From IMG/VR virus record IMGVR_UViG_3300035670_006100, positions 1 through 35,184 of that record: DNA of 35,184 nt. The stretch is one strand, 5' to 3'. The translations under genes and the position numbers were made by a program. Shown here in pieces: positions 1 through 35,184 of the stretch. The first letter of the stretch is position 1. Every line of letters begins with the position of its first letter. This stretch comes from a virus. The notes under the pieces are model-generated. The model made no database searches and was not told the DNA's origin. It was given only the letters and a program-made list of their open reading frames with translations.

Positions 1-2406
1 TGTTCCCCAACCATAATAAACATGCAACTCAGCGTCAGGAATCTCACTTACAATGGCGGGCCAAATATGCAACAAGTGTTCAAGTCCCCGATCATACGAA
101 GATGTGTATACAACTCGTTTCGGATTACGCACTACTTCTTGATCAAATTGGCGGATATCTACCCCATTTTGGCTGATTATAAATTTCTCATCTGGCACAT
201 CTGGCAATAGTGTTCGATGATAATTTGACAAGCATATAATCTTATCAATCTTCTCTAAGCGATCTTTCGTAAACCAATACTTTTCCGGTACATCGTGAAG
301 CCATAGCAATGTCCGATTAGCTTTACCTAATTGAAACATCTCCAAATAATGAGGCACTCTCCACAAAATCAATGTATCAAATGTCTCATTCGGAACCAAT
401 GCTGATACGTTTCTCCACTGCACTCCATCGACATAACATGGATGAGGGAAACTGTTAATCACTTCCACTGGATGATTTAATGCCGCCAACTCACGCGTTA
501 AATAAATCACAGCCTCTTCACTTCCCCCGCACCCGCCCTCTACATGACTAAGTGGCCCCCATGCTTCTGTATGTGTACCGCCGCAAAAAAATGTAATCTT
601 AGACTTCTTGGGAGCATCAACCAACGCTGACGCATATATTACGCCTTCTCTAAGAGGCATCAAGTTCCAAATCCTCAGCTTATCCTGCTTCAACCATTCC
701 TCAACAATTTCCACCGATGTTTGGATAATGGCTTTAGGATCACGATTAGGTACTGCCACCATCACCGCACGCTTTGCAAACTCAATCCCCTTATTCAACC
801 ACGTTCCTCTATCCTCAATCATTTGCAAATTATGATCAAAAAATACCGCATCATACTTCTGTGTTACTTCGTCAAACTTAACTACACGTTTTACCTTAAA
901 GCCTGCATTTTTTAGACCCGCCGCTAACAACGGTTCATTCGATACTAGCAACACACTCTCACAACGAAACTTTTTTAAATCTGTAAGCAACAACTTATAC
1001 TCTGTCGAAATCGCTTGTCCTTCTTTAATACGTTTCTCTGCCGATACCCAACCTTGTTCTCGCACTTTGATCTCCCCCTGAATCTCAGTTCGCATGGCAT
1101 TGACTCTAGGATCATTGGTCATGCTAGTAGGTACAGTAATTAACAACTGTCTAGCCTTTTCCAACTCCCCTTGCAATCGTAAATAATCTGTCACTAATTT
1201 TAACGACTTCGCTATTTCAGACTCTTTCAGCAAATTCTCACATGTATACTGAATCTTTAACAAATCCTCGTTTAGTGGCTCAAATTTCATAGCTTCTCTA
1301 CAAAATCCCAACGCATCTTTCATATTCCCCTGACGCATAAACATATCTGCTAAGATATACAACGGAATAAACTTATTATACTTCTCATCCACCATTACCA
1401 ACGTATCAGGTTGATCTGAGTTTAAGGCTTCTTTTGCATATCTCTCAGCGTATGTATAATCTTCAAGCGTATAATAAACCTGTGCTAGTGCTGAATACGC
1501 CATAGGAAAATCTGGCCGTTCTCTCAATGCCCGATACGCATAATCCAACGCCTTATGAGCATCTCCTTGCGCCAAATACAACCCACATGCTCTCACTGCC
1601 GCTAAACACTTCTCTTCGTCCCATCCTGATAACTTCAAATATTGATCATACAACTCTGCCGCTTTGTCAAAGTTCTTATGAATCTTCAACGACTCTGCCA
1701 AGAAAAATAATGTCCTCGGATCAGGTTTATCGCCTTGCTGAAACAAATCCAACAACAACGCCTTGATATTTCTCTCCCCCGAATGAGCCTTGCGATCCCC
1801 ACCAGAATTATGTAGCACATGACAATCATGAGGCACTACACGAACATACTCAGTCTCAACGGCTGGTACAATAATCTCGTGAATCCTTCCCTGCCACTTA
1901 CAGCTTCCATTATTAGGAAGCACTCGTTCTCTATAATGCTCCACAATTGGATTAAGATATTGATCTAATTCGTATTTATAAAGCAAATGAATTCCAATTT
2001 GTTTCAAGGGATCGAGGTTTGAGTTTATGATTTTTACAAGTCGATCACTGCCTACCAGTATATCATCTGCATCTAACCACAGAATAAAATCCTTCGTTGC
2101 CTTTGAGAAGCTAAAATTCCTCGCCTCTGCAAACTCAAAAATACTATCCCCCGCTTTTACTTCCATCCCGTACTTCTTAAAAAATTCCGCATGTTCTGCT
2201 GTTAACACCGTCTGAAACTGACCAGGAGTTTCAAATACTTTTGCACCTAATTTTGTCGCTACTTCTACTGTCTTATCCGTCGAACCCGTATCCACCAAAA
2301 TCCACTCATCAACTATATGCTTCACTGATTGCCATAATGCAGTTAAATTATCCGCTTCGTTCTTAACAATCATGCACAAACTTAATGTGTACTTTTTGTC
2401 CCCCAT
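1..2406 (-). CDS. Multidomain glycosyltransferase (GT2 + TPR + GT4), C-terminus cut by window edge
   Basis: At least 802 residues read without a stop from the ATG at 2406 to the left edge. Residues about 1-230 form a GT-A (family 2) domain: an N-terminal MIVKNEADNL segment, WILVDTGSTDKT near residue 40 for nucleotide-sugar binding, and the metal-binding LDADD at 111-115. A helical region with TPR character follows (about 240-400; A-Y/G spacing, for example DKAAELYDQYLKL). A Rossmann-like stretch lies near 500-580. From about 590 a GT-B (family 4) domain starts, with GGCGGSEEAVIYL and, near the edge, SSYDRGLEHLLHIWP. The role is presumably sugar transfer from nucleotide sugars; the acceptor (virion protein, DNA or host surface) is unknown. 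It is the last visible gene of the head block, 1 nt after the 184-aa gene. The GT2 domain has an insertion of about 30 residues before the ARNF motif. Fold assignment is firm; the role is not. Confidence 0.85.
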   Translation of the reverse strand, partial: MGDKKYTLSLCMIVKNEADNLTALWQSVKHIVDEWILVDTGSTDKTVEVATKLGAKVFETPGQFQTVLTAEHAEFFKKYGMEVKAGDSIFEFAEARNFSFSKATKDFILWLDADDILVGSDRLVKIINSNLDPLKQIGIHLLYKYELDQYLNPIVEHYRERVLPNNGSCKWQGRIHEIIVPAVETEYVRVVPHDCHVLHNSGGDRKAHSGERNIKALLLDLFQQGDKPDPRTLFFLAESLKIHKNFDKAAELYDQYLKLSGWDEEKCLAAVRACGLYLAQGDAHKALDYAYRALRERPDFPMAYSALAQVYYTLEDYTYAERYAKEALNSDQPDTLVMVDEKYNKFIPLYILADMFMRQGNMKDALGFCREAMKFEPLNEDLLKIQYTCENLLKESEIAKSLKLVTDYLRLQGELEKARQLLITVPTSMTNDPRVNAMRTEIQGEIKVREQGWVSAEKRIKEGQAISTEYKLLLTDLKKFRCESVLLVSNEPLLAAGLKNAGFKVKRVVKFDEVTQKYDAVFFDHNLQMIEDRGTWLNKGIEFAKRAVMVAVPNRDPKAIIQTSVEIVEEWLKQDKLRIWNLMPLREGVIYASALVDAPKKSKITFFCGGTHTEAWGPLSHVEGGCGGSEEAVIYLTRELAALNHPVEVINSFPHPCYVDGVQWRNVSALVPNETFDTLILWRVPHYLEMFQLGKANRTLLWLHDVPEKYWFTKDRLEKIDKIICLSNYHRTLLPDVPDEKFIISQNGVDIRQFDQEVVRNPKRVVYTSSYDRGLEHLLHIWPAIVSEIPDAELHVYYGWGT

Positions 2407-2407
2407 C

Positions 2408-2962
2408 TTAGTTTCCCCCAATCAATGCCTTTGAAAATATTTCAAAAAAATATTTATCAAACTGTGACTTGTCTTGGTCATGATGTTTTACCAACTCAGG
2501 ATTTGCCAACCCCACCAACTGCTTCACTCTCTGAGGCACAGACCCCTTAAACTTCCACGCTTTTGTTCGATCATATCCGCTTGGATCACGTAATCTGTCT
2601 TTCTGCCATTGCAAATACTTCATAAACTCTTTTACTTCCCAAGCATAAAAACGATCCCACCATTTAATCGCCCCATCAATTACCGTATGTGCATCCTTAC
2701 CCCTAAACGCCTTCTCAAAATCAAATCCAACTTGTGTGTCAAAAATTGCCTGAATAACTTCCTTTTGCTCCGCATTTGCGAGTGCGATCCAAAATTCAAA
2801 ATACTTTGATATTTCTTCTTCGCTAGGATTCTCGCTTATCGCCGTTCCGTCAAAATATCTTCCAAACTGTGCAGTCTCATCCGCGCCAAAATAAACCCTC
2901 TTACTACTTCCTACTGCCCCCTGAAACTTGGGAGCACTGAAAATTGCTTCCCAATTTAGCAT
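2408..2962 (-). CDS. Uncharacterised late protein, 184 aa
   Basis: It follows the 51-aa gene by 2 nt and precedes the large glycosyltransferase by 1 nt, so the three are one transcription unit. The product is soluble, acidic/aromatic and mostly helical, with many Trp, Phe and Tyr residues (for example WWDRFYAWEVKEFMKYLQW near residue 98). It has no membrane segment, signal peptide or recognisable catalytic motif. Its position just downstream of the capsid gene would suit a head-completion, head-tail or virion-decoration function, but this is positional inference only. Confidence 0.7.
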   Translation of the reverse strand: MLNWEAIFSAPKFQGAVGSSKRVYFGADETAQFGRYFDGTAISENPSEEEISKYFEFWIALANAEQKEVIQAIFDTQVGFDFEKAFRGKDAHTVIDGAIKWWDRFYAWEVKEFMKYLQWQKDRLRDPSGYDRTKAWKFKGSVPQRVKQLVGLANPELVKHHDQDKSQFDKYFFEIFSKALIGGN

Positions 2963-2964
2963 CT

Positions 2965-3120
2965 CTATCTCCCCTTTTTCTTCTTACCGTGTTGTTTCCA
3001 CATACTAAAACAAATCGCAATCGCTTGATCCTGACTTTGCGCTGTGCCCTCTTTAATCACCATCGAAATACAACGCCCCATGTACTCATTCTTACTTTCA
3101 CCCTTCATCGGCTTCGGCAT
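2965..3120 (-). CDS. Small phage head-region protein with RC-x-CFSMW motif, 51 aa
   Basis: This short gene starts at the ATG at 3120 and encodes a basic protein beginning MPKPMKGES, then NEYMGRC, then AIAICFSMWKQ. The arrangement KGES-x-(D/N)-(F/Y)-x-x-RC ... QA-x-AIC-x-x-W recurs, from memory, in phage head-gene clusters, often at the tail end of head maturation proteases or portal-associated proteins; here it is free-standing. The two cysteines may pair or bind metal. It lies between the capsid gene and the 184-aa gene. A real gene is likely; its biochemical role is unknown. Confidence 0.65.
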   Translation of the reverse strand: MPKPMKGESKNEYMGRCISMVIKEGTAQSQDQAIAICFSMWKQHGKKKKGR

Positions 3121-3140
3121 CTCTTACTCCTTTAATGGAA

Positions 3141-3163
3141 GGGAGTTTTTTACCAGAACTCCC
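3141..3163 (-). terminator. Hairpin after the major capsid gene
   Basis: A perfect 7-bp inverted repeat (GGGAGTT / AACTCCC, 9-nt loop) lies 30 nt past the capsid stop codon. It lacks a long uridine tract on the minus-strand transcript, so it is more likely a partial terminator or RNA-stabilising hairpin that lowers expression of downstream genes relative to capsid protein. Confidence 0.45.
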
Positions 3164-3193
3164 CAAAACTGGATAACCAATAACTTCCGTTTA

Positions 3194-4108
3194 TCAGCTA
3201 GTAGCGAGATTTAACAACATTCCCGATGTTTTCTCGTTATGAACTTCCAGCGTAACCTCAGTCACGACTTCACCCTTACGAGACAAGCCCGTAGGAGCAT
3301 ATTCGTGAGCGCGAGGCTCAGAACCCATAAGATAAGCCAGTTTGTTGAAATCAGGCAGGTATGTAACCACTGCACTAGGCACAACACTGTTCATCTCATG
3401 AGAAAGCTGAATTTCGTAAGTCCCGAAGTCCGTGATAATCTGGTCAATCGGAATACTAAGAGTCCGATCACCGATCACAACTTCACGACGATTTGCACTG
3501 TCAAACGATGCAAAGTTTTCAGAAATCCGTCTTTTCTGATAAGCACCAACAAGAGCCACACCACCGCGAACATTGGAATTCGTCCAAATGTTCTGAGCCA
3601 GAGTATCAAAAATACTCGGACTAAGTTGCTGACCCGAATACGAAGAACCATCCTTATAGCTGGAAATGAAAGAAATCAGCCCTTTCATCCTCCGAGCCGC
3701 AGAACCCGTTCCTGATGCAATCGTACCAAACAAAGCCGCTTTTTCCAAATCCTTCTTAAGAGCAATGGTCTTTTTCGTTTTCTGATAAGACCAATTGTCT
3801 GCCATTCCATGATGTTTTACATTGAGTTTCGTCAATGTAATCTGAAACGGCTTGCGAAGAATCTGCGTAATGTTGATGACCTTTGAAGGATCAGTCAACG
3901 AGGGGTATGTAGGATCACTACCTTCAATTCCTGCATTATCCGCGCTATCCTCAATAGTATCCGTCATCCACTTGTGTTCAGTATCTTCCGCATTAGGAGC
4001 CGTACCGATGTTACTCACATACGGTGTCTCCGTAATACTCACATTCGCAATCAAAGGGCGAACATCCTCCACTCTAACCGCTGAATCATACGTCCAAAAA
4101 TTACCCAT
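3194..4108 (-). CDS. Major capsid protein (SU10-like MCP family, HK97 fold)
   Basis: The 304-aa product opens with FWTYDSAVRVEDVRPLI, then SITETPYVSNIGTAPNAED and HKWMTD. This matches the N-terminal pattern of the SU10 major capsid family (formerly DUF5309): F-x-TYDA-x-G-x-RED..I..ISPT-x-TPF..I followed by H-x-W-x-TD. Length is typical for that family (about 300-350). The gene follows a coiled-coil scaffold-like gene by 35 nt, with an AAAGGA site upstream of the ATG, and is followed by a hairpin. The capsid protein self-assembles into the icosahedral shell around the scaffold. No delta-domain cleavage is obvious. Confidence is high from both sequence pattern and context. Confidence 0.88.
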   Translation of the reverse strand: MGNFWTYDSAVRVEDVRPLIANVSITETPYVSNIGTAPNAEDTEHKWMTDTIEDSADNAGIEGSDPTYPSLTDPSKVINITQILRKPFQITLTKLNVKHHGMADNWSYQKTKKTIALKKDLEKAALFGTIASGTGSAARRMKGLISFISSYKDGSSYSGQQLSPSIFDTLAQNIWTNSNVRGGVALVGAYQKRRISENFASFDSANRREVVIGDRTLSIPIDQIITDFGTYEIQLSHEMNSVVPSAVVTYLPDFNKLAYLMGSEPRAHEYAPTGLSRKGEVVTEVTLEVHNEKTSGMLLNLATS

Positions 4109-4143
4109 AAATGAATCCTTTCCTCAGTTTAATGAAATCAAAC

Positions 4144-4956
4144 CTATACTTTTTCACCCAATTGCGCTTTGAGCTTTGCGTTAAGCTCATCAATTCTCAC
4201 ATAAACCTTGGCCGCTTCTGTAATACGACCTTGATTGCTGAGAACCGCCGCATTGTAAATCAAAGCATTGATCTGTTTTTGAAGAACATCGACAGTTGCA
4301 GTCTGTGTCGGTACTTGACGTTTATCCTCGTCTCCACCCACGACATTCTGCACTACAGCCTTTGTTTCTTCGTCTTTCTGCTTAGTATCTTCAACTTTAG
4401 AAGGCTTTTCAGCTTGAGCACCGCCAGCTAGAACATAGGCTTTTTCCAAAGCTACGTTCACGTCACTATACACATCCTTCAAGGTCGCAAACTCTTGGTC
4501 AAATCGTGCCAAGACCTCTGGATTACTTAATCCCTTATGAGTTGCTTTAAAGTTATTGTATATCTCCGTTGCTTTTCGTGCCGCTTCTGAGCGTTTCTGT
4601 GTCTGCGTTAACTTATACTCAACCGCCGCTTCCACACCCTCTTCTTCCAATATCTTAGAAAAGGTCGCATCTGCCTCACGCTTGGCAGTAGGCTTAGAAC
4701 GCATTTCCTCGTTCTCTTTTTTCAAACGCTCATTTTCTTCTTTCAATCGAAGAGCCTCTTCCGTGGAACCTTTATATTGTCCCTTTAACGTGTCGTGCTT
4801 TTTCTGAAGCTCAACAAATTCCGTTGACGGATTAGCAGGACTACCTTTCTCATTTTGAGGTTCAGGTGTCTGTGCAGGGTTTGGCTTCTCCTGCGGTGGT
4901 GAGTTAGGCTTTTGCCCTTCACCTTCTATAACTTTTTCTTTGTTCTCATCTGTCAT
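4144..4956 (-). CDS. Head scaffolding-like protein (coiled coil)
   Basis: The 270-aa protein starts with a disordered Pro/Glu/Gln-rich tail (1-45). A strong charged coiled coil follows (about 48-90, with EALRLKEENERLKKENEEM), then further helical segments and a C-terminal helix ending in AKLKAQLGEKV. This composition, and the position directly upstream of the capsid gene, are typical of tailed-phage scaffolding proteins, which template procapsid assembly and then leave. The start has a good AAGGAGAG site. No protease domain is present here, so if a head protease exists it is elsewhere or absent. Confidence 0.75.
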   Translation of the reverse strand: MTDENKEKVIEGEGQKPNSPPQEKPNPAQTPEPQNEKGSPANPSTEFVELQKKHDTLKGQYKGSTEEALRLKEENERLKKENEEMRSKPTAKREADATFSKILEEEGVEAAVEYKLTQTQKRSEAARKATEIYNNFKATHKGLSNPEVLARFDQEFATLKDVYSDVNVALEKAYVLAGGAQAEKPSKVEDTKQKDEETKAVVQNVVGGDEDKRQVPTQTATVDVLQKQINALIYNAAVLSNQGRITEAAKVYVRIDELNAKLKAQLGEKV

Positions 4957-5003
4957 TTTTCTCTCCTTGAGTTACGACTTATGGTATGCGCTTCAAGCCC
5001 CCA

Positions 5004-5423
5004 TTATGACTGCTTGAATACTTCCTTGTGAAACTGTTCTTTTGATGCTTCTGAAACTTGCCCCGAAAGCATTTGTTGCAATTTCTGTAACGCTATCATT
5101 TTGTGCTTACGATATAGTGCAGGCAATCCCATTGCTACATCACACGCTTTCGCTCTGCCTTGATGAAGCAAGTACTCCCTTACTTTCTTATCCTTCACCA
5201 GTGTCGGCAGTTCCTTAATATATCCCAACATCTGTAAAAACCCAATCTTCTTGTAATACGAATTATCCAATGCTTGCCCTGCCAGTGATTGCATCTCCTG
5301 CTGAAGCACCTGGTCAATCAACTGCACATAATCTTGCCAGCCCTCTTTTTTCGTAAGAGCTTCCAATCTTTCCGCAATCTCAATCACTTTCTGTGCTGAC
5401 TTTATTTCATCCTCTGAATTCAT
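5004..5423 (-). CDS. Uncharacterised head-module protein, 139 aa
   Basis: The gene lies between portal and scaffold on the minus strand, with GGGGGGATACA before its ATG. The product is soluble, helical and rich in Lys, Gln and Leu (for example RKHKMIALQKLQQML near residue 105), with no cysteine cluster or membrane segment. A portal-adjacent small helical protein could assist portal or scaffold assembly. I do not recognise the family. Confidence 0.65.
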   Translation of the reverse strand: MNSEDEIKSAQKVIEIAERLEALTKKEGWQDYVQLIDQVLQQEMQSLAGQALDNSYYKKIGFLQMLGYIKELPTLVKDKKVREYLLHQGRAKACDVAMGLPALYRKHKMIALQKLQQMLSGQVSEASKEQFHKEVFKQS

Positions 5424-5444
5424 TGTATCCCCCCGTTGTATGAA

Positions 5445-7607
5445 TTACGCTTCGATGTTATTAACTCTAGGTCTTGCAAGATTCGCTATATTCCTCACCA
5501 TCGGCGAACCCTGATTCCCCATATTACCTTCTGGCCCCATGGCAGGAATTCCAGGTAGTTGCATCTGCTGTCCCTGCTCAGGCATCATCTGTGCGGCTTG
5601 TTGTGCTCTCATCTGCATCTCTAACTGCATTTCCTGCAAACGATTCTCAATCCTCATCACGTGCTCTTGCATCTCTTCCCTATCCGTCCCATCCATAACC
5701 TTTGTATAAATCTCTGTCTCCATGAAGGCTTGATGAGCGCGAAGTTTTTGCTGAAGAGCCGCCATATCTTCCTGTGGGCTTAACTTCACCGATTCTCCCT
5801 GCCCTGCCGCAAATAACGCTTGTTCCTCGATAATCGAAAGCGGTTCACTCTCCACCTTCAAAATCTTCTCAATCTTTTTCGGCAACACATTCTCTAAAAT
5901 CGCCTTATCAACTTCCACCAAATCAATGTGTGGAGCCTGTGCCCAAAATGGCCTCAATTGAATTAATTGTTGCAACTCAATCTCTTTATTCCCAAAGAAC
6001 GTACTTGTCGTAACCTTAATATCATAATCTCCAAGGATATTCTCCAAACTCTCGGTCTTAAACTCCAACCCTTTACGCCCTGCCGTCCTCAACACAAACC
6101 TTTCATCCCCAAACAACTGAATCAGCTTCAACACTCGATTCCCTAACACTCCATGCTTATCAAGAATCCCATTAATCACCATAGCATTTCCTGCTTGCTG
6201 TTCATTGAGGATGCTAATAATCGACGTTGCAGGTGTCCTATTAATACTCGAAATCGCCTGTTGAATATTCACATTCCCTGTAGTTTCTCTAAAAATATTC
6301 ATCAATCGTTCTTCTTCGTTCACGCTAAGATATTCCAAACTCTGAAACTGCATCGGTTCCATAGCTGAACTCGCGGGTCTATCTCCCGTACTAACTGGAT
6401 GAAACGCCCCAGGCATACTCACATACGCATGATCTTCTAAAATTGCATCCACATTAATTAGGAACTGCGGATTAATCTTTAACTTCACCGAATCCCCGCG
6501 CTGACACAAGAAATCATTAATATGATACGTCAATTCCACCACGGGATCAACTACTCCCCACGGTGTCAACGAGTGCAATGACCTCGAAAACTGCACATCC
6601 ACAAACGGATACTCTCCCAATAAATTCTCTTCAGCTAACAAAATCTGATTATTCTCCAAAATCACATTGGCCTTGATAAACTCCCTCATGCCATCCCCGT
6701 CCACATCGAACCATCCATACCAATGCACGACTTGGTAACACGGCTTCCTCTGAGTCACAGGCGTATCCACCAACCCATCCTGCCTTCTCAATTCTGGCCC
6801 CTTCTCATCTACCAACAGCGTATTAATCCCATGCGGATCAGACTTAGCTAAATTATCATACGCTCCCGCCTCATATACACTTCTTGCTTCCTTCTCATAA
6901 ATCTCTTCCGCTGTCTCATCCACGACCTCATACACATACCCACACGCCCACTTGTCAAATGACTTCGCTGTTGCATCCCATCCACAATGATCGACAATAT
7001 CCACTGCTCTAACAAAAGGTTGATTTATCTTGTTCTTGCGTTTTACGTATCTATATCTAGGATTACCTTCTTTGTCCCTTATAACCTTATTATCTTCTTC
7101 CCTTACAACTTCGCGCCACAACACCTCATCCGTTCTCCGCACCCATCCGTACCTATAAACCCCCAACCCATATTTCACACAACTCCGAATCCCCTCTTCA
7201 CTAACCCCGTAAAATCCAATCCTATCCATCGTATTATTCAACACCGCTTCCGCTGACTGCGCGAAGTCATGATCTTCCGGTGTCCGTCCAAGAGCCGAAT
7301 AAGGAGAGGACAATCTATTTCCCCACAACGCTTGATGTACCACACTTGTCTTATTCTCAATCGCATTGAAAGGCAACGGGAGAAATATCTTTGTCTGCCA
7401 ACCCGCTTTATTTTTCTCCATGTACGATTGATTGCGATAAATAGCATTAATCTCAAGCATCCTATTTCGTCGCACCGCATACGCACCGTTAAAGCTATCA
7501 ATCGACTGACGAATTGTTTTAATCAATTCCCTCTGTCGATCCTCTTTCTTTAACTGATCCGTAACGTCTGTAATCTTTTTAATTTTTATAATTGCTTCGT
7601 CAGACAT
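5445..7607 (-). CDS. Portal protein, 720 aa
   Basis: This is the dodecameric head vertex through which DNA is packaged and ejected. Evidence is a 720-aa protein directly after the large terminase, with a helical N-terminus, a central region containing WYGWFDVDGDGMRE and DVQFSRSLHSLTPWGVVDPV, and a Gln/Met/Pro/Gly-rich C-terminal tail (EMQMRAQQAAQMMPEQ region). These are usual for large podovirus-type portals (about 700 aa). I prefer the ATG at 7607, which has AGGAG 6 nt upstream, over an in-frame TTG at 7628 that lacks such a site. The gap to the terminase stop is 8 nt. No nuclease or MuF fusion is seen. Confidence 0.85.
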   Translation of the reverse strand: MSDEAIIKIKKITDVTDQLKKEDRQRELIKTIRQSIDSFNGAYAVRRNRMLEINAIYRNQSYMEKNKAGWQTKIFLPLPFNAIENKTSVVHQALWGNRLSSPYSALGRTPEDHDFAQSAEAVLNNTMDRIGFYGVSEEGIRSCVKYGLGVYRYGWVRRTDEVLWREVVREEDNKVIRDKEGNPRYRYVKRKNKINQPFVRAVDIVDHCGWDATAKSFDKWACGYVYEVVDETAEEIYEKEARSVYEAGAYDNLAKSDPHGINTLLVDEKGPELRRQDGLVDTPVTQRKPCYQVVHWYGWFDVDGDGMREFIKANVILENNQILLAEENLLGEYPFVDVQFSRSLHSLTPWGVVDPVVELTYHINDFLCQRGDSVKLKINPQFLINVDAILEDHAYVSMPGAFHPVSTGDRPASSAMEPMQFQSLEYLSVNEEERLMNIFRETTGNVNIQQAISSINRTPATSIISILNEQQAGNAMVINGILDKHGVLGNRVLKLIQLFGDERFVLRTAGRKGLEFKTESLENILGDYDIKVTTSTFFGNKEIELQQLIQLRPFWAQAPHIDLVEVDKAILENVLPKKIEKILKVESEPLSIIEEQALFAAGQGESVKLSPQEDMAALQQKLRAHQAFMETEIYTKVMDGTDREEMQEHVMRIENRLQEMQLEMQMRAQQAAQMMPEQGQQMQLPGIPAMGPEGNMGNQGSPMVRNIANLARPRVNNIEA

Positions 7608-7615
7608 TTCTTCTC

Positions 7616-9208
7616 CTATAGATACCAAGCGTTATCACTACTACCAAGTCTAAATCCATTCGCACTTCCAACCCCTGCTTTTTTCCCCATCACATGTCTT
7701 AACACATACGCCAACACATCTATAATATCCTTCGTCTTACCATGAGGAAACCTTACCAACTCCGTCACCAACTCATGCATCCAATGGCGTATATAAAACT
7801 GTCCCCGTTCAAAATGTGGAATCAGCACCCTAATCCTTACATCCTTTGCGGCGTGTCCAGGCTTTAATTCCGTCACCTTCAACGCCTTCCCATACTGTTG
7901 CGACTTCTCTTCCAAATTATAAATTCCCTGTAATTGATACGCAACCGATTCCCATCCTACAAACTTCGTCCCCCACTTATCGCTCATCTCAAAAATCCCG
8001 TCAAACAATTCCGATTCTTTTGCCCTCGTATATAACTTATAATCCAGCACATAAATATTTCTCCGTTTATCCCATCCTGCGACCAGTACCACTCCCCGAT
8101 CATGACTTGTTGAGGCTGTTTTCTTTGCAGTGATGGGATCGACGAAGATCATCTTTTCCAACACAATCTCATGTCCATTTACATCTCTAGGTAACTCATA
8201 ATACGTCTGAATCCACGTCCGCTTAATCTCTTGTTGATCCTCTGGAACTGGGTCTAAGAGGTACTGAGTCGAAAAAATATAACTCCCCTGTTGATTCTGA
8301 ATATTCAGCAAACTCTCTTTAGTATGCTGTTCTTTCCAAATCGGCTCATTGTTCTCATCAAAGACAGGCTGTACGAACTGCTTAAAACTCTCCCTAACCT
8401 CTGGTGTCTCCAAGAACGTATAAAGATCATGATCCGTATAATTCGTTCCCACCACCATAATAGGAATCTTCCCTCTGGCCTTCTTAGAATTCACAATACT
8501 CAAGAAAAATCTATACGCCTTAATCACCTTCGCGCATTGTTCCGGTGTAGTCGAATTCTCCCTCGTTACAATATCATCAAATCCAAGTTCCCCAAAGTGC
8601 TTTCCCGTAACCGTTGCATCCACCCCTACCGCCTCAAGTGTACACTGAGCATAATTCCCTGCCCTGGCCACATTAAATTCCGTCTCCGTCCACTTGTTCT
8701 TTCTCTCATTCCTCAACCAATCCGGTACAATCTGAGGATACAATGCCCTGATCTTCTTATTATTCGTCAACTCATACCTTATTGCCCTACACGTGTCTTT
8801 GCTGAGATCGAGGGTTCCCGACACAATAAGCGAACACAACTCAGGATTATTAACAATACGCCATATTCTATAATAGATAGTACAAATCTGAGTTTTAAGA
8901 TGGTATCGAGGTAAACGTATGACGCAATTAGTCCCAATATTTTTACAGCGGCGTACAAACCTCGCCAACTCTCTATGCACCCTTGCCAGTTTAACCGGAG
9001 TTTCTCCCCTTCTCTCCGCATCCAACACTTCCAACAAAAATGCCCACAAGTCGTATTTATACGTGAGCTTTCTCTCCGCAACTCTAAGCTCCGCAATAAC
9101 TCTCTTTTTCTCTTCCGCGCTCTCACCCACTCCTGCATCAAACTCTCTAAGTACCTTCCGAAGTTGGCGTATCTTACGAAAGTCCGAAAGTTCATTAAAC
9201 TCATTCAT
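7616..9208 (-). CDS. terL: Terminase large subunit (packaging ATPase and nuclease)
   Basis: The 530-aa protein has the two TerL domains. The N-terminal ATPase carries the deviant Walker A RLPRYHLKTQ (about residue 98-107) and the Walker B region GELGFDDIVT. The C-terminal RNase H-like nuclease carries FVDPITAKK and the late acidic DIIDVLAYV. It drives DNA into the prohead through the portal and cuts the concatemer. The ATG at 9208 shares one base with the TGA of the preceding gene (TGATG), which supports this start over the TTG one codon upstream. Portal follows at once. Confidence 0.93.
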   Translation of the reverse strand: MNEFNELSDFRKIRQLRKVLREFDAGVGESAEEKKRVIAELRVAERKLTYKYDLWAFLLEVLDAERRGETPVKLARVHRELARFVRRCKNIGTNCVIRLPRYHLKTQICTIYYRIWRIVNNPELCSLIVSGTLDLSKDTCRAIRYELTNNKKIRALYPQIVPDWLRNERKNKWTETEFNVARAGNYAQCTLEAVGVDATVTGKHFGELGFDDIVTRENSTTPEQCAKVIKAYRFFLSIVNSKKARGKIPIMVVGTNYTDHDLYTFLETPEVRESFKQFVQPVFDENNEPIWKEQHTKESLLNIQNQQGSYIFSTQYLLDPVPEDQQEIKRTWIQTYYELPRDVNGHEIVLEKMIFVDPITAKKTASTSHDRGVVLVAGWDKRRNIYVLDYKLYTRAKESELFDGIFEMSDKWGTKFVGWESVAYQLQGIYNLEEKSQQYGKALKVTELKPGHAAKDVRIRVLIPHFERGQFYIRHWMHELVTELVRFPHGKTKDIIDVLAYVLRHVMGKKAGVGSANGFRLGSSDNAWYL

Positions 9209-9441
9209 CAACTATTCAAGAGAGCATGTTCCGCATCTCTTGTCCCCTTCACAATCATAAAGAATTTCCATATCGGAATCTTTACCACATCATCCACCCC
9301 AAACACCAAAGCCACATTTTCTTGATCGAGCCTGACAATCTGGAACCTATACCCTGTCTGCGTATCCATAACCTTCGATAGTACCTTCATCCCATCGTCC
9401 CCTGGTTCCTTATCCTTCTCACGCACAATGCGGTTGAGCAT
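9208..9441 (-). CDS. Small uncharacterised protein, 77 aa
   Basis: A 77-aa protein lies between the GT2 glycosyltransferase and the large terminase. It overlaps the former by 23 nt and the latter by one base. The sequence suggests a small beta barrel (GYRFQIVRLDQENVALVFG, then VVKIPIWKFFMIV). There are no cysteines and no membrane helix. The tight overlaps argue for genuine, coupled translation. Function unknown. Confidence 0.6.
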   Translation of the reverse strand: MLNRIVREKDKEPGDDGMKVLSKVMDTQTGYRFQIVRLDQENVALVFGVDDVVKIPIWKFFMIVKGTRDAEHALLNS

Positions 9442-10069
9442 TTCGCCACTCTTTCATAATCCTAACCCCATGAATTCCAAAATACAGACTCGGCACACTA
9501 TCAATCGCCACCCCTGGCCACTTATGCTCCATATACAACCTATTCACCTTACACTGTCTCAACCTCTCCCCTGCCTGCAACCCCACATGGCCCCATACGC
9601 GATCCAGTGTCAAACCACCCGCATGAATCGCCAGCATCCTCGTAGGCCGATATCTATAATACCCCTTCAGGGCCGCACGTATAAAAAAATCATAATCCTC
9701 ATAAGAATTCACCAACTGCTCATCTAACTCTCCTACATCATTCCACAACTTCTTCGTCACCCCAAAACCCCAACCACAATCTGCTCTCGGAGTCAACGCC
9801 ACAATCGCATCTTTCTGCCCCAATACCTCTAGTCCCCACTTATCCCATCCTGGCAACACCATAGCATCATTATTCAATATCATCACAATCTCATGTGTGG
9901 CCTTCCTCACGCCATTATTCACATTCACCGCAAACGGAGCATCGGCTACTTCTAACACAACTTCCACTTCCACCCCATTCCCCTTCGTTTCCTCAATCGC
10001 CACCACACACTTCTCATTCAACTCATCACTATCTGGCAAGCTAGGTATGACCACGCTTATCTTATCCAT
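9419..10069 (-). CDS. Family 2 glycosyltransferase inside the terminase cluster
   Basis: The 216-aa GT-A protein begins MDKISVVIPSLPDSDEL (nucleotide-sugar-binding strand). It has an NNDAM segment at 66-70 in place of the usual DxD and a SYEDYDFFIRA motif at 122-132, where Glu/Asp act as catalytic base in GT2 enzymes; GGLTLDR follows. Length is typical of a minimal GT2 enzyme. AAAGGGGAC precedes the ATG. A glycosyltransferase between small and large terminase is unusual. It might modify phage DNA or a virion protein; the sequence does not say which. Confidence 0.82.
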   Translation of the reverse strand: MDKISVVIPSLPDSDELNEKCVVAIEETKGNGVEVEVVLEVADAPFAVNVNNGVRKATHEIVMILNNDAMVLPGWDKWGLEVLGQKDAIVALTPRADCGWGFGVTKKLWNDVGELDEQLVNSYEDYDFFIRAALKGYYRYRPTRMLAIHAGGLTLDRVWGHVGLQAGERLRQCKVNRLYMEHKWPGVAIDSVPSLYFGIHGVRIMKEWRNAQPHCA

Positions 10070-10086
10070 GTCCCCTTTGAGTCCCC

Positions 10087-10347
10087 TTAATCAAAATTTG
10101 GTCTAATGGCTGGCTTTGGAGTCTCGTTCTGACTCGGTTTCACAAATCCTTGCTGATTCACATCCCCTTGTTCGCTCAAATTCTGATTCGATGGATAATT
10201 CCCACCCAACAATAACTTCTTACAATCCTCACATACTGTCGCAGTCTGAGGGTTCCTCGCCCCCGCATGTGTTTCTAGTGTCGCACTAATCGCTACCTGC
10301 GTCAACTTCACCGTCCTGCCGTCTAATCCGCACATGAAACAAAACAA
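10087..10347 (-). CDS. Zinc-ribbon-like small protein with TTG start, 86 aa
   Basis: The product starts MFCFMCG and later has VCEDCKK, giving two C-x2-C pairs about 35 residues apart, as in a zinc ribbon. The C-terminal half is low complexity (Asn, Gln, Pro). A TTG start at 10347 is chosen because GGGGAGG stands 6 nt upstream and because both N-terminal cysteines are kept; the next ATG (10335) would lie too far from this site. The gene begins 1 nt after the HNH stop codon, so the ribosome binding site sits in the HNH 3' end. Confidence 0.65.
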   Translation of the reverse strand: MFCFMCGLDGRTVKLTQVAISATLETHAGARNPQTATVCEDCKKLLLGGNYPSNQNLSEQGDVNQQGFVKPSQNETPKPAIRPNFD

Positions 10348-10348
10348 T

Positions 10349-10810
10349 TTATACCTCCCCTTGTTTGTCCTGATGTGGACAAACTCCCTTATTTATTTTC
10401 TTGCCAAAATTACAGTTCATACATAGTACCTGTAAATCATTTGGATAATTATTTCTCACAATCCATCCATAAAAACTCTGTCCAGCCCCACCATTATTTC
10501 TGCCTCTTATACTGCGTCTATGTTGAGCACCATCATTATTGATATGATCAATAGTTAAAAAATTAACTTCTTTCTCTCCGCAACATTTACATACACCACC
10601 ATAAGCATTCAATACTTTTAGTTTTAATTTACGTTGCCATTGACGAGAATGCAATTTACGCTCATTTGCACATTTTTCACAACGAGTGGTATCTTTTAAA
10701 GGAAATTTACCACAATTACTACATAATCCCAAACTAATCAAATTTCTACGCCTTTTGAGCGTATATGTTTGTTGATGTACTTTTCTTATGGAAACATCTT
10801 TAAACGGCAT
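10349..10810 (-). CDS. HNH endonuclease with N-terminal zinc ribbon
   Basis: The 153-aa protein has an N-terminal four-cysteine zinc knuckle (C30-x2-C33 and C44-x2-C47). An HNH domain follows: C74-x2-C77, the catalytic IDHINNDG (D88-H89), NNYPNDLQVLC and a second C130-x2-C133 pair. Either it is a free-standing homing endonuclease or it assists the terminase in cohesive-end cutting, as shown for HNH proteins encoded beside terminases in some cos phages. Its DNA looks clearly more AT-rich than the flanking glycosyltransferase and terminase genes, which favours recent acquisition. Its ATG overlaps the small terminase stop (TAATG). Confidence 0.88.
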   Translation of the reverse strand: MPFKDVSIRKVHQQTYTLKRRRNLISLGLCSNCGKFPLKDTTRCEKCANERKLHSRQWQRKLKLKVLNAYGGVCKCCGEKEVNFLTIDHINNDGAQHRRSIRGRNNGGAGQSFYGWIVRNNYPNDLQVLCMNCNFGKKINKGVCPHQDKQGEV

Positions 10811-11286
10811 TATGAATTTTCCTTAGTTAATTTTTCTAAAGATGCTAATAATTCTCCTGCGGTAGATTCTCTTTCCATAGGTTTTTCTGCCTTCCACAAA
10901 CCCACAGCCATTCCAAGCAACTTCTGCTTCACACCCTTGGTATTCATAATCTTCACAATCTCTTCTACCGTGACCTTACCTGAATTCTTCAACTCATTCA
11001 GGGTACTCAAATCATCCATAATATCCTGTACGATAACTTCAGGCGTAAGCTTCTTCAATAAATCCTTATCTCTAACTTTGAGCAACTTTTCTAGCTCTTC
11101 CATAACTCCCTCTTCCCACATACGGTGTGAACAATTTGTCTCGCTAATCTTGGCGATCCCAGGACTATATCGCCTATAGGCTTCCTTCACGTCCAGCTTG
11201 CCTGTTTCCTGAATCGTTTGTGCTAAAAGCATAGCCTTCCGCTTTACCCTTACCTGCTTCGCTTTTTTCTTTGGCCCTAAAGTCAT
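10810..11286 (-). CDS. terS: Terminase small subunit (putative)
   Basis: The first gene of the leftward late block encodes a 158-aa basic, helical protein. The N-terminal KKKAKQVRVKRKAMLLAQTIQETGKLDVKEAYRRYSPG resembles the DNA-binding helix-turn-helix of small terminases. The central helices (EELEKLLKVRDKDLLKKL) would form the oligomerisation part. It would recognise the packaging start site and recruit the large terminase. The start has GGAGTAAGC upstream. Assignment rests on length, composition and position rather than on a diagnostic motif. Confidence 0.65.
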   Translation of the reverse strand: MTLGPKKKAKQVRVKRKAMLLAQTIQETGKLDVKEAYRRYSPGIAKISETNCSHRMWEEGVMEELEKLLKVRDKDLLKKLTPEVIVQDIMDDLSTLNELKNSGKVTVEEIVKIMNTKGVKQKLLGMAVGLWKAEKPMERESTAGELLASLEKLTKENS

Positions 11287-11342
11287 GCTTACTCCATCCC
11301 CCGCAAAATTGCAAAAACTGAAAAAATCGCTTCTGGCTCTCT

Positions 11343-11438
11343 TTACCTTAAATAGCCGTTAGCAAAGGCCCAAAAACTAACAAAGTTCTTTATTGCTATC
11401 AACAATCTCATTGCGCTATAATTTCGTTCCAATGCCAT
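11343..11438 (-). CDS. Possible 31-aa protein upstream of the small terminase
   Basis: A short reading frame starts at the ATG at 11438, with TAAGGGATGCT upstream, and ends 56 nt before the small terminase start. It encodes MALERNYSAMRLLIAIKNF followed by an aromatic, hydrophobic end (VSFWAFANGYLR), possibly one amphipathic or membrane helix. The amino-acid composition looks coding, but the length is too short for certainty. Confidence 0.35.
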   Translation of the reverse strand: MALERNYSAMRLLIAIKNFVSFWAFANGYLR

Positions 11439-11462
11439 AGCATCCCTTATCTCTACCCCTAT

Positions 11463-11481
11463 TTAGCCTAACTTAGACTAA
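11463..11481. promoter_or_regulatory. Tandem TTAGnCTAA palindromes, 10-bp phase
   Basis: Two copies of a 9-bp palindrome, TTAGCCTAA (11463-11471) and TTAGACTAA (11473-11481), lie exactly 10 bp apart, so both face the same side of the helix. They sit about 180 bp upstream of the first late gene. This is the expected look of a paired binding site for a dimeric regulator of late or divergent transcription. No cognate regulator is identified. Confidence 0.5.
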
Positions 11482-11493
11482 CAAAATAATTCC

Positions 11494-11619
11494 TTACATT
11501 CCTATCATTTTCATAATTTTGTTTATATATGCCTCACATATATCCCACTTTCTGCAACCTCCCCCGTAACCCTTGCACTGCAACGATCTACAACGCATGG
11601 TCGATTTTTTCGTTTGCAT
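11494..11619 (-). CDS. Possible small cysteine-rich protein, 41 aa
   Basis: The frame starts at the ATG at 11619, with AGGAG 10 nt upstream, and encodes a basic protein with C-x4-C-x6-C-x5-C spacing (MRCRSLQCKGYGGG, then CRKWDICEAY). The regular cysteine spacing and the good ribosome binding site favour a real metal-binding microprotein over the competing longer frame on the same strand, which has a repetitive, unlikely sequence. Function unknown. Confidence 0.5.
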   Translation of the reverse strand: MQTKKSTMRCRSLQCKGYGGGCRKWDICEAYINKIMKMIGM

Positions 11620-11879
11620 AAGCTATCATCTCCTAAATTCCTTGATCCCAAAATATGACGATTCCTCAACGATAATTTCACTATTCCTCTACCCCACTTA
11701 ACTTCTTTATTCATCCCTACTTCCATTCCTTCTCCTAACCCCATTGATTTCAATCACTTCCATCTCTCGTTGTAACCTCAACTATCGCCATCACTTACAC
11801 TATTATTTCCCTAACTCCTTACGAACGAACAACTTACGGTAAAGTCCTGAAATTTTTATGCGCCATTTGTGTAGGGTGC

Positions 11880-12099
11880 TTATATACACTCCCTCCCTTG
11901 CGCGTTTGGGGTCTCTGGCGTGGGCGGGTAGGCGTACCTGCATGCCTTCATTAATGCGCATGAGCACGCAAGCAAGCGACAAGCCTATCATAACTATCAT
12001 TGCTTACACTTGAACGTGTGCAGGGGTTCGAGGGTTCGCTCATGCTTCCTTATATGTGTCGGCCATGCCACAAGTTACAAACATTCCTAACATTCCCAT
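11880..12099 (-). other. Chain of three coupled micro-ORFs (19, 30 and 23 codons)
   Basis: On the minus strand, 12099-12040 (19 aa), 12043-11951 (30 aa, MSEPSNPCTRSS...) and 11951-11880 (23 aa, MKACRYAYPP...) are linked by ATGA and TAATG overlaps, the same junction types used by the real genes here. AAGGAAG-like sites precede the first two. They may be leader peptides for late transcription or simply chance; no family is recognised. Confidence 0.25.
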
Positions 12100-12181
12100 C
12101 AATCCTATCCCTTCCTTGCCGCGATTGCTTCCTTCGCCGTGTCTATGCTTGCAATCGTTGCCGCATTTTTGGAATTAATCA

Positions 12182-12196
12182 CACGCGTGCCGCGTG
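12182..12196. repeat. Short perfect inverted repeat
   Basis: CACGCG and CGCGTG flank a 3-nt spacer. It could be a hairpin or a protein site. It lies 23 bp from the tandem TACAATTATGTA pair. Nothing further can be said. Confidence 0.35.
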
Positions 12197-12218
12197 AATC
12201 CTTGTACTACCAAAAACC

Positions 12219-12250
12219 TACAATTATGTAACTATGTCTACAATTATGTA
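12219..12250. promoter_or_regulatory. Tandem TACAATTATGTA operator-like repeats
   Basis: TACAATTATGTA occurs at 12219-12230 and again at 12239-12250, 20 bp apart (about two helical turns). Each copy is a dyad with TACA/TGTA arms, and identity extends one base on both sides. They lie about 100 bp upstream of the early -35 box. A dimeric repressor or activator controlling divergent early and late transcription is the simplest explanation. Confidence 0.55.
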
Positions 12251-12348
12251 AGTTTCGTTAGGGATAGTCGTCTATGTCGTGTTAGTGTAGCGTTATGGCA
12301 TACACAAACTATGATCAATCCTGCTATATTGTGCTATGTGTTAAGGTA

Positions 12349-12376
12349 TTGTAAAATAGCTATGGCATGGTAGAAT
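12349..12376 (+). promoter_or_regulatory. Early promoter with extended -10
   Basis: TTGTAA (-35), a 16-bp spacer ending in GGCATGG, and TAGAAT (-10) preceded by TGG (extended -10). It is the last promoter-like sequence before the first early gene, whose ATG is at 12399. The spacer end and extended -10 are shared with the promoter at 13721, suggesting recognition by the same holoenzyme or the same regulator. Confidence 0.55.
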
Positions 12377-12398
12377 AATATCAGAGGTTCAAAAGAAT

Positions 12399-12569
12399 AT
12401 GAACACACTAGCAACAATAGGGTATAGGATGATCGAAAAGGTAGACGGCGAAAAAGGCCCGAAGATTATACCATATAGGTATGCCGAAGCGATAAAGCTT
12501 TTGTTGCTTGGGATGAGATTATCGTTAGTGATTCATATATTGATAGGAAGGAAGGAAAAACTACAATGA
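12399..12569 (+). CDS. First early gene: 56-aa protein with hydrophobic helix
   Basis: The ATG at 12399 lies shortly after the early promoter; the only Shine-Dalgarno-like sequence (AGAGG) is about 12 nt upstream. The product has a polar N-terminal half and a hydrophobic stretch (AIKLLLLGMRLSLVIHILIG), which may be a membrane or amphipathic helix, then a basic end. The stop overlaps the next start (ATGA). Small early phage proteins of this kind often target host functions, but no specific role is visible. Confidence 0.5.
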   Translation: MNTLATIGYRMIEKVDGEKGPKIIPYRYAEAIKLLLLGMRLSLVIHILIGRKEKLQ

Positions 12570-12709
12570 CTAACGAGACATGGAATAAGTACATAGCCAA
12601 GTACAGCACTGAGACAGTACAAAGACTTGCCTATGATCTAGAGCAAGGGAATGTCAATTATCAGAGGGAGGGAAGCGAACATGATCTACCGAATAGTGAC
12701 GGAAGATAA
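12566..12709 (+). CDS. Small early protein, 47 aa
   Basis: It starts in an ATGA overlap with the preceding gene and overlaps the next gene by 29 nt. The product is acidic and polar (MTNETWNKYIAKYSTE...). There are no cysteines and no membrane segment. Existence is supported by the coupled start; function unknown. Confidence 0.45.
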   Translation: MTNETWNKYIAKYSTETVQRLAYDLEQGNVNYQREGSEHDLPNSDGR

Positions 12710-12944
12710 AGGCAATGTGCAGGAGCTAGTGAACCTTATCACGCCACATTTTCAAGGCTTTAATGTGACGCAAGGTGTAGGATACTATCAGGGGAAGAAA
12801 GAAGCTTTTGTTTGCTTTGAGATTGATACGTTAGAAGATGATAATAAGATTGCTATACATCGGCTAGCCGTGGAAATTAGGGAATACAACAAACAAGAGT
12901 GCGTGTTAGTGCAAGAAATAGCGGCCAAGTCTAGATTAATCTAA
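12681..12944 (+). CDS. Conserved-looking small phage protein, 87 aa
   Basis: The ATG at 12681 is chosen over an in-frame ATG at 12651 because GAGGGAGGG lies just upstream of it. The protein has an alternating alpha/beta pattern (MIYRIVTEDKGNVQELV, then GVGYYQGKKEAFVCFEID, then IREYNKQECVLVQ), like a small ferredoxin-like fold. The combination of GYYQGKKE with a C-terminal CVLVQE strand reminds me of a widespread hypothetical phage/plasmid family, but I cannot name it. Paired hairpins follow its stop codon. Confidence 0.65.
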   Translation: MIYRIVTEDKGNVQELVNLITPHFQGFNVTQGVGYYQGKKEAFVCFEIDTLEDDNKIAIHRLAVEIREYNKQECVLVQEIAAKSRLI

Positions 12945-12955
12945 GCAGAGTCAAG

Positions 12956-13007
12956 GCAAGGCAAGTATTCCTTGCTTTAATGCTACAGTCTGGTGACAAG
13001 TCCAGAC
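12956..13007 (+). other. Two RNA hairpins between early genes
   Basis: GCAAGG/CCTTGC (12956-12961 with 12970-12975) followed by TTTAA, and GTCTGG/CCAGAC (12988-12993 with 13002-13007), both with 8-nt loops and perfect 6-bp stems. They fill the gap before the 35-aa gene. They may be mRNA processing or stabilising elements, or weak attenuators. Confidence 0.35.
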
Positions 13008-13023
13008 GGAAAGGAAGTATTCT

Positions 13024-13131
13024 ATGTCATGGAAACTGATCCAAGTAGTCGATGATCCGAAACAACGTAGAGCATTGCACGAATTGAAGGAAAGACTGGC
13101 AAAGAAGGAAGCCAAGGAAGGGAAAGAATAA
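13024..13131 (+). CDS. Very small basic/charged protein, 35 aa
   Basis: The ATG at 13024 is preceded by AAAGGAAG at good spacing. The product runs MSWKLIQVVDDPKQRR and then a Lys/Glu-rich helix (LKERLAKKEAKEGKE). The high charge suggests a single helix. It is followed 2 nt later by the next gene. Function unknown. Confidence 0.5.
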   Translation: MSWKLIQVVDDPKQRRALHELKERLAKKEAKEGKE

Positions 13132-13133
13132 GC

Positions 13134-13352
13134 ATGATCAAAGCATACAAGCATAAAATCAACGGAAGTTACACTGTAATTGACTGGCGACAAGGGAAAG
13201 TGTACGCAAGGCAGGACAATTTGACATTGCAAAAAGCGAAGCAATTAAAAAAGCAATGGCAAAATAACGAATATAGGCGCGCTCAAAATGAAGTCTTGCG
13301 TGATCTTTGCGGCACATCGGCAAGGGCGGCAAGGCTGGATATGGGCCTATGA
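13134..13352 (+). CDS. Small early protein, 72 aa
   Basis: A basic protein (MIKAYKHKINGSYTVIDWRQ...) with a predicted beta hairpin followed by a long basic helix (LQKAKQLKKQWQNNEYRRAQ). This is compatible with nucleic-acid binding, although no defined motif is present. The next gene begins inside its stop codon (ATGA), indicating translational coupling. Confidence 0.55.
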   Translation: MIKAYKHKINGSYTVIDWRQGKVYARQDNLTLQKAKQLKKQWQNNEYRRAQNEVLRDLCGTSARAARLDMGL

Positions 13353-13537
13353 GCACACCAGCAGAGAAAGCTTTCTTGCATGGGCTGGTAGTAAGATATT
13401 ACGGTGAAGGCAAGATTAAGCAAAGAGAGCGCGAAAGGTGTATTGTGTGCGGTCAAGTGAGAGTGTTAGGTAAAAGGTTGCCAGGTAAAGGGAAGTGCAA
13501 GAAATGCCGAAAGGAAGGTGTAGATAATGAGTGTTAG
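13349..13537 (+). CDS. Zinc-ribbon microprotein, 62 aa
   Basis: The ATG at 13349 overlaps the previous stop (ATGA) and is preferred over an upstream in-frame TTG. The protein has C-x2-C pairs CIVCGQ and CKKCRKEG separated by 15 residues with many Lys/Arg and Gly, a treble-clef or zinc-ribbon pattern typical of short nucleic-acid-binding or regulatory phage proteins. It overlaps the next gene by 11 nt. Confidence 0.6.
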   Translation: MSTPAEKAFLHGLVVRYYGEGKIKQRERERCIVCGQVRVLGKRLPGKGKCKKCRKEGVDNEC

Positions 13538-13706
13538 GTCATGGACAAGAGACGGCAAGAGTTATAAGATTGTAAGATTTTATCAGGAAGGTACAGTTAG
13601 GAGTAGAACCATTCAAACGGGACTATCTTTGGAAGATGCACAAAAGCATTGTCAAAGAGAAGATACTCACGGCGAGGGATGGTTTGACGGGTACACAGAA
13701 GAATAA
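13527..13706 (+). CDS. Conserved small phage protein (GLxLEDAQxHC...WFDGY type), 59 aa
   Basis: The sequence has YKIVRFYQEG, then GLSLEDAQKHCQRED and WFDGY at the C-terminus. From general knowledge this order (basic strand, G-L-T/S-L-E-E/D-A-Q-x-H-C, then W-F-D-G-Y) recurs in a widespread family of short phage and plasmid proteins of unknown function. The ATG lies inside the end of the preceding gene. The recurring motif makes it one of the more secure small genes here. Confidence 0.65.
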   Translation: MSVRSWTRDGKSYKIVRFYQEGTVRSRTIQTGLSLEDAQKHCQREDTHGEGWFDGYTEE

Positions 13707-13720
13707 TTTTAGGGGAGTTA

Positions 13721-13748
13721 TTGCAATTTAGGGAAGGCATGGTATAGT
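13721..13748 (+). promoter_or_regulatory. Internal early promoter with extended -10
   Basis: TTGCAA (-35), a 16-bp spacer ending in GGCATGG, TATAGT (-10) and an extended TG. The layout is the same as the promoter at 12349. It stands between genes, 33 nt before the ATG of a gene with a full AAAGGAGG ribosome binding site. Confidence 0.6.
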
Positions 13749-13780
13749 TTGAATAGAAAGGGGAAAGGAGGTATTGTCTT

Positions 13781-13981
13781 ATGAGAGCGATTAAACGCAA
13801 TATGAGAGATCAAATATTGACCAATGATCGAAAGATATTGCATTGTCCAGCATGTGACGCGGAATATAGCGGCAATCGTGGGGATTATTGGCATGTGTCA
13901 GAAGATCATATCTTTAATTGCGAAAAATGTCAGGTAGAAATGGAATTGGTAACTAAACGGGTATATGTTGAGTATGAATAG
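13781..13981 (+). CDS. Zinc-ribbon phage protein, 66 aa
   Basis: It has the strongest ribosome binding site in the region (AAAGGAGG) and its own promoter. The sequence is basic at the N-terminus, then HCPACDAEYSGNRGDYW and NCEKCQVEMELV, so two C-x2-C pairs frame a beta-rich core. The GDYW-x5-DH pattern between the cysteines is, as I recall, common to a phage zinc-ribbon group of unknown function. DNA, RNA or protein binding are all possible. Confidence 0.65.
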   Translation: MRAIKRNMRDQILTNDRKILHCPACDAEYSGNRGDYWHVSEDHIFNCEKCQVEMELVTKRVYVEYE

Positions 13982-13995
13982 GGAAAGGGGATTCT

Positions 13996-14172
13996 ATGGA
14001 TCAATTGGACAAGATTATCGCATACGAAAGCGGAGAGCTAGACAGGGATCAAATAGTAGAATTGTTTCAGGAGTTAATTGACAGTGGTTTAGCGTGGTCG
14101 TTCCAAGGTCACTACGGAAGAACGGCTAAGGCATTGATTGAAGCTGGATATTGTCACGAAAAGGAGAGTTAA
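13996..14172 (+). CDS. Conserved small phage protein (FQELIDSGLAW-x3-GHYGRTA), 58 aa
   Basis: The ATG at 13996 has AAAGGGG upstream. The product has ESGELDRDQIVELFQELIDS and GHYGRTAKALIEAGYC. Short proteins with this exact order are frequent in phages and plasmids; they are helical and of unknown role. The recurring motif supports a real gene despite the length. Confidence 0.65.
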   Translation: MDQLDKIIAYESGELDRDQIVELFQELIDSGLAWSFQGHYGRTAKALIEAGYCHEKES

Positions 14173-14176
14173 GACT

Positions 14177-14383
14177 ATGACAAAGAAAGATTATGAATTG
14201 TTTGCAAGGGAAATTTTTTCAGATTTGACGCATGGCAATGCTACTACATCGAAGGATGTACAATACGCCGTAGCGTTATGCTTACGGGTATTTAAGCAAG
14301 ACAATGTATTGTTTCAGGCAGACAAATTTGAAGAAGCCTGCTACACCGGAAAGCACATTAGAAAAGCAATTGCGAATAGCTAA
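14177..14383 (+). CDS. Small phage protein beginning MTKKDYELFA, 68 aa
   Basis: The ATG at 14177 has AAAGGAGAG upstream and is preferred to an in-frame upstream start inside the previous gene. The KDYELFAREI opening and the DKFEEACYTG end, with a helical middle, resemble a very common class of small phage proteins (KKDY-x-x-(I/F)A ... N-x-x-F-x-x-x-(R/K)F-x-x-AC). Function unknown. A double hairpin follows. Confidence 0.6.
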   Translation: MTKKDYELFAREIFSDLTHGNATTSKDVQYAVALCLRVFKQDNVLFQADKFEEACYTGKHIRKAIANS

Positions 14384-14394
14384 ACATGCCGAAA

Positions 14395-14435
14395 CAAGGG
14401 ACAAGCAGTCCCCTTGTCTATGCGTTAAGCGCATA
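14395..14435 (+). other. Double hairpin after the KDY protein gene
   Basis: CAAGGGAC/GTCCCCTTG (one bulged base, 5-nt loop, 14395-14416) and TATGCG/CGCATA (5-nt loop, 14419-14435) are stacked in an 80-bp gap. There is no uridine tract, so simple termination is unlikely. RNA processing, mRNA protection or a protein site is more plausible. Confidence 0.4.
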
Positions 14436-14464
14436 CTGAAGAGGCAGGAAGGAAGGTAAAGGCC

Positions 14465-14866
14465 ATGATAGAGATATTGATTACAGAACTTAAAGAAATG
14501 GTACGCGCAAAAGGAATTGACTATAAAGAAGATGAAGTAAGATATACGTTTCAAGAAAGTTTGTCGCATACTCAGTGGAAAAATGAAAATTGTCATAAAG
14601 TGATTATCTATTATACGTCACGGGAAAAGTTATTATGGATTTTAGCGCATGAAGTGGGACATATGGAAGGAAGCAATCAAGGCGTCAAATGCTATTTAAA
14701 GAATCCTTTACCCGCCGAACACGAAGCGTCACTTTGGGCCTTATGGTGGTTGACGGCAAAAGGCTACGATAATCTTCAGGAGGTCAAGGCATTTTATAAT
14801 CAACACTTAGATAATTACGTAACTAATTACGGATTAAGGAGATACAAGAAATATGTTTTGCAATAG
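14465..14866 (+). CDS. HExxH metallopeptidase-like protein (ImmA/IrrE-like)
   Basis: The 133-aa protein contains AHEVGHMEG (H62-E63-x2-H66), the zinc-binding and catalytic motif of gluzincin-type peptidases. It is followed by PAEHEASLWALWW, where E85 or E87 could be the third zinc ligand. The order and the L-x-HE-x-GH context resemble ImmA/IrrE peptidases, which cleave phage or mobile-element repressors. Those usually have more N-terminal sequence, so this is a minimal version. Here it could act on a host or phage regulator. It overlaps the next gene by 14 nt. Protease fold likely; target unknown. Confidence 0.65.
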   Translation: MIEILITELKEMVRAKGIDYKEDEVRYTFQESLSHTQWKNENCHKVIIYYTSREKLLWILAHEVGHMEGSNQGVKCYLKNPLPAEHEASLWALWWLTAKGYDNLQEVKAFYNQHLDNYVTNYGLRRYKKYVLQ

Positions 14867-15068
14867 ATACCCGAAGCATAAAAAGGGAGAATGGGTAACA
14901 GTGGTTAGGGTGCAGTGTCTACGCTGTACTCATATCAATTCATTTTTTATAGATCATTCACCAGAAATGACGGTAACTTGCGGCACTGAGTGCCATATAT
15001 GCGGAAAGGATTTGTTGATACCGACAAACGCAAAGATTATCAGAGTAGACGAAAGGAGATTACGGTAA
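14853..15068 (+). CDS. Zinc-ribbon microprotein, 71 aa
   Basis: It starts inside the preceding gene with GGAG upstream. QCLRCTH and CHICGKD provide two C-x2-C pairs separated by about 27 residues; beta-rich sequence between them suggests a zinc ribbon. Its TAA overlaps the next ATG (TAATG). Confidence 0.6.
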   Translation: MFCNRYPKHKKGEWVTVVRVQCLRCTHINSFFIDHSPEMTVTCGTECHICGKDLLIPTNAKIIRVDERRLR

Positions 15069-15178
15069 TGACACGAAAAAAGGGGAATAAGATCATTAAA
15101 CGAATTAAGCAGTTTGTGTTTCAGTGGTTGATAAAATTGAAAGGAGAGTTTAGTTATGACCGAAAGATATCCTCATGA
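15068..15178 (+). CDS. Basic microprotein, 36 aa
   Basis: The start is fixed by the TAATG overlap and by AAAGGAG 8 nt upstream. The product is strongly basic with an amphipathic helix (IKQFVFQWLIKLKGEF) and overlaps the next gene by 23 nt. It could act at the membrane or on nucleic acid; no family recognised. Confidence 0.45.
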   Translation: MTRKKGNKIIKRIKQFVFQWLIKLKGEFSYDRKISS

Positions 15179-15401
15179 GGATGCATGGGAATTAGAAGAC
15201 GATTTTGTGGTTGAGATATACGAAATGGCAGACCCTTATTGCGGCGCATGGGTAGAAGATAGTATCTTCTCATGGTATCGACACGAAGATGCAGTACAGA
15301 GAGCATACTATTTAAGGGATCAGGGATATATGGTAAGGTTAACAAAGAATGGCGAGTTATGGCAGAATTGGTATCCTTTGGACGGAAGGAGACACGATTA
15401 A
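15156..15401 (+). CDS. Small early protein rich in Trp/Tyr/Asp, 81 aa
   Basis: AAAGGAG precedes the ATG. The product is acidic at the N-terminus (MTERYPHEDAWELEDDF), with an alpha/beta middle (DAVQRAYYLRDQGYMVRL) and an aromatic C-terminus. There is no metal site. The next gene starts in a TAATG overlap. Function unknown. Confidence 0.55.
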   Translation: MTERYPHEDAWELEDDFVVEIYEMADPYCGAWVEDSIFSWYRHEDAVQRAYYLRDQGYMVRLTKNGELWQNWYPLDGRRHD

Positions 15402-15673
15402 TGCATGATGATTATAAATACAGACAATGCTCAAAGTGTCGAATACGCTGGATAGATGACGAAAGGGACGGAAGGTTTAACAATATCTGTCCGAGGTGTG
15501 GAGAAATAGCACACTTGGCCCCACGGCCAGGAGAAGAATTTGATAACGATAGATATGACATGCAGGCACACGGAAAGCCTATTACGGCAGACGAAGTGCT
15601 GGATTTTCATATAATGCTAAAAAGATTAGCAGAAAAGGAAGGGAATAGTCATGAGAAAAAGAAAAAGAAATAG
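15401..15673 (+). CDS. Zinc-ribbon protein, 90 aa
   Basis: The start at 15401 (TAATG overlap) is preferred to a longer in-frame start inside the preceding gene. CSKCRIRW and CPRCGE give two C-x2-C pairs about 20 residues apart; a charged C-terminal helix and a Lys-rich tail follow. It overlaps the next gene by 23 nt. Likely a small nucleic-acid or protein-binding zinc ribbon. Confidence 0.6.
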   Translation: MHDDYKYRQCSKCRIRWIDDERDGRFNNICPRCGEIAHLAPRPGEEFDNDRYDMQAHGKPITADEVLDFHIMLKRLAEKEGNSHEKKKKK

Positions 15674-15827
15674 GTGTGTTAATGAAGGATGCAATAGGTA
15701 TGCAGAGGCCCATAATGAGAGATGCCGCGAACACAGTATGGCGTATTATGCGCCGTATTGGGGAATAGGGGCGTTGCAGAATTTGTCAGAGTCAGAATTT
15801 TGGGACGAAGAATTGACTACAAAATAA
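15651..15827 (+). CDS. Small Cys-rich protein with basic start, 58 aa
   Basis: It begins MRKRKRNRCVNEGCNR, then RCREHSMAYYAPYWG, giving C-x4-C and C-x2-H pairs that could bind one zinc. The C-terminus is acidic. The frame continues from inside the preceding gene and stops 13 nt before the strong promoter at 15840. Function unknown. Confidence 0.5.
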   Translation: MRKRKRNRCVNEGCNRYAEAHNERCREHSMAYYAPYWGIGALQNLSESEFWDEELTTK

Positions 15828-15839
15828 GTTTGAGACAGC

Positions 15840-15868
15840 TTGACAGGTTAAGTCAATATCAGTATACT
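15840..15868 (+). promoter_or_regulatory. Strong consensus promoter with embedded dyad (copy 1)
   Basis: TTGACA (15840-15845), a 17-bp spacer and TATACT (15863-15868): a full -35 consensus with ideal spacing and a near-consensus -10. A dyad TTGAC-N7-GTCAA (15840-15856) overlaps the -35 and spacer, as an operator would. The bases from GTCAAT through AGTATACT closely match the second such promoter at 20702. The next gene starts at 15895. Confidence 0.8.
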
Positions 15869-15894
15869 AAAATTAACAAGGAGATCATGACACT

Positions 15895-16359
15895 ATGAAA
15901 GCAAGGCAACGCTATCCCGTTACAAAGGATGAACAGATAGAGACAGCAACGAAAAATTTTGCAAAGACGCTGGCCAGTTTGGAAGTACAAGATACTATTC
16001 GAAAAGCGATAGATGCTTTGGAGTTTGACGAAGATGTGAATATAAATTACAGTTTGGGAGACACTACCATAAATAACGTGGTGTTTGTGTATCCTGAGAC
16101 AGAGTGGGAAGTAAACAGGGCCGCATTGAATCACACTATGCGAACATTTAGAGAAGCCTTTGGAATAAAACGATTTGTGAAAGAATTTTCTACTTATGGA
16201 GGGGATACATATTACCAAGGCAAGGGAAAGCTAGGAGAGCATGATCTTACTATCATAGTGCCATACGTTCCTTTACCTGTAAATTGTGTGCTCAAGAAAG
16301 TAACAAAGACTGTGGAAGCTTATGAGATGCATTGTGAGGGTGAGAATGGTAAGAGCTAA
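15895..16359 (+). CDS. Uncharacterised early protein, 154 aa
   Basis: First gene after the strong promoter, with AAGGAG 12 nt before the ATG. The product is an alpha/beta protein with an N-terminal helix (EQIETATKNFAKTLASLEV) and later strands (NNVVFVYPETEW; DLTIIVPYVPLP). There is no catalytic motif I recognise. The strong promoter implies high early expression. Confidence 0.65.
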   Translation: MKARQRYPVTKDEQIETATKNFAKTLASLEVQDTIRKAIDALEFDEDVNINYSLGDTTINNVVFVYPETEWEVNRAALNHTMRTFREAFGIKRFVKEFSTYGGDTYYQGKGKLGEHDLTIIVPYVPLPVNCVLKKVTKTVEAYEMHCEGENGKS

Positions 16360-16546
16360 AATTAATCCACAAGCGGGAGTGAATACACCAGAGCAGGCGA
16401 ATAAGTTACTGCTTATGCTTCAAGCGGCATGGCAGAAGGAAGTAAATTTTCTGCTTAGGAAGTGGCAAGGCAGGCCCGATAGGTTTAAGGATAGCAGGTA
16501 TTGGGTGATAGCAAAGGAAGAAAGACGTAACTATGAGAGCAAATAA
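16346..16546 (+). CDS. Small basic early protein, 66 aa
   Basis: I choose the ATG at 16346, after GAGGGTGAGA, over one eight codons upstream. The product is a basic helical protein (NTPEQANKLLLMLQAAWQKE, then RKWQGRPDRFKDSRYW). It overlaps both neighbours by about 14 nt. Function unknown. Confidence 0.5.
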   Translation: MVRAKINPQAGVNTPEQANKLLLMLQAAWQKEVNFLLRKWQGRPDRFKDSRYWVIAKEERRNYESK

Positions 16547-16619
16547 GAAAGGACATTACACTTACAAGAATTGTCGATTTATTGAGCATTCTGTAAATGT
16601 AAAATTGAAATGGCACTAA
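16533..16619 (+). CDS. Possible 28-aa basic peptide
   Basis: The ATG at 16533 has AAGGAAGAAAG upstream. The 28-aa product (MRANKKGHYTYKNCRFIEHS...) is basic and aromatic. It overlaps the preceding and following genes by 14 and 10 nt. It may serve mainly to couple translation into the next gene. Confidence 0.35.
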   Translation: MRANKKGHYTYKNCRFIEHSVNVKLKWH

Positions 16620-17056
16620 AATCAAACAAGTGGTACTATACCAACCAAACTGTAGACAGGAAACTAGCGCGAGAGATTGAGCTACAGATTGAAGTAGCGA
16701 CACACTTAGAGCTAGAGAACCCTTTCTATGATGGAGAGGCTAAGGAAGTAGCGCATTTAGATGGAGGCGGTGGGCCGCCTTTGTCAGCCGATGAGATCGT
16801 AGGCATGGATTTGAGAAAGATCAGAGATTCTTTAGGGATTGTGGCGTTAATGACGAATGATCGTAACATTGGGTCGTGTATGGAGATAGCTATTTGTGCA
16901 TATGCGTGGGGAAAGCCTGTGTTTGTGATTGCGGCAGAGGATAAATTTTATGAGCATCCTTGGATTAAGTATTTTGCGACACGAAGGTTTAAGTCAGCGG
17001 ATGAGTTTATTACATACTGGAATAAAAAAGGTAAGAATGAGTTGAGGCCAACGTAA
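16610..17056 (+). CDS. Nucleoside 2-deoxyribosyltransferase-like protein
   Basis: The 148-aa protein has the pattern of the nucleoside deoxyribosyltransferase superfamily: an early Asp/Glu-rich helix, DEIVGMDLRKIRDSLGIVAL, then GSCMEIAICAYAWGKPVFVI (E92 aligning with the catalytic Glu of the G-T/S-x-x-E motif) and HPWIKYFATRRF. Family enzymes transfer deoxyribose between bases or hydrolyse (deoxy)nucleotide N-glycosidic bonds. It lies directly before a dATP/dGTP diphosphohydrolase-like gene (TAATG overlap), so a nucleotide-pool role is likely. The N-terminal half is divergent, so substrate cannot be inferred. Confidence 0.7.
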   Translation: MALKSNKWYYTNQTVDRKLAREIELQIEVATHLELENPFYDGEAKEVAHLDGGGGPPLSADEIVGMDLRKIRDSLGIVALMTNDRNIGSCMEIAICAYAWGKPVFVIAAEDKFYEHPWIKYFATRRFKSADEFITYWNKKGKNELRPT

Positions 17057-17418
17057 TGACAACACTTCCCAAAGATTCAGCAGAGCGTAAGGAAGTACCA
17101 TTGTATCAAGGAGTGTTAAAGTATTTTCCAGCGGCACTAGCGGCAGTGGCAAAGGTCAGCAAGATCGGGAATGACAAGCACAATCCTGGACAGCCAATGC
17201 ATCATGCCAGAGAGAAGTCTACGGATCAAGAGGACTGCATCATCAGACATTTGATTGATTTGAGCGAGGACTATGGTAAGGGAGTAGGAAGAGACGAGAA
17301 CGGTATACCGCAAGTTGCTTATATTGCGTGGAGATCGCTAGCATTAGCACAGGTTTGGTTAGAGAAGAATGAAGGCAAACCGCTTGCGCCAGGTGCGAAG
17401 AAAGAGAATTTATTATGA
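17056..17418 (+). CDS. dATP/dGTP diphosphohydrolase N-terminal domain-like protein (DUF5664-like)
   Basis: The 120-aa product has SAERKEVPLYQGVLKYFPAAL, then GNDKHNPGQPMHH, ARE-KSTDQEDCIIRHLID and VAYIAWRSLALAQVWLE. This order (RK.P...G.L.YFP.AL, G..KHNPG, RHL, H/Y-x-x-WR-L-L) fits the phage domain annotated as dATP/dGTP diphosphohydrolase N-terminal (DUF5664). Related proteins occur in phages that alter nucleotide pools, including some that exclude adenine. Coupled to the deoxyribosyltransferase-like gene upstream. Function is inferred from family resemblance only. Confidence 0.7.
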   Translation: MTTLPKDSAERKEVPLYQGVLKYFPAALAAVAKVSKIGNDKHNPGQPMHHAREKSTDQEDCIIRHLIDLSEDYGKGVGRDENGIPQVAYIAWRSLALAQVWLEKNEGKPLAPGAKKENLL

Positions 17419-17657
17419 CTACGGCACAGGATGAGATGGTGGAAAAGATTCTAAGACAATTTATGAAAGATTGCGAAAATTTTACGTGGGAAACGGGATT
17501 GCGTAGAAAGTTTTATGGAGCACAGGACAAAATTATTAAAATCCTCTCATCCAATGAAGAGAGAGATTTATGCCCCATTTGTAATAAGAAGTTGGTTTTA
17601 ATCTGTCCTAATGATTGGGAAAAGATAAGGAGAATTGCTACCAATGCCATACGTTAA
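17415..17657 (+). CDS. Small protein with C-terminal zinc knuckle, 80 aa
   Basis: It starts in an ATGA overlap. An N-terminal helical part (DEMVEKILRQFMKDCENF) is followed by DLCPICNKKLVLICPNDW, three cysteines that may bind zinc. The gene overlaps the next by 14 nt. Function unknown. Confidence 0.55.
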   Translation: MTTAQDEMVEKILRQFMKDCENFTWETGLRRKFYGAQDKIIKILSSNEERDLCPICNKKLVLICPNDWEKIRRIATNAIR

Positions 17658-17922
17658 AAAATATGTAAGAGATTATTATTATTCACAAGGTTGTTTGAGT
17701 GATTTAAAGACAGCATTGAATGTGATTCAGCTTCCAGAGGCCAAGGGAGATTTGAATTTTATCATATATTCTTTGGTAAAGGCATGGTTGGATGATAATG
17801 GAAGAAATTATTTCAACATATCGACATTGATTGGAGCATTGGAAGATTGCGCGGATGAGTTAAGGCGAAGAGAATTGCATCCGTATGAGGATAAAGCGAT
17901 ACAGAAGAATGGGGATATATGA
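17644..17922 (+). CDS. Conserved phage protein (DUF6899-like), 92 aa
   Basis: The ATG at 17644 is preferred, with AAGGAG 11 nt upstream, over an in-frame TTG at 17635. The sequence starts MPYVKKYVRDYY, then KGDLNFIIYSLVKAWL, LIGALEDCADELRRRELHPYED and ends NGDI. The order GDLN(Y/F)-x-I-x-x-L ... G-L-E-x-x-x-E-x-x-RR ... PYED-x-x-x-x-NGD is that of a frequent phage family of unknown function (I believe DUF6899). Confidence 0.65.
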   Translation: MPYVKKYVRDYYYSQGCLSDLKTALNVIQLPEAKGDLNFIIYSLVKAWLDDNGRNYFNISTLIGALEDCADELRRRELHPYEDKAIQKNGDI

Positions 17923-18137
17923 AATTTACTTGTCCGTGTTGTGATGGAGAAGGCGGGGAAACAGAATATTGTGTAACGTACTTACCTGGCTGTAGTGATG
18001 GGCCGTATTATCCGTGTGGATATTGTGATGGAGATGGGTTTGTAGGATTAAAGAAGCATGTACGGTGGCAATATCTTATAGTGGTAGATTATGTAGAATC
18101 TATTATCTATGCCATACAAAGGAGATTTAGAAAATGA
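17919..18137 (+). CDS. DnaJ-type zinc-finger protein, 72 aa
   Basis: CPCCDGEGGE and CGYCDGDGFV are two C-x2-C-x-G-x-G units like those in DnaJ zinc domains, separated by a third cysteine pair region. A C-terminal hydrophobic-basic helix (YLIVVDYVESIIYAIQRRFR) follows. It starts in an ATGA overlap with the preceding gene. It could bind protein or RNA. Confidence 0.6.
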   Translation: MKFTCPCCDGEGGETEYCVTYLPGCSDGPYYPCGYCDGDGFVGLKKHVRWQYLIVVDYVESIIYAIQRRFRK

Positions 18138-18376
18138 CACCGGATGATGTTATGGTATGGCTTGAGGTTGCGATTGTGGTTATTCTCTTGATTGAGTTAC
18201 CGCTTATGTTTGTCAGCGTATGGATACAATTAGAAGATGTGTATGGGATTACTAAGTTGCGGAAAGCTAGCAGACGTAAGCTGAGAAAGTTTCTTAGACA
18301 ATACCTGCATCATGCAAAGAAGTATGTCAAAGAGACAGATGTGAAAGTTCCAGAAAAAGGAAATTATGAAAACTAG
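18134..18376 (+). CDS. Small single-pass membrane protein, 80 aa
   Basis: A hydrophobic segment (about residues 7-30, WLEVAIVVILLIELPLMFVS) predicts one membrane helix. It is followed by a strongly basic cytoplasmic-type tail (RKASRRKLRKFLRQYLHH). There is no lipobox. As an early gene it is less likely to be a holin; host membrane targeting is possible. The ATG overlaps the preceding stop. Confidence 0.55.
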   Translation: MTPDDVMVWLEVAIVVILLIELPLMFVSVWIQLEDVYGITKLRKASRRKLRKFLRQYLHHAKKYVKETDVKVPEKGNYEN

Positions 18377-18554
18377 GAATAGCGAAGTGCTTAAAGATTT
18401 TGTAGCATATTGTAAGAAGCATCCTTCGGAAAGATTTTGGCAGGCTTTAAGGAATTGGTCAGAGAATGGATATATTATTGCGACTGATGATTATCACGGA
18501 TGGGATCATGTAGTGGCAGACGATACCTTTTATTGGGAAGGGAAGAATGGATGA
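18366..18554 (+). CDS. Small phage protein (HPSERFWQALRNW type), 62 aa
   Basis: The sequence KKHPSERFWQALRNWSENGY and a later DDTFYWEGK are typical of a short phage protein type seen in many genomes (HP-x-x-RFWQALRNW). Function unknown. The start has AAAGGAAATT upstream, and the stop overlaps the next ATG. Confidence 0.6.
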   Translation: MKTRNSEVLKDFVAYCKKHPSERFWQALRNWSENGYIIATDDYHGWDHVVADDTFYWEGKNG

Positions 18555-19117
18555 TGACATTACTACCATCATTTAAAGAATGGCCGAAGATAGCAAGATG
18601 GAATAGGGACGTAATTATTACCGAGAAAATTGACGGGACAAATGGTTGTATTCATATCGAAGAAAATGGCAATGTTTTGGCAGGAAGCCGTACACGCTGG
18701 ATTACTCCTGGCAAAGAAGATAATTTTGGATTTGCACAGTGGGCCTACGATCATAAGGAAGAGTTACTGAAACTAGGCCCAGGTTATCATTACGGTGAGT
18801 GGTGGGGAAACGGAATACAGCGTGGTTATGGGATGCCCAAAGGAGTAAAGAATTTCAGCTTATTTAATGTATTGAAATGGCAACATAATCCGAACTTGCC
18901 TGAGTGTTGCAAGACTGTGCCGATACTGTATGCGGGAAAACTGTCAACACTTGCGATTGAAGCATGTTTAAGCGAACTGAGAATGAATGGTAGCAAAGCC
19001 GCGCCTTTTATGAACCCTGAAGGGATTGTGATATACCATACAGCAGGAAATGTAGCGTTTAAGATTACTCTTGAAGGTGATGAGAAGCCGAAAGGGAAAA
19101 ATGAGCCGAGTCTTTAA
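18551..19117 (+). CDS. RNA ligase-like nucleotidyltransferase (minimal), 188 aa
   Basis: The five nucleotidyltransferase motifs appear in order: motif I EKIDGTN (lysine 26, the AMP acceptor), motif III HYGEWWG (E83), motif IV PEGIVIYH (E157) and motif V AFKITLEGDEKPK (K171). At 188 aa it has the adenylation domain only, with no OB fold or Rnl2-type C-terminal domain. Such ligases repair RNA breaks, for example tRNA nicks made by host defence nucleases. I choose the ATG at 18551 (ATGA overlap) over an upstream in-frame start in the previous gene. Fold assignment is firm; substrate is inferred. Confidence 0.8.
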   Translation: MMTLLPSFKEWPKIARWNRDVIITEKIDGTNGCIHIEENGNVLAGSRTRWITPGKEDNFGFAQWAYDHKEELLKLGPGYHYGEWWGNGIQRGYGMPKGVKNFSLFNVLKWQHNPNLPECCKTVPILYAGKLSTLAIEACLSELRMNGSKAAPFMNPEGIVIYHTAGNVAFKITLEGDEKPKGKNEPSL

Positions 19118-19430
19118 AATCATATTGATTTTGTGCAATGTTATAGCTATAGGGATTCTCTACGGTGCAGATTATTTTACTTCTAAAGCATTGAATGAAG
19201 TGTTTGAATTCGAGCAGACCATCTTAGACGATAATCTTAAAAATCAAGTGGTACTAGAAGGGCATACATATATTCTTTATGGTTTGGAAGGTAGGGGATA
19301 TATAAATAAAGACAAGCGATTCCCTGTCTATGCGGCTGTGTATGTGGAAGATGTTACGTTAGAAGAGTTAGTAAACGAAGCGAGATTGTTAGCTATCAAA
19401 AAGCGGAATGAATTTTTAGGGAGCAAATAA
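19101..19430 (+). CDS. Membrane-anchored early protein, 109 aa
   Basis: I choose the ATG at 19101, with AAAGGG upstream, over one ten codons earlier. The N-terminal helix FKIILILCNVIAIGILYGAD predicts an uncleaved anchor. The rest is a soluble domain with strands and a C-terminal helix (LEELVNEARLLAIKKRNEF). It overlaps the RNA ligase end by 17 nt. Role unknown. Confidence 0.55.
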   Translation: MSRVFKIILILCNVIAIGILYGADYFTSKALNEVFEFEQTILDDNLKNQVVLEGHTYILYGLEGRGYINKDKRFPVYAAVYVEDVTLEELVNEARLLAIKKRNEFLGSK

Positions 19431-19823
19431 ATGCACTTTTACGGTGACGAAGATTTTAAATATTGGGCAGACTTGGACAAAGCCGCTGTGTTTATTGGAG
19501 ATGTGTGTCGAACCTGGGGACGTATTTCAGTAAGGCAGGTGAAAGAAAAGTATGGGACAGTGCGAGTATATTGTTCTCTGTATTGTGAGAATTTGCACGA
19601 TCTTTTTTATCCTGGGTATGTGTATATTCAACACAAGCCATATCGCTTATGGACATTTCCTTTCTTTGTGTGGTTGAGGTTCTTAACACGTCCATATCAA
19701 AAATTTGTGTACCGTTTAGCGTATCAGCTAGCGGTAAAGAAATGGCCGCATATAACAAAAGAAATATTGTGTTGTGCGGATTGGCCAGAACTTTTGAAAG
19801 GATTGGGATATGAGTACAGATGA
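19431..19823 (+). CDS. Uncharacterised early protein, 130 aa
   Basis: An aromatic-rich protein with VKEKYGTVRVYCSLY and, after an insertion (YRLWTFPFFVWLRFL), QKFVYRLAYQLAVKKWPHITKEIL. The KEK(Y/F)GT-x-R-x-Y and KWPHI elements look like a conserved phage family, but I cannot name it. It follows the preceding stop without a gap and overlaps the next gene by 14 nt. Confidence 0.55.
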   Translation: MHFYGDEDFKYWADLDKAAVFIGDVCRTWGRISVRQVKEKYGTVRVYCSLYCENLHDLFYPGYVYIQHKPYRLWTFPFFVWLRFLTRPYQKFVYRLAYQLAVKKWPHITKEILCCADWPELLKGLGYEYR

Positions 19824-20004
19824 CCATCAGCAAGCCATAGAACGATTGTATGACGCTATAACACATGACATTGAGTATCATACGTTAGAGTATAAATTAC
19901 CACTAGCTACTATTTTGGGGATTTTGGAACATATTAAAATGGAATTGTATTATGTAGACTTGGAGGCACATAATGACGAAGAGACACAAGACGAAGATAA
20001 TTGA
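19810..20004 (+). CDS. Small acidic helical protein, 64 aa
   Basis: It starts inside the preceding gene, with AAAGGATTGGGAT upstream. The product is acidic and helical (HQQAIERLYDAITHDIEYHT, LATILGILEHIKMELYYVDL), with a Glu/Asp/Asn tail. It may mimic nucleic acid or bind a protein; nothing specific is visible. Overlaps the next gene by 32 nt. Confidence 0.5.
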   Translation: MSTDDHQQAIERLYDAITHDIEYHTLEYKLPLATILGILEHIKMELYYVDLEAHNDEETQDEDN

Positions 20005-20203
20005 GTGTGCTGTGTGTACGCCTAAAGAAATAATTGCGGATGAGTATGGATCAAAAGTAGCTGAAGACATAGTGAATTTATTACAAGAACACATGCGCGA
20101 ATACTGTACCACTACTTCTTATCTTCCTGTTATTGCATTAGTGGGACAAAAATTGGTATTCAGCGGAATAGGAAACTACATATATGAAAGAATCAAAGAT
20201 TAA
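19973..20203 (+). CDS. Small early protein, 76 aa
   Basis: TGGAGG lies 7 nt before the ATG. A basic N-terminus leads into ECAVCTPKEIIADEYGSKVAE and a hydrophobic C-terminal half (YLPVIALVGQKLVFSGIGNY). No motif is recognised. It overlaps the next gene by 20 nt. Confidence 0.5.
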   Translation: MTKRHKTKIIECAVCTPKEIIADEYGSKVAEDIVNLLQEHMREYCTTTSYLPVIALVGQKLVFSGIGNYIYERIKD

Positions 20204-20318
20204 ATCCTTGAGACAATTACGTAAAGGGCCAAAAGCATCTAAGCCTACGTATCAATGCGAGAACTGTAAATGTGTCAGATATAGTGCTTGTGGATGTACA
20301 AAAAAGGAATCGAAATGA
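20184..20318 (+). CDS. Cys-rich basic microprotein, 44 aa
   Basis: A basic N-terminus (MKESKIKSLRQLRKGPKASK) is followed by QCENCKCVRYSACGCTKK with six cysteines, enough for one zinc knuckle. The start has GGAAACTACATAT upstream; the stop overlaps the next ATG (ATGA). Function unknown. Confidence 0.5.
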   Translation: MKESKIKSLRQLRKGPKASKPTYQCENCKCVRYSACGCTKKESK

Positions 20319-20713
20319 GTTTCTGGAAAGATAATCGAAGTGAGGCAGTAAAGCTTTCTATTAAAGTCAAGCAGTGCTTTAAGCCTATCGCTGGCTTGGT
20401 AGACTGTGAAGAGATTGCATTTTGTTTGGCGAATATTCTATACGAAAAAGGTTACACGGTGTTTATTCAAACGCAATGGCATATCGTTAAGGCTGGATTA
20501 GTGGACAAGGGCCATGCGTATGTTAAGTATTATAAGGATGGAGTTTATGGAGAGGCGTATAAGCTAGACGGGGCTGGATGGGTGGATGTGCCAGGTAATG
20601 ACAAGGAACTTCGATTTAATAATGCGCTGAGAAAATTATCATCACTTGAAGTGGCAGATATTATGAAGCGTGATACAGACCTAAGAAGTTTACGTACTGA
20701 TTTGACAACATAG
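20315..20713 (+). CDS. Uncharacterised protein, 132 aa, weakly transglutaminase-like
   Basis: The start at 20315 (ATGA overlap) is preferred to one nine codons upstream. The motif order GLVDCEEIAFCLANILYEKGY ... KGHAYVKYY ... LDGAGWVD, a Cys at the start of a helix followed by His in a strand, faintly resembles papain/transglutaminase-like folds. Catalytic identity is not established. The gene end contains the -35 box of the next promoter. Confidence 0.5.
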   Translation: MSFWKDNRSEAVKLSIKVKQCFKPIAGLVDCEEIAFCLANILYEKGYTVFIQTQWHIVKAGLVDKGHAYVKYYKDGVYGEAYKLDGAGWVDVPGNDKELRFNNALRKLSSLEVADIMKRDTDLRSLRTDLTT

Positions 20714-20730
20714 GTCAATCTAAGTATACT
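20702..20730 (+). promoter_or_regulatory. Strong consensus promoter with embedded dyad (copy 2)
   Basis: TTGACA (20702-20707), a 17-bp spacer and TATACT (20725-20730). The dyad TTGAC-N7-GTCAA (20702-20718) sits in the same register as in the promoter at 15840, and the bases following the dyad (GTCAAT...AGTATACT) agree. The -35 box lies in the end of the preceding gene. AAAGGAGA and an ATG follow at 20754. Confidence 0.8.
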
Positions 20731-20753
20731 TTGAATAAGAAAGGAGACACACA

Positions 20754-21092
20754 ATGGCTACATGGTTGGGATGGATTTTGGCATTATTGATTATTCCTTT
20801 GTTGTATGCAGAAGAGATTGTTACCTTGGCAGAGCATCAGTGTAAGATTGAAGGAAATGTGGCATTTAATGAACAGTTATGGCAAGAACGGCAAGCAAAG
20901 ATTAAAGCGATTGTAGATGCAGAGATTCAACACAAGCGTAATTTAGAGATTGAGGTAGCAAAGTTTAATTCTGCTTTAGCATTGGAATATGCAGGATCAT
21001 CACAAATTACGATTACGAATACGACTTTGGCAAGAAATACGAACACGATTACTTCGACACAAGAAGATAATTCAACCAACACAGCATCATAA
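20754..21092 (+). CDS. Secreted or membrane-anchored early protein, 112 aa
   Basis: The N-terminus MATWLGWILALLIIPLLYAEE is a signal peptide or anchor with a plausible LYA-EE cleavage site. A helical charged region follows (LWQERQAKIKAIVDAEIQHK), then a Ser/Thr/Asn-rich tail. There is no lipobox cysteine. It is the first gene after a strong promoter, so it is probably abundant early. A role at the envelope such as superinfection exclusion is conceivable but unproven. Confidence 0.6.
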   Translation: MATWLGWILALLIIPLLYAEEIVTLAEHQCKIEGNVAFNEQLWQERQAKIKAIVDAEIQHKRNLEIEVAKFNSALALEYAGSSQITITNTTLARNTNTITSTQEDNSTNTAS

Positions 21093-21100
21093 GGAGTCGC

Positions 21101-21823
21101 ATGAAATTCGGACTGGTAACGATAGCGTATAAAGAAGAGAGATTCATTGGGCCATTTGTTAAACACTATCTGCCATTAGTGGATCGTTTGTTGGTGTTAG
21201 TATCAAACGAACCTTGGTACGGTGAGGCCGAATCTATCGACTGGACACCAGAAATTGCGGATAAGTGTGGTGCTGAAGTGTATGTAGATCATTGGCAGAG
21301 TGAGGCCCAACAACGCAATGCAGGATTGACGGCATTGAGTGATTGTGATTGGATATTTACTCTCGATCCAGACGAATTCTTTACAGCCGAAACATTTACT
21401 CGGATCAAAGGGTTCTTAGCTACAGTATCAGGCAATGTATGTGCGGCTTCTCAAATGCTTACGTACTGGAAGGACAGCTATCGTATTGATCCTCCCGAAT
21501 CCCATAAGCCTGTAGTGGCAGTGCGTGGTAGTCATAGTGCTTATTTTACCGTCAATCGTGGAGTAAATGCAGACCTAGCATTGTTACCTTATGCGTGGGC
21601 ATTACATCATTTATCGTGGGCTAGAACGAATGAAGAAGTATGGAGTAAGTTGTCGCATTTTAGTCACAACGTAGACTTCGATGTTAAGAAATGGTATGAC
21701 GAAGTATGGACGAAATGGGAGCCGAATATGCGAAACTTTCATCCCGTTAATCCGTCACAGTACGCTAAAGCGATTGAAGCAAGTATACCGAAAGAAATAA
21801 AGGAGTTATTTGATGGCAAATAA
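21101..21823 (+). CDS. Glycosyltransferase family 2-like protein in the early region
   Basis: The 240-aa protein has a GT-A pattern: an N-terminal MKFGLVTIAYKEERFI strand-helix, QQRNAGLTAL at 70-79 and the metal-binding LDPDEFF at 88-94. LHHLSWARTNEEVWSKLSHF follows, in the style of GT2/GT92-type enzymes where an HxxW region binds metal. Sugar donor and acceptor are unknown. It starts 8 nt after the exported-protein gene in the unit from the 20702 promoter. Confidence 0.75.
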   Translation: MKFGLVTIAYKEERFIGPFVKHYLPLVDRLLVLVSNEPWYGEAESIDWTPEIADKCGAEVYVDHWQSEAQQRNAGLTALSDCDWIFTLDPDEFFTAETFTRIKGFLATVSGNVCAASQMLTYWKDSYRIDPPESHKPVVAVRGSHSAYFTVNRGVNADLALLPYAWALHHLSWARTNEEVWSKLSHFSHNVDFDVKKWYDEVWTKWEPNMRNFHPVNPSQYAKAIEASIPKEIKELFDGK

Positions 21824-22079
21824 GATAGCTATTACCGGAATCGTTTGTCCTAAGTGCAAAGAATTTATCTATAGTCGTGCAAGACATGATTGGCATACCT
21901 GTAACTGTAGATATTCATTTATTGATGGTGGGTTTGAGTATCTTAGATACGGAGTTAAGTCTGGAAAGCCTGTGGTTAGGACTATCCAATTGCGAGTATC
22001 CAAGATAGCACTACTCCAAGATTGGAATACAGGAACCGACAAATACGGGAGAATTCCATGTGGCCGAATAAAACAATAA
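21813..22079 (+). CDS. Zinc-finger phage protein (CPKCxxFIYSRARHD type), 88 aa
   Basis: The ATG at 21813 overlaps the end of the glycosyltransferase gene and is preferred over the TTG just upstream. The sequence VCPKCKEFIYSRARHDWHTC-NC and IDGGFEYLRYG closely follow a common phage protein type with a C-x2-C ... C-x-C zinc site. Function unknown; likely a small binding protein. Confidence 0.65.
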   Translation: MANKIAITGIVCPKCKEFIYSRARHDWHTCNCRYSFIDGGFEYLRYGVKSGKPVVRTIQLRVSKIALLQDWNTGTDKYGRIPCGRIKQ

Positions 22080-22279
22080 TTTTTAACGTAACAGATGCGA
22101 AACAAGCATTGCCGACATTAAGTGATGAACAAGCTAGGTTGTTTGCTAAGACTGCCAATGCTCATTATGTGAGACTAAGTGCAGTAAATAGTCCGCATGA
22201 GTTTTGTAGGACACGCGCATTGAGTCTAACAATAGCAGAGTTTAAAAGGAGAACCGAAAATGGAACTAATGCCTCCTGA
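22058..22279 (+). CDS. Small early protein, 73 aa
   Basis: The ATG at 22058 (GGGAGAATTCC upstream) is preferred to one 12 codons before. It encodes a helical protein (LSDEQARLFAKTANAHYVRL, CRTRALSLTIAEFKRR). No motif is recognised. It overlaps the Cas4-like nuclease gene by 20 nt. Confidence 0.5.
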   Translation: MWPNKTIIFNVTDAKQALPTLSDEQARLFAKTANAHYVRLSAVNSPHEFCRTRALSLTIAEFKRRTENGTNAS

Positions 22280-23087
22280 TAAGGTGTTTGCGTTTGGCGC
22301 ATCACCATCTATGTTAGCACTATGGCAATTATGTAAGCACAAGTGGTGGTTGCATTACATTGCGCGGCAAGGCAGGACTGAGAGAGAGGCTCAAAAGGAT
22401 AGTGGCGCGGCATTTCATAAATTCTTTGCAGACTGGTATGGGCCAGTGACTAGGACATTGGAAGAGCATATCGAGAATTTTAAGAAAGAATTTCCTGAGC
22501 AAGAGAGTACGGACAAGCGAGATCAAAAGCATTGTTTGGCTATTCTCAAGGCATATACAGAACGGTATCCGCGAGAAAATGAGCCATTTAAGGTAATCGA
22601 GACTGAACAGAAATTGAATGTCGAGATACCAGGATGTAAGTTAAAGCTGAATGGGGTCATTGACTTGAGTGTTGATTTGCGGAATGGCTTATGGGTCATA
22701 GATCACAAGACCAGCAATCGTTTAGGTACATCATACTTCGATCAGTTCCGTAATCACTGGCAGACATATACTTACATCTATGCGGCAGGGGTACATTATA
22801 AACGTAAGTGTGAGGGTATTCTATACAATGCAGTAGGGATGAAGCAAAAAATTGATGCTGATTCGTTTCTGCGCTGTGATGTGAGCAAGACACAGGATCA
22901 GTTAGACTTCCATATAGCGCAATGGACTGAGCATGTGAACGAGATGTATGATTTTGTGACAGCGAATTGGCAGGATGGAAGTAAATTCTTTTCTGCCAAC
23001 ACTCCGAGTGCGTGTCATGCTTATAATGTTAAATGTTTTGCACTTGATTATTGTGAATTCAATCAGAACGAAAGGATGTTACCATAA
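22260..23087 (+). CDS. Cas4/RecB-like PD-(D/E)XK exonuclease with Fe-S cysteines
   Basis: The 275-aa product has the RecB-nuclease motifs: H53 in GAAFHKFF, NGVIDL (D135), WVIDHKT (D148-x-K150) and HWQTYTYIYA (the Q-x-x-Y element). C25 and a C-terminal trio (C252, C259, C265) are placed as in Cas4 and AddB-type iron-sulfur nucleases. It probably resects DNA ends to give single strands for annealing by the Sak4-like protein next to it (TAATG overlap). There is no CRISPR array in the window, so this is a replication/recombination enzyme rather than an adaptation protein. Confidence 0.82.
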   Translation: MELMPPDKVFAFGASPSMLALWQLCKHKWWLHYIARQGRTEREAQKDSGAAFHKFFADWYGPVTRTLEEHIENFKKEFPEQESTDKRDQKHCLAILKAYTERYPRENEPFKVIETEQKLNVEIPGCKLKLNGVIDLSVDLRNGLWVIDHKTSNRLGTSYFDQFRNHWQTYTYIYAAGVHYKRKCEGILYNAVGMKQKIDADSFLRCDVSKTQDQLDFHIAQWTEHVNEMYDFVTANWQDGSKFFSANTPSACHAYNVKCFALDYCEFNQNERMLP

Positions 23088-23827
23088 TGGACGTTGTACA
23101 TTGCGAGAACATAGTACCGGAATTTAAGAAGATTTTGATAACAGGCGTTGAGAAGTCAGGTAAGACCAGCTTTATTGGAACCATGCCTCGACCTATCCTT
23201 GTATTTGCAGGAGAAACAGGGGCCGAAACAAGGTTTGCAGGACAGAAGGACATAGACGTAGTGAGATGCTACGATCAAAAGGGCGAGTTAGATGGATCAG
23301 GTTATCGAAGGTTTGATAAGAACTGGAAGGAACTGTTGACCCTTAAAGAAGTTCCTTACAAAACCATTGCGATTGATCCATTGTCGTTTATCTCCGATTA
23401 CATTGTGGATGAGATCGAACGTACCAATCCAGGTTTAAAAGGAAGCGCGAATACGTTCAAGTTTTGGGATTTAGTGTTTGCCAAGCATAGCTACATCTTG
23501 CGCAACGTCTTGAAGATGGTAGAGTATGTATGCGTCACTTCGCACGTAACCATTGACGAGGACGAAACTACTGGACGAACCATGTTCATGCCTAATTTGA
23601 ACGGGAAGTCGTTGAGAAATAACATCGGTGGATGGTTCGATGCTGTGTTGTTTACCTACGTTAAGCCAGCGGGAAATAAGGTAGATTACGGAGTCTATGC
23701 ACTTCCTGATGCTCAACGTAAAGCAGGTATTCGTGTACCGCTTGGCTGTGAAGGATTGGTTGGACGTGAAATGCCAAGTGATTTTGTTAAGATTAACGAG
23801 ATTCTAAAGAAAGAGGCAAAGAAATGA
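23087..23827 (+). CDS. Sak4-like RecA-family ATPase (phage recombinase)
   Basis: The 246-aa protein has a Walker A GVEKSGKTSF (20-29), a Walker B-like TIAIDPL (D97) and a later CVTSHVTIDED segment, consistent with the AAA_24/Sak4 group of RecA-core proteins. These promote single-strand annealing together with a cognate SSB. The neighbours support this: nuclease upstream and an SSB-like gene downstream. The length (about 240) is typical. The start is coupled to the nuclease stop by a one-base overlap. Confidence 0.8.
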   Translation: MDVVHCENIVPEFKKILITGVEKSGKTSFIGTMPRPILVFAGETGAETRFAGQKDIDVVRCYDQKGELDGSGYRRFDKNWKELLTLKEVPYKTIAIDPLSFISDYIVDEIERTNPGLKGSANTFKFWDLVFAKHSYILRNVLKMVEYVCVTSHVTIDEDETTGRTMFMPNLNGKSLRNNIGGWFDAVLFTYVKPAGNKVDYGVYALPDAQRKAGIRVPLGCEGLVGREMPSDFVKINEILKKEAKK

Positions 23828-24021
23828 AAGATACTTTAGCCACTATCGGAGCCATTTTCGTAGTGCTTGCACTACTGATTAGTTTAGGGGGAGTGGGTTA
23901 TGTGTACTTCGAGGTTCAGCGCACAAAAGCCAGTATCGGTGTGTTGGTCACTCAAACTAATCAAGCATTGGCTGTGTTGAATGGAAAGATTACGTCAACA
24001 CAGACTGTAACAAAGAAGTAA
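23824..24021 (+). CDS. Small membrane protein, 65 aa
   Basis: The N-terminal helix TIGAIFVVLALLISLGGVGY predicts one membrane span; a short coiled polar tail follows (QTNQALAVLNGK). Its ATG overlaps the Sak4-like stop (ATGA). It is odd between recombination genes. A 61-nt gap with short inverted repeats follows. Confidence 0.5.
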   Translation: MKDTLATIGAIFVVLALLISLGGVGYVYFEVQRTKASIGVLVTQTNQALAVLNGKITSTQTVTKK

Positions 24022-24082
24022 GCGGCCTAATTTTAAAAGGCATAACGCTACTAGCGATATCCAAAGAAAGGGGTACGTACCT

Positions 24083-24523
24083 ATGAGTCTAAACGATATT
24101 GATATGTCGGGCGTAGAAGAACCGAAGGATTTTGGTGCTGTTAAGGCATGTGCAACACGCATACGCATTAAGTCCATCGAGAGGATTACGGAAGGTCTTG
24201 AGGCTAAGGATTATGATGAATATTACCTAGTCAAGACTGAGTTCGTTGATCCTACTACGGTCGAACCAGTCGATCCCACAACAGTACCGAGTGCTCCTAT
24301 TACGCGGTTGTATACGCATAATAAGGGTTGCTTGCAGATGTTGCGGCGTTTCATTGAATCACACGGTTTTGGTTGGGACGAGTTTGTTGGTTCCACAGAT
24401 CGTGAAGGATTTTTGCAAGGTCTTGTAGGAGCCGAAGCGGACGTTAAAATTACGTTGGGTAAGACCACCACTGGTAATGACCGCAACGAGATTCGGTATC
24501 CTGCTAAAGCTAAAGTCGCCTAA
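24083..24523 (+). CDS. Single-stranded-DNA-binding-like protein
   Basis: The 146-aa acidic protein has alternating strands (KACATRIRIKSIERIT, YDEYYLVKTEFV, VKITLGKTTTGNDRNEIRYP), compatible with an OB-fold SSB of the type encoded beside Sak4 recombinases. The closing strand with Asn/Arg/Tyr is typical of such proteins (TTTGNDRNEI). AAAGGGG precedes the ATG. No diagnostic motif exists for the fold, so assignment depends on context. Confidence 0.6.
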   Translation: MSLNDIDMSGVEEPKDFGAVKACATRIRIKSIERITEGLEAKDYDEYYLVKTEFVDPTTVEPVDPTTVPSAPITRLYTHNKGCLQMLRRFIESHGFGWDEFVGSTDREGFLQGLVGAEADVKITLGKTTTGNDRNEIRYPAKAKVA

Positions 24524-24550
24524 TCTCCTTTCCTCAGTGCGACTATTTTC

Positions 24551-24583
24551 GGTAGGGGGGTGCTTGAATCCCACTCCCCTACC
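24551..24583 (+). terminator. Strong hairpin between SSB-like and polymerase genes
   Basis: A 12-bp stem (GGTAGGGGGGTG with CACTCCCCTACC, one G-U pair) and 9-nt loop, followed by TTTCTT. The short broken uridine run suggests partial intrinsic termination that would lower polymerase expression relative to the SSB-like protein. Confidence 0.65.
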
Positions 24584-24604
24584 TTTCTTATAAAGGACTA
24601 ATAT

Positions 24605-26278
24605 ATGACAGTGCCAGACCAGATTGCACAGAATCCAAAAATTATGATTGTGGGAGAGTGTCCAGGAGCCGATGAAGAACGCTTGGGCCGCCCATTTGTG
24701 GGTCGTGCAGGACACCAATTAGATAAGATATTGTTAGTGGCAGGGGTGATTCGAGAGGAATGTTATATTACGAATGTTATAAACGAAAGGCCACCGAAAA
24801 ATGATTTTTCGATCTACTATGTCAACTCAAAACGAACACTGCCAAGCGAAACTCTCACAAGGGCTAGACAAGAACTTATTGCGAAGATCAGACGAGTCAA
24901 TCCTAAAGTGGTTATCGCGCTTGGAACCGAAGCAACGAAAGCAATTGTTAATAAGTTTGGCATCGAGTGTCAAAGAGGAAGTATTTTTCCTATCCCCGAT
25001 GTTGGTATACCTTGCATTCCTACTTTTCACCCTTCTGCGATTTTAAGAGGTGGAGGGACAAGTCATTGGTATCTACCTGCCGCAATTCATGATGTTCAGA
25101 GAGCAAAGGCTGTAGCGAACGGTACTGCTACTGCTCACCTGCCTAATTATAAAGTCATAACAGTTCCAGCACATTTAGATCAATGGTTTGGGACTGTCTC
25201 TCAAGCCTCGGCCCTATGCGCGTTTGATATAGAAACAGAGTATATTGGGGGAGAGTGGATTAAATGCATAGGGTTCGCGGCAGGAGAGGAAGAAGGGATC
25301 GTAGTACCGTTTGGGAAAGAGTTAATTACGGGACAGCTTGAATTGTTACAAGTAATCCGTAAGTGGATGACCAGTGGATTGATTGCATGGATCGGACAAA
25401 ATGCATACAATTTTGATATGCCCATGATTAAACAAATATGGGGATTTGAAGTTAAGAATTATAAGTATGATACAATGGTTATGCATCATGTGTTATATCC
25501 AGAGTTTCCACACGATCTTGCTACGATTGCGTCATTTTATACATTAATTCCTTATTGGAAAGATACGAGTGGAGAGAATTTGTATAAGTACAATGCGTAT
25601 GATGCGGTGGCTACGTGGGTATCTCAGCAAGCCATGTGGAAAGAGATTAAGGACAGAAAGTTTGATACGCTTTACACAGAATACTATCAGCCATTGCTTA
25701 GAGCACTGAATATTATTACCATGCGCGGCATGAGGATTGACAAGGAATATCAATTGAAATTACGGAAGGAACTGAAAGATGAAATCAAAACGCTCCAAAC
25801 CGAATTGGACAAAATCTATTTACAGCACACAAACACTAATAGACTACAGCGAACTCTTCTTAGAATTGCTAAACTTATGCAGGGCGGTAGAAAAACTGTC
25901 TCGCTTAGAAACAAAAAAACACAGAAGTTCCAAAAGAAGCGGCTTAGTTCGCTCCAAACCGCGACAGAGAAAGAGATCAAGAAACGCGGGACATTGAATG
26001 TTAGGTCAACAAAGGACTTAGCACAGTTTCTGTACAAGACATTGAAGCTACCCATTAAGACGAAGCAAGGCAAGACTACCACGGATGTGACAGCATTGAA
26101 TCAATTGTATATCAAGAGTAAGCATCCGTTTCTCAAGACCATGTTGAAGATTAGAAACTTACGTAATATGCTGTCTCGATGGGGGCATCTTAAAACAGAC
26201 GAAGATGGACTAATCAGCACCACGTATAGTTTTGCAGATACCGGACGATTAAAGAGTGGAAAGTTTGAGGCGAAATAA
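24605..26278 (+). CDS. DNA polymerase family A, part 1: UDG-like + 3'-5' exonuclease + N-terminal polymerase region
   Basis: 557 aa. Residues 11-170 resemble family 4/5 uracil-DNA glycosylase: VGECPGADEERLGRPFVGRA and FHPSAILRGG. The iron-sulfur cysteines of family 4 are not in place (TNVINERPP where the family has a Cys). Residues 205-340 are a DnaQ-like proofreading exonuclease: FDIET (D208, E210), NAYNFDM (D271) and Y329-x3-D333. The thumb/palm start follows, ending at DTGRLKSGKFEAK, just after the TGRL motif that in normal Pol I-type enzymes continues to LQNIP. The rest is in the next gene. UDG-exo-PolA fusions are known in SPO1-like phages. The start is fixed by an in-frame stop just upstream; AAAGGA is present. 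Confidence 0.85.
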   Translation: MTVPDQIAQNPKIMIVGECPGADEERLGRPFVGRAGHQLDKILLVAGVIREECYITNVINERPPKNDFSIYYVNSKRTLPSETLTRARQELIAKIRRVNPKVVIALGTEATKAIVNKFGIECQRGSIFPIPDVGIPCIPTFHPSAILRGGGTSHWYLPAAIHDVQRAKAVANGTATAHLPNYKVITVPAHLDQWFGTVSQASALCAFDIETEYIGGEWIKCIGFAAGEEEGIVVPFGKELITGQLELLQVIRKWMTSGLIAWIGQNAYNFDMPMIKQIWGFEVKNYKYDTMVMHHVLYPEFPHDLATIASFYTLIPYWKDTSGENLYKYNAYDAVATWVSQQAMWKEIKDRKFDTLYTEYYQPLLRALNIITMRGMRIDKEYQLKLRKELKDEIKTLQTELDKIYLQHTNTNRLQRTLLRIAKLMQGGRKTVSLRNKKTQKFQKKRLSSLQTATEKEIKKRGTLNVRSTKDLAQFLYKTLKLPIKTKQGKTTTDVTALNQLYIKSKHPFLKTMLKIRNLRNMLSRWGHLKTDEDGLISTTYSFADTGRLKSGKFEAK

Positions 26279-27069
26279 TGGCTAGAATAATCCAAAATAC
26301 TCAGAATGTGCCACGTGATGCGAGATATAAGAATTTATTCTTGCCGTTGCGTGAGGGGGAGATGTTGTTAGAAGGAGACTTGTCTCAAGCTGAAGGTATG
26401 GTAGTGGCATGGAAGGCCGAAGAACAGACATTGATTGAGAAGTATGAAAAGGGTGCAGACGTTCACTCATTTGTAGGTACGATTGTAATGGGCAAGCCTG
26501 TGACTAAAGATACTAAGGTTGAGCGTACTGTGTCTAAGCGCATAGTTCACGGATCAAATTACGGCATGAGTAAGATTAAAATGTCGGAGGTATTACTTAA
26601 CGAAGCCGATATTGTTATTGAGCCGAGAGAGTGTCAAAAGAAACAGAATGTATATTTTCAAAACTTTCCGCGCATACGATCAATTTATCATGCAGAAATT
26701 GAGAAAGAGTTGAGAGAAAATTTAAGACAACTATCTACACCGAATGGTTGGAAGCGTAAATTCTTTTCCCCATTTGGAGCAGATTTAATGAAGCAAGCCT
26801 TTGCACATTATCCACAAAACGTAGTTGCCTACGTAACCAACACTGGATTGATTAGATTGATAGCGTGGGGATGGAGTGAGTATATTTATGCTCAAGTACA
26901 CGATTCGATTTTAATGTCTGTACCTGTACCTAAGTTACCTATGGCCGCCAAGATATTAAAGAAAGCCATGACACTTGCAATTCCTATCAAGTCTCGAACC
27001 TTGACTATTCCGGTAGAACTGAAGATCGGTCAGCGTTGGGGAGAAATGAAGGATTACCATGTCGAGTAA
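26278..27069 (+). CDS. DNA polymerase family A, part 2: palm and fingers
   Basis: 263 aa carrying the catalytic core: IQNTQNVP (equivalent of LQNIP) at the N-terminus, motif A EGDLSQAE (D34), motif B RTVSKRIVHGSNYG (R83, K87, Y95-G96) and motif C QVHDSIL (D209, with Ser where Pol I has Glu). The ATG shares one base with the stop of part 1 (TAATG) and has GAGG 7 nt upstream, so re-initiation is plausible. In the frame of part 2 there is a stop only four codons before the ATG. Either two polypeptides assemble, or a frame change or sequence error divides one gene. It overlaps the next gene by 11 nt. Confidence 0.85.
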   Translation: MARIIQNTQNVPRDARYKNLFLPLREGEMLLEGDLSQAEGMVVAWKAEEQTLIEKYEKGADVHSFVGTIVMGKPVTKDTKVERTVSKRIVHGSNYGMSKIKMSEVLLNEADIVIEPRECQKKQNVYFQNFPRIRSIYHAEIEKELRENLRQLSTPNGWKRKFFSPFGADLMKQAFAHYPQNVVAYVTNTGLIRLIAWGWSEYIYAQVHDSILMSVPVPKLPMAAKILKKAMTLAIPIKSRTLTIPVELKIGQRWGEMKDYHVE

Positions 27070-28036
27070 ACTATTAATTAAAGTAGGAGATGACGCATTT
27101 AAGCACGATAAGCAAAGTGAACCTCTTATAAAAAGAGTATTGTATAGAGATGACGTGATGCTTTTACTAGGCTCTGAGAAAGCTGGAAAGTCTATCTTAG
27201 CGCAACAATTAGCTTTTTGCTGTACCAGCGGAGATGCTTTCTTAGGTAAGTTTGAAGTCACGAAGCCTATAAATGTAGCGTACTTCCAAACAGAAGGCAA
27301 GGAAGGTGAAGGAGTAGATCGACGCTTGCGCATGGAACAGGTCGTGAAACCGGATCGGTCACGTTATGCTCACTTTTACAAGAAATTTTTTCCTATAGAC
27401 ATTGATGCGTATAGAGATTTTCTTATTCAAGGCTTAGAATCATTACCTTGGAAGCCTGATCTTATGATTATTGACGCCTTGTATATGGCTATGGTGGGAG
27501 ATTTGATTGACAATAAGGAAGTGAGAAAGTTAATCGCTAATGTGTCGTATATCTTAGAGAAATTTTCTCTTACTTGTGTCGTAGTCCATCACGAAACCAA
27601 GGAAGAATTCGACAAAGACACACACGAAGCCGTAGACAAAGGAGACAAAGGATCGTATGGATCAGTGTTTCTTCGCGCCTGGGTAGATCATATTATCTAC
27701 CTTAAAAAGATTGGGCCAAGGACACGGTTGCTGAAGTGCGATACGCAAAGATCGGGGAAGATGTTGGAGAAAGAGAATCTGGTACTTATCGGAGATGCGT
27801 CAAGTGATAAGCCAAACGAACCCCTTTACTTTGAATTGAACGAAGAACAAGATGCGGCGCGGCAGGCTATTATAGCTATGATCCGCATGAAGAAACGCGC
27901 TACGCAATTGGAACTAAAAGAAATGTCTGGACTGGCTAACTCTACGCTGTATAAGATATTGCGTGGATTAGTTACGGACAAGAAAGTGATCGAAATAGAA
28001 AAGGAGACATACGAGTTATGTCAACCAGCAAAATAA
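27059..28036 (+). CDS. RepA-like hexameric helicase ATPase (AAA_25) with C-terminal winged helix
   Basis: 325 aa. The RecA-type core has Walker A LGSEKAGKSI (about 38-46), Walker B DLMIIDAL (D139) and a sensor strand CVVVHHETK, as in RSF1010 RepA-type and AAA_25 ATPases that unwind or load at replication forks. The last 65 residues (ARQAIIAMIRMKKRATQLEL, LANSTLYKILRGLV) form a winged helix for DNA binding. AAGGA precedes the ATG. With polymerase upstream it would provide the fork helicase. Confidence 0.8.
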   Translation: MSSKLLIKVGDDAFKHDKQSEPLIKRVLYRDDVMLLLGSEKAGKSILAQQLAFCCTSGDAFLGKFEVTKPINVAYFQTEGKEGEGVDRRLRMEQVVKPDRSRYAHFYKKFFPIDIDAYRDFLIQGLESLPWKPDLMIIDALYMAMVGDLIDNKEVRKLIANVSYILEKFSLTCVVVHHETKEEFDKDTHEAVDKGDKGSYGSVFLRAWVDHIIYLKKIGPRTRLLKCDTQRSGKMLEKENLVLIGDASSDKPNEPLYFELNEEQDAARQAIIAMIRMKKRATQLELKEMSGLANSTLYKILRGLVTDKKVIEIEKETYELCQPAK

Positions 28037-28989
28037 AACTAACTAGGACTCAATTGTTGAATTTGTTGAGAGTAAATAAGTGGCAAAAAACTGCTGTAGC
28101 AAAGATATTAAAATGTGATGAGGCGAGTGTTAGGCGACTGTGCAATCGTTTAAGTATAGATTGTGAGATAGAGCGCAAGGCTAATCTTGCAGAGACAAAG
28201 ATTGATACACTAACGACTGCTCAAAGTGAGATTGATGCTACCATCCACAAAGGCACGTTTGTAATTATTCCCGATCTACACGCACATACTGTGATATGGG
28301 AATATTTGATTACTGTGTGCAAGTTCATCACAGATTTTAAGCCAGAGTATGTAGTACAAATTGGGGATATAATGGACTATGAATGTTTGTTAGGGATCAG
28401 TAAACGTAAATATCCTACCTTTGATGGTCAGGATATGGGATCACTTAATAAGGAATTTGAGGCGGTGTCGAATATTATATCCATGATTAATGCCGCTACT
28501 CCTAAGAACAGTAAGAAGTTTTTTCTTGAAGGTAATCATGAATATAGAGTAGTAGAGTTATTGCGAAAGGCTCCTGAATTTGCAGACACTTTTAAACTAG
28601 AAAAACGTGTGGATATGACAGGATGGGAGATATTGCCTTACTTGCAACCGCTAAAACTAGGTAAACTAAATTTCATTCATGGCGAGTTCTTTGGAGATAA
28701 TCCTATTAAGAAACACCTTGAAGTGTACCAAAAGAACATTGTCTTTGGGCACACACATACGATCCAACAAGGTACAAAGCCTTCTCCCATGAGAGAGATT
28801 CCTATTTGGGGAGCCACTATCGGCTGTCTCTGTACACTAAACGCAGATTATATGCGGAATCGAAGTTCTTCGGCACAGCATGGATTTGCCTATGGTTGGT
28901 TTGAAGAGGATAGCGGAGACTTTGACTGCAAGATTGTACGAATAATTCATGGAAAATTTTGGGCCGAGGGCAGGAAGTACACGTCATGA
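28018..28989 (+). CDS. HTH-containing calcineurin-like metallophosphoesterase
   Basis: 323 aa. Residues 8-50 form a helix-turn-helix (TAVAKILKCDEASVRRLCNR). From residue 80 all metallophosphoesterase motifs are present: PDLHAH (D86, H88), GDIMD (D117), GNHEYR (N173, H174), IHGE (H221) and FGHTHT (H245, H247). This matches Mre11/calcineurin-type two-metal phosphoesterases. The DNA-binding start and position suggest a nucleic-acid target such as a nuclease or 3'-end processing enzyme. It overlaps the helicase gene by 19 nt. Confidence 0.82.
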   Translation: MSTSKIKLTRTQLLNLLRVNKWQKTAVAKILKCDEASVRRLCNRLSIDCEIERKANLAETKIDTLTTAQSEIDATIHKGTFVIIPDLHAHTVIWEYLITVCKFITDFKPEYVVQIGDIMDYECLLGISKRKYPTFDGQDMGSLNKEFEAVSNIISMINAATPKNSKKFFLEGNHEYRVVELLRKAPEFADTFKLEKRVDMTGWEILPYLQPLKLGKLNFIHGEFFGDNPIKKHLEVYQKNIVFGHTHTIQQGTKPSPMREIPIWGATIGCLCTLNADYMRNRSSSAQHGFAYGWFEEDSGDFDCKIVRIIHGKFWAEGRKYTS

Positions 28990-29351
28990 GGAAATCGAAA
29001 AATACTGCAAAGTCAACGCAACATGAGAAGCAAAATGCATTGTTTGATTTGATTCAGTATGATGTATGGGGAGAGGATTTGCTGTCGGATATGTTGTTTG
29101 GTAAGTCTGTAGAGACAGTGCTGGCTCCACGGGAGAGATTCATTTTAGAAGCAAAGGTGCAAGGCTATAGTGATAAATATATCATGAGTATTTTGCGGCA
29201 TCGTTCGCCTCAGCAAAGCCTGTCGGAGGAAAGTTACGAAGCCTATAAGGATCGGATTAAACGAAAGCTTCGAGATGGATATAATCCTGAAATTGCTGGA
29301 TGGATTAGGGCGCAGAATTGGGATAGGCATGAGGACGCAGAACATGACTAG
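28986..29351 (+). CDS. Putative transcription regulator, sigma region 4-like, 121 aa
   Basis: The start at 28986 (ATGA overlap) is preferred to an upstream in-frame one. APRERFILEAKVQGYSDKYIMSIL, then RIKRKLRDG, resembles sigma-70 region 4 or LuxR-type helix-turn-helix (LxxRER-x-hxLxxxxGxSxxxIAxxL, then recognition helix). It lies near the end of the early block, where a late-gene activator would fit. Assignment is tentative. Confidence 0.45.
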   Translation: MRKSKNTAKSTQHEKQNALFDLIQYDVWGEDLLSDMLFGKSVETVLAPRERFILEAKVQGYSDKYIMSILRHRSPQQSLSEESYEAYKDRIKRKLRDGYNPEIAGWIRAQNWDRHEDAEHD

Positions 29352-29820
29352 TTTAGAAATGGAATGTGCATTAATATCATACTTTTCCCCTACACGAAAT
29401 ATTATCGTTCCTAACGTAAGTTGGGGCATGGGATTGCATGAGTGTGATTTGTTGGTGGTAACACCTACTGGATGTAGCTATGAGATTGAGATTAAAATAG
29501 ATAAGTATGACTTGAAGAAAGACAAATTGAAATATCATGAACATCGTAGCATTAAGATAACTAGACTATATTTTGCGCTTCCTTCTAACTTATTACCTTA
29601 TGTGGAACATGTGCCAGAAAGAGCAGGCATTATAGAAGTAGCTGAAGGAGGATTTTGTAACATAATCCGCGAAGCAGAATCAAAGAATACGTATAGATTT
29701 ACTGAAGAGGAAAGAACGAAATTAATGCGATTGGGATGCTTAAGAATTCTGCCTTTGAAACGTAAGGTGAAAGATTTAATCGCATTGCAGAAAGGAATTG
29801 TAAATGGGAATCAAGGGTGA
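29344..29820 (+). CDS. MmcB-like PD-(D/E)XK nuclease, 158 aa
   Basis: I choose the ATG at 29344 (GAGG upstream, overlapping the preceding stop region). LHECDLLVVTPTGCSYEIEIK gives D35 and E49-x-K51, the PD-(D/E)XK core. ITRLYFALPSNL and HVPERAGIIEV follow, as in MmcB-like proteins linked to mutagenesis or DNA repair. Role in phage DNA processing is inferred. Overlaps the next gene by 17 nt. Confidence 0.65.
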   Translation: MTSLEMECALISYFSPTRNIIVPNVSWGMGLHECDLLVVTPTGCSYEIEIKIDKYDLKKDKLKYHEHRSIKITRLYFALPSNLLPYVEHVPERAGIIEVAEGGFCNIIREAESKNTYRFTEEERTKLMRLGCLRILPLKRKVKDLIALQKGIVNGNQG

Positions 29821-29992
29821 TTGGAAACGTCGAACTGATCCTGCACATACGCCAGATTATATCGTCAATCAAATTGATGCAGGACAGCTAGGTTGTAAGA
29901 GAGGTAATCATTTTTATATTGAATGGAAACAATGCAGATATTGCGGCAAAGTCTTCATACCACCCGTTGAAAATGGTAAGGATGCTCAATGA
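29804..29992 (+). CDS. Last early gene: small zinc-binding protein, 62 aa
   Basis: CRYCGK and an earlier Cys-Lys-Arg-Gly-Asn-His segment may bind zinc (C-x2-C with C/H). The N-terminus GDWKRRTDPAHTPDY is basic. It overlaps the preceding gene and converges on the NlpC-like gene with a 38-bp tail-to-tail overlap. Confidence 0.5.
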   Translation: MGIKGDWKRRTDPAHTPDYIVNQIDAGQLGCKRGNHFYIEWKQCRYCGKVFIPPVENGKDAQ

Positions 29993-30479
29993 CAGTTTGA
30001 TAAAATTCATTGGGATTGCTGGCCTCAAAGTCTGCACACAAAATATCATTAGTCACAGTATAGAGAATAAATTTCGTTAATTCATCACACTTCATAAACT
30101 TCTTCGTACCAAGCACTTGCATAGCCTTCCCACGAATCTTCGGATGTGCCCAAAAGAGTGACATGTGAACTACAATATCCCACACAGAGTAAGGAACATG
30201 ACCATTTAACTTTTGGCATAGAGTGTTAATGTCACGTCTTTGCGCTTGAGTCAAACCCTTGATACGATAAATTTCCACGGATTTGTTATCATAGGTACTG
30301 ATGTGACTCATGTGTGCTCCACGTGGACAATGTGTTTCAAAGACATGTTGAGAATCAGCCATTATTGCTACGTGCTTAACAGGGCCAAAGGTGAGGATTT
30401 TAATAAGATCGTCAATGATACCTTTTTCCTTGGTCTTATCGAACAGAATATCGCCTATTCTTAGAGTTCTTTTTTCCAT
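29955..30479 (-). CDS. Permuted NlpC/P60-like cysteine hydrolase, 174 aa
   Basis: RIGDILFD near the start, GPVKHVAIMAD (H36) and, much later, MKCDELTKFIL (C131): the order His before Cys is the circularly permuted papain-like arrangement of YiiX/LRAT-type NlpC/P60 relatives, which cleave amide or acyl bonds. At the end of the late block it could be a cell-wall hydrolase for lysis or virion entry, or a lipid/amide hydrolase. There is no signal peptide. The start overlaps the preceding gene by 19 nt. Catalytic pair visible; substrate unknown. Confidence 0.7.
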   Translation of the reverse strand: MEKRTLRIGDILFDKTKEKGIIDDLIKILTFGPVKHVAIMADSQHVFETHCPRGAHMSHISTYDNKSVEIYRIKGLTQAQRRDINTLCQKLNGHVPYSVWDIVVHMSLFWAHPKIRGKAMQVLGTKKFMKCDELTKFILYTVTNDILCADFEASNPNEFYQTVIEHPYHFQRVV

Positions 30480-30646
30480 TTAATCGTAGCTTCCTTTGTC
30501 TGAGCATTGACTGTAATCTCAGTATGATAGAGAATATTCTCTACAAAATATTTGCCAGCTTCTTTAAGCACATCCCCAATAAAACCTTCTTGAATTAATT
30601 CAGACGTAGCTTTCTTAATTTCTTTCTTGATCTTTTCGACAAACAT
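30461..30646 (-). CDS. Small late protein, 61 aa
   Basis: A Lys/Glu-rich helix at the start (VEKIKKEIKKATSELIQEGF) and two short strands at the end (YHTEITVNAQTKEATIKW). The ATG overlaps the stop of the 1045-aa gene (TAATG). Without a membrane helix it is not a holin. Function unknown. Confidence 0.5.
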   Translation of the reverse strand: MFVEKIKKEIKKATSELIQEGFIGDVLKEAGKYFVENILYHTEITVNAQTKEATIKWKKEL

Positions 30647-33600
30647 TAGTCTTTCCTCAACTCTCTGTTAAGATTTTGGATCAATTGCTTGACACTTTCA
30701 GGAGCACCTTTAGCCGCTACAGGGGTTTCAAATGTATACCCGCCCTCAGTACCAGCACGTTTGAGTACGTCTACAGTTTCGCGCTTTAAACGATTACGCT
30801 CAAATGCCGCTGATTGATCGAGGTCTTGTTTGATGATAGAAAAACCTGTTAAGAATTTTACGAGCAATTGTGTGTCCTCAATATTGGGATCACCGTATGA
30901 ACGTACCGTAGATAAGAATCGAGCAACGAATGTATTTCTCAAAGCCGTAATAACACGAGGATTAGCTTGAAATGCGTATTCTTTGCCCACCACTGCACCC
31001 TTTTCGTATTTAGCTTTGGTAAATACTTTCAATCCCATTAATTGCACAAACGGATTATTTTGAAATTGAGGACTATTGACAAATTTTTTCACTTCCTCTT
31101 GAGATGCAGAATCTTTTACAAAGCGTGTGAAGATAGGGCGTAGTTCTTTCCATTCGTAAGATTCTTTTAAACCAATAGCTTCGCTACCAGAGGCTAATGT
31201 ACGACCAATATCTATAGTTCCTAAGCCCTGCTCTATAACTGTCTTAATCACAGGATTCAACCGAAACCATGCACCACTTTTGGAAAATAAATTAACCGCA
31301 TCTTCCTGCGGCCAGTTAAATCCAGTAGCCCACATGATGTTACCTTTTTCGTCTGCACCTACTGGAAACGCAAAGGCATTTTTGAATAGGGAAAATTTGA
31401 CAGCGTTGAAAGCCGCTAGCTCTTTATCATTGAGATCACTAAGCGCGTCCTTCTGCAAATCATTCTGTAACTTAAACATCATGGCTTGACGACCAGGATT
31501 TTTTAACATGGACTGTACTTGCAATTCAATATTCTTACGTGTAAATGTATAGAATGGAAATATCCTACGCATCCATTGCTTCTCAAAAGCTGTGAGATTA
31601 GAGTAATCAAACAATCCCGCATGAGCTATTTGTTTGGCTTCTTGCCGAGTAGCTCCGTCCTTTAACGCACGCACATAAGATGCAAGTTTAGCTTCATCTT
31701 CGATAGCTTCTCCCACACGGCGACTAAGCTTAATATAATTGTTTTTGGAAGCGTTAAGATTAAAATAATTAGCGAAACGACCTAATTGACGAGATGAAAC
31801 TTTATCTAACGCACCCCCTCCTAAGTCAGTCCAGAATTGTGATGTTTCTGTGATACCATCCCGTTTAGCCCACTCTTTTGCAGTAGCTAAGGAGATATCA
31901 GACTTACCGTATTTGAATGTCTTAGTCTGAATTTCAGGATGATTCATCATCATTTTAATAGCATCGGCATCGTCTACTACATGAAACGCTTTCCAACCTT
32001 CGTTGACGAAACGCAAAATTCTATTCGACGTAGCCTGTAGATATAAAAATGCTGGCCACGGAGAAGTTACCCAAGACTTAAACTGCTGAGAAAATCCATC
32101 ATAGAGTTTCAAGGCTTGATTTGTGGTAATATTATTACGTTTAGTGAAATCGTCTATAGTTCTCATGACTTCGTTGGGAATATAGGTAGGCTTCTTACGT
32201 GCTACAGCTAGTACATCTTGCCCTTCTGCAACTTCTTTGCGAAAGAATCTAAGAGTGTTCTCAGGAAACCAAGCATGGTAGCCAGCTTCTTGAGCGACAC
32301 GATCAGTAGGAAAATTTTCCCCAAACGCTCTAGCAGTAGTCTTGATAACCTTCCGAATTTCTTTCATGCGAATTAGTTCAGACCCTACTTGGCCCATTGA
32401 GATAAACGGATCACGAATAAGATCATCTTCTGCAAAGCCTTTGTGTTTGGTAGCTCCTGTTTTTACTACTTGTTTGAACTGAGTCTTTCGCGCACGACCT
32501 TTGATAGTACGCTCTCCGATTTGTTCAAACGCAGAGTGCATATAATTTTGAAAGCTAATTTCAGCAGGGATGCCAGCTTCGTCTGCAAGTTTAGTAAAGA
32601 GTCCGTCTTTAGCATCAAACAATAAATCATCGAGTTCTTGCATTTTGGGATTAGCTGGAAACAAACGCTTGCCGAACTTCTTAGCTTCTTGTTGAAATGC
32701 TTCGCCTTCCAAACCAGCCGCAACAAGTCTATCTCTCCATGTACGCTCAGACCTCATGGCACGAAACTTGGCAGTAAAATAGAGTATCTTTTCTTGTGGG
32801 GTAAACTCTTTTGCCATACGTTGAAGAGCTTCGTTTAACGCAGTCTCTTGACGGGAGATGCTTCGATTTGCCGCATTAAGATGTTCAAAGAGAATCTTAT
32901 TTTGTCCGTGACCAGGAATAAAGGCTGTAGCTACTTCTTCCCCCAGTTTTGCCATACCTTTGCCAAGCTTAGAAGCGGCCCATGCGTCTATAGCATTCAT
33001 CGTGGCTTGTCCCACAGGCGTAGCTTTCATTGCGTTGATACCCTTGACTAGCTGAGTATCAGTTAAGAGAGTCTTGCCTGCAAAGCGTGCAACAGACCTT
33101 GCTCCTTGTTTGAGTCCTTGACGTGCGGCGACTTTGGCAGGGGTAGTTAAGCCTAATGAGAGGTAGGTAAGAGGATCAAGTAGTATATCTAGCACTAAGC
33201 CTGTAGCTCCTTGTTGAGTAGGAGTCCATCCGAATAGATTAAATAACTCTTTCTTCTTTCCTTTATCATCTTCAAACACATCAAGTTCGTCGAGAACTTC
33301 TGCAAAACCTATGTTATCGCGCACACCCTCCCGCACTCCATCTAACACAGTCCCTTCCCCACGTGACCATTTAATTAATCCTCTAGCCAGTCCTGCTTCT
33401 CTGGCAGTAACAAAGTTGAGAGTACGCCCCACAGCTTGCAATAACGATCCAGTAGCTTTAGTGCCACCTTCAAGAATAGCTCCCGACAATCCCTTGAATA
33501 AAGTAGGATCGTGTTGTATGGCTTTAGCTACAGAAGTTTGTAATTTTTCTCGAAGGGTTAGAAATTCTTCGGCAGATGCTAAGTTAAACTCAGGCTCTAC

Positions 33601-33783
33601 AGAATTCTCTTTAGGATCAAGATATAGCTGTGGCATATCATGACGTTCAGACAAAGATTGACGTAGTTGTGTAAATGCTTCTTCGCTGGTTAGCGGTATG
33701 TCTTGCTTTACTTCTTGCTCTAATTGATCTTGTACGGCATCGACACTTGTACCATCTAGTCGAACCTTAATCCTTCTAGCCAT
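30646..33783 (-). CDS. Large virion-associated protein, 1045 aa (LPD38-like region)
   Basis: A long, mostly helical protein. The stretch HAGLFDYSNLTAFEKQWMRR then IFPFYTFTRKNIELQVQSML, around residue 730-765, resembles large polyvalent protein-associated domain 38, found in giant multi-domain proteins injected with phage DNA. Earlier regions are Ala/Gly/Lys-rich (LDPLTYLSLGLTTPAKVAAR, KGINAMKATPVGQATMNAID). There is no classic tape-measure repeat and no lysozyme motif. It sits in the late block just before the end. An ejected internal virion protein is the best guess. Confidence 0.6.
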   Translation of the reverse strand: MARRIKVRLDGTSVDAVQDQLEQEVKQDIPLTSEEAFTQLRQSLSERHDMPQLYLDPKENSVEPEFNLASAEEFLTLREKLQTSVAKAIQHDPTLFKGLSGAILEGGTKATGSLLQAVGRTLNFVTAREAGLARGLIKWSRGEGTVLDGVREGVRDNIGFAEVLDELDVFEDDKGKKKELFNLFGWTPTQQGATGLVLDILLDPLTYLSLGLTTPAKVAARQGLKQGARSVARFAGKTLLTDTQLVKGINAMKATPVGQATMNAIDAWAASKLGKGMAKLGEEVATAFIPGHGQNKILFEHLNAANRSISRQETALNEALQRMAKEFTPQEKILYFTAKFRAMRSERTWRDRLVAAGLEGEAFQQEAKKFGKRLFPANPKMQELDDLLFDAKDGLFTKLADEAGIPAEISFQNYMHSAFEQIGERTIKGRARKTQFKQVVKTGATKHKGFAEDDLIRDPFISMGQVGSELIRMKEIRKVIKTTARAFGENFPTDRVAQEAGYHAWFPENTLRFFRKEVAEGQDVLAVARKKPTYIPNEVMRTIDDFTKRNNITTNQALKLYDGFSQQFKSWVTSPWPAFLYLQATSNRILRFVNEGWKAFHVVDDADAIKMMMNHPEIQTKTFKYGKSDISLATAKEWAKRDGITETSQFWTDLGGGALDKVSSRQLGRFANYFNLNASKNNYIKLSRRVGEAIEDEAKLASYVRALKDGATRQEAKQIAHAGLFDYSNLTAFEKQWMRRIFPFYTFTRKNIELQVQSMLKNPGRQAMMFKLQNDLQKDALSDLNDKELAAFNAVKFSLFKNAFAFPVGADEKGNIMWATGFNWPQEDAVNLFSKSGAWFRLNPVIKTVIEQGLGTIDIGRTLASGSEAIGLKESYEWKELRPIFTRFVKDSASQEEVKKFVNSPQFQNNPFVQLMGLKVFTKAKYEKGAVVGKEYAFQANPRVITALRNTFVARFLSTVRSYGDPNIEDTQLLVKFLTGFSIIKQDLDQSAAFERNRLKRETVDVLKRAGTEGGYTFETPVAAKGAPESVKQLIQNLNRELRKD

Positions 33784-33784
33784 A

Positions 33785-34531
33785 TTAAACCCCTCTCAAT
33801 TCAATATCTTCTCTGCGTTGTGCGGCATTACGGCGTACAGATGTTTCAATGTTAGCACGTATTCTAGCTTCAGGAGATTCTTCAACAGACATAGGTTCGG
33901 TCAAAGGCGCAGATTCCACAGGCTGTGCAGGTACTATATCATTGTTTTGCCTTCTCATAGGTGCAGGACGTTCAGTAACTTCCTCTCCTTGTACCGATAA
34001 AGTGTCTTGTAACATCATTCGATTAATTACATCATCCCCCATGACTTGCCCTAATGCGCGAAGTTGGAAGTTATCTTCTTCCTTGTCACTTTGGCGTAGT
34101 GTTTGGATGGTATTAAATAATTCATTAGGATCACTCATCAATTTATCTAAGCGTCCAGGCTCAAACGCGACTTCTACAAAACCCGAAGGATCATTGAAGT
34201 CTGGCACTGTGACTATTTCGTCCTCTGTTGGTTGTTCAGGTGGCAGAGCCGCACGTGCTATGTCTACTGCCACTGTGTTAGAGGCTGTAACTATGGCTTG
34301 ATATTGCTGTAGAGTAGCTTGATAAGATGGTGTCTCAGCTTGTCCTAGCTTCTGCATAGTCTCTAAATTCTTAGCCAAGCGATCCGCTACATCATTGTAT
34401 ATCTTTGCTTGTTCTCCTAATCGCTTCAATTCTGCCATTTGCTTATTCTGATTCTCTTCGGTGTTCTCGAAAAACTCAGGATTGTTTGCTATGAATTGTT
34501 CAATGTTTTTATTTTTATCTTTTTTAGCCAT
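33785..34531 (-). CDS. Late protein rich in Gln/Glu/Ala, 248 aa
   Basis: It follows the edge-truncated gene by 9 nt and precedes the 1045-aa gene by 1 nt. The sequence is charged and low complexity, with an Asn/Lys-rich start (KDKNKNIEQFIANNPEFFEN), a helical centre and an Arg-rich end (NIETSVRRNAAQRRED). It is probably a virion component or chaperone cooperating with the 1045-aa protein; no fold is recognised. Confidence 0.6.
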   Translation of the reverse strand: MAKKDKNKNIEQFIANNPEFFENTEENQNKQMAELKRLGEQAKIYNDVADRLAKNLETMQKLGQAETPSYQATLQQYQAIVTASNTVAVDIARAALPPEQPTEDEIVTVPDFNDPSGFVEVAFEPGRLDKLMSDPNELFNTIQTLRQSDKEEDNFQLRALGQVMGDDVINRMMLQDTLSVQGEEVTERPAPMRRQNNDIVPAQPVESAPLTEPMSVEESPEARIRANIETSVRRNAAQRREDIELRGV

Positions 34532-34540
34532 GTTCGAGTC

Positions 34541-35184
34541 CTATCCTAATAACCCTTCTGCAATCGCTTTGCGAATAAATTCTCCACCGCGTCCTTGTCG
34601 AATAGCGTTTTGAAAACCCCCGTACAATTGATTTTGAGGTGTACCTACAGCCGCATTGCGAAAGGTCTGCATTTGTCCATATCCAGCATCCACTGCACGT
34701 GCCATATCATTACGAGTTAGCCCTTGCATTTGACCGCTACGGATAGCGTTATTTACTGCCGCGACCGATGCCACACCCTGAGCAGGAGCCACGCTAGGAC
34801 TAGCCCCTCTAAATGTAGGAAATCTCAATGCTTCACGCCTTAAAGGTATTCCGGTAGCAGTTCCAAATCGACGTGTTAATTCTGCTACGGTGTCTGTAGC
34901 TCCTGATCTTAAAGAACGTGCAAAATCCAACGGAGTCATTTCTTTGGATGCTCTAACTCCGAGAGTAGTTTCTGAGGTAGGAAGTACCGCACCGATACGA
35001 GGTAAGCTTTCAGCAATTGATCTTGCTGTAGCTCCTTGTGCTCCTAGTTCTCCTACGTTTAAAGCTTGGATTGTAAAACGACCTTCTCCTGTAGGTTGTG
35101 CAACCAATAATTGTTTGCCGCTTCCTGTTCCTGATTCTCCGACAATGACAGGGCCAGACGCAGTACCAGCATTTCTAGCACTAC
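34541..35184 (-). CDS. Late protein, N-terminus outside window
   Basis: The frame is open through the right edge, so the TTG at 35107 is not a needed start. The visible 213 residues are rich in Gly, Ala, Thr and Arg, with a repetitive low-complexity start (ARNAGTASGPVIVGESGTGS) and helical parts such as GLTRNDMARAVDAGYGQMQT. It is likely a virion protein of the same group as its neighbours. Confidence 0.6.
   Translation of the reverse strand, partial: SARNAGTASGPVIVGESGTGSGKQLLVAQPTGEGRFTIQALNVGELGAQGATARSIAESLPRIGAVLPTSETTLGVRASKEMTPLDFARSLRSGATDTVAELTRRFGTATGIPLRREALRFPTFRGASPSVAPAQGVASVAAVNNAIRSGQMQGLTRNDMARAVDAGYGQMQTFRNAAVGTPQNQLYGGFQNAIRQGRGGEFIRKAIAEGLLG

Follow-up and report, generated by a model that had tools for sequence, protein, structure and literature searches.

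A family-A phage DNA polymerase that is very probably encoded by two genes, with the same cut in a diverged relative

Organization of the two polymerase genes

In the phage DNA analyzed here (IMG/VR record IMGVR_UViG_3300035670_006100, whose whole stretch of 35,184 bases we call the window), a DNA polymerase of the UDG-exo-Pol type is distributed over two adjacent open reading frames, and a diverged phage, IMGVR_UViG_3300022707_000608 (L011), has its polymerase cut at the same residue. We consider it highly likely that these are two separate genes which arose by fission of a family-A polymerase gene in the common ancestor of both phages, and that they specify a two-chain enzyme. This reading is supported by two intact frames, an identical cut in the diverged relative, conserved catalytic residues and the location of the cut in a variable loop. 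The two ORFs are arranged head-to-tail with one base in common, within the sequence TAATG. The features are as follows.

24605 to 26278, + strand: part 1 (557 aa), with the UDG, the 3'-5' exonuclease, the thumb and the start of the palm, ending just past TGRL (PF03167, PF00476, phrog_17)
24614 to 25093, + strand: UDG domain, part 1 residues 4-163 (PF03167; the family-4 UDG structures 1ui0 and 1l9g match)
about 25790 to 25990, + strand: basic thumb insertion, part 1 residues ~396-462 (alignment)
26240 to 26251, + strand: TGRL motif (residues 546-549 of part 1) with an arginine that is invariant family-wide
26267 to 26270, + strand: GAGG in the final codons of part 1, possibly the part 2 ribosome-binding site (sequence)
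26276 to 26280, + strand: TAATG, where the stop codon of part 1 overlaps the start codon of part 2, possibly a site of coupled translation (sequence)
26278 to 27069, + strand: part 2 (263 aa), which contains motifs A, B and C in its palm and fingers (PF00476, AlphaFold2, Foldseek)
26377 to 26394, + strand: motif A, DLSQAE, part 2 residues 34-39, D34 invariant
26524 to 26562, + strand: motif B, R83...K87...H91...Y95 of part 2, with K87, H91 and Y95 invariant
26893 to 26907, + strand: motif C, QVHDS, part 2 residues 206-210, H208 and D209 invariant

Part 1 matched the Pfam UDG family PF03167 (4.8e-27) and positions 5-123 of PF00476, the first third of DNA_pol_A, while part 2 matched PF00476 positions 127-381. 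On PHROG phrog_17, part 1 covered positions 477-980 and part 2 covered 981-1237, which indicates that nothing was lost or doubled at the junction. The preliminary description, which had placed the division inside the polymerase domain, with part 1 stopping just after TGRL and part 2 carrying motifs A, B and C, was therefore borne out. The main catalytic residues are found in both parts: part 1 keeps the exonuclease residues D208/E210, D271 and Y329/D333, invariant in alignment A10, and part 2 has motifs A, B and C as conserved in the alignments. With a PF00476 domain carrying these three motifs the polymerase belongs to family A (Pol I-type), and with a UDG, a 3'-5' exonuclease and a polymerase matched continuously by phrog_17 it belongs to the UDG-exo-Pol type. 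The family A norm is that the motifs lie in one chain with the thumb, whereas here motifs and thumb are on separate ORFs.

By eye, the UDG domain (24605-25093) has no cysteines where several relatives carry them (e.g., NCKFC and VISCRPPDN in L005), suggesting that the iron-sulphur cluster that family-4 UDGs carry may have been lost. The basic thumb insertion (~25790-25990) is common to part 1 of the window and of L011 and absent from L114 in the alignment. Its position is presumably the site of the thioredoxin-binding loop in T7 polymerase.

At the junction, the C-terminus of part 1 reads ...TTYSFADTGRLKSGKFEAK followed by the stop codon, and the N-terminus of part 2 reads MARIIQNTQNVPRD. The TAATG overlap, the GAGG 7 nt before the ATG of part 2 and the closure of the part 2 frame by a TGA (26266-26268) four codons upstream of that ATG were all correctly described before. 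The GAGG has a pairing energy of -6.0 kcal/mol. As a pairing energy at least as good is reached by about 20% of the ATGs between 12000 and 30000, the Shine-Dalgarno sequence was dropped as proof of a genuine start; it is ordinary for the window phage and proves little. The same type of overlap as TAATG occurs at 23087, between the ORFs 22260-23087 and 23087-23827.

Elsewhere in the window, an SU10-type major capsid protein (3194-4108, - strand; PF17236, 3.7e-64) and a portal (5445-7628, - strand; PF23899) were identified. The start of a free-standing HNH endonuclease ORF (10349-10810, - strand; phrog_2255, 1.7e-9) and the stop codon of ORF 10810-11286 have one base in common, and a type-P5 twister ribozyme lies at 12944-13005 on the + strand (Rfam RF02684, 39.7 bits vs a gathering score of 37.6).

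A diverged relative divided at the same residue

L011 (46272 bases) was the only close relative found. It turned up in an alignment-based scan of viral contigs; scans of viral contigs with single proteins, part 1 or part 2, gave no relatives. L011 was again the only close relative in further scans that started from part 1 or its C-terminus, from part 2, from the AAA gene or from the phosphoesterase, in collections that may omit records very near the window. Among the genome contigs, none matched part 1 and three distant ones matched part 2. When the relatives were aligned by protein for both parts, L011, the one close relative, showed the same cut rather than an uninterrupted gene, and most of the more distant relatives had a single gene. 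In a quick tree, the only source of our tree figures, the window and L011 formed one clade (SH-aLRT 99), with the unsplit L118 and L114 near.

In L011 coordinates, part 1 occupies 2813-4501 and part 2 occupies 6001-6783. Part 1 stops at the same residue in both phages (TGRLRSGKYEAK in L011 vs TGRLKSGKFEAK in the window, each followed by the stop codon; the last residues are TTYSFAETGRLRSGKYEAK vs TTYSFADTGRLKSGKFEAK), and part 2 starts at the equivalent residue (MSEIINAQNFPRD vs MARIIQNTQNVPRD). The identity between the two phages is 48% for part 1 and 49% for part 2. Because the boundaries are identical in the closest relative, the split is more than chance. The shared cut rests on two phages, both of them metagenome contigs, with L011 as the sole relative.

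The interval of ~1.5 kb between the L011 parts is filled by about seven small ORFs on the same strand, several of them with Shine-Dalgarno-like sequences. The last one is an HNH endonuclease (phrog_3377, 4.4e-12) which overlaps the start of part 2. The preliminary description had suggested that the split might be what a lost intein or intron left behind, and such an origin could be envisaged if this interval were a self-splicing intron with its HNH gene, whose imprecise loss in the ancestor of the window left a frame break. The HNH gene adjoining part 2 would fit, and phage DNA polymerase genes with group I introns that carry endonuclease genes are known from work cited in PMC10580990 and from titles cited in PMC2988022. 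However, an Rfam search of the interval returned no intron at E up to 5, small ORFs tile the interval, part 2 of L011 has its own GGAGAG and ATG, and part 1 of L011 stops at the same codon as that of the window, where the two parts overlap. An in-frame intein is likewise not seen at the cut: the window has a stop codon and no insert there, and L011 has several stops. We regard an intron origin as improbable, though the least improbable of the alternatives to an old gene fission. A further gene directly follows part 2 in L011 and is missing at that place in the window, showing that small insertions at gene boundaries do occur in L011. Fission driven by an HNH endonuclease, as in T4-like phages, is possible by analogy; the HNH gene of L011 may have caused the split or may have arrived later at an existing boundary.

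An error of sequencing or assembly, by which one true gene would have acquired a spurious frame break, had been named before as the main alternative. The two frames are a single-base shift apart and the more distant relatives are single genes, in line with such an indel, but the junction contains no homopolymer, and L011 has its part 1 stop and part 2 start at the same residues with ~1.5 kb between them. The gene order is common to both phages (exonuclease, AAA, SSB-placed gene, part 1, part 2, AAA, phosphoesterase), and for several of these neighbors the alignment between the two phages spans most of the gene and is free of frame breaks. Since a diverged phage is cut at the very same residue, a chance indel is very unlikely, and the polymerase is very probably, judging from the sequences, a genuine two-piece enzyme.

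Programmed -1 frameshifting at GCGAAATAATG, which would yield a fused polymerase besides part 1, fits the part 2 frame being -1 to part 1 and the overlap of the frames, but the window has no X XXY YYZ slippery heptamer and a shared open frame of only three codons, and the ~1.5 kb between the L011 parts excludes it as a shared mechanism, so we give it very little credence. The break in a usually single-chain enzyme might also mark a recently broken, disused polymerase, a reading made equally implausible by intact halves with their main catalytic residues in two phages ~50% diverged and by differences that fall mostly at third codon positions (0.43/0.34/0.65 for positions 1/2/3 in part 1 and 0.40/0.30/0.61 in part 2, window vs L011), an excess in both parts as in genes under amino-acid constraint.

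Position of the cut and predicted structures

On the family profile, the cut lies at 515/520 in both the window and L011, with continuous coverage across it. A cut at ~357 was seen in L007, and most other loci have one ORF. Most unsplit relatives have 16 or 22 residues in the segment from TGR to QN, and L071, L107 and L108 have insertions of 14 or more there. L114, which at 35% identity is the nearest unsplit relative, was folded by AlphaFold2 as a single-chain stand-in (pLDDT 90.9, pTM 0.87; TGR at 495-497), and the position of the cut corresponded to a loop between the strand 499-502 and the helix 518-521. The alignment and the model thus place the cut in a loop that varies in length among unsplit relatives, and the predicted secondary structure would be left whole.

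Part 2 alone was predicted by AlphaFold2 with a pLDDT of 92.7 and a pTM of 0.88, only residues 1-6 being below 50; this predicted fold leans on relatives that are mostly single-chain. In a Foldseek comparison of the model with Pol I structures, the best match was 8jrb (E 1.7e-13, TM-score by query 0.74). The cut leaves the thumb and the invariant arginine of TGRL on part 1 and the catalytic aspartates on part 2. Both chains would be needed, since these elements are on different parts.

Proposed two-chain enzyme

We propose an old gene fission in the common ancestor of the window phage and L011. In the window phage both chains would be translated from one mRNA, with part 2 made by re-initiation at TAATG, the overlap suggesting coupled translation. 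Part 1 would contribute the UDG, the proofreading exonuclease, the thumb and the conserved TGRL arginine, and the catalytic aspartates would come with the palm and fingers of part 2. Because part 2 lacks a thumb and part 1 lacks the catalytic core, we infer that the two chains assemble non-covalently into one polymerase. For the two-subunit polymerase proposed in the preliminary description, two polypeptides are thus retained, with re-initiation at TAATG as the probable route, while reassembly and activity are suggested by the anatomy and by analogy with the split gp43 of phage 25. Another polymerase may be encoded elsewhere in the genome of the window phage; the record (35184 bases) is linear by IMG/VR class and may be incomplete.

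If this is true, a UDG-proofreading-thumb subunit and a catalytic subunit are produced from separate start codons, and the Pol I-type polymerase domain has a natural break point that separates the conserved primer-side arginine from the catalytic aspartates and whose residue is unchanged in phages ~50% diverged. The assembly of an A-family active site from two chains, and endonuclease genes as drivers of fission, become testable. Annotation pipelines may overlook or 'repair' such split polymerases.

Comparison with known systems

The parallel with gp43A/gp43B drawn in the preliminary description is sound (PMC2988022). In T4-like Aeromonas phages, gp43A and gp43B are separated by an endonuclease gene in phage 25 and by untranslated sequence in 44RR, and the two phage 25 products are reported to co-purify with polymerase activity (PMC2988022). 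As in these phages, the replicative polymerase of the window is in two genes, adjacent ORFs that jointly make up one complete polymerase and are conserved between phages. The gp43 proteins of 25 and 44RR are of family B and their parts are spaced, whereas those of the window are of family A and overlap with nothing between.

Unsplit phrog_17 polymerases (L114, Microcystis phage Mel-JY34 and the Manatee Spring phages) have the same domain order and motifs at 25-35% identity but are single chains, unlike that of the window. In Caulobacter phage Kuura (L006) and the L039-L085 group, the UDG-exonuclease and polymerase parts are in separate genes as in the window, but the cut is at the boundary between the exonuclease and polymerase domains (profile 323/325), whereas that of the window is inside the polymerase domain. 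The 323/325 cut was found in L006, L039, L041, L044-L046, L048, L051, L052, L054, L055, L061, L066-L068, L079, L081, L082, L084 and L085; in Kuura, two small ORFs lie between the UDG-exonuclease and polymerase genes.

MEP401 and MEP402 (OM43 phages, Zobellviridae; L091) have a family-A polymerase in ORF13 and ORF15; the split was published for them and their relatives without a functional test (PMC10580990). As in the window, their polymerase is cut within PF00476 between TGRL and motif A, and the second gene carries the catalytic motifs; a small ORF (ORF14) lies between the parts, as several do in L011. In MEP401 the cut follows QNF...LSRYGE, ~20 residues further on (profile 539/544 vs 515/520 in the window and L011), and the first gene of MEP401/402 is listed without a UDG, unlike part 1 of the window. 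The cut of the window and L011, kept at the same residue across two diverged phages and located in a polymerase of the UDG-exo-Pol type, is different and probably a separate event, and the fission in MEP401/402 was probably independent of it. We see an even chance that at least two independent cuts, one in this clade and one in MEP401-like phages, have occurred in the short segment from TGRL to motif A of phage family-A polymerases and have produced natural two-chain enzymes whose subunits could be regulated or exchanged separately.
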